The translations under genes were made by a program, and so were the position numbers. This document shows, piece by piece, positions 1 to 64,000 of a stretch of 64,000 nt of DNA. How positions within the stretch are numbered: position 1 is the stretch's first letter; every line of letters begins with the position of its first letter. The stretch spans positions 1 through 64,000 of the forward strand of contig JAFQAZ010000024.1 of the NCBI GenBank assembly GCA_017416855.1, written 5' to 3'. The stretch is from Clostridia bacterium (GTDB taxonomy: Bacteria; Bacillota; Clostridia; UBA1381; UBA9506). The notes beneath the pieces were generated by a model. That model saw nothing but the letters and a program-made list of their open reading frames with translations, made no database searches and had not been told where the DNA came from.

Positions 1-1188
1 AGAAACAACGCCGGAACCTACGGTTCTACCACCTTCACGGATAGCGAAACGCAGACCTTCTTCGATAGCGATCGGAGTGATCAGTTCAACTTCCATAGAT
101 ACGTTATCGCCAGGCATGCACATTTCAACGCCTTCAGGCAGTTTGATAACGCCGGTAACGTCAGTAGTTCTGAAATAGAACTGAGGTCTGTAGTTGTTGA
201 AGAACGGAGTATGACGGCCACCTTCATCCTTGGACAGAACGTAAACTTCGCCTTTGAAGGAAGTATGGCACTGAATGGAACCGGGCTTAGCCAGAACCTG
301 ACCTCTTTCGATTTCGTTCTTCTGAACACCACGGAGCAGAGCACCGATGTTGTCACCAGCTTCTGCACGGTCTAACAGTTTTCTGAACATTTCAACGCCG
401 GTAACAACGATCTTACGAACTTCGTCAACTAAGCCAACCAGTTCAACTTCGTCGTTCACGCAGAGAGTACCTCTTTCAACACGGCCGGTAGCAACAGTAC
501 CACGACCGGTGATGGAGAATACGTCTTCGACGGGCATCAGGAAGGGCAGGTCAGTCTTTCTTTCGGGTTCAGGAATGTAAGCGTCAACTTCAGCCATCAG
601 CTTCAGAATAGATTCATATTCAGGAGCGGAGTTGTCAGTAGAAGCGCATTCCAGAGCCTGCAGAGCAGAACCTACAACGATAGGAGTATCGTCGCCGGGG
701 AATTCATATTCATTCAGCAGTTCTCTGATTTCCATTTCAACGAGCTCGAGCAGTTCGGGATCGTCAACCTGGTCAGCTTTGTTCATATAAACAACGATGT
801 AGGGAACGCCTACCTGTCTAGCCAGCAGGATGTGTTCTCTGGTCTGGGGCATGGGGCCGTCAGCAGCAGATACAACTAAGATTGCACCGTCCATCTGAGC
901 AGCACCGGTGATCATGTTCTTAACGTAGTCAGCATGTCCGGGGCAGTCAACGTGTGCATAGTGTCTGTTAGCGGTTTCGTACTCAACGTGTGCAGTAGAA
1001 ATGGTAATACCTCTTTCTCTTTCTTCGGGAGCACCGTCGATCTGATCATAAGCCTTGAATTCTGCGCCGCCGGTCAAGCTCAGAGTCTTGGTGATAGCAG
1101 CGGTCAAAGTGGTCTTACCATGGTCAACGTGACCAATGGTACCAATGTTAACGTGCGGTTTGGTTCTTTCGAATTTAGCCTTAGCCAT
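1..1188 (-). CDS. tuf: Elongation factor Tu (3' end cut by window edge)
   Basis: GTPase that delivers aminoacyl-tRNA to the ribosomal A site in the cytoplasm. The reverse strand reads [14 protein letters not shown] at the start, then the P-loop [14 protein letters not shown] and NKADQ-type GTP motifs, and ends at the window edge in [11 protein letters not shown], which in this family lies only a few residues from the C-terminus. About 396 codons are present, so nearly the whole protein is here. The ATG at 1188 follows a strong AGGAGG-type site (revcomp of 1194-1201). It is the last gene of the rpsL-rpsG-fusA-tuf order and has its own promoter candidate in the 123-base gap after fusA. Identification is secure; only the stop codon is unseen. 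Confidence 0.97.
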
Positions 1189-1237
1189 TGTTATAGCCTC
1201 CTATTTTTTAATTAATAAATTTTAAACTTATAAAATA

Positions 1238-1266
1238 ATTTTACAATTTTTTTCGGGAAAAATCAA
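1238..1266 (-). promoter_or_regulatory. Candidate tuf promoter
   Basis: On the minus strand TTGATT (1261-1266) is followed after 17 bases by TAAAAT (1238-1243), about 50 bases before the tuf start. This would give tuf extra transcription beyond read-through from fusA. It is inferred from hexamers only, in an AT-rich stretch. Confidence 0.5.
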
Positions 1267-1311
1267 GTACTTTATAAAACTTTTCCCAAATTAAGCTGAA
1301 AAGAGCCAAAA

Positions 1312-3393
1312 TTAAGCTTCGTTTTTAGCTTTAGAAGAAATAATCTGTTCCTGAATGCTCTTGGGCACTTCTTCGTAGTGACTGGGCTGCATGGTGTACT
1401 GACCACGACCCTGAGTTCTGGAACGTAGGTCGGTAGCGTAACCAAACATTTCAGACAGGGGAACGAAAGCGGAAATAGCCTGTGCACCAGGACGAGCTTC
1501 CATACCCTGAATCTGACCACGACGGGAGTTCAAGTCACCCATAACGTCGCCCATATATTCTTCGGGAACAATAACGTCAACCTGCATGATGGGCTCTTTC
1601 AGCACGGGGTCACCCTTACGGCAAGCATCTTTGAATGCCATAGAACCGGCAATCTTAAACGCCATTTCAGAAGAGTCAACTTCGTGGTAAGAACCGTCGT
1701 ACAGAGTTACGCGAACGTCAACAACGTTGTAACCTGCCAGAATACCGGACTGCATAGCGCCCTGTACACCGGCGTCAACAGCGGGGATATATTCCTTAGG
1801 AATAGCACCACCGACGATTTTGTTAACGAATTCATAACCGCTACCGGCTTCTAAGGGCTCTACTTTCATGAGAACATGACCATACTGACCTTTACCACCG
1901 GACTGTCTTGCGTATTTATTTTCAACGTCAACAGCTTTGCGGATTGTTTCTTTGTAAGAAACCTGAGGTTTACCAACATTTGCTTCAACCTTAAATTCGC
2001 GGAGCAGTCTGTCTACGATAATTTCAAGGTGCAGCTCGCCCATACCAGCGATGATGGTCTGACCGGTTTCTTCATCGGTATAAGTCTGGAATGTGGGATC
2101 TTCTTCAGCCAGTTTGGAGAGAGCGATACCCATTTTTTCCTGACCTTCTTTCGTTTTCGGCTCGATAGCAACACGGATAACAGGATCAGGGAATTCCATA
2201 GATTCCAGAATGATCGGATGAGCAGGGTCACACAGTGTATCACCGGTAGTGGTATTCTTAAGACCAACTGCAGCAGCGATGTCACCAGAGTAAACCTTGT
2301 CGATATCCTTTCTGTCATTAGCGTGCATCTGCAGAATACGACCAATACGTTCTTTGTTATCCTTGGTGGAGTTTAAGATATGAGAACCTGCATCCAGAGT
2401 ACCGGAGTACACACGGAAGAAGCAAAGCTTACCAACAAAGGGGTCAGTCATAATCTTAAAAGCGAGGGCTGCGAAGGGAGCGTCATCAGAAGACGGGCTT
2501 TCAACTTCGTTGCCATCTAAGTCCACACCACGGATAGCGGGAACATCTAAGGGAGAGGGCATATAAGCTACAACAGCGTCTAACAGTTTCTGTACGCCCT
2601 TGTTACGGTAAGAAGTACCGCAGAGTACAGGAACCATGTCGTTAGCGATGGTAGCCTTACGGATAGCAGTTTTAATTTCAGCTTCTGTCAGCTCTTCACC
2701 TTCTAAATATTTGTCCATCAGTTCTTCGCTGGTTTCAGCAACTGATTCTAAGAGTGCATTTCTGTATTCGTCAGCCTTGTCCTGTAAATCAGCGGGGATT
2801 TCTTCCTCGCGGATATCCTTACCAAGGTCATCATAATACACATATGCTTTCATGTTGACTAAGTCAACGATACCTTTAAAAGTATCTTCGGAGCCGATAG
2901 GCAACTGGATGGGTACTGCATTACAATGCAGACGGTTTTTCATCATATCTACAACATTGTAGAAATCTGCACCCATAATATCCATCTTATTTACATAAGC
3001 CATACGGGGAACGCCGTATGTGTCAGCCTGACGCCAAACTGTTTCAGATTGGGGTTCAACACCACCCTTGGCACAGAAAACAGTTACACTACCGTCTAAA
3101 ACACGGAGTGAACGTTCAACTTCAACGGTGAAGTCAACGTGGCCGGGGGTATCAATAATATTGATTCTATGGTTCTGCCACTGTGCGGTAGTAGCTGCAG
3201 AGGTAATGGTAATACCACGTTCTGCTTCCTGCTCCATCCAGTCCATCTGAGATGCACCTTCATGAGTTTCACCAATCTTATGAATACGACCAGTGTAGAA
3301 CAGAATACGCTCGGTAGTAGTTGTTTTACCGGCATCAATGTGAGCCATAATACCAATGTTTCTTGTTTTTTCCAAAGAAAAATCTCTTCCCAC
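1312..3393 (-). CDS. fusA: Elongation factor G
   Basis: Translocation GTPase, 693 residues, the normal length for bacterial EF-G. It begins [20 protein letters not shown] with the P-loop AHIDAGKTT, followed by the switch [10 protein letters not shown] and the NKMD guanine-specificity motif. The C-terminal domain IV/V region ([18 protein letters not shown]) is intact. The start is a GTG at 3393 behind a GGAGGAAG ribosome site. It lies 54 bases after rpsG in the str-type gene order, so it is probably co-transcribed. A GTG start on such a highly expressed gene is a minor oddity. Nothing suggests a second, specialised EF-G. Confidence 0.98.
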
Positions 3394-3447
3394 AATCTTC
3401 CTCCTTTCTTCGAAAATCGAATTAAATTCTGTTTACATAAAAGATGA

Positions 3448-3918
3448 TTACCATCTGTAATGTGCGAAAGCTCTGTTTGCTTCTGCCATTTTGTGGGTAT
3501 CTTCCCGTTTCTTAACAGAAGCACCGGTGCCGTTGATTGCATCCATGATTTCAGCAGCTAAACGCTCTTTCATGGTTTTTTCGCTTCTCTGACGACTGTA
3601 CAGTGTGAGCCATCTTAAACCTAAGGTCTGTTTACGCTCGGGGCGAACTTCCATAGGTACCTGGTAGGTAGCACCACCAACACGGCGAGCTTTAACTTCC
3701 AATACGGGCATGATATTTTCCATAGCCTCTTTGAAAGCCTCTAAAGGCTCTTTACCGGTCTTCTCCTGAACAATCTCAAAAGCACCGTAAACGATTTTCT
3801 GCGCAACGCCTTTCTTACCATCCAACATAACGTTGTTGATCAGGCGAGTTACCACTGTACTTCCGTAAAGCGGATCAGGCAGAACTTCTCTTTTTGCAAT
3901 AAAACCTCTTCTTGGCAC
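3448..3918 (-). CDS. rpsG: 30S ribosomal protein S7
   Basis: Primary 16S rRNA-binding protein of the 30S head. The protein reads [16 protein letters not shown], then [18 protein letters not shown] and the conserved [16 protein letters not shown] segment, ending FAHYRW. A longer reading starting MMKEGRK (3939) is possible, but the GTG at 3918 sits about 8 bases behind GGAGG (revcomp of 3927-3932) and gives 156 residues, the family's usual length, so I chose it. The gap to rpsL upstream is unusually structured (see separate entry) and could carry S7 feedback control as known in Escherichia coli. Confidence 0.96.
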
Positions 3919-3948
3919 TTTTCTTCCCTCCTTCATCAAATTAAAATG

Positions 3949-4045
3949 AAATCACAGGTACTCGGCTATCAAGCCGTTTGTGCACAGTACATATTAGAAG
4001 AAAAAAATCAGTTCTTTCTCTATGGTACCAGCACAGTTGTGATTT
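3949..4045 (-). promoter_or_regulatory. Structured rpsL-rpsG intercistronic region, possible S7 autoregulatory site
   Basis: The gap between rpsL and rpsG is closed by complementary octamers AAATCACA (3949-3956) and TGTGATTT (4038-4045). It contains an inner hairpin CGGCT-ATCA-AGCCG (3963-3976). In E. coli, S7 represses its own translation by binding the S12-S7 intercistronic RNA. The same position and a closed fold of about 100 nt suggest, but do not prove, an analogous element. Confidence 0.4.
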
Positions 4046-4062
4046 AATACGCAAAACGTTTA

Positions 4063-4476
4063 TTATTTTTTAGGACGTTTTGCACCGTACTTTGATCTAC
4101 CCTGCATACGATTTGCAACACCGGAAGTATCTAATGAACCACGGATGATGTGATAACGCACACCAGGAAGATCCTTAACTCTACCGCCACGGATTAAAAC
4201 AACGCTGTGTTCCTGCAGGTTATGACCGATACCGGGAATGTAAGCAGATACTTCAATTCCGTTAGTCAGTCTAACTCTGGCGAGTTTACGCAAAGCGGAG
4301 TTAGGCTTTTTCGGCGTCATGGTTTTAACCGAGGTACAAACACCACGTTTCTGCGGCGCGCTGATGTCGGTAGTCTTCTTCTTAAGAGTATTCAGACCCT
4401 TCAAAAGAGCAGGGGCTGTTGACTTCTTAACAGAAGTTTCTCTACCTTTTCTCACAAGCTGGTTAAAGGTTGGCAT
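4063..4476 (-). CDS. rpsL: 30S ribosomal protein S12
   Basis: Decoding-centre ribosomal protein, 137 residues. It begins [13 protein letters not shown] and contains [20 protein letters not shown] and [13 protein letters not shown], ending KYGAKRPKK. The lysines in KKPNSALRK and RVKDLPG that are commonly changed in streptomycin-resistant mutants are wild type. The ATG at 4476 follows GGAGGAAA. It sits 62 bases downstream of the L7Ae-like gene and 144 bases before the chosen rpsG start. Confidence 0.98.
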
Positions 4477-4538
4477 GAACTGATTTCCTCCTTTCAGGCA
4501 AATTTAGCGGCAGTGGAGAAGTGTATTCTCCGGTTGCC

Positions 4539-4781
4539 TTATATCAAAACAACGGCACAAGCCGCCCCTACGTCAATTCCGCAGGCGCGTCCTAACTGTT
4601 GTTTTGTATCAAAATAAGTAACGGGAACAGACATTTTACGACAAAGTGCTTCAAAAGGCTCACGCACAGGAGCATCAGCATCCTTTGCAATATAAGCTTT
4701 TGAAACTTTACCCTCCGTTACAGCTTCAGTACATTGCTTAATTCCAATGAAAAGTTGTTTACTTCGTATATCGCCGTCCAT
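4539..4781 (-). CDS. L7Ae/YbxF-family kink-turn RNA-binding protein
   Basis: Eighty-residue protein of the L7Ae/L30e/S12e/Gadd45 fold. It contains IGIKQCTEAVTEGKVSKAYIA, AKDAD and the C-terminal GRACGIDVGAACAVVLI, which match bacterial YbxF/YlxQ-type L7Ae paralogues known to bind kink-turn RNA. Its place between rpoC and rpsL is the conserved Firmicutes position of ybxF (rplGB). It is led by its own strong promoter and a hairpin-rich leader of about 90 nt. The ribosome site GGAG is about 12 bases from the ATG, which is longer than usual. Role in ribosome assembly or RNA regulation is family knowledge, not shown here. Confidence 0.9.
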   Translation of the reverse strand: MDGDIRSKQLFIGIKQCTEAVTEGKVSKAYIAKDADAPVREPFEALCRKMSVPVTYFDTKQQLGRACGIDVGAACAVVLI

Positions 4782-4807
4782 TGTATCTTGTCACTCCGTA
4801 TTTTCAG

Positions 4808-4862
4808 GTACAGAGAAGTCTGTACACTGTATTTGGCCGGCAGACAGAGTCCGCCGGCACAT
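4808..4862 (-). promoter_or_regulatory. Two-hairpin leader of the L7Ae-like gene
   Basis: The leader between the internal promoter and the L7Ae start contains a perfect 7-bp stem GTACAGA/TCTGTAC with a 4-base loop (4808-4825). A second stem of GCCGGC arms plus GAC/GTC (about 4836-4858) lies beside it. Autoregulation by a kink-turn binder is an attractive but unproven reading; I could not build a convincing kink-turn by eye. Confidence 0.35.
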
Positions 4863-4874
4863 ACATACTATTTA

Positions 4875-4903
4875 ATTTTATCACAGAATATCTGCAGTGT
4901 CAA
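4875..4903 (-). promoter_or_regulatory. Internal promoter before the L7Ae-rpsL-rpsG-fusA-tuf block
   Basis: Minus-strand TTGACA (4898-4903) is followed after 17 bases by TAAAAT (4875-4880). This lies in the 131-base gap after rpoC. The consensus -35 and ideal spacing suggest a strong promoter that drives the ribosomal-protein block independently of rpoBC. Confidence 0.75.
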
Positions 4904-4912
4904 TATAAATTT

Positions 4913-7900
4913 TTACTCTGCATCAGTTTTTTCTGCCATATCGCCCTGTTCGGGAACAATATTGGAACCAATATAGTCGCTGTTATCTAAGATATAAGCA
5001 CTGTAAGGGTTTTCTACATCAGAAGCAGAGGCACTTTCCACATCAGTATTCTGATATTTCGGCATACCAGTACCAGCCGGTACTAACTTACCGATGATAA
5101 CATTTTCTTTCAGACCAACCAGCGGGTCAATCTTACCCTTGGTAGCAGCTTCGGTCAGAACACGGGTTGTTTCCTGGAAGGAAGCAGCGGATAAGAAGGA
5201 ATCGGTGGTTAAGGATGCTTTGGTGATACCTAAGATAATTCTGGTGCAGGTTGCAGGAGCCAATCCCTTTGCTTCAAGGTCTGCATTAACGGTTTCAAAT
5301 TCGTTAATGTCAACCAAAGAACCTGCCAGGAAGTTGGAATCACCGGATTCTTCAACGCGTACTCTGCGCAGCATCTGACGAACAATAACTTCAATATGGC
5401 GGTCGTTGATATCAACACCCTGCAGACGGTAAACACGCTGAACTTCCTGAATGAGGTACTGCTGTACAGCGGTGATATCCTTAATACGCAGAATATCATG
5501 GGGATTAACGCTACCTTCTGTCAGTTCATCACCCTTGGCAACAATGTCGCCGTCAGCAACTTTGATTCTGGAGCCGTAGGGGATGAGGTATGTCTTCGCT
5601 TCGCCCAGCTCGTCATCAGAGATAACGAGTTCGCGTTTTTTCTTGTTTTCAACCAGGCTGACTTTACCGCCGGCTTCAGCGATGATGGCCAGACCCTTGG
5701 GCTTTCTTGCTTCAAACAGTTCTTCTACACGGGGCAGACCCTGTGTGATATCGTCTGCAGTAGCAACACCACCGGTATGGAAGGTTCTCATGGTCAGCTG
5801 TGTACCGGGTTCACCGATGGACTGTGCTGCGATAATACCAACAGCTTCGCCAACGGGAACGGTATCGCCGCTTGCCAGGTTAGAACCATAACATTTAGCA
5901 CAAATACCAACTTTTGCTTTACAGGTGAGAACGGAACGGATAACCGCACGTTTAACCCCTGCATCCACAACCTGTTTAGCCAATGCTTCGGTAATTAAGG
6001 TGTTAGCAGCAACAATGACTTCACCGGTTTCAGGATGAACAATGTCTTCTAATGCATAACGGCCGTTTAAGCGGTCGAAGAGACCTTCAATCAATTCCTT
6101 GCCGTCGCGGATATCAAATACTTCAATACCCTTATCGGTACCGCAATCATCCTCGCGAATGATAACTTCCTGGCTGACGTCAACCAGACGACGGGTCAGG
6201 TAACCGGAGTCAGCTGTACGCAGAGCAGTATCGGCCAGACCCTTTCTGGCGCCGTGAGAAGAAATGAAGTACTCGAGCACATTCAGACCTTCACGGAAGT
6301 TAGCACGGATAGGAATTTCGATGGTTTTACCGGAGGTATCGTTCATCAAACCACGCATACCTGCCAGCTGACGAATCTGGTTCTGGCTACCACGGGCACC
6401 GGAGTGTGCCATCATGTAGATAGGATTGAATTTATCCAGATTTTCCATCAGCGCCTTGGTTACCTTGTCATTGGTTTCGTTCCATGTCTTGATAACCATG
6501 TTATAACGCTCTTCGTCAGAAATCAAACCGCGTTTGAATTTCTTTGTAATTTTATCAACAGCTTCTTCAGCTTCTGCCAGATACTGTTTCTTAGCTTCAG
6601 GAACCTTCATATCGCTGACACTAACGGTAACGGCACCCTGAGTAGAGAATTTGTAGCCTAAAGACTTAATGCTGTCTAACACTTCAGCTGTTTTGGTTAA
6701 ACCGTGAACACGGATACATTTATCAACGATTTTACCCAGTTCTTTCTTAGTGGTTAAAAAGTCAATTTCCAGCTTTAAGAGGTTTTCCGGCAGGCTTCTG
6801 TCAACAAAGCCTAAGTCCTGAGGAATAGCCTCGTTAAAGATTAAGCGACCAACGGTAACATCCACTAAAGCTTCGTGCATAGTGCCGTCAATTTCCTTCT
6901 GGATGCGCACCTTAATAGGAGCGTGAATGCCTACAACACCATTGGTGTAAGCAAGCAGTGCTTCATTAACGCTGGAGAAGTATTTGCCGGAGCCTTTTTC
7001 TTCAGGATTATCGATGGTCAGATAATAAGCACCTAAGACCATATCCTGAGTCGGCACGGTAACAGGACGACCGTCCTGAGGTTTTAACAGGTTGTTGGCA
7101 GAAAGCATCAAGAAACGTGCTTCCGCCTGCGCTTCGGGAGAGAGGGGAACGTGAACAGCCATCTGGTCACCGTCAAAGTCGGCATTGTATGCAGTACATA
7201 CTAAAGGATGAAGCTTCAGTGCACGACCTTCAACCAAAACGGGTTCAAATGCCTGAATACCCAATCTGTGCAGGGTTGGTGCACGGTTTAAAAGAACCGG
7301 ATGTTCTTTGATAACCTCTTCGAGCACATCCCAAACTTCGGGCTTTACACGCTCAACCATACGTTTTGCGCTCTTGATATTATGTGCTAAACCGTCATTA
7401 ACCAGCTTCTTCATTACGAAGGGTTTAAACAGTTCAATTGCCATTTCTTTCGGCAGACCGCACTGATAAATCTTCAGTTCGGGGCCTACAACGATAACAG
7501 AACGGCCGGAGTAGTCAACACGCTTACCTAACAGGTTCTGACGGAAACGACCCTGTTTACCCTTTAACATATCGGAAAGGGATTTTAAAGGACGGTTACC
7601 GGGGCCGGTAACCGGACGTCCGCGACGACCGTTATCGATTAACGCGTCTACGGCTTCCTGTAACATTCTCTTTTCGTTACGAACAATAATTTCAGGGGCA
7701 CCTAAGTCAAGCAGTCTCTTTAAACGGTTATTTCTGTTAATAACTCTGCGGTACAGATCGTTTAAGTCAGATGTTGCAAAACGACCACCATCCAGCTGCA
7801 CCATAGGACGCAGATCCGGAGGAATAACCGGAACAACATCTAAAATCATCCATTCCGGTTTGTTGCCGGATAAACGGAAGGACTCAACAACCTCTAAACG

Positions 7901-8554
7901 CTTCAACAGACGGACTTTTTTCTGACCGGTAGCGCCTTCTAAATCTAATTTCAGCTCTTTGGAGAGCTCTTCTAAGTCAATTTCCTGTAACAGTTCTTTA
8001 ATGGCTTCCGCACCCATACCGGCACGGAAACGATCACCATATTTTTCAGAAAATTCACGGAATTCTTTTTCAGAAAGAATCTGCTTTTTCTGTAATTCGG
8101 TTCTGGTACCAGGGTCAATGACTACATAGGATGCAAAATACAATACTTTTTCCAGCATTCTGGGTGTCATATCCAATAAAAGACCCATACGGGTAGGAAT
8201 GCCCTTGAAATACCAGATGTGTGAAACCGGAGCAGCAAGTTCAATGTGACCCATACGTTCACGACGAACGCGGGAACGGGTAACTTCAACGCCGCATCGA
8301 TCGCAGACAATACCTTTATGACGGATGCGTTTATATTTACCGCAGTGACATTCCCAGTCCTTCTGGGGACCAAAAATGCGCTCGCAGAACAAACCGTCCC
8401 GCTCTGCTTTTAAGGTTCTGTAATTGATGGTTTCCGGTTTTTTAACTTCACCTCTGGACCACTCACGGATCATCTCGGGAGAGGCCAGACCTATTTTAAT
8501 CGCTTCAAATGAATTCTCAGACAACCGTTTCATCTCCATTCCGATTTTTTTCAC
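4913..8554 (-). CDS. rpoC: DNA-directed RNA polymerase subunit beta'
   Basis: Largest catalytic RNA polymerase subunit, about 1213 residues. Visible landmarks are the zinc-ribbon [20 protein letters not shown], the catalytic [12 protein letters not shown] metal-binding loop, the bridge-helix region, and [19 protein letters not shown] near the C-terminal zinc site. The length is normal for Firmicutes without large insertions. The start is ambiguous: GTG at 8554 ([11 protein letters not shown]) has a poor ribosome site, and in-frame ATGs at 8539 and 8533 are alternatives. The homologous core begins at [20 protein letters not shown]. It is 40 bases downstream of rpoB and clearly in the same operon. 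Confidence 0.97.
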
Positions 8555-8594
8555 CGCTCAACATGCGGCTGTGGCTTTTGTATCCGGGGCAGGT

Positions 8595-11500
8595 TTACAG
8601 CAAATCAAGATCGTCAATAAAGTCGGTCTTGTCGCCGTCAGGACCTGTCTCAAACTCATCGTCTAAATCATCTTCCAACTCGTCATCCAGGTCGTCTTCT
8701 ATAGCATCTTCCATCAGGTCGTCGGCATCGTCGAAGTCATCACTATCGGCGTTGTCGTCACCGTCAAAGTCTTCATCATCGCTGCTTAAATCCATATCGA
8801 TGTAAGAAGCATCACCTTTAACAGTAAGACCCATTGAAGATTCTTCCTCTTCTTCGGAGGAATCCTTCAGATGGATTTCGTTCATATTTTCATCCAATGC
8901 CCGGATATCCAGACACAGAGACTGCAGTTCCTTAATTAATACCTTAAAGGATTCGGGAATGCCCGGTGTCGGTACGCTGTCGCCCTTAACAATGGATTCG
9001 TAAGTCTTAACACGACCAACAATATCGTCGGACTTAACGGTTAAGATTTCCTGCAGGGTATAAGCAGCACCGTAAGCTTCCAGAGCCCAAACTTCCATTT
9101 CACCGAAACGCTGACCGCCAAACTGAGCTTTACCACCCAGAGGCTGCTGTGTTACCAGTGAGTAAGGACCGGTGGAACGTGCATGAATCTTATCGTCAAC
9201 CAAGTGAGCCAGCTTCAGGATATACATGATACCAACGGTAACACGGTTATCGAAGGGCTCACCGGTACGGCCGTCATACAGAACGGTTTTACCGTCACGG
9301 TCAAGACCGGCCTGTTCCAGTGTATCCATAATATCGAACTCGTTAGCACCGTCAAATACCGGTGTAGCGATTTTCCAACCTAATTCTCTTGCGGCACGGC
9401 CCAAGTGAACTTCCAGCACCTGACCGATGTTCATACGGGAAGGAACGCCCAGGGGGTTCAGCACGATTTCAAGAGGAGTACCGTCGGGCAGGAAGGGCAT
9501 ATCTTCTTCCGGTAGAATACGGGAAATAACACCTTTGTTACCGTGACGGCCGGCCATTTTGTCACCTACAGAAATCTTACGCTTCTGTGCGATGTAACAA
9601 CGAACCAGCTGATTAACGCCCGGAGGCAGTTCATCGCCCTTTTCGCGGTCAAATACAATAACATCAACAATGATACCGGCTTCACCGTGGGGTACACGGA
9701 GAGAAGTATCACGCACTTCACGAGCCTTTTCACCGAAGATGGCACGAAGCAGTCTTTCTTCAGCAGTCAGTTCGGTTTCACCCTTAGGAGTTACCTTACC
9801 AACTAAAATATCGCCGGAGCGAACTTCAGCACCAATGCGGATGATACCGCGTTCGTCGAGGTCTTTTAGTGCATCCTCACCGGTGTTGGGAATATCACGG
9901 GTGATTTCTTCAGCACCAAGCTTTGTGTCACGGGCTTCGCACTCATATTCTTCAATGTGAATAGAGGTGAGCACGTCATCACGAACCAGCTTTTCGCTGA
10001 TGAGCATAGCATCTTCGTAGTTATAACCTTCCCAGGTCATAAAGCCGATCAGGATATTTTTGCCCAGTGCGATTTCGCCGTGATCCGTAGAAGGACCGTC
10101 AGCAATGATATCGCCTTTCTTAACCTTTTCGCCTTCTGCTACGATGGGACGCTGGTTAATGCAGGTACCCTGATTGGAACGGGTAAATTTAATTAATTTA
10201 TAGGTGGTAAGATTACCATTTTTTGCTTTGATCACGATTTCATCAGCACTTACTTTGCTGACAACACCGTCTTCTTTTGCCAGAACAACAACACCGGAGT
10301 CCTTAGCTGCCTTATATTCCATACCAGTACCGATAATCGGAGACTGGGTTTTTAAGAGAGGCACAGCCTGACGCTGCATGTTCGCACCCATCAGAGCACG
10401 GTTTGCGTCGTCGTTTTCAAGGAAGGGAATCATTGCAGTAGCAACGGATACAACCTGCTTGGGAGAAACATCCATAAAATCAACCTGAGAGGCTTCAACT
10501 TCCATGATGTCGTCCTTAAAGCGGGCAGCGACCTTTTTGCTGACAAATCTGCCTTCTTCGTCCAGGGGTTCGTTAGCCTGAGCAATGATATACTGATCTT
10601 CAATATCAGCAGTCATATAAATAATTTCATCGGTGGCTTTGCCGGTTTCTTTATCCACGCGGCGATAGGGTGCTTCGATGAAGCCGTATTCGTTAATACG
10701 GGCATAGGTTGAAAGAGAAGAAATCAAACCGATGTTCGGGCCTTCAGGTGTTTCAATGGGACACATTCTGGAATAGTGAGAATGGTGAACGTCACGCACT
10801 TCGAAACCTGCACGGTCACGGGATAAACCACCGGGACCTAAGGCGGACAATCTTCTCTTATGAGTCAGCTCAGACAGCGGGTTCAGCTGATCCATAAACT
10901 GTGAAAGCTGTGAAGAACCGAAAAATTCTTTAATGGTTGCCACGACAGGACGAATGTTAATTAGCGCCTGAGGTGTTACCACATCTAAATCCTGAATAGT
11001 CATACGTTCACGAACCACACGCTCCATGCGGGATAAGCCAATACGGAACTGGTTCTGTAACAGTTCGCCCACACAACGCAGACGACGGTTACCTAAGTGG
11101 TCGATATCATCGGTGGTGCCGATGCCGTATAACAGACCAATCTGGTAGTTGATAGAAGAGAAGATATCGTCAATGGTAATGTGACGGGGCATCAGTTCAT
11201 CAGCACGGCGCAGAATCGCTTCACGGATGGATGCTTCATCTTCGTTTTCTTCTAAAATTTCATTTAATACATTCAGGCAAACCTTTTCATGGATACCTAA
11301 ATCAGAGCAGTCAAAATCAACATACTCAGACAGGGTAACGGTATTGTTGGAGAAGACCTTAATAGCTTTGCCGTTAATATCAAGAATAACTTCGTTAACG
11401 CCGGCCAGCTCAGCCTGCTCAGCAATTTCTTTTGAAATGTATTGATCAGCACCCAGAATTACCTCACCGGTGCGGGGATCAGCAATGGGTTCTTTTGCGG

Positions 11501-12365
11501 TAAAGCCAGTGATACGTGCAGCAATACCTAATTTCTTGTTGAACTTGAAGCGACCAACCTTTGCCAGGTCATAACGTTTGGGATCAAATAAAAGACCCAT
11601 CAGGAGAGAACGGGCGCTTTCAACCGCCGGGGGTTCACCGGGACGGAGTTTTTTGTATATCTCAATTAAAGCTTCATCCTGTGACTGAATGGATGCGCTT
11701 TTTTCCAGTGTATTCAAAAGGGGTTCTGTTTCACCGAAGAGAGACAGAATCTGATCATCGGTAACAACGCCCAAGGCACGGATTAATACCGTGATGGGAA
11801 TTTTTCTTGTTCTGTCAATGCGAACAGACAGAACATCATTAATGTCATTTTCATATTCCAGCCATGCGCCACGGTAGGGAATAACGGTAGAGCTGAATAA
11901 CTCTTTACCGGTCTTATCGTGTTCCATAGCGAAATAGATACCGGGAGAACGAACAACCTGGCTGACAATAACACGCTCAGCACCATTAATGATAAAGGTA
12001 CCCTGATCGGTCATCAACGGGAAATCGCCCATAAAGATTTCCTGTTCTTTTACTTCGCCGGTTTCTTTGTTGATTAAACGAACGCGAGCCTTTAAAGGAG
12101 AAGCGTAGTTTGCGTCTCTTGTCTTGCATTCTTCAACTTCATACTTGACCTTGTCTTCAAGCTTGTAGTCGATAAACTCTAAAACCAGATTGCCAGTGTA
12201 ATCCGTGATCGGGGAAATGTCATGAAAAACCTCTTTCAAGCCCTCATCTAAGAACCACTGATAAGAATCCTTCTGGACCTCAATCAGATTTGGCATATCA
12301 AGGACTTCGTCGATTTTTGCATAACTCATTCTGACATTCTTGCCTAACTGAATCTGATGCACCAT
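8595..12365 (-). CDS. rpoB: DNA-directed RNA polymerase subunit beta
   Basis: RNA polymerase beta subunit, 1256 residues, starting [20 protein letters not shown]. The rifampicin pocket reads [17 protein letters not shown] then [13 protein letters not shown], the wild-type sensitive form at the D, H and S positions usually mutated. [20 protein letters not shown] marks the normal C-terminal end of the conserved core. Beyond it is an acidic, low-complexity extension of about 88 residues (roughly 1169-1256, about half Asp/Glu) that is not part of the catalytic core. The gene is the first of its operon: the usual rplJ-rplL pair is not upstream, and a divergent gene starts only 260 bases away. Confidence 0.98.
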
Positions 12366-12464
12366 TACCTAGATCACCTCATTTATTTTTTTCGCCCAAA
12401 TTATGTACTGAATTATGCGATGATAGCATAAAAACCCTATTTTGAACTTATAATGCAATTTATA

Positions 12465-12493
12465 ATACTATCATAGTCAAGTAAATATGTCAA
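12465..12493 (-). promoter_or_regulatory. rpoBC operon promoter
   Basis: Minus-strand TTGACA (12488-12493) and TAGTAT (12465-12470) are separated by 17 bases. This would leave an untranslated leader of about 90 nt before rpoB. It is the only good promoter in the rpoB upstream gap on this strand. Confidence 0.7.
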
Positions 12494-12583
12494 GGGGTTT
12501 TGGAAATTTTTTTAAATTAATGGTTAAAAATTTTCTCTTACCATAAAAAAGTGGATTTTTACCTTTATTAATATACAGCGGTA

Positions 12584-12592
12584 TGCTATAAT
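12584..12592 (+). promoter_or_regulatory. Extended -10 promoter of the MBL gene
   Basis: TGCTATAAT at 12584-12592 is an extended -10 element about 34 bases before the ATG at 12626. No good -35 is seen. It is divergent from the rpoB promoter. Confidence 0.55.
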
Positions 12593-12625
12593 ATTTTGTG
12601 TTATATTACTTTTGGAGTGAAACAT

Positions 12626-13486
12626 ATGAAAAAAAGATTATATTTAATTCCATTTTTATTGGTTCTTCTGATACTGAGTTTCTTGCCTGATGGACTGAAT
12701 GTTCAAAATGAACCGGAACTGGCCGAAGGGCAGATGAGAGTTTCATATATTGATGTAGGGCAGGGAGACAGTGCCTTTATTGAATTCCCTGAGGGAAAAA
12801 CAGCATTAATTGATGCTGGAGAAGCCTTTGCTGCAGAAGCGGTGATCCAACTGATTGAAGATTACGGATATGATACCATTGATTACATCATCTGTACCCA
12901 TCCGCATTCTGATCATATTGGCGGAATGAGTGAGGTGATTCAGAATTTTCAGATTGGAGCCATATATATGCCCAAAGTGAGTCACTCAAGCAAGACCTTT
13001 GAAACACTACTTTTAACGATTCAGGAAAAGGGTTTGGGGATTCATACGGCCAAAGCGGGTGTTTCTGTGTCTGTTTCACCGGAGATAACCATGGAATTCT
13101 TAGGGCCTTGCAGCGAATACTATGAAGAAATGAACGACTATTCGGCAGTAGTGAAGATATGTTATGGAGAGAATGCTTTTTTATTTACAGGGGATGCAGA
13201 GGTTTTGGCAGAACAAGAGATTCTGGCCGGCGGTTGTGATATTCGGGCCGATGTGCTTAAAGTAGGGCATCACGGTTCTGTAACGTCAACCTGTAAAGAG
13301 TTCCTACAGGCTGTGTCACCCCGCTTTGCGGTTATTTCTTCAGGGGCAGGGAATGACTATGGTCATCCTCATCGTGAAACGTTATCGAAACTTAAAAGAA
13401 TGGATATTGCTGTATTACGCACTGATCAGAAGGGAACCATTACATTTATGGCAGATGGAAACAGCGTTTGGGAGGTCAACCAATGA
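12626..13486 (+). CDS. Secreted or membrane-anchored ComEC-type metallo-beta-lactamase-fold hydrolase
   Basis: A 286-residue protein with an N-terminal hydrophobic anchor or signal (residues 6-20), followed by an MBL fold like the extracellular domain of ComEC/Rec2. Motifs are YIDVGQGDSAFIEFPEG, the metal site THPHSDH (residues 91-97), FTGDAE, and KVGHHGSVTST. Such proteins are thought to be nucleases or phosphodiesterases; the substrate here is unknown. The ATG at 12626 has GGAG 10 bases before it; an upstream in-frame TTG at 12596 overlaps the promoter and is rejected. Its stop overlaps the next gene's ATG (ATGA), so the two are translationally coupled. No competence channel domain is present, so it is not full ComEC. 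Confidence 0.88.
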   Translation: MKKRLYLIPFLLVLLILSFLPDGLNVQNEPELAEGQMRVSYIDVGQGDSAFIEFPEGKTALIDAGEAFAAEAVIQLIEDYGYDTIDYIICTHPHSDHIGGMSEVIQNFQIGAIYMPKVSHSSKTFETLLLTIQEKGLGIHTAKAGVSVSVSPEITMEFLGPCSEYYEEMNDYSAVVKICYGENAFLFTGDAEVLAEQEILAGGCDIRADVLKVGHHGSVTSTCKEFLQAVSPRFAVISSGAGNDYGHPHRETLSKLKRMDIAVLRTDQKGTITFMADGNSVWEVNQ

Positions 13487-13680
13487 GATATATCGTAGAC
13501 AGAATTGAAGAAAAATTTTTGGTCTTGGAAAAAGAAAAGGGAATTTTCATCTCCGTTCCCCTGGAATTGATTCCGGATGCCCAGGCAGGAGATTGCATTG
13601 ATGTTATTATTAATAAGGAAGAAACAAAAGACCGGCAGGAAAACGCCGGTCGGTTAATGGAATCTTTATTTGTGGATTAG
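13483..13680 (+). CDS. DUF3006 family small protein
   Basis: Sixty-five residues beginning MRYIVDRIEEKFLVLE and containing SVPLELIPDAQAGDCIDV, the pattern of DUF3006. These proteins commonly sit directly after ComEC-like MBL genes, as here, where the ATG lies in an ATGA overlap behind GGAGGT. The function is unknown; the tight coupling implies it works with the hydrolase. Its stop overlaps by a few bases with the convergent spoIIR stop, so there is no room for a terminator. Confidence 0.85.
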   Translation: MRYIVDRIEEKFLVLEKEKGIFISVPLELIPDAQAGDCIDVIINKEETKDRQENAGRLMESLFVD

Positions 13681-14267
13681 TGAGTCCAGAAGTCTGTAAA
13701 ACGTTGCCAAAGCTCTACTAATTTAAAGGAAGGTTTAATGACAATGCGGTCGCTTTCGCAAATGAGCTTATAGGTTTCAGGACTGAGTGATCCCTGCAGA
13801 AGAGCAAGTTCCTTCTCGCCAAGCTGTCCCTGAGTTTCGGTGGTGAAGCAGAGGGGTGGGTACATCACACACCACCAGTTTTCGCCTTTTCCTTCTCCGA
13901 TGACAATACGAACGGCGTTGTATTTTCCGGCAGGTAGGGTCAGATTGTCATAACTCTTTTGCGGAAAATCAAAAAAACCACGGCTGATGGTGATTGGATA
14001 AGAATAACCGTTTTTTTCTACTTCACGTTTACAAACAGCAAGAATCTCTTGATCCGTCAGGAGATGCTTGCTGTTTTTTGCTTCCTGTAGGAGACGATCA
14101 CGAACAGATAGCTTTAACAACTGATCCTCTTCGGAATTACTGTTGGCAATAATATGCAAGCGGACAATGCTTTCTTTTAGTTCCTGTGATACTCCTTCAG
14201 AGGCATTGGCCCAGCTCACGGTGAGCAACAGGGCAGCAATGAGGGAAAAGGCAAACATATTTTTCAT
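13677..14267 (-). CDS. spoIIR: Stage II sporulation protein R
   Basis: Secreted signalling protein that, in Bacillus, is made in the forespore and activates SpoIIGA to process pro-sigma-E in the mother cell. The protein has an N-terminal signal peptide, then IVRLHIIANSNSEEDQLLKL, LPAGKYNAVRIVIGEGKG and ENWWCVMYPPLCF, all hallmarks of SpoIIR. I prefer the ATG at 14267 (AGGAG eight bases upstream) over the GTG at 14276, giving 196 residues. Its presence is the clearest evidence that the host forms endospores. It is transcribed toward the MBL/DUF3006 pair. Confidence 0.94.
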   Translation of the reverse strand: MKNMFAFSLIAALLLTVSWANASEGVSQELKESIVRLHIIANSNSEEDQLLKLSVRDRLLQEAKNSKHLLTDQEILAVCKREVEKNGYSYPITISRGFFDFPQKSYDNLTLPAGKYNAVRIVIGEGKGENWWCVMYPPLCFTTETQGQLGEKELALLQGSLSPETYKLICESDRIVIKPSFKLVELWQRFTDFWTH

Positions 14268-14355
14268 TTGGTTCACTCCTATGTATTTTTTTAGTTATAA
14301 TAACAGTATGTACAAAAAAATACCATTTAAACCTGAAAATTTTTATAAAATTGCT

Positions 14356-14373
14356 ATTGCATTTTTATGCATA
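14356..14373 (+). promoter_or_regulatory. ARG-box-like operator
   Basis: TGCAT-TTTT-ATGCA (14358-14371) is a perfect inverted repeat fitting the ArgR/AhrC box layout (TGAAT-N4-ATTCA) except for one symmetric substitution. It overlaps the -35 element of the argC promoter, the right place for arginine repression. Confidence 0.5.
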
Positions 14374-14385
14374 GTAGTGTATAAT
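14357..14385 (+). promoter_or_regulatory. argCB promoter
   Basis: TTGCAT (14357-14362), 17 bases, TATAAT (14380-14385). The perfect -10 and spacing lie about 33 bases before the argC ATG. Confidence 0.75.
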
Positions 14386-14417
14386 AATACATATTTGTTT
14401 TAGAAGGGACGTTTTTT

Positions 14418-15455
14418 ATGGTTAAAGTAGGTATTTTAGGTGCAACTGGTTATGCAGGCAGTGAAATTGTCCGGCTTTTATCTCAGCACGGCGGTGTGGA
14501 GCTTTCAATGCTCACTTCCAAAAGCTATGCTGGGCAGAAAATGTCGGATATTTACCCTGCCTTAAAAGGTATATGCGATATGGTGTTAGAAGAGGCAGAG
14601 CCGGAGGTTGTGGCAGAAAAGTGTGATGTGGTATTCACTGCTTTGCCCCATGGAGCTTCTAAAGAAGTGATTCCCAAATTATATGCATTAGGGCTTAAAG
14701 TGATTGATTTATCCGGTGACTACCGGTATAATGATCCGGCTGTATATGAAGAATGGTATAAAGAGGCTCATTCTTCCCCCGAATTGTTGGCAGAATCGGT
14801 TTATGGTATGCCGGAATTGCATAGGGACGATATTAAAAAGACTCGTCTGGTGGGTAATCCCGGTTGTTATACAACCTGCTCCATTTTGGGACTGGCGCCC
14901 TTGCTGGCTGCCGGGGTGGTAGAAGAAAAGAATATTATTATTGATGCAAAATCCGGTGTATCCGGAGCCGGCCGCGGTCTTGCACAGGCATTCCATTTCT
15001 GTGAATGTACAGAAAGTATGAAGGCTTACAAGGTGGCCACGCACCGTCATACCTCTGAGATTGAGCAGGAACTTTCTTTGCTTGCAGGTTCAGATATTAA
15101 GCTGTCTTTCACGCCACATCTGGTACCGATGAAGCGCGGCATTTATGCAACAATTTATGCAAACCTAAAGGAGCCTAAGAGCAAGGAAGAGTTAATGAAA
15201 CTCTATCATACATTTTATGATAACGAACCTTTTATCCGTCTGCACGATCAGGGCGTGCCGGAAAGCAATTTTGTATCCGGCTCAAACTTTGTGGATATCG
15301 GACTTTGTGTAGATGAACGGTTAAACCGTGTCATTGTCATCAGCACCATTGATAATCTGGTGAAGGGTGCAGCCGGACAGGCGATTCAGAATATGAATCT
15401 GCTCTGTGGTTTCCCGGAAACACAAGGTCTTTCCGGAGCCGGCTTTTATCTGTAA
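14418..15455 (+). CDS. argC: N-acetyl-gamma-glutamyl-phosphate reductase
   Basis: NADPH-dependent third step of arginine biosynthesis, 345 residues. It has the N-terminal Rossmann motif [17 protein letters not shown] and the catalytic cysteine in [27 protein letters not shown] and [11 protein letters not shown] follow, then [17 protein letters not shown]. The ATG follows AAGGGA. It is followed 16 bases later by argB. argJ and argD, often in the same operon, are absent here, so the rest of the pathway must be elsewhere. Confidence 0.97.
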
Positions 15456-15471
15456 AACAGGAGGAAAAACA

Positions 15472-16341
15472 ATGCAGGAATTGATTAAAAAGGCAGGCAT
15501 ATTGGTTGAGGCTCTGCCTTATATACAAAAATTATATGACAAAACAGTTGTGATTAAGTATGGCGGCAATGCCATGGTTAACGAAGAATTAAAGAACTCC
15601 GTTATGGAGGATGTTACGCTTCTTAAATATGTAGGTATGCACCCTGTGGTGGTTCATGGTGGCGGTCCGGACATTACAGCAGCTTTAAAAACCTATCAGA
15701 TTGAAAGCCGTTTTGAAAATGGTCTCAGAGTGACCGATGCCGAAACTATGCGTGTGGCACAGATGGTATTGGTGGGTAAAACCAATAAAGAGATTGTGTC
15801 TTTGGTGAATAAAAAGGGTGGTAAGGCTGTAGGTGTTTGCGGTATTGACGGGAATCTGATTGAATGTGAACCCCTTCGTGAGGATGCCGACGGCAACCCC
15901 ATTGATATCGGTTTTGTGGGCAAAATTGTGAAGATTAATACAAAGCTTTTGGAGACTCTTACAAAAGATGAATTCATCCCAGTAGTGGCGCCGATTGGCG
16001 TTGATAAAAACGGACAGAGTTATAACATTAATGCTGATACAGTAGCCGGTGCTGTGGCGGCAGCAGTAGGTGCTGAAAAACTGATGTTCTTAACAGATGT
16101 GGAAGGGGTTAAGGATAAAGACGGCAACATTATTTACGCTATGACGGCAGAATCTGCTGAAGGTTATATTGAAGATGGCACCATCAGTGGGGGGATGATT
16201 CCCAAGGTGCGCGGATGTGTGGAGGCGGTAGAGCAGGGAGTGAAGCGTGTGCATATTATTGATGGCCGTATTCTGCACTCCATTCTGCTTGAAATCTTTA
16301 CAGATACCGGTATTGGTACCATGTTCTCTCAAGAGATTTAA
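15472..16341 (+). CDS. argB: Acetylglutamate kinase
   Basis: Second step of arginine synthesis: ATP-dependent phosphorylation of N-acetylglutamate. The protein has the amino-acid-kinase motifs [17 protein letters not shown], and LTDVEGV, plus GGMIPKV near the C-terminus, and is 289 residues, the usual length. The ATG at 15472 follows AGGAGG; an in-frame ATG at 15406 lies inside argC and is rejected. The gene is followed by a strong terminator. Feedback-type N-terminal extensions seen in arginine-sensitive forms are only partly present, so allosteric behaviour cannot be judged. Confidence 0.97.
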
Positions 16342-16368
16342 GTTGTTCATAAATGGTTTACATAATTA

Positions 16369-16402
16369 CCAGAGATTGTGCCTTGCAGTCTCTGGTTTTT
16401 TT
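16369..16402 (+). terminator. Terminator after argCB
   Basis: CCAGAGA (16369-16375) pairs with TCTCTGG (16389-16395), followed by a run of seven T. Confidence 0.85.
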
Positions 16403-16412
16403 GTGTTATACT
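16383..16412 (+). promoter_or_regulatory. Candidate promoter of the SleB-like gene
   Basis: TTGCAG (16383-16388), 18 bases, TATACT (16407-16412). It overlaps the downstream half of the argB terminator hairpin, so its strength is uncertain. Confidence 0.4.
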
Positions 16413-16445
16413 GTTAGAGTACTAAAGCCCGGGAGGAAAAAGACA

Positions 16446-17297
16446 ATGAAAAAACAATGGATTTGTTTGACAGTTGTGCTTTGCCTGCTGAGCCTGATAG
16501 GTAAAGCCGTACCGGCAGCAGAAGACATCAGCTTTGATACGCCTATTACTATGACTGTGAACGGAAACCTGATTAAAATGGACACAAAACCCTTTCTCCA
16601 TAAAGGAACCACATATGTTCCCATCCGATTTGTGGGAGAAGCCCTGCGGGCAGACAGCGTGGAGTGGGATAGCGAACGGGACACAGCGGTGATCCGACAA
16701 CAAGATACGGTGATTGAACTGCCGAAAAACAGTGGCGGCGGTTATGTGAATGGACGGTATGTACCAGTGGAAAACGGCATTAAGCTGGTTAATGACCGGA
16801 TATTTGTACCGGTTCGCTTTGTTTCTGAAAATATGAATTGTCAAGTAGATTGGATTTCAGAGACCTATACCGTGAATATAAAAAAAGCGGGCATTACGGT
16901 TCCTAAGCCTCTGGTGGGGACGAGAAACTATACGGATGACGAAATTTATTGGCTATCAAAAATTGTTCATGCAGAGAGCCGGGGAGAGCCTATGGAAGGA
17001 AAAATTGCCGTGGCCAATGTGGTGCTGAACCGCGTGAAAAGCAAGGACTATCCTAACACCATCTACGGTGTGATTTTTGACCGCAAGCACGGTGTGCAGT
17101 TTACACCGGTATTAGATGGTAGTATTTATTTAACACCAGAAGGAGATAGTGTCATTGCGGCAAAGCGGGCGCTAGAAGGGGAGAACCCCATTGGCAGCTG
17201 CTTGTTCTTTTTGAATCCGCAGACGGCAGAGAGTCAATGGATTCTGAATAATCGCCCCTATTTTACCACTATTGATAATCACGCGTTTTATTTATAA
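16446..17297 (+). CDS. Stalk-domain cell-wall hydrolase (SleB/CwlJ family)
   Basis: A secreted protein of 283 residues. A signal peptide (about 1-25) is followed by a copper-amine-oxidase N-terminal-like stalk domain (repeats THKG-type, with TYVPIRFVGEALRADSVEWD and FVPVRFVSENMNCQVDW) and then a Hydrolase_2 domain. The hydrolase domain has LSKIVHAESRGEPMEGKIAV, NVVLNRVKS and FTPVLDG, typical of SleB/CwlJ cortex-lytic or spore-associated hydrolases with a catalytic Glu in HAESRGE. The ATG at 16446 follows GGGAGG. Its likely role is peptidoglycan cleavage, perhaps in germination; vegetative roles are also possible. Despite the domain name there is no oxidase activity. Confidence 0.88.
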   Translation: MKKQWICLTVVLCLLSLIGKAVPAAEDISFDTPITMTVNGNLIKMDTKPFLHKGTTYVPIRFVGEALRADSVEWDSERDTAVIRQQDTVIELPKNSGGGYVNGRYVPVENGIKLVNDRIFVPVRFVSENMNCQVDWISETYTVNIKKAGITVPKPLVGTRNYTDDEIYWLSKIVHAESRGEPMEGKIAVANVVLNRVKSKDYPNTIYGVIFDRKHGVQFTPVLDGSIYLTPEGDSVIAAKRALEGENPIGSCLFFLNPQTAESQWILNNRPYFTTIDNHAFYL

Positions 17298-17336
17298 AAC
17301 AAGGCTGTCACTTTGTTGTGACAGCCTTGTTTTTTA
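17297..17336. terminator. Bidirectional terminator between convergent stalk-domain genes
   Basis: ACAAGGCTGTCA and TGACAGCCTTGT form a 12-bp stem with A-rich and T-rich flanks, so it can serve both the plus-strand hydrolase and the minus-strand gene at 17337. Confidence 0.9.
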
Positions 17337-18872
17337 CTATTCTTTATAAAGCTCTGCAAAAGGAACCGTGTTTTTGGGAATCACAACCCGCCGATCGCGT
17401 TTGGATTCAAAATCACGGGTAGATTCACCGGTTTGGATTTCTAATGTGAATTCCCTTGTGGCGCCTTCAATATCGGGAATGGCTTGTTTTTTCATTTTGA
17501 CGGAAAAACTGGATTCCGACTTAAACGGTGTTCCTTCCGGCATTTCTGAAACCAACGATATTTTCAGAGAGACATCCGTATTCTGCAAAATCTTTTTTTG
17601 ATTTTCATATGTGACATCATCCAAAGGAGAGCCACTAAGCGCATTTTTCAATACCGAAATTCTCAGTAAATTCTCTTTTAATTCGGTCGGTGCCGGATTG
17701 TATTGCCGGATATATGTGCCGTCCCAATGCCGTGAGGTTTTAAAGCAGGAATTGTCAAATAAATCCATGTAGGCGGTTAGTAAAGCGTCGATGGACTGCA
17801 CGCTGCGAGAGTAAAGCATATCATCCCGGAGAATGATGGTTTCAAAAAGCTCCCACTCACTTTTGGCAGTGGATAAAACATCGGCATCATTGGAAAAGTC
17901 GATGTTTGTATAAAATAAAGAAAGTAATTCATCCGGCTGAAAAGCAACATACTGTTTGGCTATCTGGTCGGCTAATGCAGGTTGCTCTAGATCACGGAAA
18001 ATATCAGCCAGTCCGGCACTTCTGATATACTTTGTCCGATTGGTTCCGTACACAGAATCAATTTCAAGATGATGAGATTTGCTGAGCTTTGACAATGTCC
18101 ACAGGTGTGGATTTTTGAACATGATATTTAAAAAATCGGGGTCAATATTCATTAACTGCGATAGCTTTGCCTGAACAGAGGCAAAAGAACCGCCCTTTTT
18201 ACCGTCGAAAACATTGGTTTCCGTAGAAGAAAGAGAAAGATCCGCTGCCCAGTTTTTGGGTGTGCCATCAATATCCGGCACGTTTTCGGAAACATAGTGC
18301 AGGGTGATGTTGGTTGCGGAATTACCAGCCTCAGGTGCTGCAGGTACAAAAGGCTTATCAAACAGCAGATTTAAATAGAGGGAGCGGGAGGCAATTTCTT
18401 GTTTCCACTCTGCAGTATCAATCAAAACAACTTCGCGGGCGTAAGGGTTCCAGTTTACTTTAACGCCAAGGCTTTCAGCCAAAAAGCGAACCGGCACAAA
18501 GGTGCGTCCCTGAATCAGGCAGGCAGGCTCATCCATGTTAACGGTTTCTCTTTCATCATTCCGGATGATTTCGGCGGAAGGATTATCCAGCGTCATAGTA
18601 ATGGAGAAGGAATCCTTTGTCGCAGTTACGGTTCTGGTGGCCTCATCAAAAGTAACGTCCAGATGTGCCCGCTCCATAATGGCACGAACCGGCACCAGGG
18701 TCCTTCCGTTTGCGATAATGGGAGTTGCATCGGGAAACATAACAGCATCGCCATTGTATGTGACGGCGATGGGTTTTTCGGTTATGGTAATCATTTCTTC
18801 TTCAGCAGCACAGACAAACGAGGTGCACAGAAGGAAGAAAACAGTCAGCATAGACAGAAACTTCGTTTTCAT
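17337..18872 (-). CDS. Secreted stalk-domain protein of unknown function
   Basis: A 511-residue exported protein: signal peptide MKTKFLSMLTVFFLLCTSFV ending in an A-x-A-like site. A copper-amine-oxidase-like stalk domain follows (two beta repeats, GRTLVPVRAIMERAHLDVTF and GRTFVPVRFLAESLGVKVNW, residues about 55-150). The large C-terminal part (about 160-511) I do not recognise; it has an alternating helix-rich region and a final beta-rich stretch. It shares the stalk module with its convergent neighbour, suggesting that both bind the cell wall. The ATG follows AAAGGAG and its own promoter lies upstream. Copper binding or oxidase activity should not be inferred from the stalk domain. Confidence 0.8.
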   Translation of the reverse strand: MKTKFLSMLTVFFLLCTSFVCAAEEEMITITEKPIAVTYNGDAVMFPDATPIIANGRTLVPVRAIMERAHLDVTFDEATRTVTATKDSFSITMTLDNPSAEIIRNDERETVNMDEPACLIQGRTFVPVRFLAESLGVKVNWNPYAREVVLIDTAEWKQEIASRSLYLNLLFDKPFVPAAPEAGNSATNITLHYVSENVPDIDGTPKNWAADLSLSSTETNVFDGKKGGSFASVQAKLSQLMNIDPDFLNIMFKNPHLWTLSKLSKSHHLEIDSVYGTNRTKYIRSAGLADIFRDLEQPALADQIAKQYVAFQPDELLSLFYTNIDFSNDADVLSTAKSEWELFETIILRDDMLYSRSVQSIDALLTAYMDLFDNSCFKTSRHWDGTYIRQYNPAPTELKENLLRISVLKNALSGSPLDDVTYENQKKILQNTDVSLKISLVSEMPEGTPFKSESSFSVKMKKQAIPDIEGATREFTLEIQTGESTRDFESKRDRRVVIPKNTVPFAELYKE

Positions 18873-18911
18873 ATAAAACTCCTTTCGGGGTTCTTGTGTT
18901 CATACAGTAGA

Positions 18912-18940
18912 ATTGTACCATAGAATGGCTCAAAATACAA
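18912..18940 (-). promoter_or_regulatory. Promoter of the stalk-domain gene
   Basis: Minus-strand TTGTAT (18935-18940), 17 bases, TACAAT (18912-18917), about 40 bases before the start at 18872. Confidence 0.55.
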
Positions 18941-18999
18941 GAAAAAAATGGAAACGCGGAATTTTGCAAGAAAAAAATTAAAAAAGAAGAAAAAAAGTA

Positions 19000-19028
19000 T
19001 TGACAAACCTTTTGTTCTGTGGTATCAT
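19000..19028 (+). promoter_or_regulatory. tRNA-Leu promoter
   Basis: Consensus TTGACA (19000-19005), 17 bases, TATCAT (19023-19028), 36 bases before the mature tRNA. Confidence 0.8.
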
Positions 19029-19063
19029 ATTAACGTTGTCGAAAGATGATGAAATTAATATTT

Positions 19064-19150
19064 GCGGATATGGCGGAATTGGCAGACGCGCTAGCTTCAG
19101 GTGCTAGTGGGAGCAATCTCGTGGAGGTTCAAGTCCTCTTATCCGCACCA
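19064..19150 (+). tRNA. tRNA-Leu (anticodon CAG)
   Basis: A type II tRNA of 87 bases with encoded CCA. The acceptor GCGGATA pairs with TATCCGC (19140-19146), followed by A73 and CCA. The anticodon stem CTAGC/GCTAG encloses loop TTCAGGT, so the anticodon is CAG, reading CUG. The extended variable arm (TGGGAGCAATCTCG region) and GGTTCAAGTCC T-loop are as expected for tRNA-Leu. It is a single gene flanked by its own promoter and terminator, with no integrated element beside it. Confidence 0.97.
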
Positions 19151-19186
19151 ATCGGTAAGATTCAAAGAATCTTACCGATTTTTTTG
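19151..19186 (+). terminator. Terminator of tRNA-Leu
   Basis: ATCGGTAAGATTC and GAATCTTACCGAT form a 13-bp stem with a 3-base loop, followed by T7, directly abutting the tRNA CCA. Confidence 0.92.
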
Positions 19187-19289
19187 TCTGCGGATTGTGG
19201 AAGAGAATTTATGGAAATCTTACAACACATACCATATTGCTTACGGCAGCAGTTGTTTCCGTTATGGTTTATAGAAGAAAAACAGCGTA

Positions 19290-19320
19290 AAAAAGCGTTC
19301 CCGCAGGAACGCTTTTTGTT
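19290..19320 (-). terminator. Terminator of the 22051-19321 operon
   Basis: GCGTTCC-CGCA-GGAACGC with AAAAA on one side and TTTTT on the other, directly after the minus-strand stop codon. Confidence 0.85.
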
Positions 19321-21168
19321 TTAGTCTATATTTGTTAACAACACATAATCCCAACCGTCAATGTTTTCGATGGTCACAACGGCTTTGCCGTCGCAGGCGG
19401 TTTGTGTCAGGAAGCTGAGCTCACCATCCGGACCAATTTCGTAAACAGGCTTATCACTTCTGATTTCACATTGAAAACAGCCGGTTTTGTCAAAGGATGC
19501 GTTGGTGAGCATCAAAGTCATATTACCCTCTGCATCGGCCCTGACAGTCGGCATAATCTTAATGGTTTCCGGTGTTTTCAAGGGAAGCTTTTCGCCTGAA
19601 ATCCAGTCTAAAACATTGCCGATTTGTGCTTTTTTGCCGTGGGTTTTAGTAGAGTTCATAAAGAAATAACCATCTGCGGCAAAACGACTGCCTATATCGT
19701 TTATGTAAAGACTGCACCCCAGTTTCTCGTGGGTGATGGTTTCTAAGTTTGATACCACCTGTGCGGTTTCTGTTATATCGAACTCATAAGCATTACCGGA
19801 GTTATTGATATAATAAGAAAAGTTCATAAAGGCATCGCGGTAATGGTTTTTATAGTCTCCGCAAAGGAAGTGGTCAGAAAACCGCTCTGCCATACCGCTC
19901 AGGTGCGCTCTTTTTACTTTGCCACCGCAGAACTCACTATAGCCTTTTTCCTGCAGAACTTCTACACCATGGCCATCGGTCACAACGCCCTTTTCCAGAA
20001 TGAACCTGATTTTTTCATCGCTCAGGGTGTTCCAGGCATCTCCCAGAACAAAGAAGGCCAGGGCACTTTCAAAATCATAGGTTATGGGAATGCTGAGCTC
20101 ACAAAGGGTTCTGGCAAGACCGCGACCGACACAGTAAACACCGGCGGATTGTAAACCTTGGTTTTTCGCTGTCAGTACATCCCATTTTTTAGAGGAAGAC
20201 GCCAGCATATCCAGTAGCGGTTGTCTGTCGTAGAAAATATCATTATTATACAGCACACCGTTACAGCCGGACATCAGTGCCAGGGTAGACTCCAGTTCGG
20301 TAAAATGAATGGAGCGATCCAAGGTCTGATAGTTAAAGGCTTCGTATTCGTACTGAATATCGGTGATTCTTTCAGGATAGCTTTGCAGCTGCAACTGCAC
20401 AGCCAGGCACTTATCAAATACGGCAAGGGGCGTCCGTTCGTCGTAAAAGCCGCCGCCGGGACGGCCCTTAACGGCCCGGCTAGCCTCTGCCCATTGTGGA
20501 ATGTCGTTTCCCCAGATGGACATATAGCCAATCTTTGTTTCTGGACTTGTTTTCTGAATGCTGTCTGCGATAATGTCATAGAGTTGCTCGGTGTTTTTAA
20601 GGACAAAATTCCACCGTTGTACGGCTAAATCTCTGTCTTTTCTTTCGGTTTCTACCAGCTCTTTTCGATCAAAATGATAGCCGTATGCCTCGTTGAACTG
20701 TCGGATGCATTCGTCACAATAACAATTGCTTACCTGCAAATCGTCATCAGACCAGATGAAATCGGCACCTGTTTTGGCTAAAGTCGAATATTTATATTTA
20801 GTATACTGTTTAAAATCATCGCCGGAAATACAAAGATGGCTTTTTGAAACTTCGCCATTTTCATTCGTTTCGTATTGTAAATCACTTTTGGGTAAAAGGT
20901 CCCAACCATCTTCTGTGTGACCGCGAGTGCAAAGCACATTAATGCCCACACTTTGAATGCCAATTTCTTTATATCTTTTAATTCTGTCTGTTAAAATTTC
21001 TGCAGTTTTATCAATAAAATCTTTGTCCCAATAACTATGATGACAGAATTCCACAAATAAAGTTATTTCGTCAATGTGTTCTGCATTTTTTTTTATAAAC
21101 TCAAGATGTTCGTTAAAGTTTTCGTCACAGTAATAGCGGTTATAACCGATGCGGAGCACTTTTTTCAT
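19321..21168 (-). CDS. Putative TIM-barrel glycoside hydrolase
   Basis: About 615 residues, no signal peptide, so cytoplasmic. The N-terminal half reads like a (beta/alpha)8 barrel: EITLFVEFCHHSYWDKDF, GIQSVGINVLCTRGH, then ADFIWSDDDLQVSNCYCDECIRQFNE. The acidic WSDDD followed by CYCDEC is reminiscent of barrel glycosidases that carry a CxCxxC loop. Later parts look like a glutaminase/beta-galactosidase-like trimerisation domain and a C-terminal beta domain. I could not assign a numbered GH family. The ATG at 21168 is preferred to 21198 because AAGGAC lies upstream. It overlaps nothing and follows the epimerase gene in one operon. Confidence 0.65.
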   Translation of the reverse strand: MKKVLRIGYNRYYCDENFNEHLEFIKKNAEHIDEITLFVEFCHHSYWDKDFIDKTAEILTDRIKRYKEIGIQSVGINVLCTRGHTEDGWDLLPKSDLQYETNENGEVSKSHLCISGDDFKQYTKYKYSTLAKTGADFIWSDDDLQVSNCYCDECIRQFNEAYGYHFDRKELVETERKDRDLAVQRWNFVLKNTEQLYDIIADSIQKTSPETKIGYMSIWGNDIPQWAEASRAVKGRPGGGFYDERTPLAVFDKCLAVQLQLQSYPERITDIQYEYEAFNYQTLDRSIHFTELESTLALMSGCNGVLYNNDIFYDRQPLLDMLASSSKKWDVLTAKNQGLQSAGVYCVGRGLARTLCELSIPITYDFESALAFFVLGDAWNTLSDEKIRFILEKGVVTDGHGVEVLQEKGYSEFCGGKVKRAHLSGMAERFSDHFLCGDYKNHYRDAFMNFSYYINNSGNAYEFDITETAQVVSNLETITHEKLGCSLYINDIGSRFAADGYFFMNSTKTHGKKAQIGNVLDWISGEKLPLKTPETIKIMPTVRADAEGNMTLMLTNASFDKTGCFQCEIRSDKPVYEIGPDGELSFLTQTACDGKAVVTIENIDGWDYVLLTNID

Positions 21169-21187
21169 GGCTGTTGTCCTTTCGTGA

Positions 21188-22051
21188 TTATTCTTCAAAG
21201 GTAATGGTGTGAACAGTCTCGAAAGCTTCGTGACCTTTTAAGGTGATGATGGAGCCTTTTTCAGAAATTTCGAAATTAGAACCTTCCATATCGCAGATGC
21301 CGTGCCAGGGCTCTAAGCAGATGTACTGCTCGCCGGGAATAGTCCACAACAGAAACCAGGGAAAGCCTTTAAAGTCCACAGTGATGCGCTTGGAGCTGTT
21401 TTTGTGCACCAATGCCATTCTGTCGATATCGGTGTTTTTGAGAATGATAGACTTGCCAACGAAATAATCATTCTTTAAGGGGAAAATTTTGGAGTTCGTC
21501 ATCATGCGCTCGGTTTTAGAGGTGGTCACACCGTTCTCGGTGATGGTGCGGTCTAAATTTCTCACGTTATCAAATTCAATATAATATTCCTCAATGCCTT
21601 CGGGGCAGTAATAGCCTTCGTGAGCACCAATGGAGAAATACAGTTCGCTCTCTGCCGGGTTTTTAACTTCGTAGCGCACATTCAGCTTGTTTTCTAATAG
21701 CTCGTAGTAAATGTTCAGCTCAAAATCAAAGGGGTAGCAAACTCTGGTTTCTTCATCGGCAACCAGAGTGAATTTCAGTACGTTATCGCTGATTTTCTCG
21801 CCTTTGAATTCCTTGAACATAGCAAAGCCGTGCATGCCCATATCATAGGTTTTGCCCTTGTGTGTATACTGATTATTTCTCAACCGGCTGCAGATAGGGA
21901 ATAAGATAGGAGCACGGTCATTCCAGGACTTTTCGCTTCCTTCCCATAAGAATTGGGTGCCTTTTTGAGAATAAATGTACATCAGCTCAGCACCCTTTGT
22001 GCTGACGCCGAGTTTTAAAAAATCATTTTCCAGTTTTAAAATAGTGGACAT
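21188..22051 (-). CDS. LacX-type aldose 1-epimerase family protein
   Basis: A 287-residue galactose-mutarotase-like beta-sandwich protein. Features include GAELMYIYSQKGTQFLWEG, WNDRAPILFPICSRLRNNQY, MHGFAMFKEF and FSIGAHEGYYCPEG, matching the LacX subgroup. The His residues in MHG and GAHEG lie where catalytic or substrate-binding histidines are expected. It probably interconverts sugar anomers released by the neighbouring glycosidase. It is the first gene of a two-gene operon with a strong promoter divergent from the PIG-L gene. Confidence 0.86.
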   Translation of the reverse strand: MSTILKLENDFLKLGVSTKGAELMYIYSQKGTQFLWEGSEKSWNDRAPILFPICSRLRNNQYTHKGKTYDMGMHGFAMFKEFKGEKISDNVLKFTLVADEETRVCYPFDFELNIYYELLENKLNVRYEVKNPAESELYFSIGAHEGYYCPEGIEEYYIEFDNVRNLDRTITENGVTTSKTERMMTNSKIFPLKNDYFVGKSIILKNTDIDRMALVHKNSSKRITVDFKGFPWFLLWTIPGEQYICLEPWHGICDMEGSNFEISEKGSIITLKGHEAFETVHTITFEE

Positions 22052-22080
22052 AAGAACCTCCCAAAATTATATTTGCCTAT

Positions 22081-22109
22081 ATTATAAAGCTCATAAATGT
22101 GAAAGTCAA
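22081..22109 (-). promoter_or_regulatory. Promoter of the epimerase-glycosidase operon
   Basis: Minus-strand TTGACT (22104-22109), 17 bases, TATAAT (22081-22086). Confidence 0.8.
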
Positions 22110-22162
22110 TAAAAAAACAAGAAGAAAGTCAATTAAGTTAAGATTTTGCAAGGGTTGAAATA

Positions 22163-22191
22163 TTGACAAGAAAAAAGAGATGTGATAAACT
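22163..22191 (+). promoter_or_regulatory. Promoter of the PIG-L deacetylase gene
   Basis: TTGACA (22163-22168), 17 bases, TAAACT (22186-22191). Divergent from the epimerase promoter, 54 bases apart, which allows shared control. Confidence 0.7.
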
Positions 22192-22232
22192 ATCTAACAA
22201 TGAAAACAAATATTGGAAAGGGTGGAATTTCA

Positions 22233-23078
22233 GTGAAAATTTTAATGATCGGTGCTCATCAGGACGATAATGAATTCCGTTGCGGTGGTCTGGCTCACAA
22301 GTATGTGAAAATGGGTTATGAGGTTCGTTTTTTAAGCATGTGTAACGGCTGTGGCGGTCACCATATTATGACACCGGAAGAAACAACAGCTTGCCGTGCA
22401 AAAGAATCTGCAGCAGTTGCTGAACTGTTAGGCCTTCAGTATGATGTATGGGATATTGATGACTGTACTTTGGTAGCAGATTTGGAAACCAGAAGACGGT
22501 TAATCCGTTACATCCGTGAATTTGCACCGGATATGATTATTACCCATCGCCCCAATGACTATCATGCAGACCATCGTGCAGCTGGTCAGCTGGTGCAGGA
22601 TGCTTCTTACCTGTTGATTGTACCTCACGAATGTCCCGATGCGCCGGCAATGAAAAAAATGCCACTCATTATGTATAATGTAGATAACTTTAAAAATCCT
22701 GAATTTCGCGGTGATATTGTTTTGGATATGGATGATGAAATTGATACCAAGATGAAAATTGCTGATTTAAATGTTTGCCAGGTTTATGAATGGCTGCCTT
22801 ACACAAAGGGCTTAACTGTTCCGGAGGGTAAGGAAGAACGTTTTGAATGGCTAAAAGGTATGAATATCACACCTGAAACTACTGACGAAGAAGTTATGGC
22901 TGTAACGCATGGTTATGCCGTTCGCTTTGCTAAAGTGGCCGCTCGTTTCAGAAAAGAACTGATTGAACGTTACGGCGAAGAAAGAGGCAGCAAAATCCGT
23001 TATGCAGAAGCTTTTGAGATTTGCGAATACGGCGGTGCTTTGACCGAGGAATTGAATAAGAAATTGTTCGACCTGTAA
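22233..23078 (+). CDS. PIG-L/LmbE-like zinc deacetylase
   Basis: About 281 residues of the LmbE/PIG-L family, whose members remove acetyl groups from N-acetylglucosaminyl compounds using zinc. The metal site variant AHQDDNEFRCGG near the N-terminus (AHPDDxE in the classic form) and HRPNDYHADHRAAG are visible. The start is GTG at 22233 behind AAAGGGTGG; an ATG at 22182 lies in the promoter and is rejected. The substrate is unknown, but the amino-sugar neighbours suggest a GlcNAc- or MurNAc-containing compound. A hairpin terminator follows. Confidence 0.88.
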   Translation: MKILMIGAHQDDNEFRCGGLAHKYVKMGYEVRFLSMCNGCGGHHIMTPEETTACRAKESAAVAELLGLQYDVWDIDDCTLVADLETRRRLIRYIREFAPDMIITHRPNDYHADHRAAGQLVQDASYLLIVPHECPDAPAMKKMPLIMYNVDNFKNPEFRGDIVLDMDDEIDTKMKIADLNVCQVYEWLPYTKGLTVPEGKEERFEWLKGMNITPETTDEEVMAVTHGYAVRFAKVAARFRKELIERYGEERGSKIRYAEAFEICEYGGALTEELNKKLFDL

Positions 23079-23085
23079 AATAAAC

Positions 23086-23119
23086 AAAACACCGTTCTCA
23101 AAACTGAGAACGGTGTTTT
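23086..23119 (+). terminator. Terminator after the PIG-L gene
   Basis: AAACACCGTTCTCA and TGAGAACGGTGTTT form a 14-bp stem with a 4-base loop; the T-tract is short. Confidence 0.75.
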
Positions 23120-23161
23120 ACCTTGGCAATATGACAAAGCGTTGATGCAGATTGAAAGGTT

Positions 23162-24121
23162 GTGTATGCTTTGAAGAAATTTGATGTGGTAGCTTTAGGT
23201 GAAATTTTAATTGATATGACCTATGCCGGAAAAAGTGAAGCGGGACAGACGCTGTTTGAACAGAATCCCGGTGGAGCTCCGGCCAATGTATTGGCAGCGG
23301 TGCAGCGATTAGGCGGGCAGACAGCTTTTATCGGCAAAGTGGGTAAAGATATGCATGGAGAGTATCTTCGTCAGGTTTTAGAAGGGGAAAATATTTGTAC
23401 AGAAGGCCTTTTGGTGGATGAAAATGTATTTACAACTCTGGCGTTTGTGAACTTAGATGCAAATGGTGACCGCAGCTTTTCCTTCGCACGAAAACCCGGT
23501 GCTGATACTTGTCTTACAAAAGAAGAAGTGAACAATTCTCTGATTCAAAATAGTAAAATATTTCATGTGGGCTCTCTGTCTTTAACAGATGAGCCGGCGA
23601 AAAGCGCGACCTTGGCGGCCCTGAAAGAAGCGAAAAAAGCCGGAAGCATCATATCCTATGACCCGAACTACCGTGCGCCCCTATGGAAAAATGAACAGGC
23701 AGCGGTGGAGGGAATGCGGTCAATTCTTTCTTATGTGGATGTGATGAAAATATCCGATGAAGAAACAGTTCTGTTAACCGATTGCAAAGATCCCCGGAAA
23801 GCGGCAGAAGTTTTGCTTGCCTGTGGTGTAAAAACGGTGATTGTGACCATGGGCGGTGAGGGCGCTCTTGTTGGAAATAAAAAAGGATTTATCACCTCAA
23901 AAGCCATGGATGTTCCGGTAAAAGATACAACCGGCGCAGGGGATTCTTTTATGGGCGGTTTTTTATTTAAGCTTGCTCAAAGTGGTAAAAAATGCGATGA
24001 ACTGTCGGCTCTTGAATTACAGTCCTTTGCTGATTTTGCTAACCGTGTGGCAGGGTTTTGTGTGCAGAAACGTGGTGCTATTGTAGCGATGCCTTTTGCA
24101 CAGGAGCTTTTTGCGTTGTAA
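23162..24121 (+). CDS. PfkB-family carbohydrate kinase, probable fructokinase
   Basis: A 319-residue ribokinase-fold sugar kinase. The N-terminal pattern DVVALGEILIDMTYAG and NPGGAPANVLAAVQRLGG resembles bacterial fructokinases of the ScrK type, and DTTGAGDSFMGGFLFKL carries the catalytic Asp. It probably phosphorylates fructose at O6. The start is GTG at 23162 close behind GAAAGG, or TTG at 23171 with better spacing; the N-terminus is therefore uncertain by three residues. It is monocistronic, with a terminator right after the stop. Confidence 0.85.
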   Translation: MYALKKFDVVALGEILIDMTYAGKSEAGQTLFEQNPGGAPANVLAAVQRLGGQTAFIGKVGKDMHGEYLRQVLEGENICTEGLLVDENVFTTLAFVNLDANGDRSFSFARKPGADTCLTKEEVNNSLIQNSKIFHVGSLSLTDEPAKSATLAALKEAKKAGSIISYDPNYRAPLWKNEQAAVEGMRSILSYVDVMKISDEETVLLTDCKDPRKAAEVLLACGVKTVIVTMGGEGALVGNKKGFITSKAMDVPVKDTTGAGDSFMGGFLFKLAQSGKKCDELSALELQSFADFANRVAGFCVQKRGAIVAMPFAQELFAL

Positions 24122-24146
24122 CAAACACAGTTTTACAGGATATAAT

Positions 24147-24177
24147 AAGATTCTGCTTGATGGCAGAATCTTTTTTT
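24147..24177 (+). terminator. Terminator after the fructokinase gene
   Basis: GATTCTGC-TTGATG-GCAGAATC followed by seven T. Confidence 0.9.
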
Positions 24178-24217
24178 GACTGTGTTGAAATTAAATTTCA
24201 AAAAAATAGTTTATTTG

Positions 24218-24246
24218 TTGACAAAAAATTACGGCGGTGCTATACT
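24218..24246 (+). promoter_or_regulatory. Promoter of the six-gene amino-sugar operon
   Basis: TTGACA (24218-24223), 17 bases, TATACT (24241-24246), 35 bases before the kinase ATG. Confidence 0.8.
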
Positions 24247-24280
24247 GAAGAAAAGAAGATTATAATTGGTGGTGAAGAAA

Positions 24281-25234
24281 ATGAAAACAATCATTGGTAT
24301 AGATGGCGGTGGCACAAAAACGGAATTTGTTTTGTGCGATGAAACGGGGTTTGTAAAGAAAAGAGTTTTGTTGGGAGCCGGGAACCCTGCAGATATTGGT
24401 CTGGAAAATGCTTGTCGGTTGATTAAGCATGGAATTTGCGGACTGCTAGAAACTGAAGATTGTCAACATGCGGTGATAGATGGTATGTTTATCGGCCTTT
24501 CCGGCGGTTCTGTTTCTGATAATACGGAGAGAATACGGTCGTGTTTTGCCCAAGAATTTCCGTTGGCCAATTTTAAAAATGGCAGCGACGCTATGAATGT
24601 TATCAGCAATGGATTAGAAGATGATGATGGTGTAATTTTAATTGCCGGCACCGGCTCTGTTGCCTTTGCAAGGCGGGGCGATGAAGTTTGGCGTGCCGGT
24701 GGCTGGGGTTATTTGTTTGACGGCGCCGGCGGTGGCTATGACTTGGGCCAAAAAGCCATTCAGGCGGCACTTCGTGAGCTGGACGGAACAGGTGAAAAAA
24801 CGTTGCTTAGTGCCCTTTTAGAAAAAGAACTGGGCATGAATGCCGGTCAGGCTTTAACGAGATTTTATGATGGCGGTAAGCGATTCATTGCCTCTTTTGC
24901 ACCTTTGGTATTTACGGCTTATAAGAAAAAGGATGCTGTGGCAGAACAAATTATAGAGGAAACGGTTAGTCATTGGGTTACAATCATTAATCGTGCCGGA
25001 AAATATGTTCCTCACATCAATCGGGTGGCGCTGGCTGGCAGTTTATTCCGTCAGAAAGATATTCTTTTGCCGAAGCTGCGCAAACGTATTGGAAGAGAAA
25101 TTGAGTTTATACTGTCTGATATGCCACCGGTGTTTGGTGCCATCCGCGAGGGACTAAAGCTTGCCGGTGTTGAAATCAGTGAAACCATAAAAGAAAACTT
25201 TTTGCAGACTTACAGCGGGGAGGTAAAACCATGA
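24281..25234 (+). CDS. BadF/BcrA-family amino-sugar kinase (MurK/NagK-like)
   Basis: A 317-residue ASKHA-fold kinase starting MKTIIGIDGGGTKTEFVLCD (phosphate-1 motif), with IAGTGSVAFARRG and GWGYLFDGAGGGYDLG typical of BadF/BadG-type N-acetylglucosamine kinases. In Clostridium acetobutylicum a member of this family (MurK) phosphorylates both MurNAc and GlcNAc; the presence of murQ and a MurR-type regulator in this operon supports the same role. ATG at 24281 has a GGTGG site; the ORF-extending ATG-like start at 24266 is rejected. The stop overlaps the next start (ATGA). Confidence 0.85.
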   Translation: MKTIIGIDGGGTKTEFVLCDETGFVKKRVLLGAGNPADIGLENACRLIKHGICGLLETEDCQHAVIDGMFIGLSGGSVSDNTERIRSCFAQEFPLANFKNGSDAMNVISNGLEDDDGVILIAGTGSVAFARRGDEVWRAGGWGYLFDGAGGGYDLGQKAIQAALRELDGTGEKTLLSALLEKELGMNAGQALTRFYDGGKRFIASFAPLVFTAYKKKDAVAEQIIEETVSHWVTIINRAGKYVPHINRVALAGSLFRQKDILLPKLRKRIGREIEFILSDMPPVFGAIREGLKLAGVEISETIKENFLQTYSGEVKP

Positions 25235-26070
25235 GCTATCGTCTCAGAATTCAGGAAAATGCCGGAAATTTTACAAAAACAGATGAAAAAATAGCTCATT
25301 ATTTTTTGAAACACCCTCAGGAAGCCGTGCTCTTATCGGTTGGGGAGCTGGGAGCAGCGACTAAGACATCGCCAACAGCAATTATGCGGTTTGTCAAGAA
25401 AATTAATTACGAGGGCTTAAATGAACTTCGCATTGCCATTGCTCAAGGGGAGAAGGAAATACAGCCGGAATCGACTCTCATTGTAGAAAAAACGGATTCG
25501 GTTTCTGCTGTTAAAAGCACAATGGTGAATTTAATTTGTGACAGTGCCGGCACCACAGGTGCTTTAAATGCGGATGCGCTCTTAGAAAAAGCGATTAAAA
25601 TGATTCGAGAGGCCGATACGCTGTATCTATTCGGCGTGGGCGCCTCCGGTATTGTGGCAGAGGATTTATATCATAAACTGGTGCGGATCAATAAGCGGTG
25701 TATGTTTGATGTAAAAAGCAATGTGCAGACGATGTATTCTGTTCACGCAACGAAGAAAGATGCTTACATTGCCTTTTCTTACAGCGGTGAATCCCATGAG
25801 GTCAATGCTGCGGTAGCAGAGTGTAAGGAAAACGGCGTGCCGGGGATTGCGGTTTCCGGTGCAGTTGCTTCAAGTCTTTCTAAATTAGCTGATATATGGA
25901 TTAAACTGCCCTCAATGGAAAAGGATTTGCGGATTGGTGCCATTCAGTCCCGTTATGCGTCGCTTATGATTTCTGATATTTTGTTTTTGGGAATCGCTCA
26001 GGCAAATTATGAAGAAATGGAAGAGAATTTAAAACGGACCAGGCAGATTGTGAAGCAATTAAACAAGTAA
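25231..26070 (+). CDS. RpiR/MurR-family transcriptional regulator
   Basis: A 279-residue regulator with an N-terminal HTH_6 domain (about 1-77, LSVGELGAATKTSPTAIMRF) and a C-terminal SIS sugar-phosphate-binding domain (about 115-260, LYLFGVGASGIVAEDLYHKL and IAFSYSGESHEVNAA). This family senses phosphorylated sugars; MurR responds to MurNAc-6-phosphate. It is translated by coupling to the kinase and sits before murQ two genes later, suggesting that it controls this operon. No clear palindromic operator could be picked out at the promoter. Confidence 0.9.
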   Translation: MSYRLRIQENAGNFTKTDEKIAHYFLKHPQEAVLLSVGELGAATKTSPTAIMRFVKKINYEGLNELRIAIAQGEKEIQPESTLIVEKTDSVSAVKSTMVNLICDSAGTTGALNADALLEKAIKMIREADTLYLFGVGASGIVAEDLYHKLVRINKRCMFDVKSNVQTMYSVHATKKDAYIAFSYSGESHEVNAAVAECKENGVPGIAVSGAVASSLSKLADIWIKLPSMEKDLRIGAIQSRYASLMISDILFLGIAQANYEEMEENLKRTRQIVKQLNK

Positions 26071-26081
26071 AGGAGAGAGTC

Positions 26082-28895
26082 ATGGCTACATATACATTTC
26101 CATTAGGAAAAGAACAGGGTCAGGTAGCTTTTAACCTGTCAGAGAAGTGCCTGACGATGAAGATCATTCATCGCCGGGAGACCTATGAGTTTGAATTCTT
26201 GGATGGTGTATTAAACGATAGATTTACCAGTGACTGGTTCGCCGGTGTGGAGTTTAAGCATCATGCCACTATGTATGAAGGATGTGCCGTAACAGTAAAA
26301 GAAAACGGCTTGGAAATTACCGGACAACCCAAACGAATGGAAACCGGCGAGGTTATGGATCAGGTTACGGTGACAAACCGTTTCACGGTGTTAAAAGAAC
26401 AAGCTGCGATAACACAGGAAACCTTTTTTACTGTAGACGGTCCCTTATATGATTGTTCTGCTTTAATTGGCAGGGTAGAAGCAAAAGAACAATATTTTGA
26501 TATGGTGGGCAGCGAAGAAGCTGATGCTTTTTTTGCAATAAAAGACTTAAAACGGAGCAATCTTGCTTATCCCCGGGAACTGGTGTTTAGAGGGGAAAAC
26601 AGATATTTGAAAGTGCAGGGCGGTCTGGTGTGCCTTTGCGGAAAAATAATTGAGGGACATATTGGCGGTCATAACTATAATGATACCCTTTCCTATTATG
26701 ATGAAGATAATTCTGTCTTTACGGTCTTTTCCTTTGACGAAGGGGCAGCGCCCTGCTTGCCTGTAAGAAATAAGAAACTGAACAAACAAATGCTGAAGGT
26801 TTTGAGTCTTATAAGCGGGAATTTGACAGTTGATTATGTTGTTAAAGAACACGGCTTGGCTCTCTGGCATCAGGAAAAAGAGCAACCTTTGGTAGCAATG
26901 CAGTTGCAACAAGTTGATACAGGCAAAAAACGGTTTATCGATACCTTGTCCTGTTGGGGCAATGTTTCGTCTTCGAAAAAGGGAAACAAAACAGAATTTG
27001 TGCTTTCGAATCCTGAGGGAATCAGCGGCGTTGCACTGAAAGTAACGGCAAAAGCCTTAACTGAACAGGACCGTTTGGAATGGGACGTTATGGTGGTAAA
27101 TGATTCAAGTGAATATTCGCTGTTGTGGTGCACTTATCCCCGATTGTATTGGGAATGCGATAAATCGCACGATTTATTCCGTCCTGAAAGTGGCGGTTCG
27201 GTTGCTCGGGAATTTTCCAAAACAGATATGCATTTTAACGGCTCTTATCCCGGTGGGTTTTACGGCACAATGGCCTATATGGCGCTGTACAGAACAGATG
27301 AACAGAAAGAAAACGGCATTTACTTTGGTGTTCACGATGCATCCGGCGGCAAAAAAGAGCTTCAGGCCGATTCTTCTCAAAGGGGTAGTGTGCGGCTTTC
27401 CTGCCGATGCTATGCAGAGGATTGGGGAAAGGCCAAAAATACTAATCATCTGCCTGGGAAAATGATTTGGCAAAACTTTGCAGGTGATTGGTTTGATGCA
27501 ACAGAAATCTATCGTGAATTTGTGCAACAAGAATGCTTCTGGACAAAACGTTCAATAGAGGATAAACAAACACCTCTCTGGATGCAGGATGTTCCCTTTT
27601 GGGTGATGGATTGGGTGCCCCAGGACAGTGAAGACGGGGAGCCCATCCCCACCAACCTCCGAACCGACAGTGACGAGGTTAAACCTGAAGAATGGTATGA
27701 AAATGTGATTTGCCTGCAGGAGACTTTCGGCGTTCCTATTGGTTATCATGTATATAATTGGCATAAAATTCCCTTTAACAACGACTATCCTCATTTCTTG
27801 CCGGCAAAAGACAGTTTTATGAAGGGGTTAGAGGAACTCAAAAAACACGATATCCGCATTATGCCTTACATTAATGCCTTATTGTGGGATACCAAAGACA
27901 GAGGCAACAGCGATTTTGAATTTGAATCCATCGGCAGAGCGGGTTCTGTTAAAACGGAGAGTGGTGACCCTATTATTCTGCGGTTTGAGTCCAGGGAATC
28001 AGACGGTAAGCTGGTGGAATTAACGGCTATGTGCCCCTCCTATCAGAAATGGCGGGATAAACTGGTGAAGCTCACAACGGATATGTTCGAAGAACTAGGG
28101 GTGGATGCCATTTATTTAGACCAGATAGCGGCACGAATTCCCCATTTGTGTATGGATGAAACCCACGGCCATCCCTTAGGCGGCGGCAGCTGGTGGACGC
28201 GGGAATATAACGAATTGTTGGCTGAACTCAATAGCCATAGGCCGGAAGGAAAGGCCTTTACCTCAGAATCTAATGCAGAAGTGTTTGCATCACAACTGGA
28301 TGGATTTTTATCCTGGGCGTGGGTGCGGTGCGACAACGAGGTGCCGGCCTTTATGCGGATTTATTCAGATGTGATTAAGGTGCTGGGCAGAAATACCAAT
28401 GGCTATATGAAACATTCGGATATGCATTGGAAATATCACCTGGCACAAAGTCTTTTGTGCGGTCAGCAAATGGGTTGGGTGAATGCAGACCTGATTAATA
28501 TGCCGGAAAGGCTGGAGTTTACGAAAAAGCTGGTTCAGTTCCGGTATGCCTATAGAGAATTTTTCCGCCATATAACGGTGCTTCGTCCGCCGGTGGTGCA
28601 GGCAGAACGAGCTCATAAGTTTGTGAGTGATGTCGGTATGGGGAGTGCCGGTATGATTATGAAGCCCTATATTTGTTCTGCGGCTATGCAAAACGGTAAG
28701 GAAAGAATGATTTTGCTAATTAATATAGCTAAAGAAACAATGACCGATGTAATGACCTTCAACCCGAAAGAATATAACCCGGGCGAAAATTTCAAAGTGG
28801 AGGGCTATGGTTCTGTGAACTGTGTTTCTGATGGTAAAATGGAGTGTGCTGTTGAGGGAGAAGGCTATCTTTGTATTAAATGGGAGGAAGAATGA
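26082..28895 (+). CDS. DUF6259-type putative glycoside hydrolase
   Basis: A very large cytoplasmic protein of 937 residues. The N-terminal 400 residues look beta-rich; the central part looks like a TIM barrel (GYHVYNWHKIPFNNDYPHFL, DIRIMPYINALLWDTKDRG, LGVDAIYLDQIAARIPHLC, HGHPLGGGSWWTREYNELL, TSESNAEVFASQLDG). These motifs match uncharacterised DUF6259 proteins, which are thought to be glycosidases. Conserved acids in YLDQIA and TSESNAE are catalytic candidates. No signal peptide is present. It lies between the MurR-type regulator and murQ (11 bases from the former, overlapping the latter by 4), so its substrate is probably an amino-sugar glycan that enters the cell. The activity is not established. 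Confidence 0.72.
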   Translation: MATYTFPLGKEQGQVAFNLSEKCLTMKIIHRRETYEFEFLDGVLNDRFTSDWFAGVEFKHHATMYEGCAVTVKENGLEITGQPKRMETGEVMDQVTVTNRFTVLKEQAAITQETFFTVDGPLYDCSALIGRVEAKEQYFDMVGSEEADAFFAIKDLKRSNLAYPRELVFRGENRYLKVQGGLVCLCGKIIEGHIGGHNYNDTLSYYDEDNSVFTVFSFDEGAAPCLPVRNKKLNKQMLKVLSLISGNLTVDYVVKEHGLALWHQEKEQPLVAMQLQQVDTGKKRFIDTLSCWGNVSSSKKGNKTEFVLSNPEGISGVALKVTAKALTEQDRLEWDVMVVNDSSEYSLLWCTYPRLYWECDKSHDLFRPESGGSVAREFSKTDMHFNGSYPGGFYGTMAYMALYRTDEQKENGIYFGVHDASGGKKELQADSSQRGSVRLSCRCYAEDWGKAKNTNHLPGKMIWQNFAGDWFDATEIYREFVQQECFWTKRSIEDKQTPLWMQDVPFWVMDWVPQDSEDGEPIPTNLRTDSDEVKPEEWYENVICLQETFGVPIGYHVYNWHKIPFNNDYPHFLPAKDSFMKGLEELKKHDIRIMPYINALLWDTKDRGNSDFEFESIGRAGSVKTESGDPIILRFESRESDGKLVELTAMCPSYQKWRDKLVKLTTDMFEELGVDAIYLDQIAARIPHLCMDETHGHPLGGGSWWTREYNELLAELNSHRPEGKAFTSESNAEVFASQLDGFLSWAWVRCDNEVPAFMRIYSDVIKVLGRNTNGYMKHSDMHWKYHLAQSLLCGQQMGWVNADLINMPERLEFTKKLVQFRYAYREFFRHITVLRPPVVQAERAHKFVSDVGMGSAGMIMKPYICSAAMQNGKERMILLINIAKETMTDVMTFNPKEYNPGENFKVEGYGSVNCVSDGKMECAVEGEGYLCIKWEEE

Positions 28896-29701
28896 TGAAT
28901 TTAACAGAAATGAGAAATGAAAGAACGATGCAGATAGACAAAATGAGCACCTTGGAAATGCTCACTCTTATCAATCAGGAGGATGCAACGGTAATTAAGG
29001 CGGTTGAGGCTGAACTTCCCCAGATTGCCAAAGCGGTAGATGCTATTGTAGAAGGTCTTAATCAAGGCGGCCGCCTGCTTTATATCGGTGCCGGCACCTC
29101 CGGCCGCTTGGCGGTTGTTGATGCGGCAGAATGTCCGCCTACCTACGGAGTGCCCCGTGATTTGGTGCAGGGCATTATTGCCGGTGGCACCAAAACTATG
29201 ATGCAGGCCAGCGAAAATGAAGAAGATAATAAAGAAAAAGGCATTGAAGAGATGCAAATTCGCAATATTACTAAAAATGATGTGGTGGTGGGCATTTCCG
29301 CCTCTGGTGGTGCTTCTTATGTGCTTGGCGCTTTAGAAGAGGCGAAGCGTGTAGGCTGTGTCACCGTGGGCATTTCCAACAACAAAGGTTGCCCCATTGA
29401 CAAATTTGTGGATATTTCTATTTGCCCTCAAACCGGCCCCGAGGTTGTCACCGGCTCCACGCGAATGAAAGCAGGAACTTCGCAAAAACTGGTGCTGAAT
29501 ATGCTTTCCACTTGTTCAATGATTAAAACGGGTAAAGTTTATGAAAATCTTATGATTAATTTACAACCGACCAATATAAAGCTGAGAGGACGCGTGATTT
29601 CAATCGTGCGGGATATACTCTCCTGTGGCGAGGAAAAAGCCGTCGAGCTTCTTGAAAAACACAATTGGTCAATTCGCAATGTTGTGGATAATGAAATCTA
29701 A
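28892..29701 (+). CDS. murQ: N-acetylmuramic acid 6-phosphate etherase
   Basis: Cleaves the lactyl ether of MurNAc-6-phosphate to give GlcNAc-6-phosphate and D-lactate. It shows SIS-fold motifs YIGAGTSGRLAVVDAAECPP and TGSTRMKAGTSQKLVLNMLS; Glu80 (DAAECPP) and Glu110 correspond to the two functionally important glutamates of E. coli MurQ. At 269 residues it is about 30 shorter than E. coli or Bacillus MurQ: the SIS core is complete but the C-terminal helical region is shortened, apparently by loss of one internal helical segment. ATG at 28892 or 28895; both follow GGGAGG and overlap the preceding stop. Confidence 0.92.
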   Translation: MMNLTEMRNERTMQIDKMSTLEMLTLINQEDATVIKAVEAELPQIAKAVDAIVEGLNQGGRLLYIGAGTSGRLAVVDAAECPPTYGVPRDLVQGIIAGGTKTMMQASENEEDNKEKGIEEMQIRNITKNDVVVGISASGGASYVLGALEEAKRVGCVTVGISNNKGCPIDKFVDISICPQTGPEVVTGSTRMKAGTSQKLVLNMLSTCSMIKTGKVYENLMINLQPTNIKLRGRVISIVRDILSCGEEKAVELLEKHNWSIRNVVDNEI

Positions 29702-29713
29702 GGAGTGTGCAAA

Positions 29714-30871
29714 ATGGAAGTTGTAAGACTGAAAAAAGAGGATTATGATGAGTGGCTTTCTGTTTTAAATACCGTATTTACAAAGCAGAATAAAAAAGAA
29801 ATGGATTTTGAAAAAGAGCTTCCGAAAATGTGCGTCCGTGATGATTATCATATGAATATGCATTTAGCCGTAAAGGAAGAAGGAAAAATCTGTGCTCTGT
29901 TGGGTGTTTATCCCTTAAAGGTTAAGGTTGGAGATGCCGAGCTTTTATTTACAACGGTAGGAAATGTGGCAACCCTTCCCGAACACGAGGGTAAAGGCTA
30001 TATGCGTGTTTTGATGGATGCGGCCATGGAGGAACTGGAACGAATTGGTGCCGATGCCTCCCGTCTCGGCGGCGCAAGACAACGGTATAACCGTTATGGT
30101 TATGAAGTCAGCGGTATATCCTATAATTTCCACGTAAATGCATTTACAACAAAATATTGTTTTAATGGCGATGAAATCTTTGATTTTAAAGAAATATCTT
30201 ATGAGGATGTTAAAGAATTTGCTTACATACAAGCCCTTCGCAAAAAAATGCCCATATATGTAGAACGTGCTTATGACGATACCCACAAGGGGGATTATGA
30301 CGTTCTTCGTGCCTATGAAAGCAGAATATTTATTGCTCTGAATAAACAAGGTGAAATGGTAGGTTATCTTTCTGTTTCGGGTAATCTGGAAGGAATATCC
30401 GATTTTGGCGCAGAAAATTTTGAAACCTTGAAAACTATGTTTTATTCTTGGCAAAAAAAGGTTGATGCCAGAATCTATTTTTCACTGTTTGCATCCGATT
30501 ACGAGGCGGTTCAGTACTATTCTCGCGTTTCCTCCTGGATGTCAATTTCTTCGCCCTGTCATTTTAAAATTATTAATTTCGATAAGGTTGCCGATGCACT
30601 GATAAAGCTCAAAAAACAAAGCGGTGCCTTTATGCCTGAGGGTGAAAGCGTGATTGAAATAAAGGATTGGGGCAGGCTTTTAATCTGTCATAAAAACGGA
30701 GAGGCATACTGCCAAAAAACGGATAAAGAAGCCACTATTATAATGGACAGGCTTGAAGCAACAAGATTTCTGTTCGGCCCCTTTGAACCCGGTACAGTTA
30801 CAGGGGATGATGCGTTTTTGGCGACGGTTCTGCCCTTGCCACTTTCCTGGTGTACATTGGATAGAGTATAA
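29714..30871 (+). CDS. Eis-like GNAT N-acetyltransferase
   Basis: A 385-residue acetyltransferase with an N-terminal GNAT domain ([20 protein letters not shown] is the acetyl-CoA-binding segment) and a second GNAT-like plus C-terminal sterol-carrier-like part, an architecture like Eis. The ATG at 29714 lies 9 bases after AAGGAG; a GTG at 29705 is too near that site. It sits 12 bases after murQ, so acetylation of an amino-sugar or peptide substrate is possible, but the acceptor is unknown. Eis-type enzymes can also modify aminoglycosides; nothing here supports that. Confidence 0.8.
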
Positions 30872-30890
30872 TGAAAAGGAGATACAACCC

Positions 30891-32156
30891 ATGTATGACG
30901 TTTTTTCGATTCCTGATTTTAAATTCCCTGAAGGTTTTAAGTGGGGTGTCGGTACAGCCGGACACCAGATAGAAGGTAACAATGCCAATGCAAACCGCTA
31001 TAAAGAGGAGCAGGAGCGCCCTTATGACCCCAAGGGTATCATTGTGCCTTCCGGTATGGCCTGTAACCACTATAATATGGTGGAAGAGGATGCGAATCTT
31101 ATCAAAGAACTGGAATTTCCCAATTATCGCATGAGCATAGAGTGGTCAAGAATTGAGCCGGTAGAGGGTCAGTTTAATGAAGAAGCCATCAACCATTATC
31201 TCGATGAAATCAGATTGCTGAAGGAAAAGGGCATTGGTGTATTTTTAACCCTGCATCATTTCACCCATCCCATCTGGTTTGACGATTTAGGCGGTTTTTC
31301 CAATTTAGACAACCGGAAATATTTTGAACGGTTTTGCGAAAAGGTAGTGCCCATTTATGCACCCTATGTAGATAACTGGAACGTTATGAACGAAACTAAC
31401 GCCTTTGAAAACAGAGCGGATCAGCTCCGGTACCACGCCTTAGGCTATCATATCATTAAAAAATATTCCAAAGCACCTGTCAGTACCGCTCATTCCTTTA
31501 CGATGTTCCATCCCAAAAGACAGTATGATGTTTTTGACAGAGCATGGGCAGACTATAAGGATGCACAGGCTAATGAATATTTCTTCCATGCCATCCGCAC
31601 CGGTGAAGTGGTGGATTTAGGCAGAGATGACGGCTTTTTTGACAGGGATATTAAAGACACCTGTGACTATTGGGCCATTAACATTTATAACCGCTCAGCG
31701 GTAGATGCAAGGTGCATTAAAACTACCAGAAAACGGTATACGCATACATACTTACCGCTCATTGATATGAAGGGCTTTTATCTGGATGAGTTATACCCTG
31801 AAGTAATGGTGCATCAGCTTTGCCGTGTGATGGATAAGCCGGTATACATAACGGAAAACGGTGTGGCCTGCAAGGATGATGACTGGCGGCTTGTGTGCCT
31901 CACACTGTTCTTTTCTGCCCTTCACGATGCCATGGAGATGGGCGTAGATGTAAAAGGCTATATCCATTGGTCCTTAATGGATAATTTTGAATGGTATAGC
32001 TACCTGCCCAAATTTGGTTTGGTGGATGTGGACTTTGAAACCTTTAAGAGAACACCGAAAAAGAGTGCTTATTTCTATCGGGACATTATCAGAAACAATG
32101 GCGTTAGCCAGGAACTGCTGAGAAAGTATTTAGATAAACTACCAACGCTGAAATGA
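30891..32156 (+). CDS. Glycoside hydrolase family 1 beta-glycosidase
   Basis: A cytoplasmic GH1 enzyme of 421 residues. It begins [18 protein letters not shown] and ends with the family signature [20 protein letters not shown]. The nucleophile is Glu322 in ITENG. The acid/base is Glu168, but its motif reads NVMNETN instead of the usual NEP, and the usual YHWDLP loop is replaced by HHFTHP, so it belongs to a divergent subgroup. Substrate may be a beta-glucoside, galactoside or amino-sugar glycoside. The ATG at 30891 follows AAGGAG and lies 19 bases after the GNAT gene; the terminator follows. Confidence 0.88.
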
Positions 32157-32160
32157 TTAA

Positions 32161-32198
32161 AAGGCTGTAGCATTTATATAATGCTACAGCCTTATTTG
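32161..32198 (+). terminator. Terminator of the amino-sugar operon (AGGCTGTAGCA family)
   Basis: AAGGCTGTAGCATT (32161-32174) and AATGCTACAGCCTT (32180-32193) form a perfect 14-bp stem with a 5-base loop. The core also occurs at 51592, 63140 and, with variation, 55511. Confidence 0.75.
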
Positions 32199-32329
32199 TA
32201 TAACGAAAACCACGCTAAGCCTGCGTGGTTCAATAAAGGTTAACCGATGAACAGAATACAAACTCAGATGTACTATGAAAAGTAAAAGTTTGCTGGAAGA
32301 TGAAATCTTTTATTCCAATGCATATTGTG

Positions 32330-32475
32330 GAAAAGCCTTCCCCTGTGGGAGGGGAAGGTGGGTTTTGCGTAGCAAAACTCGGATGAGGTGGTAATGTATA
32401 TACTGAAAGATTGTATAATAAACACCTCATCAGTCTCGCTGTACTCGACAGCTTCCCCTCAAGGGGAAGCCTGTA
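32330..32475. repeat. MITE-like palindromic intergenic repeat
   Basis: In the 500-base gap between the GH1 and metH genes lies an imperfect palindrome of about 145 bases. Outer arms are GCCTTCCCCT and AGGGGAAGCC, and inner arms are GATGAGGTG (32382-32390) and CACCTCATC (32423-32431). It includes sub-hairpins CTTCCCC/GGGGAAG. It resembles small non-coding repeats common between genes in gut Clostridia. There is no transposase and no clear target duplication. Apart from flanking hairpins I see no gene in this gap. Confidence 0.7.
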
Positions 32476-32580
32476 AAAAGATAACCCATTTATGGGTAGT
32501 AAGTAACAGTTGCATGGCTGGCAGGCCAATAAAAAACGCACTTGTGCGCAGCCAGTAAAGGGTAGGGCTATGCCCGAAAA

Positions 32581-32612
32581 TGAAATACCCCCCGTTATAC
32601 GGGGGGTATTTA
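32581..32612 (-). terminator. Terminator of the metF-metH operon
   Basis: AAATACCCCCC-GTTATAC-like loop-GGGGGGTATTT, an 11-bp palindrome 45 bases past the metH stop; it can act in both directions. Confidence 0.75.
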
Positions 32613-32656
32613 TTGTTGAAAGTTGATTCTTTGCTTTGCGCGGTCTGCACATTTTA

Positions 32657-35050
32657 CTACAGCCTTTCAGCATATCGAACGGCTTCCATAGCGTCTTTGG
32701 CATATTTATCTGCGCCGATTTTATCGGCATAGTCCTGTGTCAGTACGGCACCACCCACAATGATTTTGCACCAGGGAGCCTTTTCTTTAAGCAGTTTAAT
32801 AGTTTCTTCCATAGCCGGTACGGTGGTAGTCATTAAGGCACTGAGTCCGGCAAAAGGCGCCTTTAGACGGATGACTTCCTCCAACACGGATTCCGGCGGT
32901 ACATCCTTGCCCAAATCCACTACAGCGTACCCGTAATTTTCTAAAAGCAGTTTTACAATGTTTTTACCAATGTCATGAATATCGCCGTGAACAGTTGCCA
33001 ACACGAAGGGGCCTTTATCAGCTGCTTTTTCTGCAGTGCTTGCCATAAAGGCCTTAATGTGTTCAAAAGCACTTTTGGCCGCTTCGGCGCTCGTTAACAA
33101 CTGGGGCAGATACACAGTTTTTTCTTCAAAACCCTTGCCCACAATATCTAAGGCAGGAATGATTTCGTTTTGCACGATATCCAAAGGCGAAAGAGTGTTT
33201 AATAGCTCTTTTGTAATATCGCCTGCCTTTTCCTTAAAGCCTTTCACAATGGCGTGTTGCAGGTCTGATTTATATTCTTCTGTGCTTTTTTTGGTTTCTG
33301 TAATCGGTGTGGCGGTTGCTACTGCAAAGGAATCGGCAGCAGCAATATAGTCGGCACAGTTTTCGTCTAATCCCTTCAGCGCCTTAAAGGTGTAATAGGT
33401 TTTCATCATATCGGAAGAATAAGGGTTCATAATAGCGGCAGATAAGCCGTTTTCCAATGCTAAAGCGAAAAAGGTGCTGTTGATGGCATCCCGGTTGGGT
33501 AAACCGAAGGATACGTTGGAAACACCCAAAGAGGTATGACAGCCCAATTCGTTTTTTATGCGGGATAAAGCGGTGAGAGTAGCCAAAGCTGCTTTATTAT
33601 CGGCGCTGATGGTCATAGCCAGGGTGTCAAAAATAATGTCTTTTTTGCTAATGCCATATTCTTCGGCAACTTTCAGAATTTTCTCCGCAATGGCAAACCG
33701 ACCTTCGGCGGTTTCGGGAATGCCGTTTTCGTCTAAGGTTAAGGCAACCACTAAGCCGCCATATTTTTTCACCAGGGGAAAAACGGCTTGCATGCTTTCT
33801 TCTTTACCGTTGACGGAGTTAATCATCGCTTTGCCGTTATAGCGACGTAAAGCCGTTTCCATAGCGGTGGCATCGGCAGTGTCAATCTGCAAGGGCAGAT
33901 TTAAAATGGCCTGCAACTGGCAAACAGCATTTTGTAACATAGAAACCTCGTCAATATCCGGCAGACCTACGTTCACATCTAAAATGTGCACACCTTTTTC
34001 CTGCTGGTTCACGCCTTCTGTGAGAATATAATCCATATCGTTTTCCATCAGGGCTTGTTTGAACCGCTTTTTGCCTGTGGGATTAATCCGTTCGCCGATT
34101 AATATAGGGGCGTTTCCAAAGGTAACGGCGTGGGTATAGGAGGAAACAACTGTCAGGTTCTTATCTGTGATGGGTACGGGGGATAAGGTTTTAGTTTTAT
34201 CCACCAAGGCTCTGATGTAGTCCGGCGTGGTGCCGCAGCAACCGCCGGCGACACGAATGCCTTTTGTAATCAAATCTGCTAATTCGTCGGCAAATTCATC
34301 CGGTGTTATATCAAACACGGTTTTGCCGTCGACAGATTTAGGCAGACCGGCATTAGGCTTTAAAATCACCGGTACAGAGGCAACTGTAATCAGTTCTTCA
34401 GCTACACCCCTGAGCTGTTTGGGGCCTAAGGAACAGTTGGCACCAATGGCATCAGCACCCATACCTTCCAAAAGGGCTACCATAGCGGCAGGGGAAGCAC
34501 CGGTCATCAGTTTGCCGTCTTCACTATAAGCGTTGGAAACGATAACGGGAAGAGTACTGTTTTCTTTGGCGGCCAAGAGGGCGGCCTTGGTTTCATAACT
34601 GTCGTTCATCGTTTCAATGAGAATTAAATCAACACCCAAACGAGTGCCGATTCTGACGGTTTCGGCAAATAGAGAAACAGCAGCTTCAAAATCTAAATCG
34701 CCTAAAGGCTTTAACAACTTGCCTGAAGGTCCGATATCTAAAGCAATAAATTTTTCTCCCGGGTTTGAGCTTTGTTCTTTGGCGGCTTTTGCGTTGTTAA
34801 CGGCGGCTTTGATAATACTTTCCAACTCATCGGCAGAAAACTTTAATGCATTTGCGCCAAAGGTATTGGTGCAAACAACATGGCTGCCGGCGTCAAAATA
34901 AGCCTTGTGAATAGCAGTAATTTCTTCGGGATGGGTGATGTTCCAATGTTCAGGGTATTCACCGGGCTTAAGGCCTTTGGCTTGCAGGAGTGTGCCCATG
35001 CCGCCATCTAAATAGACAATATGATTATGTAAAAAATCTAAAAAGTTCAT
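32657..35050 (-). CDS. metH: Cobalamin-dependent methionine synthase, three-module form
   Basis: A 797-residue MetH lacking the reactivation domain. The order is homocysteine-binding barrel (MDGGMGTLLQ-like start; zinc ligands in GANCSLG and GGCCGTTPDY), then pterin-binding barrel (GERINPTGKKRFKQAL), B12-binding cap, and B12 domain with the axial-histidine motif GDIHDIGK (His692). It transfers a methyl group from methyltetrahydrofolate to homocysteine through B12. The missing activation module is encoded by the separate gene immediately upstream (9 bases away), so together they make a complete split MetH. Confidence 0.95.
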   Translation of the reverse strand: MNFLDFLHNHIVYLDGGMGTLLQAKGLKPGEYPEHWNITHPEEITAIHKAYFDAGSHVVCTNTFGANALKFSADELESIIKAAVNNAKAAKEQSSNPGEKFIALDIGPSGKLLKPLGDLDFEAAVSLFAETVRIGTRLGVDLILIETMNDSYETKAALLAAKENSTLPVIVSNAYSEDGKLMTGASPAAMVALLEGMGADAIGANCSLGPKQLRGVAEELITVASVPVILKPNAGLPKSVDGKTVFDITPDEFADELADLITKGIRVAGGCCGTTPDYIRALVDKTKTLSPVPITDKNLTVVSSYTHAVTFGNAPILIGERINPTGKKRFKQALMENDMDYILTEGVNQQEKGVHILDVNVGLPDIDEVSMLQNAVCQLQAILNLPLQIDTADATAMETALRRYNGKAMINSVNGKEESMQAVFPLVKKYGGLVVALTLDENGIPETAEGRFAIAEKILKVAEEYGISKKDIIFDTLAMTISADNKAALATLTALSRIKNELGCHTSLGVSNVSFGLPNRDAINSTFFALALENGLSAAIMNPYSSDMMKTYYTFKALKGLDENCADYIAAADSFAVATATPITETKKSTEEYKSDLQHAIVKGFKEKAGDITKELLNTLSPLDIVQNEIIPALDIVGKGFEEKTVYLPQLLTSAEAAKSAFEHIKAFMASTAEKAADKGPFVLATVHGDIHDIGKNIVKLLLENYGYAVVDLGKDVPPESVLEEVIRLKAPFAGLSALMTTTVPAMEETIKLLKEKAPWCKIIVGGAVLTQDYADKIGADKYAKDAMEAVRYAERL

Positions 35051-35059
35051 AAAGCACCT

Positions 35060-35662
35060 CTATTGTTCTATGTTGTCTAAAATCCCCACAAAAGCTGTCA
35101 CCGATTTGGAGGGAGACATTAGTAGACTGTCGTTTAAAGTGAGACCGATATGTTTGGCCGGATCTAAGATGTTGAAAATATCCTTTTGTGCATCTAAAGG
35201 TAAATCGCCGTAACCGGGACTGAAGCGAGGTTTTAACCTGACACCGGTTTCTTTTTTTATATCCTCACAAAACCGATTGCACAAGGCTTCAATACGTTCA
35301 GCACCAATGGCCTGCATCATCAAAGCTTTTGAGGGGGCGATGTGACCATAACGAGTAATAGAGCGGTCGATTTCAGTGCCGATGGTGGCAGCAAAGAGAA
35401 TCGCCTTTTCGCATCCGGACAAATTTTCTGCGAGTTTTGCAGCGTGTGTTTTAAAAAAAACAAAATCACAACAATCAGCAGAAATTGTAAGAGTTGTTTC
35501 TATATAGCAAACCTTGTAAGTAAGCTTTTCGCTGATTTCCCTCAGACATTCCTGCATTATTTCCATAATGGCCGAATCTTCGGTCTGACACCCTGCATAC
35601 CGTAAAATTTCTTTCTGAGAAATGGGCGGTTCAGGGTAGTTTCTTGTTATAATCATAGTCAT
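35060..35662 (-). CDS. Stand-alone methionine synthase reactivation domain
   Basis: A 200-residue protein resembling the C-terminal SAM-binding activation domain of MetH. The signature RFSPGYGDLPLDAQKDIF and LNDSLLMSPSKSVTAFVGI are the SAM-binding segments that restore inactive cob(II)alamin enzyme. Its start overlaps the metF stop (ATGA) and it lies just before metH, so the three genes form one translational unit. Splitting of the domain is common in Clostridia and does not imply loss of function. A flavodoxin-type electron donor is not encoded here. Confidence 0.9.
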   Translation of the reverse strand: MTMIITRNYPEPPISQKEILRYAGCQTEDSAIMEIMQECLREISEKLTYKVCYIETTLTISADCCDFVFFKTHAAKLAENLSGCEKAILFAATIGTEIDRSITRYGHIAPSKALMMQAIGAERIEALCNRFCEDIKKETGVRLKPRFSPGYGDLPLDAQKDIFNILDPAKHIGLTLNDSLLMSPSKSVTAFVGILDNIEQ

Positions 35663-36537
35663 TTACCCAATATGTCCGATAGATTGGTTTGAATCTTTTC
35701 AGCAACATCCGGTTTATTCATGGAGTAAACGTGGACGTTTTTAATTCCGTTTGCATATAAATCAATAATCTGGTCTGTGGCGTAGGCAATGCCGGCCTGC
35801 TTCATAGCGGCAGGGTCTGTGCCGAATTTATCCACAAGGCTTTTAAACCGCTGGGGCATAAAGGAGCCGGAAAGCCTCATGGCCCGTTCCACCTGATTGG
35901 CGTTGGTAATGGGCATAATGCCGGGAATGATGGGCACGGTAATGCCTGCCTCACGGATTTTATACAAGAAATTATATAAAAGATTATTATCAAAAAACAT
36001 CTGCGTGGTTAAAAAGTCGCAGCCTACATCCACTTTTTCTTTTAAGTGGCGAATATCATCCTTCTGATTTTCGCTTTCGGGATGAATTTCGGGGTAGCAG
36101 GCACCGCCAATACAGAAATTGGCATCGGTAGCTTTTAATTCCACAATCAAATCAATGGCGTGCTGATAATCCCAATGACTGCGGTCAGCGCCTTCTAATT
36201 CGGCGGGGATATCGCCCCGGAGTGCCATTACGTTCTGAATGCCGGCGGCTTTAATTTCTTTAATCTTTTGGGTAACAGTTTCCTTGGTGGAAGAAACGCA
36301 GGTCAAGTGGGCGAGAGTAGGCACGTTATACTGCGCTTTGATATTTTTGGCAATGTCCAATGTGTACTGACTGGTACCACCACCAGCACCATAGGTCACG
36401 CTCATAAAGGCCGGGCGCAATCTGGCAATTTCTTCTGTGGCGGTTTTCACGCTATCGAAGCTTGTCTCGGTTTTGGGTGGAAACACCTCAAAGGATAAAG
36501 ACAGGGTATCTTTTTGCAGTAGGTCAATAATTTTCAT
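35659..36537 (-). CDS. metF: Methylenetetrahydrofolate reductase
   Basis: Reduces methylene-THF to methyl-THF, the methyl donor for the downstream MetH. It is 292 residues, beginning MKIIDLLQKDTLSLSFEVFP (the FEVFPPK motif), with SVTYGAGGGT, LRGDIP and QMFFDN typical of MetF. An upstream in-frame extension to 36756 is AT-rich, runs through the promoter and is rejected; the ATG at 36537 follows GGGAG. The untranslated leader would be only about 25 bases, leaving no room for a SAM riboswitch. Confidence 0.95.
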   Translation of the reverse strand: MKIIDLLQKDTLSLSFEVFPPKTETSFDSVKTATEEIARLRPAFMSVTYGAGGGTSQYTLDIAKNIKAQYNVPTLAHLTCVSSTKETVTQKIKEIKAAGIQNVMALRGDIPAELEGADRSHWDYQHAIDLIVELKATDANFCIGGACYPEIHPESENQKDDIRHLKEKVDVGCDFLTTQMFFDNNLLYNFLYKIREAGITVPIIPGIMPITNANQVERAMRLSGSFMPQRFKSLVDKFGTDPAAMKQAGIAYATDQIIDLYANGIKNVHVYSMNKPDVAEKIQTNLSDILGK

Positions 36538-36568
36538 TGGCTTGCTCCCATCATTTAATTTCTTATTT

Positions 36569-36597
36569 ATTATATCACTCTGTAAAATAGCGGTCAA
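36569..36597 (-). promoter_or_regulatory. metF-metH operon promoter
   Basis: Minus-strand TTGACC (36592-36597), 17 bases, TATAAT (36569-36574). Confidence 0.8.
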
Positions 36598-36705
36598 GTT
36601 ATTTTTGATTATGTAAAAAAATAAATAAATTTTTATAAAAAATGATAAAAAATCAAAAATCTTTATACAATCTTTATAAAAAGTATGGTAAAATAAAATG
36701 GGATA

Positions 36706-36714
36706 TGATATAAT
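36706..36714 (+). promoter_or_regulatory. Extended -10 before the decayed gene
   Basis: TGATATAAT (36706-36714) lies 27 bases before the ATG of the pseudogene. No good -35 is seen. Confidence 0.35.
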
Positions 36715-36740
36715 GAACAAGAAAAACAGAGGTAAGTAAC

Positions 36741-36914
36741 ATGAGCAAAACTCCAATCAGCCTTTTAATTGATGGCGGAGCACCGAGGGTATCGGTATAC
36801 TGACATCATGCAAAATCGCGGTTTACATCCAAGGGAAACCCGCTTGTGAGTGATATTCCGAACGAGTTTCTATATGAATTTCACGATGTTGTGAAGCAAC
36901 TCGGAGGGGTTGTG
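36741..36914 (+). pseudogene. Decayed 5' remnant of an uncharacterised Clostridia gene
   Basis: An ATG behind AGAGGTAAG opens MSKTPISLLIDGGAPRVSVY and stops at TGA (36801). The same frame continues with HHAKSRFTSKGNPLVSDIPN and EFLYEFHDVVKQLGG before losing sense near 36914 and running into a repeat. Both halves resemble the start of a family of large uncharacterised Clostridia proteins (ISLLIDD-x-AP ... DIPNxFLxEF). A single TGG-to-TGA change explains the stop, and the remaining several hundred codons are missing. The family link is from memory of the motif, so moderate confidence. The 578-base gap between metF and the small gene at 37116 otherwise holds only AT-rich sequence and repeats. 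Confidence 0.5.
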
Positions 36915-36934
36915 AATCAACAAAGTAAATACAA

Positions 36935-36981
36935 TCCCTCAGTCAGCTATGCTGACAGCTCCCTTTACACAAGGGAGCCTT
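36935..36981. repeat. Half copy of a palindromic intergenic repeat
   Basis: GTCAGC-TAT-GCTGAC (36942-36956) followed by AGCTCCCTT-TACACA-AAGGGAGC-type hairpin. The order CCTCAGTC..GACAGCT.CCC..GGGA.GCC parallels the right arm of the repeat at 32423-32472. A small TTCCCCTTAGGGGGAA hairpin at 37040-37055 may be a further fragment. Confidence 0.6.
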
Positions 36982-37115
36982 TGATGTGTGGCATACAGAT
37001 TATATAGCTTTTATAGTAGGAGTGTCAAAACTAGAAACCTTCCCCTTAGGGGGAAACTTAAAAAAGTGTCCCTTATATCATAAGCAAATGTGGGTCATCA
37101 AAAGGAGAAACGAAA

Positions 37116-37319
37116 ATGATTACAATTTTCAATAGAAAACTTCTTATAACTACTGGTGATACGAAAATACAAGCAAAAATCAGAGATATTCTTGCGTTAA
37201 AAGAGGTTGATTACATTATAAAGGCATATTGTAGTTATCAAAGATACAGAATATGGGTTTATAAAAAGGACTACGAGTATGCTTGTCATTTGATAAAAGA
37301 TTTATTTCGACAACAATAA
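37116..37319 (+). CDS. Small hypothetical protein (DUF2007-like)
   Basis: Sixty-seven residues, MITIFNRKLLITTGDTKIQA at the start and VYKKDYEYACHLIKDLF near the end. The ATG follows AAAGGAGAAACG, a good ribosome site. The pattern of a short alpha-beta protein ending in a KKDYExA segment resembles small DUF2007-like proteins frequent in Clostridia, whose function is unknown. The reading is AT-rich like the following ribokinase and may have arrived with it. Confidence 0.65.
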   Translation: MITIFNRKLLITTGDTKIQAKIRDILALKEVDYIIKAYCSYQRYRIWVYKKDYEYACHLIKDLFRQQ

Positions 37320-37390
37320 ATCTTTTAGTTCTGCCATGATATGAGCTTAGTAAGATTGTCGAAAAAAGTAAAAGAGAGGAACCAAATATT

Positions 37391-38296
37391 ATGAATATAG
37401 TTGTAATAGGAAGTATCAATACAGATCTTGTAATTAATACAAATCGAATGCCTAAAATCGGAGAAACCATATCCGGAAACGGGTTTGCGATTAACTGCGG
37501 AGGCAAAGGTGTAAATCAAGCGGTTGCCGCAGCAAAGCTTGGTGGAAACATTACTTTTATTGGTGCGGCAGGTAAAGATGAAAATGGTAATATGTCAATC
37601 AAAAATCTTGAAAATAACAGAATTGACACAAAATGTATTGCTCGAACCGATATCAATACCGGAGTTGCGGTAATAACAGTATGTAATGGTGATAATTGTA
37701 TTATTCTTGATGCCGGAGCAAATGATCTGGTGTCTAAAGAAATTATAGATAGAAATAAAGATGTTATTTTGGCTGCAGATGCTGTTATTATGCAACTTGA
37801 AATTCCAATTGAAACAGTTACATATGCGGCAAATATAGCGCATAAGGCAGGGGTCAAGGTAATATTAAACCCGGCGCCGATTGTTGAGTTGCCACTGGAA
37901 TTACTTAAGAATACAGATGTTTTTATACTAAACGAAACAGAAGCGGAATTTGTTACCAAAGTATGTCCTGACACAGAAGAAAACCGTATAAAATGCATGA
38001 ATATCTTAAAAGATTATGGAATAAGCACTGTTGTTTTAACATTAGGTGCAGAAGGACCGGTGTACACAGAGGGAAGTTGTATAAAATATCAAAAAGCATA
38101 TAAAGCTGAAGTTGTGGATACAACAGCTGCGGGAGATACATTTATTGGAGCGTTTTGTATGAAAATGAAAGAAGGTATTGAAACAGCTGTTAAATATGCA
38201 ACAGCAGCATCTTCAATTACTGTTAGCAGAAAAGGTGCGAGCGAATCAATACCTACGGGCACCGAGGTTGATGAATTGACAAGAAATATAAAGTAG
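37391..38296 (+). CDS. rbsK: Ribokinase
   Basis: A 301-residue PfkB-family kinase closest to RbsK: NIVVIGSINTDLVINTNRMP at the start, NCGGKGVNQAVAAAKLGG for substrate binding, and the catalytic DTTAAGDTFIGAF. It phosphorylates ribose at O5. The gene is unusually rich in ATA, AAT and AAA codons compared with its neighbours, and no ribose transporter or D-ribose pyranase is nearby, so it looks like an isolated acquisition. The ATG follows GAGAGGA. Confidence 0.9.
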   Translation: MNIVVIGSINTDLVINTNRMPKIGETISGNGFAINCGGKGVNQAVAAAKLGGNITFIGAAGKDENGNMSIKNLENNRIDTKCIARTDINTGVAVITVCNGDNCIILDAGANDLVSKEIIDRNKDVILAADAVIMQLEIPIETVTYAANIAHKAGVKVILNPAPIVELPLELLKNTDVFILNETEAEFVTKVCPDTEENRIKCMNILKDYGISTVVLTLGAEGPVYTEGSCIKYQKAYKAEVVDTTAAGDTFIGAFCMKMKEGIETAVKYATAASSITVSRKGASESIPTGTEVDELTRNIK

Positions 38297-38403
38297 AATA
38301 TTTTTTATCAGATTTTGATATAAGTAATCGATAAAAAATTGGCATCAAGATTATACAGTCTTTATATAAAGAATTTCGAATACCACCGAAAGGGAGTGCT
38401 TTG

Positions 38404-39108
38404 GTGAACAATAAAATATGTATGATAACAGGTGCCGGAGGCGGCATTGGCTCTGCTATAACAGAAGCATTGTTTTCCTGCGGATGCAGGCTTGTGTTAA
38501 TGGGGCGGAATGAAGAAAAACTGAAAAAGGTAGCTGCCGGCAGAGAATGTCTCATTCTCCCCGGAGATATCTGCAACGATGATTACATAAAAAAAGCAGT
38601 AGAAAAAACTGTGCAGACATACGGCGGTATTGATGTTTTGATTAACAATGCCGGTGTTGCACAATCTAAGCCTTTCGAAGAGATTTCTATGGAAGAATAT
38701 GATATGATTATGAACACCAATGCAAGAGCGCCTTTTTTCCTTTGCAAAACGGCCCTTCCGTATTTGCAGAAATCTTCTTGCGGAACCATTATCAATATTG
38801 CCTCTGTAACGGCTCATCATGGCTATGCTCTGCAGAGCGTTTATGCTGCATCAAAGCATGCGCTGCTTGGGTTCAGCAAGGCATTGAGCAAGGAGTATTA
38901 CCAAAAGGGCGTGCGAGTTCATGTCATCAGTCCCGGCGCAGTATTTACCGATATGGTCAAGGTCTCCCGCCCTGATTTAACCGGAGAGGGTATGCTCCTT
39001 CCGGAGGATATTGCCGAGACGGTTTTATATCTGATGAAAATGCGTCACAGCGCCTCGGTGGCAGATGAAATAGAGCTTCACAGAGGAACCAAAGAACCGT
39101 TTATGTAA
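38404..39108 (+). CDS. Short-chain dehydrogenase/reductase
   Basis: A 234-residue classical SDR. The nucleotide-binding motif is ITGAGGGIGSAI, the structural NNAG is present, and the catalytic Ser and YAASK (YxxxK) are in place. The substrate cannot be told from sequence. The start is GTG at 38404, 7 bases after GGGAG; the TTG at 38401 is too close. It lies between the ribokinase and ilvB with separate gaps of about 100 bases, so its operon membership is unclear. Confidence 0.88.
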   Translation: MNNKICMITGAGGGIGSAITEALFSCGCRLVLMGRNEEKLKKVAAGRECLILPGDICNDDYIKKAVEKTVQTYGGIDVLINNAGVAQSKPFEEISMEEYDMIMNTNARAPFFLCKTALPYLQKSSCGTIINIASVTAHHGYALQSVYAASKHALLGFSKALSKEYYQKGVRVHVISPGAVFTDMVKVSRPDLTGEGMLLPEDIAETVLYLMKMRHSASVADEIELHRGTKEPFM

Positions 39109-39204
39109 TATGGTTTTTAGCGACAGCATCTATTCATTGCATTGATTGACGAATATAGAATTGCTATGGAATCGGATAACAAAATGGAATAAAGGGGAAT
39201 ACAA

Positions 39205-40866
39205 ATGAAACTGACAGGTGCAGATATTATTGTAAGAACATTGATTGAACAGGGAATTGATACGGTGTTTGGTTATCCCGGCGGACAGATTATTGATGTA
39301 TATGATTCTCTGTATAAATATCAGAATGAAATCAGACATATTTTAACTGCCCACGAGCAAGGTGCAGTGCATGCCGCAGATGGTTATGCCAGAACCACCG
39401 GTAAGGTGGGGGCGGTGATTGCCACCTCAGGACCGGGAGCGACCAATCTGGTCACGGGTATTGCCACGGCATACTTAGACTCCATCCCAATGGTGCTTGT
39501 GTGCGGTAATGTGCCCTGTGCTCAGTTGGGAACAGACAGCTTTCAGGAGATTGATATTACAGGTATCACCCTGCCCATCACCAAGCATAACTACATTGTA
39601 GGCTCGGTAGAATCTCTGGCCGATATCATTCGTGAAGCCTTTGTGATTGCCAAGTCCGGACGTCCGGGACCGGTGCTCATTGATGTGCCGAAAGACATTC
39701 AGATGGCAGAATGTGAATATGAACCCAAAGCCCCGGTAGAGGCTTATGAAATGAAGGCGGCGAAGCGGCTGGATATGGCGGTGGAGTGCATTAAGGATGC
39801 CAAACGGCCTTATATATACTTTGGTGGCGGTGCCATTAGTGCTCACGCTGAAGAGGAAATTATGGCGCTATCCCAGCGGATTGATGCACCCATGGGTTGC
39901 TCTTTAATGGGTATTTCCGGTGTGCCGGCAGATCATCCCTGTTTTTTGGGAATGCAGGGTATGCACGGTCATTATGCTTCGTCGGTTGCTATGAATCACG
40001 CTGATTGCATCATTGCCTTAGGGGTTCGGTTTAATGACCGTGCCACAGGTAATAAAGATAAATTTGCTCTGGCAACCAACATTATTCACGTGGATATTGA
40101 TAGTGCAGAGTTTTCCAAAACCATTAAACCGGCTTATTCTCTTCGTGGGGATGTAAAACTGACCTTACAGAAATTGCTGGAACTGTTGCCGGAGAAAAAG
40201 CGGCCGGATTGGCGCGCTGAAATCGAAAGATTCAAGCAGGAGGAGCAGGCTAATCAGGATGTGAGGCCGGGCATGACCCCTTATAATGTGTTAAAGCTTT
40301 TAAATGAGTATACCGATGCCGACACGCCGGTGGTGACCGATGTTGGTCAGCATCAGATGTGGACGGCACAGGTGATTAAGTTTTATAAAACCCGCCGGTT
40401 TGTTTCAAGTGGTGGCCTGGGTACGATGGGCTTTGGTTTAGGTGCCGCTATTGGCGCACAGCTGGGCACCGGCAAACGGACGGTGTTAGTCAGCGGCGAC
40501 GGCGGCTTTGGGATGAATCTGCACGAACTGGCAACAGCCGTTACCAATAACATTCCTGTGGTGATTTTAGTTTTCAATAACGGCGTTTTGGGTATGGTAC
40601 GCCAATGGCAGACTCTGTTTTTTGATAAGCATTATTCCAATACAGAACTTAACAGACAAACAGATTTTGTGGCCGTAGCCAAGGCCTTTGGAGCAGACGG
40701 CGTGAAGGTGGACAATCTTGAAGATTTAAAGAAGGCTTTAGATCAAGGATTTTCCTGTGACGGTCCGTTTTTGATTGACTGTCTGATTGATAAAGATGAA
40801 TTTGTGCTTCCCATGTTGCCACCGGGTGGCTCTATGGACGACTTGATTGTAAAGGTGGAGAAGTAA
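39205..40866 (+). CDS. ilvB: Acetolactate synthase large subunit
   Basis: Thiamine-diphosphate enzyme that starts valine, leucine and isoleucine synthesis. The protein is 553 residues with the catalytic Glu in ILTAHEQGAVHAADGYAR, and the ThDP/Mg motif GDGGFGMNLHELATAVTNN. DVPKDIQMAE is the family's FAD-domain junction. It is followed one base later by ilvN, so the two subunits are co-translated. No ilvC or ilvD follows, and the 96-base leader is too short for a T-box. Confidence 0.96.
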   Translation: MKLTGADIIVRTLIEQGIDTVFGYPGGQIIDVYDSLYKYQNEIRHILTAHEQGAVHAADGYARTTGKVGAVIATSGPGATNLVTGIATAYLDSIPMVLVCGNVPCAQLGTDSFQEIDITGITLPITKHNYIVGSVESLADIIREAFVIAKSGRPGPVLIDVPKDIQMAECEYEPKAPVEAYEMKAAKRLDMAVECIKDAKRPYIYFGGGAISAHAEEEIMALSQRIDAPMGCSLMGISGVPADHPCFLGMQGMHGHYASSVAMNHADCIIALGVRFNDRATGNKDKFALATNIIHVDIDSAEFSKTIKPAYSLRGDVKLTLQKLLELLPEKKRPDWRAEIERFKQEEQANQDVRPGMTPYNVLKLLNEYTDADTPVVTDVGQHQMWTAQVIKFYKTRRFVSSGGLGTMGFGLGAAIGAQLGTGKRTVLVSGDGGFGMNLHELATAVTNNIPVVILVFNNGVLGMVRQWQTLFFDKHYSNTELNRQTDFVAVAKAFGADGVKVDNLEDLKKALDQGFSCDGPFLIDCLIDKDEFVLPMLPPGGSMDDLIVKVEK

Positions 40867-40867
40867 A

Positions 40868-41371
40868 ATGCCAAAATATACAACTGCAATTTTAGTACGA
40901 AACCAATTTGGTGTGTTAAACCGTGTTACCAGTATGTTCCGCCGTCGGCAGTTCAACATTAACTCTTTGACGGTTAGTGAAACAGAATCAGACAGTTTTT
41001 CTCGTATTACCATCACATATGAAGGGGATAACGAGCTCCATCATCAGATTGTCAGCCAGCTTTACAAGCTGCCGGATGTGAGCAAGGTAAAAGAGCTTGA
41101 CAGCGATGAGTCGGTTACTTGCGAACTTATGCTCATTAAAGTGAAAAACGATGCGGCTACCCGTGAGGATATCCGCACGGCGGCGGATGCCTATAAGGCC
41201 GAAACTGTGGATTATACCCACGATTCCATTATTATGCGTATTGCCGGAGACAGCCGGCGGATAGATGCGTTTATTGCCTTAATGCGAGAGTATTCCATTC
41301 TGGAAATCTGCCGGACGGGCGTTGTGGCGCTGGAACGAGGCAGTAAAACCATTCTTGAAATTATGGATTAA
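40868..41371 (+). CDS. ilvN: Acetolactate synthase small (regulatory) subunit
   Basis: A 167-residue regulatory subunit with an N-terminal ACT domain (ILVRNQFGVLNRVTSMFRRR and NINSLTVSETE) and the C-terminal IlvN domain (GVVALERG). ACT domains bind valine to give feedback inhibition. The ATG lies directly after the ilvB stop. Confidence 0.95.
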   Translation: MPKYTTAILVRNQFGVLNRVTSMFRRRQFNINSLTVSETESDSFSRITITYEGDNELHHQIVSQLYKLPDVSKVKELDSDESVTCELMLIKVKNDAATREDIRTAADAYKAETVDYTHDSIIMRIAGDSRRIDAFIALMREYSILEICRTGVVALERGSKTILEIMD

Positions 41372-41385
41372 AAGAGGGAAAAAGT

Positions 41386-42114
41386 ATGGGCAACGAATTG
41401 ATTTTAGTTGCAGATAGCGATGAACGGATTTTAAATCTTGTCAATGTGACCTTAAAGGCTCACGACTACCGATGCATGACTACAAAAACAGGCGAAAGTG
41501 CATTGGTGCTGGCCAATTCCAACAATCCGGATGTGATTATTCTGGATGTGGTGCTGCCGGATATGGATGGCACGGAGGTTATTAAAACCATTCGCTCCTG
41601 GTCTGATGCACCTATTTTGGTTATCAGCACAAGAAACGAAGATCACGATAAGGTGATGGCGCTGGATGCCGGTGCAGATGATTACATCACCAAGCCCTTT
41701 TCAGTTGAAGAACTGCTGGCCCGTATTCGCGCGGTGAAACGCCGGTTTAACCGCTACGCAGAGCGTCAGACCGAAAATGTGTTTGTCAACGGCCCCTTAA
41801 CGGTGGATTACGATGCCGGCTGTGTTTTTGTGGAGGGACGCGAAATTCATTTAACGCCCATAGAGTACAGGGTGCTGTGCTTGCTTTCGCAAAATGTTGG
41901 CCGTGTGCTGAGCTACAATGTTATCACGCAGAAGATATGGGGCAGTAGCTTCAGCAGTCAGGTGATGACTTTGCGCACCTTTATGGCAACCCTGCGGAAA
42001 AAGCTGGATGCCTTCGGAGAAGCCGGCAGCTTACTGCAAACACAAACCGGTGTGGGCTATAAAATGATAAAACGGCAGGAAGAAACGCTGGAAAGCGAAA
42101 CAGAACGATACTGA
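41386..42114 (+). CDS. OmpR/KdpE-type response regulator, orphan
   Basis: A 242-residue regulator: receiver domain (1-120) with phospho-acceptor Asp54 in VIILDVVLPDMDG, Ser81 in VISTRNE and Lys103 in YITKPF, then a winged-helix DNA-binding domain (LTPIEYRVLCLLSQNVGRVL and QTGVGYKMIK). The N-terminal acidic pocket reads VADSDE rather than the usual two adjacent acids, so metal binding may be weakened. No histidine kinase is adjacent; it sits 14 bases after ilvN and 20 bases before the Card1-like gene, probably in one transcript. Confidence 0.92.
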   Translation: MGNELILVADSDERILNLVNVTLKAHDYRCMTTKTGESALVLANSNNPDVIILDVVLPDMDGTEVIKTIRSWSDAPILVISTRNEDHDKVMALDAGADDYITKPFSVEELLARIRAVKRRFNRYAERQTENVFVNGPLTVDYDAGCVFVEGREIHLTPIEYRVLCLLSQNVGRVLSYNVITQKIWGSSFSSQVMTLRTFMATLRKKLDAFGEAGSLLQTQTGVGYKMIKRQEETLESETERY

Positions 42115-42134
42115 AGAGAACAGGGGGGCAACAA

Positions 42135-44234
42135 ATGACGTTGATTGAATTGTTTGATGATTGCCAGATTGAAAATGTAATAGCCGGACTCAGAGTTTGT
42201 CCTGAAAAAATCATTTTTGTCGGTTTTAAAGAAACCATGGAGGAAAAACGAACCGAGGCGTTGGAAGCATTTTTTACAATGCGCAACATCTGCATCAAAC
42301 TGGAATACATTGTGGTTGAACGGGATGATTTTGCACAGATTTGCGGTGTTTTACATAACATCATTGATAAAAATGATGATTGCTGTTTCGATCTGACAGG
42401 GGGTAAGGAACTGGTGTTAACGGCCATGGGAGCTGTTTCGTCAGAACGGAATATTCCTATGATTCAGTTTGATGTGGAAACGGGCAAAATGCTTCGCGTC
42501 AGACATGCAGAAGACATTCCCGAAACAGAAAACAGTACTATGACCATAGCAGAAAGTATGGTTTTAAACGGCGGCTCTGTTGTGCCGGACGAAGAAGGCT
42601 TTTTTGAATGGGATATAACAGAAGAGTTTACAAAAGATGTGAAAGCAATGTGGGAAATCTGCCGGAATAAGTGCGGTTTGTGGAATTGCTGTTGTTTTGC
42701 TTTTTCCATTTTGGAAGAAAACGGAATACTGGATGAGGAGCTGAAGCTTTCTGCCGATGTCCGCTGTCTGGAGCGAAAGAAAATCAAAATTCAATGGGAT
42801 AACGATGTGATTACAGCGCTGGCTAACCAGGGGTTAATCAAGGAGTTTACCATAGAAAACAATCATATTTCGTTTGCTTATAAAAACCGGCAGGTGCAGG
42901 CGTGTCTTACCAAAGCCGGCAATATTTTGGAACTATATACCTATTTGACACTTAGGGGGATTGCTGAAAAAGAGCCGGGTTGCTATGATGATATTGACAT
43001 TGGCGTTATGGTGGATTGGGATGGTATTATTCACGATGCAGATGCTGAAGAAAAAGATACCAGCAACGAAATTGATGTGATGCTGATGCGGGATCTGGTG
43101 CCGGTTTTCATTTCCTGCAAAAACGGAGAAGTGAAAAAAGAGGCCTTGTATGAACTGGAAACGGTGGCGAACAAATTAGGCGGTAAATATGCCAAAAAGA
43201 TTTTGCTGAGCACCTTTGTGTGTAAAAATCCAAATAGTCGGAAATTCATTGAGCAACGGGCAGAGGATATGGGAATCCGGCTGATTACAGGCGTAAATAA
43301 AATGGATGAATTTGGGTTTATTACGGCGTTAAAAACGAATATACAACAGGAGGACAATATGAAAAATTTAACCATTACAGATGTGAGAGTGCAATCAGGG
43401 GATAGCGCCTTTTTGATTGATGACGGAAAAACGGCCATTCTATATGATTCCGGCTTTGCCTTTACCGGTTATGCCGTTGCTGATAAAATCAAGGAGGTTC
43501 TGGGCGAGAGAAAACTGGATTACATTTTTCTGACTCATTCCCATTATGACCACGCATTAGGTTCGGTATATGCTAAGAAGTACTGGCCGGAAGCGAAAAT
43601 TGTAGCCGGAGAATATGCGGCTAAAATCTTTGCAAAAGACAGTGCCAAGGCCGTGATGAGAGACCTTGATAAGAAGTTTGCTAAAACCTGCGGTGTGGAC
43701 GAATATGAGGATTTAATCGATAACCTTTCTGTGGATATTCCTGTAGCAGAAGGAGATGAAATTACAGCGGGGGATTTATCCTTTACTGTTTTGAATCTGC
43801 CGGGACATACCAAATGCTCTGTTGGCTTTTATTGCCCCGAACACAAATTGCTGTTGGCTTGTGAAAGCATTGGGGTGTATAACGGCGAGGATGATGTGGT
43901 GCCGTCTTATTTGGTAGGGTATCAGATGAGTATGGATTCTATCGAAAAGGTAGAACAGTTAGATATTGAGCAAATCCTGGTGCCTCATTACGGCTTGGTT
44001 GATAAAGAAAAGGCAGAATTTTACTTAAAAAAAGCAAAACAAAGCGCCAAGGAAACCGCTGAAGAAATTGTGGGAATGCTTAAAGAAGGCAAAGCAAAGG
44101 AAGAGATTGCAGAATTTTTTAAAGATAAGTTTTATCACGGTTACATTCAGATTGTTTACCCTCTTGATGCCATGGAACTGAATACCGGCATTATGATTAA
44201 CCTGTTGGAGCGTGAATTTGGTCTGGCAGAGTAG
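42135..44234 (+). CDS. Card1-like (DUF1887) CARF nuclease joined to a metallo-beta-lactamase-fold domain
   Basis: One open frame of 699 residues. Residues 1-150 form a CARF-like Rossmann domain with FDLTGGKE (85-92); the middle is helical. Residues about 265-400 look like a PD-(D/E)xK nuclease: Asp314 in NEIDVML and FISCKNG (Ser327-Cys-Lys329), where Treponema Card1 has ECK. From residue 409 a complete MBL domain begins MKNLTITDVRVQSG with metal site THSHYDH (467-473) and LPGHTKCSVGFYCPEH. Exactly at the junction AGGAGG lies 5 bases before an in-frame ATG (43359), so this looks like two former genes whose stop was lost; CAA or CAG codons at 43344/43347 are one base from TAA or TAG. Both the fusion and a free MBL protein could be made. 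No CRISPR locus is visible in the window. Confidence 0.7.
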   Translation: MTLIELFDDCQIENVIAGLRVCPEKIIFVGFKETMEEKRTEALEAFFTMRNICIKLEYIVVERDDFAQICGVLHNIIDKNDDCCFDLTGGKELVLTAMGAVSSERNIPMIQFDVETGKMLRVRHAEDIPETENSTMTIAESMVLNGGSVVPDEEGFFEWDITEEFTKDVKAMWEICRNKCGLWNCCCFAFSILEENGILDEELKLSADVRCLERKKIKIQWDNDVITALANQGLIKEFTIENNHISFAYKNRQVQACLTKAGNILELYTYLTLRGIAEKEPGCYDDIDIGVMVDWDGIIHDADAEEKDTSNEIDVMLMRDLVPVFISCKNGEVKKEALYELETVANKLGGKYAKKILLSTFVCKNPNSRKFIEQRAEDMGIRLITGVNKMDEFGFITALKTNIQQEDNMKNLTITDVRVQSGDSAFLIDDGKTAILYDSGFAFTGYAVADKIKEVLGERKLDYIFLTHSHYDHALGSVYAKKYWPEAKIVAGEYAAKIFAKDSAKAVMRDLDKKFAKTCGVDEYEDLIDNLSVDIPVAEGDEITAGDLSFTVLNLPGHTKCSVGFYCPEHKLLLACESIGVYNGEDDVVPSYLVGYQMSMDSIEKVEQLDIEQILVPHYGLVDKEKAEFYLKKAKQSAKETAEEIVGMLKEGKAKEEIAEFFKDKFYHGYIQIVYPLDAMELNTGIMINLLEREFGLAE
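43348..43361 (+). promoter_or_regulatory. Internal ribosome binding site and start inside the Card1-MBL frame
   Basis: AGGAGG (43348-43353), 5 bases, ATG (43359-43361), in frame with both domains. This is as good a Shine-Dalgarno as any in the window and would yield a separate 291-residue MBL protein. Confidence 0.65.
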
Positions 44235-44248
44235 AAAGGGGTAACAAT

Positions 44249-45262
44249 ATGCAGTTGACAGTGAAACAAATTGAGTCCATCACCAAAGGAGCAGTTTCTG
44301 TAACAGAAGAAGCAGAGGGTATTTTGTTTCATCGCTTTACCGAAGAACAGGAAAAACTGTTTCAGGAAGAAAGACCCTGGCACTATTATAATACAAAGTC
44401 CCCTGCCGGTGTGAAACTGCAGTTTACAACAGACAGTGAAAAACTTTTTGTAAAGCTGAAAACCGAAATGGGGGATTCACGACATTTCTTCTCTTTGGAA
44501 GTCTTTGTTGATGGTAAAGAAATTGGTTGCATTCAGAATTATGATGAAAAGATTCTGATGGATGATTACATGCATGAGCGGTTTTCGGATGGAGAATATC
44601 AAAAAGAGTTTTTTCTGGGCAATGGGGATAAAACCGTTTGCGTTTACCTACCTTGGTCGCTGAATTTTTACTTGAAGGAATTCTCTTTGGAGGAAGGAGC
44701 AACTTTTTCACCGATTAAAACGGCAAGAAAACTGTTAGTGTTTGGTGATTCCATCACCCAGGGATACGATGCATTAAAAAGTCATCACCGTTATGCAGCC
44801 CGACTTAGTGAGACACTTTCGGCCGAGGAGATAAACAAGGCCATTGGTGGTGAAAATTTCTTTCCCAAACTGGCAGAAATCAGCGATGATATTAAACCGG
44901 ATTATGTTACTGTGGCTTATGGCACCAACGACTGGTGCATACGGGAAAGGTGCGCTTTTGAAAAAAACTGCAAAGATTTTTACGAAATCTTAAGTGCCAA
45001 GTATCCCGATGCAAAAATCTTTGCTATCTCACCAATATGGCGGATTAACCATGATGAAGATCAAAAAATGGGACCGTTTACATTGATCGAGGAGACCATT
45101 CGTAAGGTGGTTGAACCTTTGCCGAATGTTACATTCATACGTGGTTTTGAACTGGTGCCGGGCGATGTTAAATACTTTGCCGATGGCCGCGTACATCCCA
45201 ATGATGAAGGGTTTGATTATTATTTTAAAAACCTGTATGAGGAGATAAAGAAATATTTGTAA
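44249..45262 (+). CDS. SGNH/GDSL-family hydrolase with N-terminal beta domain
   Basis: A 337-residue cytoplasmic esterase-like protein. An N-terminal beta-sandwich (about 1-150) resembles those in CE2-type acetyl esterases. The SGNH domain has VFGDSITQGYDA (catalytic Ser), YGTNDWCI (block III Asn) and DGRVHPND (Asp-His dyad). It probably removes acyl groups from a sugar or other small molecule. It lies 14 bases after the Card1-MBL gene, behind AAAGGGG, and shares its transcript up to the strong terminator downstream. Confidence 0.85.
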   Translation: MQLTVKQIESITKGAVSVTEEAEGILFHRFTEEQEKLFQEERPWHYYNTKSPAGVKLQFTTDSEKLFVKLKTEMGDSRHFFSLEVFVDGKEIGCIQNYDEKILMDDYMHERFSDGEYQKEFFLGNGDKTVCVYLPWSLNFYLKEFSLEEGATFSPIKTARKLLVFGDSITQGYDALKSHHRYAARLSETLSAEEINKAIGGENFFPKLAEISDDIKPDYVTVAYGTNDWCIRERCAFEKNCKDFYEILSAKYPDAKIFAISPIWRINHDEDQKMGPFTLIEETIRKVVEPLPNVTFIRGFELVPGDVKYFADGRVHPNDEGFDYYFKNLYEEIKKYL

Positions 45263-45307
45263 ACCCCAAAAAAAGAAACGCCCGAGGGCGTTTCTTTTTT
45301 TGGGGTT
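45262..45307. terminator. Strong bidirectional terminator
   Basis: A 22-bp perfect stem, left arm 45262-45283 and right arm 45286-45307, with core AAACGCCC/GGGCGTTT and internal A7/T7 tracts. It separates the convergent SGNH and dehydrogenase genes. Confidence 0.9.
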
Positions 45308-45312
45308 ATTCA

Positions 45313-46374
45313 TTAAGATAATTTTTTAATAATCTCGTCTCCCACTTCCTGGGTGGTGGCTGTACCGCCTAAGTCAGGCGTCAGCACTTTTTCATCGGTG
45401 AGTACTTCTTCGATACAATCTATTAAGCGCTTGCCCCAATCCTCGTGACCGAAGAAATCTAAAAGCTGGCTGGCAGACCAAACAGTTGCCAGGGGGTTAG
45501 CTTTGCCCTGGCCGGCAATATCCGGCGCAGAACCGTGAATGGGCTCAAACATAGAGGGGAACTTGCGCTCGGGGTTTAAGTTAGCACCGGCTGCAAGACC
45601 CATACCGCCTGCAATGGCGGCACCTAAGTCAGTTAAAATATCACCAAACAGATTAGAGGTTACAACAATCTCAAACCGTTTGGGATCCTTTATCATGAAC
45701 ATGCTGGCGGCATCCACCAGATAAGAATAGGTTTTCACTTCGGGGTAATCACGGCCGACTTCAGCAAAAATCTGATCCCAGAATACCATAGAGTAGTTCA
45801 AAGCATTGGCTTTGCTGATGCTGGTTAAGCTTTTTCCTTCTTTTTTAGCCAGTTCATAAGCATAGCGGATAACCCGTTCACAACCGGTTCTTGAGAACAC
45901 ACCGTCCTGAATCACAACTTCATTGGGTTTGTCTTTAAACAGCCAGCTGCCGCTTCCAGCATATTCGCCTTCGGTATTTTCGCGGATAAAGGTCATATCA
46001 ATATCTTCCACGGCTACATCCTTTAAGGGACAGGGAGCACCCTTTAAGAGCTTTACGGGGCGCAGGTTGATATATTGGTCAAACTTTTTACGGATAACAA
46101 GGAGCAAATCCCACAGAGAAATGTGATCGGGAACGCCGGGTGCGCCAACGGCACCTAAAAAGATGGCATCGAATTTGCTCAGGGTTTCTATGCCGTCTTC
46201 TGCCATCATACGGCCGGTTTCCTTGTAATATTCGCAACCCCAGGGAAAATGAGTAAATTCAAAACGAAAACTGCCGTCTAATTCGGCCACCTTGTTTAAA
46301 ACTTTAACACCTTCAGCAATAACCTCAGGACCAATGCCATCGCCGGCAATAACAGCTATTTTATGTACAGTCAT
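45313..46374 (-). CDS. dmlA: Tartrate/D-malate dehydrogenase (isocitrate-dehydrogenase-like family)
   Basis: A 353-residue NAD-dependent decarboxylating dehydrogenase. IAVIAGDGIGPEVIAEGVKV, GAVGAPGVPDHISLWDLLL, YINLRPVKLL, TFIRENTEGEY and SNLFGDILTDLGAAI match DmlA/TtuC-type enzymes rather than LeuB: the VPDHISLW segment is typical of D-malate/tartrate dehydrogenases. It converts D-malate to pyruvate and CO2. The divergently placed LysR gene is likely its regulator, as in E. coli. Isopropylmalate dehydrogenase remains a possible secondary activity, and this is notable since ilvBN lie nearby. Confidence 0.88.
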   Translation of the reverse strand: MTVHKIAVIAGDGIGPEVIAEGVKVLNKVAELDGSFRFEFTHFPWGCEYYKETGRMMAEDGIETLSKFDAIFLGAVGAPGVPDHISLWDLLLVIRKKFDQYINLRPVKLLKGAPCPLKDVAVEDIDMTFIRENTEGEYAGSGSWLFKDKPNEVVIQDGVFSRTGCERVIRYAYELAKKEGKSLTSISKANALNYSMVFWDQIFAEVGRDYPEVKTYSYLVDAASMFMIKDPKRFEIVVTSNLFGDILTDLGAAIAGGMGLAAGANLNPERKFPSMFEPIHGSAPDIAGQGKANPLATVWSASQLLDFFGHEDWGKRLIDCIEEVLTDEKVLTPDLGGTATTQEVGDEIIKKLS

Positions 46375-46401
46375 GTTAAAACCTCCTTTTGATTTATTTA
46401 T

Positions 46402-46430
46402 AGTATATCATATCTGCAAACATTTGTAAA
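46402..46430 (-). promoter_or_regulatory. Promoter of the D-malate dehydrogenase gene
   Basis: Minus-strand TTTACA (46425-46430), 17 bases, TATACT (46402-46407). Confidence 0.7.
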
Positions 46431-46442
46431 ATAAATAATTCG

Positions 46443-46471
46443 TTGACAATTATAGCTTTAAACTATATAAT
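46443..46471 (+). promoter_or_regulatory. lysR promoter with internal palindrome
   Basis: TTGACA (46443-46448), 17 bases, TATAAT (46466-46471). The inverted repeat TATAG-CTTTAAA-CTATA (46451-46467) fills the spacer, has a T-N11-A-like centre and is a plausible autoregulatory LysR site. Confidence 0.75.
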
Positions 46472-46503
46472 AATAGCATAAAGAAGAGAGAGGGGAATCG
46501 GAA

Positions 46504-47394
46504 GTGAATTTAACACAACTTAAATATTTCAGGGCCGTTTGCTTATATCAGAACGTGTCGGCGGCGGCAAACTATCTTCACATTTCGCAACCTTCGTTAT
46601 CCAATGCCATCAAAGAACTGGAAGAGGAGTTTAATGTGCTGTTATTCCACAGGCAACATAGAGGAATGGTTTTAACGCCGGCAGGAGAAATTCTGCAACG
46701 GCTTAGTGAAGAATTGTTAAAACAGGCAGAAAATCTGGAAAAAACCATGTGTGATCTTGGGCGTGAACGAAAGGTGCTTCATCTGGGTGTGCCGCCTATG
46801 ATTGGCTCAGTTGTCATACCGGGATTGTATCGCGACTTTGTATCTGCTCATCCTGAAGTTAAGCTGGATATTAAGGAGAGTGGCAGTCAGGAGCTTATGG
46901 CCGGATTGCAAAATGAATCCTTAGATATGATTTTTATGCCTCATAACAGGCCGCCGGCGGCCGGAATCTCATCCTTTACGGTAGCAAAGCTGGAAATTGT
47001 TTGTTGTGTGGCCAAACATAACCCGTTGGCCAACAAAACAGTTGTCAGTTTGCAAGAACTCAAGGAGGTTCCGCTGGTGTTGTTTCAAAACAGTTTTTAC
47101 CAGACGGAGGAAATAAAAAGAAGGTTTCTTGAAGTTGGCATCCAGCCGGAAATTTTATTGCAGACAGAGCAGTTTTCCACCATTCTGAGTTTGATTTCCG
47201 AGAACGTGGCGGCTGGATTTATGTTTCGCCATTTAACAGAATCTCATCCTGAAATGGTGGCGGTTCCATTGGAAAATCCCCTGTTTGTGGAAGTGAGTCT
47301 GGCATGGAGAGAAAAGGCGTTTTCTTTTCATACGATGGGGTTGTTTAAAGAGTTTATTCAACAATATAATATGTTTTCATCGGCTCATCATTAA
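46504..47394 (+). CDS. LysR-family transcriptional regulator
   Basis: A 296-residue regulator: N-terminal winged helix (MNLTQLKYFRAVCLYQNVSA and LHISQPSLSNAIKELEEEF) and C-terminal periplasmic-binding-like effector domain. The start is GTG at 46504. It is divergent from the D-malate dehydrogenase gene, separated by 129 bases holding both promoters, the classical arrangement of a LysR regulator and its target. The effector is probably a dicarboxylic hydroxy acid; this is inference. Confidence 0.92.
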   Translation: MNLTQLKYFRAVCLYQNVSAAANYLHISQPSLSNAIKELEEEFNVLLFHRQHRGMVLTPAGEILQRLSEELLKQAENLEKTMCDLGRERKVLHLGVPPMIGSVVIPGLYRDFVSAHPEVKLDIKESGSQELMAGLQNESLDMIFMPHNRPPAAGISSFTVAKLEIVCCVAKHNPLANKTVVSLQELKEVPLVLFQNSFYQTEEIKRRFLEVGIQPEILLQTEQFSTILSLISENVAAGFMFRHLTESHPEMVAVPLENPLFVEVSLAWREKAFSFHTMGLFKEFIQQYNMFSSAHH

Positions 47395-47421
47395 AAAAAT
47401 AGAAAATAAATGATTTTTTAC

Positions 47422-47450
47422 TTGTAAGAATATCGAATTTGTGGTAAAAT
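47422..47450 (+). promoter_or_regulatory. Promoter of the NSS transporter gene
   Basis: TTGTAA (47422-47427), 17 bases, TAAAAT (47445-47450). Confidence 0.6.
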
Positions 47451-47489
47451 ATTTAAGTTATTATTATGAAATACAGAGGATGATACAAA

Positions 47490-48845
47490 ATGACAGAAAA
47501 CAGAAGTAGCTTTACAGGTAAATTAGGTTTTGTGCTGGCAGCGGCGGGATCTGCGGTTGGTTTGGGAAATATCTGGCGTTTTCCCTATCTGGCAGCAAAA
47601 TATGGCGGCGGTATTTTCCTGTTGGTGTATATCATTTTAACAGTTACCTTTGGCTTTGCTCTAATGATGGCAGAGATTGCCATTGGTAGAAAAACCGGCC
47701 TGAGTGCCATCGGTGCCTTTCAGAAATTAAATAAAAAGTATAGCTTTATTGGCTATCTGGCGGCCATTGTGCCGGCCATTATTCTGCCTTATTATTCCGT
47801 TATTGGCGGCTGGGTGGTTAAGTACTTATATACCTTTTTGATTGGCCAGACATCTATGGCTGCCCAGGATGCATTTTTTGGCAGCTTTATATCCCAGACG
47901 GCAGAGCCGATTGTTTGGTTTATGATTTTTATTGGCGCTACAGCCCTGATTGTTTTATGCGGCGTTGAAAAGGGTGTTGAAAAGGTCAGCAAAATCATGA
48001 TGCCTGTTTTAGTTGTTTTGTCACTTTTTATTGCTATTTATTCTGTTTGTATGCCGGGGGCAATGGCGGGCGTTAAGTATTACTTTTTGCCTGATTTTTC
48101 AAAGTTTTCAGTGACAACGGTACTGGCAGCTATGGGACAGCTCTTCTACTCAATGTCTCTTGCAATGGGTATTATGATTACCTACGGTTCTTATATGAAA
48201 AAAGAGGTCAGCTTAGAGTCCTCAGTTACACAGATTGAATTGTTTGATACCGGTATTGCTATCTGTGCCGGTTTGATGATTATTCCGGCAGTATTCGTAT
48301 TTTCAGGCGGTACACCGGAGGCGTTGGGCGCTGGCCCCAGCCTTATGTTTGTAACCTTACCGAAGGTATTTGAAACCATGGTGGGTGGCACCTTTATTGG
48401 TGTTATGTTCTTCCTGTTGGTACTGTTTGCGGCATTAACCTCATCCATTTCGCTGATGGAAACAGTGGTTTCCATCGTGTGTGATAAATTTAAGTTAAGC
48501 AGAAAGCTTTCCTGCTTGGTTGTATTTGTTTTTTCTGTTGCAGTTGGTTTGTTATCTTTGTTAGGGTATGGCATTTGGGATCATATTAAGATTCTTGGTA
48601 TGCAGTTCCTGGATTTCTTTGACTTTATCAGTAATAGTGTGCTGATGCCGATTGTTGCATTCTTAACCAGCATTTTTGTGGGATATGTAATTAAACCGCA
48701 AACCATTATTGAGGAAGCAGAGCTTTACAATAAATTCAGGAGAAAACATCTGTTTTCCTTTGTGATTAAATATTTAGCGCCGATTTGCATTGTGTTAATA
48801 CTGGTTTCCTCTGTGTTGAGTGCCTTTGGGCTCTTAACAATATAA
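47490..48845 (+). CDS. Sodium-dependent neurotransmitter-symporter-family transporter
   Basis: An inner-membrane NSS (SNF) transporter of 451 residues with about eleven hydrophobic segments, similar to bacterial MhsT/TnaT rather than twelve-helix LeuT. TM1 reads FVLAAAGSAVGLGNIWRFPY, the unwound substrate/sodium site, and TM6 contains the YSMSLAMGIMITYGSYM segment. It probably imports amino acids (often aromatic or branched) with sodium. ATG at 47490 follows CAGAGGATG. A palindrome after the stop separates it from the DUF1015 gene. Confidence 0.92.
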   Translation: MTENRSSFTGKLGFVLAAAGSAVGLGNIWRFPYLAAKYGGGIFLLVYIILTVTFGFALMMAEIAIGRKTGLSAIGAFQKLNKKYSFIGYLAAIVPAIILPYYSVIGGWVVKYLYTFLIGQTSMAAQDAFFGSFISQTAEPIVWFMIFIGATALIVLCGVEKGVEKVSKIMMPVLVVLSLFIAIYSVCMPGAMAGVKYYFLPDFSKFSVTTVLAAMGQLFYSMSLAMGIMITYGSYMKKEVSLESSVTQIELFDTGIAICAGLMIIPAVFVFSGGTPEALGAGPSLMFVTLPKVFETMVGGTFIGVMFFLLVLFAALTSSISLMETVVSIVCDKFKLSRKLSCLVVFVFSVAVGLLSLLGYGIWDHIKILGMQFLDFFDFISNSVLMPIVAFLTSIFVGYVIKPQTIIEEAELYNKFRRKHLFSFVIKYLAPICIVLILVSSVLSAFGLLTI

Positions 48846-48852
48846 TGGAATT

Positions 48853-48881
48853 AAACGGCAGTTTTTTAGAAACTGCCGTTT
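48853..48881 (+). terminator. Hairpin after the NSS transporter gene
   Basis: AAACGGCAGTTT and AAACTGCCGTTT form a 12-bp stem with a 5-base loop; the T-tract is short, so termination may be partial. Confidence 0.65.
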
Positions 48882-48918
48882 CAATATTCATTTCCCTATG
48901 ATAGAAAGGATGTTTAAA

Positions 48919-50190
48919 ATGACATTTAAAAGAGCAGATATTCTTTTGCCCGTGTTTTCAAAAGACAGTGAGAAAATGCAGAAGTGGAGCGTGGTTGCTT
49001 GTGATCAGTACACCTCAGAGCCGGAGTACTGGCAGGCTGTTTCAGAAAAAACGGAGGGTGCTTATTCAACCCTGAATTTAACAGTGCCTGAAATTTATTT
49101 AAATGATGCCGATATTGAGGAACGGATTGCCAGAACCAACAAAGCAATGGCTCAGTATATGGCAGAAGGGATTTTTACAGAATATAAAAATACATATATT
49201 TTTGTGGAAAGAACCCTGGCAAGCGGTGTAAAACGTCTGGGTGTTGTGGGTATGGTGGATCTGGAGGACTATGACTATTCGCCGGATTCTCAAACCAAGG
49301 TGCGTGCAACGGAAGGTACGGTTATTTCCAGAATTCCGCCCCGCTTAAAGGTTCGCCGCGATGCTCTTGTGGAACTGCCGCACATAATGCTTTTGATTGA
49401 CGATGAAAGCTGCAGCATGATTGAACCCAATGCAGACAAAACAGCTGATTTTGAAGTTGTTTATGACTTTGATCTGATGCAGTCTTCTGGCCATATTACC
49501 GGTTATAAAATGTCTGAAGAAGCTTGTGCAGAACTGGATGAAAAACTGGCTTCTTTAGCTGAACTTAACAGCTTTAATCAAAAATACGGCGTGTCTAAGG
49601 AATCGCCACTTGTGTTTGCTATGGGGGATGGCAATCACTCCCTGGCAACGGCTAAAACCAATTATGAAAATCTGAAAAAAGAAATCGGCGAAGAAGCAGC
49701 GAAGCAGTCTGCTGCCCGGTATGCTCTTTGCGAACTGGTGAACCTGCACGATGCTTCTTTGGAGTTTGAAGCCATTCACCGTGTAATTTTTGAAGCAGAC
49801 GGTAATGCATTTTTGCAGGCTTTGGAAGCAAAATATCAGGTCAGCTATGCTGATGACGCAGTTGGTCAGAGCTTTATTTATGTTCAGAATGGCCAACAGA
49901 AAAAGGTGACGGTTGAAAACTCCGAAGAATACTTAACAGTAGCTACCGTTCAGAAAATGCTGGATGCATTTACGGCAGAAAAGGGCGGCGAAATTGACTA
50001 TATTCACGGTGAAGATGTTGTGCTGAAGCTGTGTGAGGATGCAAAGAATTTCGGCATTATTTTAGAAGCTATGGATAAGTCGGATTTATATAAATCTGTT
50101 ATTTTAGACGGTGCTCTTCCCAGAAAAACGTTTTCGATGGGTGAAGCCTGTGACAAACGGTTTTATATTGAAGCAAGAAAAATTAAGTAA
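48919..50190 (+). CDS. DUF1015 family protein
   Basis: A 423-residue cytoplasmic protein. RADILLPVFSKDSEKMQKWS and VACDQYTSEPEYW at the start, SRIPPRLKVRRDA and FAMGDGNHSLATAKTNYE in the middle match DUF1015, a family without settled function, sometimes linked to serine metabolism or found near phosphoglycerate dehydrogenase genes, which are not adjacent here. The ATG at 48919 lies 8 bases after AAAGGA; the ATG at 48898 is poorer. The MATE gene follows within 15 bases, so the two may be co-transcribed. Confidence 0.85.
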   Translation: MTFKRADILLPVFSKDSEKMQKWSVVACDQYTSEPEYWQAVSEKTEGAYSTLNLTVPEIYLNDADIEERIARTNKAMAQYMAEGIFTEYKNTYIFVERTLASGVKRLGVVGMVDLEDYDYSPDSQTKVRATEGTVISRIPPRLKVRRDALVELPHIMLLIDDESCSMIEPNADKTADFEVVYDFDLMQSSGHITGYKMSEEACAELDEKLASLAELNSFNQKYGVSKESPLVFAMGDGNHSLATAKTNYENLKKEIGEEAAKQSAARYALCELVNLHDASLEFEAIHRVIFEADGNAFLQALEAKYQVSYADDAVGQSFIYVQNGQQKKVTVENSEEYLTVATVQKMLDAFTAEKGGEIDYIHGEDVVLKLCEDAKNFGIILEAMDKSDLYKSVILDGALPRKTFSMGEACDKRFYIEARKIK

Positions 50191-50204
50191 GAGGTATAAA
50201 GAAC

Positions 50205-51578
50205 GTGTTAAAGAATATATCATCTCCCACGGATATGACGGTGGGAAAACCATGGAAAAGTATTGTTTTATTTACATTGCCGATGCTCATAGGCAACATT
50301 GCCCAACAGCTTTACAGCACAGTAGACAGCATTGTTGTCGGGCGGTATATCGGCGACTCTGCCTTGGCGGCGGTTGGCAGTGCTTTGCCTATTGTTAATA
50401 TGCTGCTGGTGCTTTTTATCGGCATCTCTTCCGGTGCCGGAATTATGGTCTCTCAGTATTTTGGTGCAAGAAACAGGGAAAGTCTGTCTTACACAATTGG
50501 CAACACCATAACGGTTACCTTCATTGCGTGTATTTTGCTGATTGCAGCTATGGCACCGTTTATCCGGCCTATTCTTGTGATGCTGAACACCCCTGAAGCC
50601 ATTTTGGATTGGTGCACGGATTATCTGATGATTTCCCTGGTTGGTATTGCCGGCCTTGCTTATTATAATATTTTAAGTGGGATTATCAGAGGTATGGGGG
50701 ATTCTTTTTCAGCCCTGGTGTATCTCTTGGTGGCTACGGTGATCAACATTGTTCTGGATATTTATTTTGTGGCGCAGTTGAATATGGGTGTTGCCGGAGT
50801 GGCTTTGGCAACGATCGTCGCTCAGGTGATTTCTTCTTTTCTGTGTTTGATTAAGCTGTCCCGTATGCAAATGTATTTTGACTTTGGCCTTAAGTATTTA
50901 AAACCCAAAAAGCAATATGTAACAACGCTGATTAAACTGGGCTTACCTTCCGGTTTAACCCAGGCGATTTTCTCTTCGGCTATGATCGTGGTACAGTCTT
51001 TAACCAACTGTTTCGGTGAATTGTTTATTGCGGCTAATGTGGTGATTATGCGTGTAGATGGTTTTGCTATGATGCCAAACTTCTCCTTTGGTATGGCTAT
51101 GACAACCTATGCCGGTCAGAATGTAGGCGCCGGTCTTTATGACCGGGTAACAAAGGGTGCTAAGCAGGGAACGCTTATTGCGGTTATCTGTTCTGCTGTC
51201 ATTACGGGCCTTGTTCTGTTGTTTGGCAAGTATTTAATGGCGATTTTTACTGATACGGCAGAGCTTGTGGATATGAGTAATTATTTGATGAAAATATTGG
51301 CTGTTGGTTACATTGCTATGGCAGTTACCCAAAGTCTTTCCGGCGTTATGCGTGGTGCAGGCGACACAATGACGCCTATGTGGATTTCTCTGATTACCAG
51401 CGTGGCGTTCCGCATTCCTTTGGCCTATGGTATCTCTTTTCTCACCAGAACGCCTGAACTGCCCTTTGGCCGGTGTGAATGTATTCAGATTTCGTTGCTT
51501 TCCACCTGGGTGCTGGGTGCTGTGATTACCGCGATTTTTTATCGGATAGGTAAATGGAAAACAAAAGCAATTAAATAA
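50205..51578 (+). CDS. MATE-family multidrug/sodium exporter
   Basis: A 457-residue membrane protein with twelve hydrophobic segments. MTVGKPWKSIVLFTLPMLIG and QLYSTVDSIVVGRYIG at the start, SAGIMVSQYFGARNRE in loop 2-3, and the second repeat LPSGLTQAIFSSAMIVVQ match the MATE fold (DinF/NorM type). It probably exports cationic or other toxic compounds using sodium or protons; no specific drug can be inferred. The start is GTG at 50205, 10 bases after GAGG. Confidence 0.9.
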   Translation: MLKNISSPTDMTVGKPWKSIVLFTLPMLIGNIAQQLYSTVDSIVVGRYIGDSALAAVGSALPIVNMLLVLFIGISSGAGIMVSQYFGARNRESLSYTIGNTITVTFIACILLIAAMAPFIRPILVMLNTPEAILDWCTDYLMISLVGIAGLAYYNILSGIIRGMGDSFSALVYLLVATVINIVLDIYFVAQLNMGVAGVALATIVAQVISSFLCLIKLSRMQMYFDFGLKYLKPKKQYVTTLIKLGLPSGLTQAIFSSAMIVVQSLTNCFGELFIAANVVIMRVDGFAMMPNFSFGMAMTTYAGQNVGAGLYDRVTKGAKQGTLIAVICSAVITGLVLLFGKYLMAIFTDTAELVDMSNYLMKILAVGYIAMAVTQSLSGVMRGAGDTMTPMWISLITSVAFRIPLAYGISFLTRTPELPFGRCECIQISLLSTWVLGAVITAIFYRIGKWKTKAIK

Positions 51579-51591
51579 TAAAATGTTTCAT

Positions 51592-51634
51592 AAGAGGCTG
51601 TAGCAAAATGATTCTTTTGCTACAGCCTCTTTGC
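51592..51634 (+). terminator. AGGCTGTAGCA-family palindrome after the MATE gene
   Basis: A perfect 17-bp stem, left arm 51592-51608 (core GAGGCTGTAGCAAAA) and right arm 51615-51631, loop of 6. The T-tract is short. Related to the hairpins at 32161, 55511 and 63140. Confidence 0.7.
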
Positions 51635-51659
51635 TTGTCAAATTCTGTCGTCGGTTTCG

Positions 51660-51689
51660 TTGACAAAAAAGCATATATAATGGTATAAT
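51660..51689 (+). promoter_or_regulatory. nagZ promoter
   Basis: TTGACA (51660-51665), 18 bases, TATAAT (51684-51689). Confidence 0.8.
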
Positions 51690-51726
51690 CTAAACGATAG
51701 GATTATCTATGAAACGGGGGATATAT

Positions 51727-52971
51727 ATGGCAAGACTGAACATACAACGGAGAAAGAAAAAGAACATAACCGGATATATTTTTCTGCTGATTTTTTTCCT
51801 TTTGCTGTCTTTTGCTTCCGGGTATTTTGTTGGCGTTAACAGCGGGAAGGTAGATGTGTCAGAGCAGGAGGAGGCAGGGATAACGGTTCAGGAACCGGCA
51901 ACCGGTTTGCAGCAACCCGCAACACCTGATTTGGTGGAAAGGATAATGTCGGAGATGACGGTCAGCGACATGGTGTATCAGATGATGTTCGTCACGCCGG
52001 AAAGCATCACCAATGTGGGTGCGGTCATTCAGGCCGGTGAAACTACAAAAAAAGCCATAGAGCAATATCCTGTAGGCGGACTAGTATATTTTGATAAAAA
52101 CTTTGAAACCCGCGAGCAAACGGTTACAATGCTGAAGAACACGCAGTCTTTTTCGAAAATACCCCTTTTTCTTGGTGTAGATGAAGAAGGCGGCAGAGTA
52201 TCCCGGGTGGGCAAAAATCCGGAAATGGGTGTGACGCATCATCCGCCTATGAAGCAGATTGGCGACACAAATAACAAAGCAGAGGCCTATGCAGTAGGTC
52301 AAACGCTGGGCAGGGATTTATCTGCATTAGGGCTTAATGTGAATTTTGCGCCTGTTGCCGATGTGCTGGTAAGCGCCGGCAATGAGGAAATTGGCGACCG
52401 TTCTTTTGGCACAGAGTCGGATGCGGTATCGGCTATGGTTGAAGAGATTGTAAAAGGTATGGAAGAAAACGGCTTGTCCGCGGTGCTAAAGCATTTTCCG
52501 GGTCATGGAAGCACACAGGCAAACTCCCATCTGGGAACTTCTGAAAGCATCCGGACTTTGGATGAAATTAAAAGTGCAGAGTTATTGCCGTTTGTATCCG
52601 GAATTCATGCCGGAGCCGGTATGGTGATGGTTTCTCATATGACCTTAACAAATGCCACAGAAGAAAAGGTTCCGTGTTCTGTATCGAAAGAGATTATAAC
52701 CGATTTGCTGATTGATGATTTAGGCTATAACGGCCTCATCATCACAGATTCTTTTCAAATGAAGGCAATTACAGAACGGTATACAGCCGGCGAGGCTGCC
52801 GTTAAGGCTATAGAAGCAGGGGTGGATATGATTCTTATGCCTGCAAGCCTGACAGAAGCGCACAAAGCGATTGTAGATGCAGTTGACAGCGGTGCGGTTT
52901 CAAAGGAACGAATTGAACATAGCGTAAGAAAAATCCTTACAGTAAAGCATCAAAAAGGTATGCTGAAATAA
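51727..52971 (+). CDS. nagZ: Membrane-anchored GH3 beta-N-acetylhexosaminidase
   Basis: A 414-residue GH3 enzyme, anchored by one N-terminal helix (about residues 18-40, GYIFLLIFFLLLSFASGYF) after a positive MARLNIQRRKKK stretch, so the catalytic domain is outside. It cleaves GlcNAc-MurNAc bonds in wall fragments. LKHFPGHGSTQANSH supplies the His-Asp acid/base dyad and LIITDSFQM the catalytic Asp. I chose ATG at 51727 (GGGG seven bases upstream) over 51709. It complements the distant MurK-like kinase and MurQ for MurNAc recovery. Confidence 0.9.
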   Translation: MARLNIQRRKKKNITGYIFLLIFFLLLSFASGYFVGVNSGKVDVSEQEEAGITVQEPATGLQQPATPDLVERIMSEMTVSDMVYQMMFVTPESITNVGAVIQAGETTKKAIEQYPVGGLVYFDKNFETREQTVTMLKNTQSFSKIPLFLGVDEEGGRVSRVGKNPEMGVTHHPPMKQIGDTNNKAEAYAVGQTLGRDLSALGLNVNFAPVADVLVSAGNEEIGDRSFGTESDAVSAMVEEIVKGMEENGLSAVLKHFPGHGSTQANSHLGTSESIRTLDEIKSAELLPFVSGIHAGAGMVMVSHMTLTNATEEKVPCSVSKEIITDLLIDDLGYNGLIITDSFQMKAITERYTAGEAAVKAIEAGVDMILMPASLTEAHKAIVDAVDSGAVSKERIEHSVRKILTVKHQKGMLK

Positions 52972-52979
52972 TCGTGTGA

Positions 52980-53015
52980 AATAAGACTGCTAAATGTTGC
53001 GGTCTTATTTTTTTG
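52980..53015 (+). terminator. nagZ terminator
   Basis: AATAAGAC (52980-52987) and GTCTTATT (53002-53009) stem with following T-run. Confidence 0.7.
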
Positions 53016-53086
53016 TCTATAAAAGTTTACGAAAAAGGTGCTATTTTTATGAAATTTTTAAAATAATAAACGATTTAACGATGAAA

Positions 53087-53188
53087 GCAACTAAAAGTTG
53101 CGAAAAATTAATATAACAGTTGCTTGCCAATTATCTGCATTTTTGGTATGATTTATATGTATTTATGATAAAATATACTATGAGTTGC
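53087..53188 (+). promoter_or_regulatory. Cluster of AGTTGC motifs around the XRE-GlmM promoter
   Basis: GCAACT-AAA-AGTTGC (53087-53101) is a perfect inverted repeat. Further AGTTGC copies lie at 53118-53123, abutting the -35, and at 53183-53188, after the -10. Four copies in about 100 bases bracket the promoter of a gene that itself encodes an HTH, which suggests an operator array for autoregulation. Inferred from pattern only. Confidence 0.5.
53124..53152 (+). promoter_or_regulatory. Promoter of the XRE-GlmM gene
   Basis: TTGCCA (53124-53129), 17 bases, TATGAT (53147-53152). A second possible -10, TATACT, lies at 53174-53179 but lacks a -35. Confidence 0.55.
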
Positions 53189-53230
53189 TTTTATTGCAAA
53201 AAAGAGAACAGCAAGGAGTTGTGATTTTGT

Positions 53231-54850
53231 ATGACAATCGGTGAAAAAATTGCATATTTGCGTACTGAGGCGGGCATTTCACAAGAACAACTGGCAGAAC
53301 AGTTATCTGTGTCCAGACAGTCAGTTTCTAAATGGGAAATGGGTCAGGCTCTGCCGCAGATAGATAAGGTGTTGCTGGTTTGCAGATTGTTTAAAATTTC
53401 TGCAGATTATCTTTTGCAGGATAATATTAATCTTGCAAAAGATGAGAAGATTATTGCAAGAAATAAGTATTTCGGGACAGACGGTTTCAGAGGAGAGGCA
53501 AACAAAAGCCTTACATCTATGCAGGCCTATCAGGTCGGCCGGTTTTTAGGGTGGTATTTTTCCTCCCCGCTATCCGGCTGCGACAAGGTGGGATATCGTC
53601 CTAAAATTGTCATCGGAAAAGATACCAGACGCTCCAGTTATATGCTGGAATACTCTATTGTTGCCGGTATTACGGCATCTGGTGCCGATGCCTATATGCT
53701 TCATGTAACAACCACCCCCAGCGTTTCTTATGTAACCCGCCAGGAGGAGTTTGATTGCGGCATTATGATCACAGCTTCCCATAACCCTTATTACGATAAC
53801 GGCATTAAGGTAATTAACCGATACGGGGAGAAACTTGATGATGCAACAACGGCTTATATTGAAGCTTATCTCGACGGCGATGTGAGTGCATTAGGCATCA
53901 GCGGTATAGATTTGCCGCTTGCCACTAAGGAAAAAATTGGTTGTATTGTAGACTACGTATCCGGCCGAAACCGTTATCTTGGGTATTTGATTTCGTTAGC
54001 TTCTCATTCTTATAAGAATTTAAAAATTGGTTTAGATTGTGCCAATGGTGCCTCCTGGATGATTGCCAAATCTGTGTTTGGCGCCCTGGGAGCGCAAATG
54101 ACAGTGGTGGGAGCAGAACCCAATGGCCTGAATGTGAATGAGGATTGTGGCTCAACTCACATTGAAAAGCTTTGCCGTTTGGTGAAAGAACAACATCTTG
54201 ACCTGGGCTTTGCTTTTGACGGTGATGCAGACCGTTGTATTGCCGTGGATGAAAACGGCAATGTGATTGATGGGGATAAAATGCTGTATATTCTTGGCAA
54301 ACGTTTAAAGTCACGGGGAGTTTTAAACAACGATACTGTTGTGGCCACGGTGATGACCAACAGCGGCTTATTATCCTGCCTGGAAGAAGTCGGTATTCAA
54401 TGTGTGCAAACGGATGTAGGTGACCGTTTTGTGTATGAGTGTATGCAGAAGAACGATTACAGCTTGGGCGGTGAGCAGTCCGGTCACATTATTCTGAAAA
54501 AATATGCTACTACCGGTGACGGTATTCTAACGGCTATTATGCTGGCAGAGGAAATCTGCGATTCAAAACTGTCTCTTGCAGAATTGGCAGAACCAATTCG
54601 CTTATATCCACAGTATACTCTGAATGTACGGGTGAAGGATAAAGGTGCTGTTCTGGCAGATGAGGCCGTTTCAGAAGAAGTGAAAGCGGTGGAAACGCTG
54701 ATTAACAAAAAGGGCAGAGTGTTGCTCAGACAAAGTGGAACAGAGCCTCTGATTCGTATTATGATTGAAAGCGAAACAGAAAGCTTATGCAAAACATATG
54801 CTGAGCGGATAGCAAAGAAAATTTCCGAAGGAGGGCATAGCGTTGCATAA
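53231..54850 (+). CDS. XRE helix-turn-helix domain fused to phosphoglucosamine mutase (GlmM-like)
   Basis: A 539-residue fusion. Residues 1-62 are an HTH_3/XRE DNA-binding domain (SQEQLAEQLSVSRQSVSKWE and KISADYLL). After a linker of about 16 residues, a full alpha-phosphohexomutase starts at KYFGTDGFRG (79). It has the catalytic serine in TASHNP (Ser183), the metal loop DGDADR (330-335), the sugar-binding GEQSGH and a phosphate-binding RQSGTEP (Pro to Gln in this usually invariant RPSGTEP). GlmM converts glucosamine-6-phosphate to glucosamine-1-phosphate. AAGGAG lies 12 bases before the ATG. The fusion is in frame, with no internal start behind a ribosome site seen. Whether it is enzyme, regulator, or both is open. 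Confidence 0.85.
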   Translation: MTIGEKIAYLRTEAGISQEQLAEQLSVSRQSVSKWEMGQALPQIDKVLLVCRLFKISADYLLQDNINLAKDEKIIARNKYFGTDGFRGEANKSLTSMQAYQVGRFLGWYFSSPLSGCDKVGYRPKIVIGKDTRRSSYMLEYSIVAGITASGADAYMLHVTTTPSVSYVTRQEEFDCGIMITASHNPYYDNGIKVINRYGEKLDDATTAYIEAYLDGDVSALGISGIDLPLATKEKIGCIVDYVSGRNRYLGYLISLASHSYKNLKIGLDCANGASWMIAKSVFGALGAQMTVVGAEPNGLNVNEDCGSTHIEKLCRLVKEQHLDLGFAFDGDADRCIAVDENGNVIDGDKMLYILGKRLKSRGVLNNDTVVATVMTNSGLLSCLEEVGIQCVQTDVGDRFVYECMQKNDYSLGGEQSGHIILKKYATTGDGILTAIMLAEEICDSKLSLAELAEPIRLYPQYTLNVRVKDKGAVLADEAVSEEVKAVETLINKKGRVLLRQSGTEPLIRIMIESETESLCKTYAERIAKKISEGGHSVA

Positions 54851-55508
54851 ACAGGTGAAGATTAAGGAGTTGTTTGACTGTCATACAGATTATTTGCGTG
54901 AGTTGTTTGATGCATTTGTCTATCCTTGGGAACTTCTTCCGGAGATTAAGACGTATATTCAGTCTTTATTAACCAAAGGTATTCCGGGCTATACGAAGTT
55001 GGCTGAGGATGTTCTGGTTGGCGAGAATGTGAAGATTTATCCCACCGCGGTGATCGAAGGACCTGCCATTATAGGCTCCGGAACAGTAGTGCGCCCCGGT
55101 GCGTTTATCCGAGGAAACGTCATAACAGGAGAACGGTGTGTGATTGGTAATTCAACAGAACTGAAAAATTGTGTTTTGTTGGAAAAGGTAGAGGTGCCCC
55201 ATTATAACTATGTTGGTGATTCTGTGCTGGGCAATCACGCCCATCTTGGCGCCGGGGTTGTGTGCTCCAATTTAAAGTCAGATCAGAGGTCTGTTGTGAT
55301 TCGTGGTGAACAGGATTATGAAACCGGTTTGCGAAAGGTTGGTGCCTTTGTGGCAGATGATGCCGATGTGGGATGCGGTTGCGTGCTGAATCCCGGAACG
55401 GTTATTGGCAAAGAAACCTCGGTGTATCCGCTGACGGCCCTTCGGGGTGTTTTTCCCGGCGGTTGTATTGTGAAGGATAAAAACCTTGTGGTTGTGAGAA
55501 AAAAATGA
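54843..55508 (+). CDS. Left-handed beta-helix acyltransferase-like protein (GlmU C-terminal type)
   Basis: A 221-residue protein. An N-terminal helical part (about 1-55) precedes hexapeptide repeats forming a left-handed beta helix: KIYPTAVIEGPAIIGSGTVV, RPGAFIRGNVITGERCVIGN, STELKNCVL, and NYVGDSVLGNHAHLGAGV resemble the acetyltransferase half of GlmU. No nucleotidyltransferase half is present. It starts with TTG at 54843, 8 bases after GGAGG, overlapping the end of the GlmM-like gene, so the two are coupled. A GlcN-1-P acetyltransferase role fits the neighbour, but binding-only roles are possible. Confidence 0.85.
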   Translation: MHKQVKIKELFDCHTDYLRELFDAFVYPWELLPEIKTYIQSLLTKGIPGYTKLAEDVLVGENVKIYPTAVIEGPAIIGSGTVVRPGAFIRGNVITGERCVIGNSTELKNCVLLEKVEVPHYNYVGDSVLGNHAHLGAGVVCSNLKSDQRSVVIRGEQDYETGLRKVGAFVADDADVGCGCVLNPGTVIGKETSVYPLTALRGVFPGGCIVKDKNLVVVRKK

Positions 55509-55510
55509 TT

Positions 55511-55549
55511 AAAGAGGCTGTGGCAAATTCCACGGCCTCTTTTTTTGTC
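55511..55549 (+). terminator. Terminator after the GlmM-like/beta-helix pair
   Basis: AAAGAGGC-TGTGG with matching CCACG-GCCTCTTT and a T7 tail; a variant of the AGGCTGTAGCA hairpin family. Confidence 0.85.
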
Positions 55550-55636
55550 CGGTAAATATAATGCAAAAAATTAAATGATATGTGAATAAAATTTGAGAAT
55601 AGAGAAAAAATAAAGAAAAAAGACAAAGGAGGAGAA

Positions 55637-55819
55637 ATGATGGCTTTGGTTCAAAAAACAGATACGGCGCTGTCCGGTGTTACCTGCACGGTGACTAATT
55701 GTATGTATAATGGCGGGAATATGACCTGTGAGGCGTCGGCCATTGAAGTGACAACCGATGATACCTTACAGCAGTGCAGTGTGCAGTGCAAAACCTTCCA
55801 GCCGCGGGCCGGCAGATGA
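55637..55819 (+). CDS. DUF1540 small cysteine-rich protein
   Basis: Sixty residues with Cys at VTCTVTNCMYN, MTCEASAI and QQCSVQCKTF, the two-half-site pattern of DUF1540, proposed to bind a metal. The function is unknown; such genes are common in Clostridia, some of them sporulation-associated. ATG at 55637 (or 55640) follows AAAGGAGG. It is encoded between a terminator and the addA promoter, so it is monocistronic. Confidence 0.85.
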   Translation: MMALVQKTDTALSGVTCTVTNCMYNGGNMTCEASAIEVTTDDTLQQCSVQCKTFQPRAGR

Positions 55820-55832
55820 GAAAAGTTTTGTC

Positions 55833-55861
55833 TTGCAACGGACGCTCAACTGTGCTATACT
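55833..55861 (+). promoter_or_regulatory. addA promoter
   Basis: TTGCAA (55833-55838), 17 bases, TATACT (55856-55861), 36 bases before the ATG at 55897. Confidence 0.7.
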
Positions 55862-55896
55862 GAACATAAGTCTTTTAGTCTTCAGGAGTGGTACAG

Positions 55897-58800
55897 ATGG
55901 CAAGAGAATGGACAACAGCGCAAAAAGCAGCAATTGAGGCAAGAAATGCCGATGTTCTGGTTGCGGCAGCGGCCGGCAGCGGCAAAACAGCTGTTTTAGT
56001 TGAAAGAATTATAGAGCGGATTTCAGACAGCCAGCAACCGGTGGATATTGATCGGTTGCTGGTTGTTACGTTTACAAATGCAGCGGCAGCTGAAATGCGT
56101 CAGCGTATTGGGGAGGCCCTGACGAAAAGGTTAGAGGAAGAACCGGAAAATGAACTGCTGTCTCGCCAGCTTTCTCTGTTACCAAAGGCCTCTATCACCA
56201 CCATTCATTCCTATTGTCTGCGCGTGCTTAAGGCGAATTTTAACGCTTTGGGATTAGATCCGAATTTTCGTCTGGCAGACCCTACAGAAAATGAACTGAT
56301 CCGGTTCGCAGCTTTGGAAGAAGTTATTGAAGCTATGTATGAAGATGAGGTGTTTGCGGAAGACTTTCTTAAACTGACAGAGGCTTATTTAAACATCAGA
56401 AACTCAGCAGCCTTTTATGAACTGATTAATCATATTTACGACTTTGCCATGAGTCTGCCTTATCCCACCGTGTGGTTAAAAGAGGCGGCAGAACGATTGT
56501 CCTGCCAAGGTGATATGAATGAACACCCCTATGCGATGGCAATGGTAGACATTGGAAAAGAATACATAATGAGCGTTCTTGAAAAATATGATATTATGCT
56601 GCAAATGGCCCGGAGCGATGAAGAATGCCTGGATATATATCCGTTTTTGCTGGACGAAAAACGGCAGGTTGAAGGAGTCATAGCAGCTCATACTTATGAT
56701 GAATTCTATACTCTGGCAAAAAATATTTTATTTGACAAGGCACCGTCGGCACCAAAGGGCAGTAAATCAGAGCACCGGAAGGAGATTCTCAAAATTCGTG
56801 ATAATCTGAAAAAAGACTGGAATAAAAAACTATTTGAGGATTTATTTCAGACAGACAGCCGGACACAACGGGAAGTGCTTGGCAAGCTGCACCCGTTAAT
56901 GGTTTGTCTTTCAGAGGTCGTACGCCGGTTAATGGTTTGCTTTGATGCTAAAAAAGACGAAAAAAATCTGCTCAACTATAACGATTTAGAGCATAAATGC
57001 TTTGAACTGTTTGTAAATGAAAACGGTGACGCGACACAGGTTGCTCTCTCAGAACGGGAACGGTTCGATGAAATTTTAATTGATGAGTATCAGGATACCA
57101 ACCCATTGCAGGAAGCAATTTTCCACGCAATCAAAAAAGAGCGGAGTATGTTCCTGGTTGGAGATGTGAAGCAAAGCATTTATCGGTTTCGTAATACGAA
57201 CCCTACTTTGTTCCGAGACAAAAAGGAAACCTACAGCAGTGCTGAGGAAGCACCGCAACGGAAAATTATTCTGTCTAATAATTTCCGCAGTCGTGCTCAT
57301 GTGCTGGATGCCATCAATTTTGTGTTTGAACAAGTCATGTCCAAGACGGTTGGGGAAATTACATATAATGAAGAGGAAAAGCTATACCCCGGGGCCCAAT
57401 ATCCTGAAATGGAAAAACCCCTTTCGGAAGAAACAGAATTGTGGTTGATTAATCTGTCCGGTCAGGATGAGGATGAAGCCTTAGAAGCCGCGGAAGCAGA
57501 GGCTATTTTAGCGGCAAAACGTATTGTGGAATTAATCGAAGGCGAATATCAGGTGCTGGGAAAAGATGGAGCGAGAAACATTACCTATCGTGATATCAGC
57601 GTTTTGATGCGTACCAATAAAACAGCGGCTGTTTTTTGCAAAACCCTTTCAGCTTACGGCATTCCCTGTTATAGTGAGGCCGGTGATTCCTTTCTGGAAA
57701 GTCACGAGATTGAAGTGATGATGTCGCTTTTGAAAATTATTGATAACCCACATCAGGATATTCCACTCTTGACGGTGCTTCGCTCACAGCTTTACGCCTT
57801 GACACCTGATGAACTGACAGACATCCGCCTGGCAGACAACCGTTGTGATTATTTTGAAGCATTAGAGAAACGGGCTCGGCAGGAAGATGCCTTTGGCAGA
57901 CGACTGCAGGAATTTTTAAAGGATTTAAACTGCTACCGCGACCAGAGCAGAGTGCTGGATGTGGCGGAGTTGATTTGGTATTTATATATGCAAACCGGTT
58001 TTTATGAAGGACAGTCCGCTTATGAAGGCGCTGCCATGCGAAGGCTGAATTTACGCTTGCTGCACACCAGGGCGTCGGCTTTTGAAAAAACTGGCTTGAA
58101 GGGACTTTATAATTTTATTAATTTTATTGATAAGTTCAAAGGTATCGGCGGCGATTTTGATGCGGCGCGCTCCGTTGGTGAGGAACAGAACGTCGTCCGC
58201 GTGATGAGCATTCACAAAAGCAAAGGTCTTGAATTTCCGGTTGTGATTCTGTCTGGCTTGGGACATAAAATCAATATGCAGGATACTACGAAAAATATTT
58301 TGATTCATAGCAACTGGGGTTATGGACCTAAATATGTGGATACTGACCTTGGACTTTCTTACGGGAATATAGCCAGAACGGTGGCAAAGCACGCCATGGT
58401 CTATGAGGCGTTGTCTGAGGAATTGCGTATTCTGTATGTGGCCATGACCCGTGCCCGGGAAAAGCTGATTATGCTGGCTTCAGATAAAAGATTTGAAAGT
58501 ATTGCAAAAAAATATATGTCAGCAGCGTCCCAACATCCTGTGCAGCCGGTGTTGACCGGTCAGGCAAAAGGGGATGTGGATTGGATGATGATGGCTCTTA
58601 TGTCCCACAAGGATGGAAAAGCATTGCGGGAACTGGCGGAGGCAGAGCCGGAATCGCTACCGTATTCTTACGGTCAGTTCCGGATAGAAATGGTAGAGGC
58701 TGATTCGCTGTTCCCACAGGAAGAAGAAGCTCTGCAGGAGGAACAACAGGAGGAGAATGAAGCAGAGTGCTTACCGGAGCTACTGCAATATCAATATGCA

Positions 58801-59427
58801 TACCGCGATGGTGTGACATTGCCGGCTAAACTGACCGTTACGGAATTGAAACGGAAGTATACAGAACAGGAACCGGATGCCGTCCAGCTATATCCCAGAC
58901 CACGGTTTTTAATGACAGAAGCAGGCAAACTGACCCGGAGCGAAATCGGAACGGCTATGCATACGGTGCTGGAATGGCTTGCCTATGAACGATGCGGCAG
59001 CGTTCAGGAGATACATGAACAGGTGGAGAGTCTGGTCAGTCGGGGGATTCTGTCTGAGGAAGAGGCGGAGGCGGTGGATTGTAACAGCCTGTATGTCTTT
59101 ATGGAATCGGCCATTGGCAAAAGACTCAAAACGGCTGACTGTGTAAAACGGGAGATATCCTTTGCGGTGAAGACCGAAGCAGAGCCGATTTTTGGCGTAA
59201 AGGGACAAATTATGTTGCAAGGAACCATTGACTGTTTGTTGTTTGAGGGTGAAGACATCAGCGTTATAGATTATAAAACAGACAGAAACGGCACCCCTGA
59301 GGACATTGCCAAGCTATATGCTATTCAGTTGGAAAGCTATGCAAAAGCCGTTGAAACCATCTATGGCAAAAAAGTAAGACATAAGTATTTATATTTGCTT
59401 CATTTTGGGCAGTTAATTGAGGTTTAG
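55897..59427 (+). CDS. addA: AddA helicase-nuclease
   Basis: A 1176-residue subunit of the AddAB double-strand-break repair enzyme, the Gram-positive RecBCD equivalent. UvrD-type helicase motifs: Walker A AAAAGSGKTA (about 23-32), Walker B DEYQDTNPLQEAIF, motif V-like MSIHKSKGLEFPVVILSG and AMTRAREKLI. The C-terminal RecB-type nuclease is intact, with VIDYKTDRNGTPEDI. The ATG at 55897 is 8 bases after CAGGAG; a GTG at 55888 is rejected. AddB normally precedes addA in Firmicutes, but here only DUF1540 lies upstream, so the partner must be encoded elsewhere or replaced. Confidence 0.95.
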   Translation: MAREWTTAQKAAIEARNADVLVAAAAGSGKTAVLVERIIERISDSQQPVDIDRLLVVTFTNAAAAEMRQRIGEALTKRLEEEPENELLSRQLSLLPKASITTIHSYCLRVLKANFNALGLDPNFRLADPTENELIRFAALEEVIEAMYEDEVFAEDFLKLTEAYLNIRNSAAFYELINHIYDFAMSLPYPTVWLKEAAERLSCQGDMNEHPYAMAMVDIGKEYIMSVLEKYDIMLQMARSDEECLDIYPFLLDEKRQVEGVIAAHTYDEFYTLAKNILFDKAPSAPKGSKSEHRKEILKIRDNLKKDWNKKLFEDLFQTDSRTQREVLGKLHPLMVCLSEVVRRLMVCFDAKKDEKNLLNYNDLEHKCFELFVNENGDATQVALSERERFDEILIDEYQDTNPLQEAIFHAIKKERSMFLVGDVKQSIYRFRNTNPTLFRDKKETYSSAEEAPQRKIILSNNFRSRAHVLDAINFVFEQVMSKTVGEITYNEEEKLYPGAQYPEMEKPLSEETELWLINLSGQDEDEALEAAEAEAILAAKRIVELIEGEYQVLGKDGARNITYRDISVLMRTNKTAAVFCKTLSAYGIPCYSEAGDSFLESHEIEVMMSLLKIIDNPHQDIPLLTVLRSQLYALTPDELTDIRLADNRCDYFEALEKRARQEDAFGRRLQEFLKDLNCYRDQSRVLDVAELIWYLYMQTGFYEGQSAYEGAAMRRLNLRLLHTRASAFEKTGLKGLYNFINFIDKFKGIGGDFDAARSVGEEQNVVRVMSIHKSKGLEFPVVILSGLGHKINMQDTTKNILIHSNWGYGPKYVDTDLGLSYGNIARTVAKHAMVYEALSEELRILYVAMTRAREKLIMLASDKRFESIAKKYMSAASQHPVQPVLTGQAKGDVDWMMMALMSHKDGKALRELAEAEPESLPYSYGQFRIEMVEADSLFPQEEEALQEEQQEENEAECLPELLQYQYAYRDGVTLPAKLTVTELKRKYTEQEPDAVQLYPRPRFLMTEAGKLTRSEIGTAMHTVLEWLAYERCGSVQEIHEQVESLVSRGILSEEEAEAVDCNSLYVFMESAIGKRLKTADCVKREISFAVKTEAEPIFGVKGQIMLQGTIDCLLFEGEDISVIDYKTDRNGTPEDIAKLYAIQLESYAKAVETIYGKKVRHKYLYLLHFGQLIEV

Positions 59428-59432
59428 TATTC

Positions 59433-59461
59433 TTGACGGCAGTGTTTTTTTATGGTATGAT
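59433..59461 (+). promoter_or_regulatory. Promoter of the DRTGG/hydrogenase-like cluster
   Basis: TTGACG (59433-59438), 17 bases, TATGAT (59456-59461), about 50 bases before the first DRTGG ATG. Confidence 0.65.
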
Positions 59462-59510
59462 AAAAATATAACAATCAAAATGAAATCATACATATGAAAG
59501 GAATATGTTT

Positions 59511-59858
59511 ATGAAATTAAAACAGGTGAGTGAAATTTTACACGCAAAAGTACTTACCAAATCCCCCTGGGAGGACAATGAAATTCAGTCTGCCTGTGGA
59601 TGTGACTTGATGAGTGATGTGCTGGCCTTTGTTAAAAATCAGGCTATGCTACTTACTGGTCTTGTGAATCCTCAGGTTATCCGTACAGCGGAAATGATGG
59701 ATATTAAAACCATTGTGTTTGTCCGCGGGAAAATGCCCCAGGCAGGTGTTTTGGAACTGGCAGAGGATATGGGTATTACGGTTATGTCCACAGAATATCC
59801 TATGTACATAGCGTGCGGCGAACTGTATAAAAACGGATTAGGTGGCAGAGGAGAGTAA
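59511..59858 (+). CDS. DRTGG-domain protein
   Basis: A 115-residue DRTGG-like domain: LHAKVLTKSPWEDNEIQSAC near the start and GCDLMSDVLAFVKNQAMLLT in the core, related to a domain in phosphotransacetylases and CBS proteins. No catalytic residues. ATG at 59511 lies 8 bases after AAAGGA; the ATG at 59505 is too close. It is first in a cluster with an ATPase, a hydrogenase-like protein, a second DRTGG and a PHP protein, an association conserved in Clostridia and thought to be redox signalling. Confidence 0.8.
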   Translation: MKLKQVSEILHAKVLTKSPWEDNEIQSACGCDLMSDVLAFVKNQAMLLTGLVNPQVIRTAEMMDIKTIVFVRGKMPQAGVLELAEDMGITVMSTEYPMYIACGELYKNGLGGRGE

Positions 59859-59862
59859 GCTT

Positions 59863-60291
59863 ATGTCTGAAAAAGCAATTTCATTACACTATGAAATTGA
59901 CGGCAATAACTTCACAGTTGCCGGTCAGGCGTCCAGCAGTATTAAAAAGGTGCTTAAGCAGTTGGGCGTTGCACCGGAAGTGATCAGAAAAGTCGCAATT
60001 TCAATGTATGAGGGTGAAATCAACACCATTATTCACGGCAAAGGCGGCGTGGCGGATGTAACCATTTCTTCAGAATCAATTATCATTGTTTTTAAAGATA
60101 ACGGTCCCGGCATACCGGATATTGAAAAGGCTATGCAAAGCGGTTTCTCAACTGCCAGCGACGAAGCGAGAGAGTTGGGCTTTGGCGCCGGTATGGGATT
60201 GCCGAATATGAAAAAGTATTCTGACAATATGACCATTGAGTCAGAAGTGGGCAAGGGTACAACGGTTACGCTGACGGTTAATTTGCAATAA
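59863..60291 (+). CDS. RsbW-like HATPase (anti-sigma/serine kinase type)
   Basis: A 142-residue GHKL ATPase domain: KVAISMYEGEINTIIHGKGG (N-box), VFKDNGPGIPDIEKAMQSGF (G1), GFGAGMGLPNMKKYSDNMTI (G2). This is the fold of SpoIIAB/RsbW-type anti-sigma factors and histidine kinases, without a phospho-accepting histidine domain. It could bind a sigma factor or the adjacent hydrogenase-like sensor. The ATG at 59863 sits just after the DRTGG stop behind GGAGAG. Confidence 0.87.
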   Translation: MSEKAISLHYEIDGNNFTVAGQASSSIKKVLKQLGVAPEVIRKVAISMYEGEINTIIHGKGGVADVTISSESIIIVFKDNGPGIPDIEKAMQSGFSTASDEARELGFGAGMGLPNMKKYSDNMTIESEVGKGTTVTLTVNLQ

Positions 60292-60324
60292 TCAGTTTGA
60301 TCATAACAGAGGGGAGAACTGTGT

Positions 60325-61653
60325 ATGAACAGCAATCAGCAGTATTATCATTCGGTTCGCCTGGATACAGATAAGTGCAAGGGTTGTATAAATTGTATCA
60401 AGGGCTGTCCTACCGAGGCCATCCGTGTGCGTGACGGAAAGGCTAAAATTATTAAAGAGCGTTGCATTGACTGCGGTGAGTGCATCCGTTCCTGCCCCTA
60501 TCAGGCAAAAAGCGCAGTAACAGAACGGTTGGATGACATTTTTAACTACCGCTACAAGATAGCCATTCCGGCACCAACACTGTATGGTCAGTTTAACAAT
60601 TTAAAAGATATTAATCTGATTTTAACAGGGTTAAAGTACTTAGGCTTTGACGATGTGTATGAAGTGGCTAAAGCCACAGAAATCATAACTGATTACACCA
60701 AAAAGCTTCTGAAAGAGGGAAAACTGCAACGGCCGGTGATTAACTCTGCCTGTCCGGCGGTGATTCGGCTGATAACGGTTCGCTTTCCCAATTTGATCAA
60801 TAACATCCTGCCTGTTATTTCTCCTATGGAAGCAGCGGCTAAGGTGGCGAGGAAAGAAGCGGTACGCAAAACAGGGCTCAGACCTTCAGAAATTGGCGTG
60901 TTTTTCATTTCACCCTGTGCGGCTAAAGCAACCAGCGTTCGGAGTCCGTTAGGGACTCTGGCCCCCCTGGTGGATGGGGTTTTATCCATTAAAGAAGTAT
61001 ATTTGAAACTATTGCCTATTTTAGGAAAAATAGAAAAAGTGGAAGACTTATCTACCTGTGCCTTTGCCGGCGTGCGCTGGGCAGGTGCCGGTGGTGAAGC
61101 GGATGCTTTGGGTATTGAAAAATATGTAGCAGTGGATGGCATTGATAATGTGGTGAAACTGCTGGAAGAAGTAGAAGACGATGAGAAACTGGATGTTGAC
61201 TTCATCGAGGCGTTAGGATGTACAGGTGGCTGTGTTGGCGGTCCTTTAACCGTCGAAAACACCTTTGTAGCCAAAACAAAGATTAAAAAACTGGCAGAGA
61301 CCTTAAAGAGAAAGGGTCAGCGCCCGGTGGTTATTCCCCTTTCAGAGGAAGAACTTCGATGGGATACACCTATTACCTACCGCAATGTGCTCAATTTAGA
61401 TGATGATATCCTTGTGGCTATGCAGAAAATGGAAACCATGCAGGATATTTATGAAAAACTGCCTCATTTGGACTGTGGTTCCTGCGGAGCACCCAGCTGT
61501 AAGGCATTATCTGAGGATATTGTCCGTGGATATTCAACCGAAACGGATTGTATTTATAAGCTCCGTGAAAAGGTTAGAGAACTGGCACGGCAAATGGTGG
61601 AACTGGAAGAAGAAATGCCCGGCTCCTTTAAAAGCGATAACCGGGAATATTGA
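60325..61653 (+). CDS. Sensory [FeFe]-hydrogenase-like iron-sulfur protein
   Basis: A 442-residue protein. N-terminal two-cluster ferredoxin domain (CKGCINCIKGCP and CIDCGECIRSCP, residues 18-57), then an H-cluster domain with SACPAV (Cys143), SPCAAK (Cys198) and GCTGGCVGG (Cys299, Cys303). A C-terminal Fe-S domain has CGSCGAPSC (384-392) and Cys409. All four presumed cluster ligands are kept, but the proton-relay cysteine of catalytic enzymes (first Cys of TSCCPAW) is Ala142, as in putative H2-sensing hydrogenases. With the HATPase and DRTGG partners, sensing H2 or redox state is more likely than bulk catalysis. Confidence 0.85.
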   Translation: MNSNQQYYHSVRLDTDKCKGCINCIKGCPTEAIRVRDGKAKIIKERCIDCGECIRSCPYQAKSAVTERLDDIFNYRYKIAIPAPTLYGQFNNLKDINLILTGLKYLGFDDVYEVAKATEIITDYTKKLLKEGKLQRPVINSACPAVIRLITVRFPNLINNILPVISPMEAAAKVARKEAVRKTGLRPSEIGVFFISPCAAKATSVRSPLGTLAPLVDGVLSIKEVYLKLLPILGKIEKVEDLSTCAFAGVRWAGAGGEADALGIEKYVAVDGIDNVVKLLEEVEDDEKLDVDFIEALGCTGGCVGGPLTVENTFVAKTKIKKLAETLKRKGQRPVVIPLSEEELRWDTPITYRNVLNLDDDILVAMQKMETMQDIYEKLPHLDCGSCGAPSCKALSEDIVRGYSTETDCIYKLREKVRELARQMVELEEEMPGSFKSDNREY

Positions 61654-61667
61654 TGGGAGGCAACGAT

Positions 61668-61997
61668 ATGACGGTGAAAGAATTTGCAGAAAAAAATGGT
61701 ATGCATTTTTTGTCCTGTGGCGAAACAGAGCTGGAAATCAGCGGTTGCTATATTGGTGATTTGCTAAGCCTTGCTATGAGTCGCGTGGAATGTGGCAATG
61801 CATGGCTCACGGTGCAGGGAAACGTGAATATTGCAGGTGTGGCGGCACTCACAGAGCCTTCCTGCATTATTTTGGTAGAAGACAGAACTCTGGATGAAAA
61901 TACAGAAACAAAGGCAAAAGAGCAGGGCATTAACATTCTGAGCACAGAGCTTTCGGCTTATGATGTGGCCTGTCGACTCTATGAGCAATGCCAATGA
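61668..61997 (+). CDS. Second DRTGG-domain protein
   Basis: A 109-residue DRTGG-like domain: VKEFAEKNGMHFLSCGETEL at the start and EISGCYIGDLLSLAMSRVEC in the core. It is a divergent paralogue of the protein at 59511. The ATG at 61668 follows GGGAGG (an in-frame ATG at 61650 is rejected). Its stop overlaps the start of the PHP gene (ATGA), so the two are coupled. Confidence 0.8.
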   Translation: MTVKEFAEKNGMHFLSCGETELEISGCYIGDLLSLAMSRVECGNAWLTVQGNVNIAGVAALTEPSCIILVEDRTLDENTETKAKEQGINILSTELSAYDVACRLYEQCQ

Positions 61998-62710
61998 AAG
62001 TGAAGTGTGATTTGCATCTCCATTCTGCCTTGTCGCCCTGTGGTGATATGGATATGACGCCCAACAACATTGTGAATATGGCTGTGCTGAACGGTTTGGA
62101 TATCATTGCGTTGACAGACCACAATTCGGTGGGCAATGTGCGGGCAGTATTGGAGTGTGCACAGGATAAGCCTCTTTGTGTGGTGCCTGGTTTGGAATTG
62201 GAAACCGTGGAAGAAGCGCACTTTGTATGTCTGTTTCCAACAATTGAACAGGCGGAACAATTTATTGAATTTTTAGAGCCATACCGGATGCCCATTGAAA
62301 ACCGTCCGGATATTTTTGGTGAACAGGCCTATATGAATGCGCAGGATGAAATTGTGTGGCACGAGCCGCAGCTGCTCACAACAGCGCTGGGATGCTCTGT
62401 TTATGATGCGGCACCGGTTGTCTTTAGTCTGGGTGGTGCTATGGTACCGGCTCATGTGGATAAACAGTCTTACAGCATTATCTCTAATCTGGGTATGGTG
62501 CCGGAGGATCTGGGTTTTAAAACAGTTGAAATTTCAAAAAATACAACGAAGGAAGAGGCACTCAGCCGGTTTCCTTATTTAGAATCATATCGGCTGATCA
62601 CCGATTCAGATGCTCACTATCTGTGGGATATGTACGAGGAACAAAATGTTCTGGAATTAGAAGAAATCAGCGCAAAATGTCTGGTTGAAACGTTGAGAAA
62701 GGGGCGATAA
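61994..62710 (+). CDS. PHP-domain metallo-phosphoesterase-like protein
   Basis: A 238-residue PHP protein. [20 protein letters not shown] (HxH site), [27 protein letters not shown] and a late ITDSDAHYL supply the histidines and acids of the three-metal site. The substrate is unknown; homologues include RNA/AMP phosphatases and histidinol phosphatases. The start at ATG 61994 gives ATGA coupling to the DRTGG gene; ATG 61988 is an alternative. It is part of the redox-sensing cluster. Confidence 0.88.
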
Positions 62711-62712
62711 GT

Positions 62713-63129
62713 ATGAAATCATACCGCAAAGAATTATTTTTTGAAGCAAACCGCCGCAGAGAAATTTTTCGGATTACCGATGATGTTCAGCAGGCGATTA
62801 ATGAAAGTGGCATAAAAGAGGGCTTTGTGCTGGTGAATGCTATGCATATTACCGCCAGCGTGTTCATTAACGATAACGAATCCGGCCTGCACCATGATTA
62901 TGAGGTGTGGCTGGAGAAACTGGCACCGGAAAAACCTTATGATCAATATTGGCACAATGGCTATGAGGATAATGCCGATGCACACTTAAAACGCACCATT
63001 ATGGGACGTGAGGTTATGTGCGCCATCACAGGCGGCAAATTGGATTTTGGCCCCTGGGAACAGATTTTTTACTATGAATTAGATGGTAAACGCAGAAAAA
63101 GAGTATTGATTAAAATCATTGGTGAATAA
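62713..63129 (+). CDS. YjbQ/UPF0047 family protein
   Basis: A 138-residue YjbQ-fold protein. [20 protein letters not shown] and [18 protein letters not shown] are the conserved pocket with histidines and Asn; homologues show weak thiamine-phosphate synthase activity in E. coli complementation tests. The start follows AAAGGGG two bases after the PHP stop, so it ends the operon. The native role is unsettled. Confidence 0.87.
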
Positions 63130-63138
63130 GAAAAATGC

Positions 63139-63175
63139 GGGCTGTAGCATAATGACCTTCGCTACAGCCTTTTTG
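63139..63175 (+). terminator. Terminator after yjbQ (AGGCTGTAGCA family)
   Basis: GGCTGTAGC (63140-63148) and GCTACAGCC (63161-63169) stem with a 12-base loop and T5. Confidence 0.8.
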
Positions 63176-63191
63176 AATATCCGGAGGGAGT

Positions 63192-64000
63192 ATGAAACAG
63201 ATTGCTGTCGGCATTCTGGCCCATGTAGATGCCGGAAAAACCACACTTTCAGAAGGGTTTTTATATACGGCGGGGGCTATACGAAAATTGGGCAGAGTGG
63301 ATGCAAAGGACACCTTTTTAGATACAGATGAAATAGAGAGAAAACGTGGCATTACCATTTTTTCGAAGCAGGCTGTGATGACGCTGGAAAACACAGTGAT
63401 AACATTACTGGATACGCCGGGTCACGTGGACTTTGTAGCGGAAGCTGAACGGACGCTTTCTGTGCTTGATTATGCCATTTTGGTGGTTAGTGGCACCGAT
63501 GGGGTGCAAAGCCACACCAAAACCGTTTGGGAAATGTTGAAAAAACACAACATTCCTGCGTTTGTTTTTATTAATAAGCTGGATTTATCCGGTAGCGATA
63601 AGGAACAGGTTTTGCAGTCTTTAAAAACAGAACTGACAGGTAATTTTGTTGATTTTACAGACGGTGAAGATATTCTTTCTGAAAATCTGGGCATGTGCAG
63701 CGAAGAATTAATGGATGAATTTTTAGCTGGTGGGTTATCTCAAAAAACAGTTGCTGCGGCCATTCAGAAAAGACAGGTTTTTCCCTGCTTTGCAGGCTCT
63801 GCTCTGAAAATGGAGGGCGTTGAGTTCTTTTTAAAAGCCTTCGACTGTTTAACGGAAGAAACGCCGGGGATGAATGAGTTTGGCGCCAAGATATTTAAAA
63901 TCGGTCAGGATGATAAAGGTAACCGCCTGACATATATGAAGGTGACCGGTGGCAGCTTAAAGGTTAAAAGCATGATTGAATCAGCGGAGGGGATAACGGA
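63192..64000 (+). CDS. TetM/EF-G-like ribosome-associated GTPase (3' end cut by window edge)
   Basis: The first 269 codons of a translational GTPase: P-loop LAHVDAGKTTLSEGFLYTAG, switch region [22 protein letters not shown] and NKLD. The AGAIRKLGRVD and ERKRGIT segments resemble the TetM/TetO ribosomal-protection family more than EF-G. Divergent chromosomal members of this branch are common in Clostridia and most have no proven tetracycline role, so I would not call it a resistance gene. The ATG follows GGAGGGAG. The C-terminal domains IV and V needed for a finer call lie outside the window. Confidence 0.85.
   Translation, partial: MKQIAVGILAHVDAGKTTLSEGFLYTAGAIRKLGRVDAKDTFLDTDEIERKRGITIFSKQAVMTLENTVITLLDTPGHVDFVAEAERTLSVLDYAILVVSGTDGVQSHTKTVWEMLKKHNIPAFVFINKLDLSGSDKEQVLQSLKTELTGNFVDFTDGEDILSENLGMCSEELMDEFLAGGLSQKTVAAAIQKRQVFPCFAGSALKMEGVEFFLKAFDCLTEETPGMNEFGAKIFKIGQDDKGNRLTYMKVTGGSLKVKSMIESAEGIT

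What the first reader, a model, noticed from the sequence alone, without database searches (positions are those of the whole stretch)
42135..44234. Card1-like CARF nuclease joined in frame to a metallo-beta-lactamase domain
One frame encodes a DUF1887/Card1-type protein (CARF motif FDLTGGKE, PD-(D/E)xK-like core NEIDV...ISCK) followed by a full MBL hydrolase (THSHYDH). Card1 is a cyclic-oligoadenylate-activated effector of type III CRISPR systems; a partner with a metal hydrolase could act as an off-switch or second effector. The catalytic Glu position of Card1 (ECK) reads SCK here, so activity may differ. It sits with an orphan response regulator and an SGNH hydrolase, with no cas genes in the window.
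Basis: partly seen in the sequence, partly recalled or inferred. Interest (0 to 1): 0.85.

Follow-up and report, generated by a model that had tools for sequence, protein, structure and literature searches.

The report
Orphan Card1-like nuclease, accidental read-through
The apparent two-part protein is two unrelated neighbouring genes, a Card1/Can2-type CARF nuclease and a metallo-hydrolase with its own start signal, joined only because the first gene's stop codon is missing in this one genome; the nuclease belongs to a large clostridial group with an altered active site and usually no detectable type III CRISPR in the same genome.

Summary
The 699-codon frame at 42135-44234 is real and both domain calls hold. 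Residues 1-404 are a full-length CARF plus PD-(D/E)xK protein of the DUF1887/Card1/Can2 family; residues 409-699 are a complete metallo-beta-lactamase-fold (MBL) hydrolase. The fusion does not stand as a biological unit. All eight relatives of the hydrolase are separate genes starting at the same residue, and no Card1-like homologue examined carries an MBL. Fifteen Card1 homologues, including the four nearest in the order, end exactly after residue 404; the next codon here is CAG, one transition from TAG, and it overlaps AGGAGG-N5-ATG, the hydrolase's own Shine-Dalgarno and start. A sister species has the same upstream operon without the block. So this is a stop-loss, or a consensus error, between two genes. 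The SCK motif is not a local defect: 51 of 51 homologues have Ser in place of the catalytic Glu of ExK, and all carry a Glu on the next helix (E340, or E337 with K340), as if the carboxylate had moved, as in NgoMIV/Cfr10I. Only 4 of 49 clostridial genomes with this gene have a detectable Cas10; this genome has none, nor Cas1. That orphan SxK clade is the interesting part.

The parts
41386..42114 (+). Response regulator (receiver + winged helix) at the end of the ilvB-ilvN operon; upstream neighbour, not part of the system
   Evidence: Pfam Response_reg 5.3e-27, Trans_reg_C 8.3e-18; same order ilvB-ilvN-regulator in sister genomes G007 and G002 that lack the Card1 gene
42135..43346 (+). Card1/Can2-like CARF plus PD-(D/E)xK nuclease gene, residues 1-404
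   Evidence: 15 homologues end after residue 404
42135..42509 (+). CARF domain (about residues 1-125), motif FDLTGGKE at residues 85-92
   Evidence: structural alignment of residues 1-124 to CARF domains of Csm6, Csa3, Cam1, Cad1, Z 11-14
42930..42932 (+). Codon of E266, invariant helix Glu, equivalent by alignment to the Cdn1 E274 region
   Evidence: 51 of 51; Cdn1 residues from PMC12825302
43068..43076 (+). Codons of E312-I313-D314 (NEID motif, metal-binding acids)
   Evidence: E312 and D314 in 51 of 51; equivalent to SthCan2 E276/D278
43113..43121 (+). Codons of S327-C328-K329 (SCK in place of ECK)
   Evidence: 51 of 51 homologues have SCK; three solved relatives have ECK
43152..43154 (+). 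Codon of E340, proposed relocated catalytic Glu on the helix after the SxK strand
   Evidence: E340 in 39, E337 with K340 in the other 12 of 51; K at this position in the three ECK proteins
43347..43349 (+). CAG codon at the position where the nearest relatives have their stop codon; one transition from TAG
43348..43353 (+). AGGAGG Shine-Dalgarno sequence of the hydrolase gene, 5 bases before its ATG
43359..44234 (+). Metallo-beta-lactamase-fold hydrolase gene, 291 aa, own start
   Evidence: Lactamase_B 5.6e-23; eight stand-alone relatives, 58-75% identical over the full length, the seven with an annotated start here beginning M-x-x-(L/I)
44249..45262 (+). SGNH/GDSL hydrolase, downstream neighbour with its own start
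   Evidence: Pfam Lipase_GDSL_2 3.5e-20

Best explanation
Two independent genes lie head to tail: an orphan Card1/Can2-like nuclease (residues 1-404) and a stand-alone MBL hydrolase (291 aa, start at 43359). The stop codon of the nuclease gene, which overlapped the Shine-Dalgarno sequence of the hydrolase gene (TAGGAGG), reads CAGGAGG in this assembly, through a real T-to-C stop-loss or, less likely, a consensus error; because the hydrolase ATG is in frame, one long frame results. The hydrolase should still be made alone from its own start; read-through would add a fused product. The nuclease most likely works as a CARF-gated metal-dependent nuclease: a small ligand binds the dimeric CARF pocket, the PD-(D/E)xK domains come together and cut nucleic acid, using E266, E312, D314, K329 and a Glu relocated to the following helix (E340) in place of the ExK Glu. 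Shown by sequence: the two genes, the missing stop, the start signal, the fold, the SxK and Glu pattern, the absence of Cas10 and Cas1. Inferred: stop-loss, ligand gating, catalysis with the relocated Glu.
For: MBL relatives are separate genes with the same N-terminus in 8 loci, 58-75% identical, with unrelated upstream genes. Card1-like homologues end after residue 404 in 15 cases including G035, G051, G013 and G017; codon 405 is CAG. G035 carries both genes on different contigs. Sister species G007 has ilvB-ilvN-regulator (96, 100, 84% identical) and then an unrelated gene; DNA similarity ends at 42080. Block GC is 0.40-0.42 against 0.45-0.48 upstream. Fold and profile matches to Can2, Card1, Cdn1 and VC1899. 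SCK in 51/51 with Glu at 340 or 337 in 51/51; K340 in the three solved ECK proteins.
Against: The stop is truly absent in the only sequence available, so a fused product may exist in this strain. The CARF sequence match in Pfam is below the cut-off. The Glu relocation is inferred from an alignment; the 337/340 swap is a single event on the tree, and side-chain geometry could not be measured. A dead nuclease cannot be excluded.
Confidence: 0.85

Rival explanations
1. Consensus or assembly error: the true codon is TAG and there is no joined frame in the organism at all.
For: One base is enough; 15 relatives end exactly there; the Shine-Dalgarno and ATG are intact.
Against: Single-base consensus errors are rare in assemblies of ordinary depth; no reads or second strain were available.
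Confidence: 0.25
2. A functional Card1-MBL fusion in which the hydrolase degrades the activator or acts as a second effector.
For: The frame is open; other MBL-fold proteins are known to cleave cyclic nucleotides (phage anti-CBASS nucleases, PMC9117128, title and abstract only).
Against: No relative is joined or adjacent in over 50 Card1-like loci and 8 MBL loci; MBL relatives occur in genomes without the Card1 gene (G001, G008, G012, G016, G040); no linker beyond four codons; the internal start signal is intact; no Cas10 in the genome.
Confidence: 0.04
3. The SCK clade is a family of dead or non-nuclease CARF proteins, retained as sensors or ligand sinks.
For: The ExK Glu is essential in Cdn1 (E323A abolishes activity, PMC12825302), and the E302A/K304A double mutant of TsuCan2 is inactive; it is Ser in all 51.
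Against: All other active-site residues (E266, E312, D314, K329) are invariant in 51 of 51 and a Glu is always present on the next helix, which a dead enzyme would not keep.
Confidence: 0.2

Closest known systems
VC1899 of Vibrio cholerae (PDB 1XMX), orphan DUF1887 CARF protein
   Same: Same two-domain fold over the full length (Z 31.2, 363 residues); orphan without type III CRISPR (PMC7969007).
   Different: 16% identity; ECK with K at the 340 position, where this clade has SCK with E340 or E337.
Can2 (7BDV, 8Q3Y, 8BAO), Card1 (6XL1, 6WXW) and Cdn1 (9U49)
   Same: Full-length fold match, Z 21-28; invariant NE(I/L)D and K of the active site.
   Different: They are cA4-activated effectors of type III CRISPR systems and need the ExK Glu; here the Glu is Ser and no Cas10 is found. 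By sequence alignment none of the four cA4-contact residues shared by Can1 and Can2 (S19, T42, K99, Y118 of Can2) is kept (my reading of the alignment; weak at 15% identity).
NgoMIV/Cfr10I-type restriction enzymes (PD-XXK-E active site)
   Same: Acidic residue of the ExK strand relocated to the next helix (PMC551604).
   Different: Analogy only; unrelated enzymes, and the spacing here is K-x10-E or K-x7-E.
Metallo-beta-lactamase superfamily hydrolases of the Lactamase_B family; PqsE is the best solved sequence match
   Same: HxHxDH, a further His at H150 and H210, over the full domain.
   Different: About 4e-7 match only; the usual metal-bridging Asp position reads Glu (E169), invariant in all nine; function not known.

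Membership tests
DUF1887/Card1/Can2 family | N-terminal CARF domain (Rossmann-like, dimeric nucleotide pocket) | tested here: met
   Predicted fold residues 1-126 align to CARF domains, Z 11-14, and the whole chain to Can2/Card1/VC1899, Z 21-31. Pfam CARF_Card1 below cut-off.
DUF1887/Card1/Can2 family | C-terminal PD-(D/E)xK endonuclease domain | tested here: met
   Pfam Card1_endonuc above cut-off; E312, D314, K329 in 51 of 51.
DUF1887/Card1/Can2 family | Catalytic Glu of the ExK half-motif | tested here: not met
   Ser in this protein and all 51 homologues; a Glu on the next helix instead. Defines active enzymes, not the fold family.
Type III CRISPR ancillary effector | Cas10 (cyclic oligoadenylate synthase) in the genome | tested here: not met
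   No Csm1 or Cmr2 above cut-off, no RAMP, no Cas10 palm domain, no Cas1 in G000, 96.9% complete. One homologue, in G017, does sit beside Cas10-Cmr3-RAMP genes.
Type III CRISPR ancillary effector | Activation by cA4 or cA6 | not testable with these tools
   Needs biochemistry.
Card1-MBL fusion protein | Joined domains conserved in relatives | tested here: not met
   Separate in every relative.
Metallo-beta-lactamase superfamily | HxHxDH plus downstream His ligands | tested here: met
   H60, H62, D64, H65, H150, H210 invariant in nine sequences; Lactamase_B 5.6e-23.

The most novel reading that the evidence does not exclude
The SCK clade is a widespread family of stand-alone CARF nucleases with a relocated catalytic Glu that answers to a nucleotide signal made by something other than Cas10.
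Probability: 0.3. Interest if true: 0.65.

Novelty: new variant of a known kind. Interest (0 to 1): 0.35.

Why it matters
The joined protein itself would mislead anyone who built an off-switch model on it. The clade behind it matters more: Card1/Can2 nucleases are regarded as type III CRISPR effectors, yet 45 of the 49 sampled clostridial genomes with this SCK version have no detectable Cas10, and the enzyme has replaced the Glu that is essential in the studied members. If the nuclease is active, it uses a rearranged active site and probably another activating signal, both of which can be tested on a single purified protein. The case also shows how a stop codon that overlaps the next gene's Shine-Dalgarno sequence lets one substitution create a false fusion.

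Tried and rejected
Designed fusion: rejected on synteny, C-terminal ends and the internal start. SCK as a local loss of activity: rejected, invariant in 51 homologues. Phage or plasmid carriage: no hit in phages, none confirmed in viral contigs, one 25% plasmid match in Peptoclostridium. Link to type III CRISPR across the class: Card1-like present with Cas10 in 4 of 49 genomes against 61 of 342 without the gene; Fisher p = 0.10, so no positive association and no proven avoidance. The Cas10 search includes weak hits near the threshold that may be GGDEF proteins; with hits of 40 bits or more it is 3 of 49 against 39 of 342, p = 0.33. CD-NTase (SMODS) as another signal source in this genome: none found. 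A sequence search for solved SCK relatives found none. A literature search for a CARF-MBL fusion gave nothing on point. The homologue set comes from a profile built on SCK proteins, so ECK relatives in the same genomes may be under-sampled.

Full report
What is there. The frame at 42135-44234 is open over 699 codons. Residues 1-404 are a Card1/Can2-type protein: Pfam Card1_endonuc above its cut-off, PADLOC CARF4_PDDEXK over residues 2-404 at 1.7e-41, a profile match to Can2 7BDV and VC1899, and a predicted fold that covers VC1899, Can2, Cdn1 and Card1 over the full length, Z 21-31. Residues 409-699 are a full MBL hydrolase.

Why it is two genes. The DNA reads ATA CAA CAG GAG GAC AAT ATG: an AGGAGG five bases before an ATG. 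All five AGGAGG-N4-9-ATG sites in the window stand before open frames of 60 to 396 codons. That ATG is where eight relatives of the hydrolase start as separate genes, 58-75% identical over the full length, each after an unrelated gene. The Card1-like relatives stop earlier: 15 of them, including those of G035, G051, G013 and G017, end right after residue 404. Codon 405 here is CAG, one transition from TAG. G035 has both genes on different contigs; other genomes have one or the other. In the sister species G007 the ilvB-ilvN-regulator operon is followed by an unrelated gene, and DNA similarity ends at 42080 inside the regulator's 3' end. The three genes downstream have a lower GC, 0.40-0.42 against 0.45-0.48, and both the nuclease and the hydrolase are most like versions from another family of the order (54% to G035; 75 and 73% to G040 and G035, against 62 and 61% in the same genus). 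A joint or successive horizontal gain fits; the order of events is not known.

Stop-loss or error. A single strain is available, so I cannot tell a real stop-loss from a consensus error. I favour a real substitution because single-base consensus errors are rare, but that is a judgement. In either case the hydrolase keeps its own start.

The active site. I collected 51 Card1-like proteins from the class by profile search. All have S327, C328, K329, E266, E312 and D314. In Cdn1 the equivalent of S327 is E323, and E323A abolishes activity (PMC12825302); in TsuCan2 the E302A/K304A double mutant is inactive (PMC7969007). Yet all 51 proteins have a Glu on the following helix: E340 in 39, and E337 with K340 in 12. 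Positions 337 and 340 lie one helical turn apart in a predicted helix (335-352). The three solved ECK relatives have K at 340. This pattern is what one expects if the carboxylate has moved from the strand to the helix, as described for Cfr10I and NgoMIV (PD-XXK-E, PMC551604). The 337/340 exchange is one event on the tree, so the support is one exchange plus invariance, not many independent exchanges. Side-chain geometry was not measured.

Signal. No Csm1, Cmr2, RAMP, Cas10 palm or Cas1 was found in this genome, and no SMODS nucleotidyltransferase. Across 391 clostridial genomes, 49 carry a Card1-like gene at E 1e-8 or better and 4 of these have a Cas10 hit. One relative does sit next to Cas10, Cmr3 and a RAMP gene, in G017, so a type III link exists in the family. 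The cA4 contacts that are shared by Can1 and Can2 seem not to be kept, as in the orphan VC1899; at 15% identity this is a weak point.

Verdict. What is left is a member of a sizeable, mostly Cas10-less clostridial clade of Card1/Can2 proteins with a variant active site. The gene is a good test object; the fusion is not.

Noticed in passing
L105:3015-7253 (G396); also L106, L107, L014, L015: Card1-like CARF-nuclease module at the C-terminus of a protein of about 1400 aa whose N-terminal part is a protein kinase domain (Pkinase 1.5e-13, PD-T4-6-like). Frames of 1300-1440 codons with a match occur in G321, G429, G061 and G075 too; only L105 was scanned for domains.
   Followed up: partly
L104:3577-6060 (G372): A second in-frame join: an SCK Card1-like protein runs into a CCA-adding tRNA nucleotidyltransferase at an internal AAAGAGG-N5-ATG; probably the same kind of accidental read-through.
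   Followed up: partly
L067 (G163): A Card1-like gene broken by a TAA into two frames, 189 and 147 aa.
   Followed up: no
L019:1694-7496 (G017): A Card1-like SCK gene next to Cas10 (Cas10-Cmr2_palm2 3.9e-22), Cmr3 and RAMP genes, a type III-B-like locus.
   Followed up: partly
43359-44234: The hydrolase belongs to a well conserved family of the order in which the metal-bridging Asp position is an invariant Glu (E169), with an extra helical C-terminus; function unknown.
   Followed up: partly
41386-42114: A response regulator with no kinase beside it sits in a conserved ilvB-ilvN-regulator order in sister genomes; it may regulate or be co-regulated with branched-chain amino acid synthesis.
   Followed up: no
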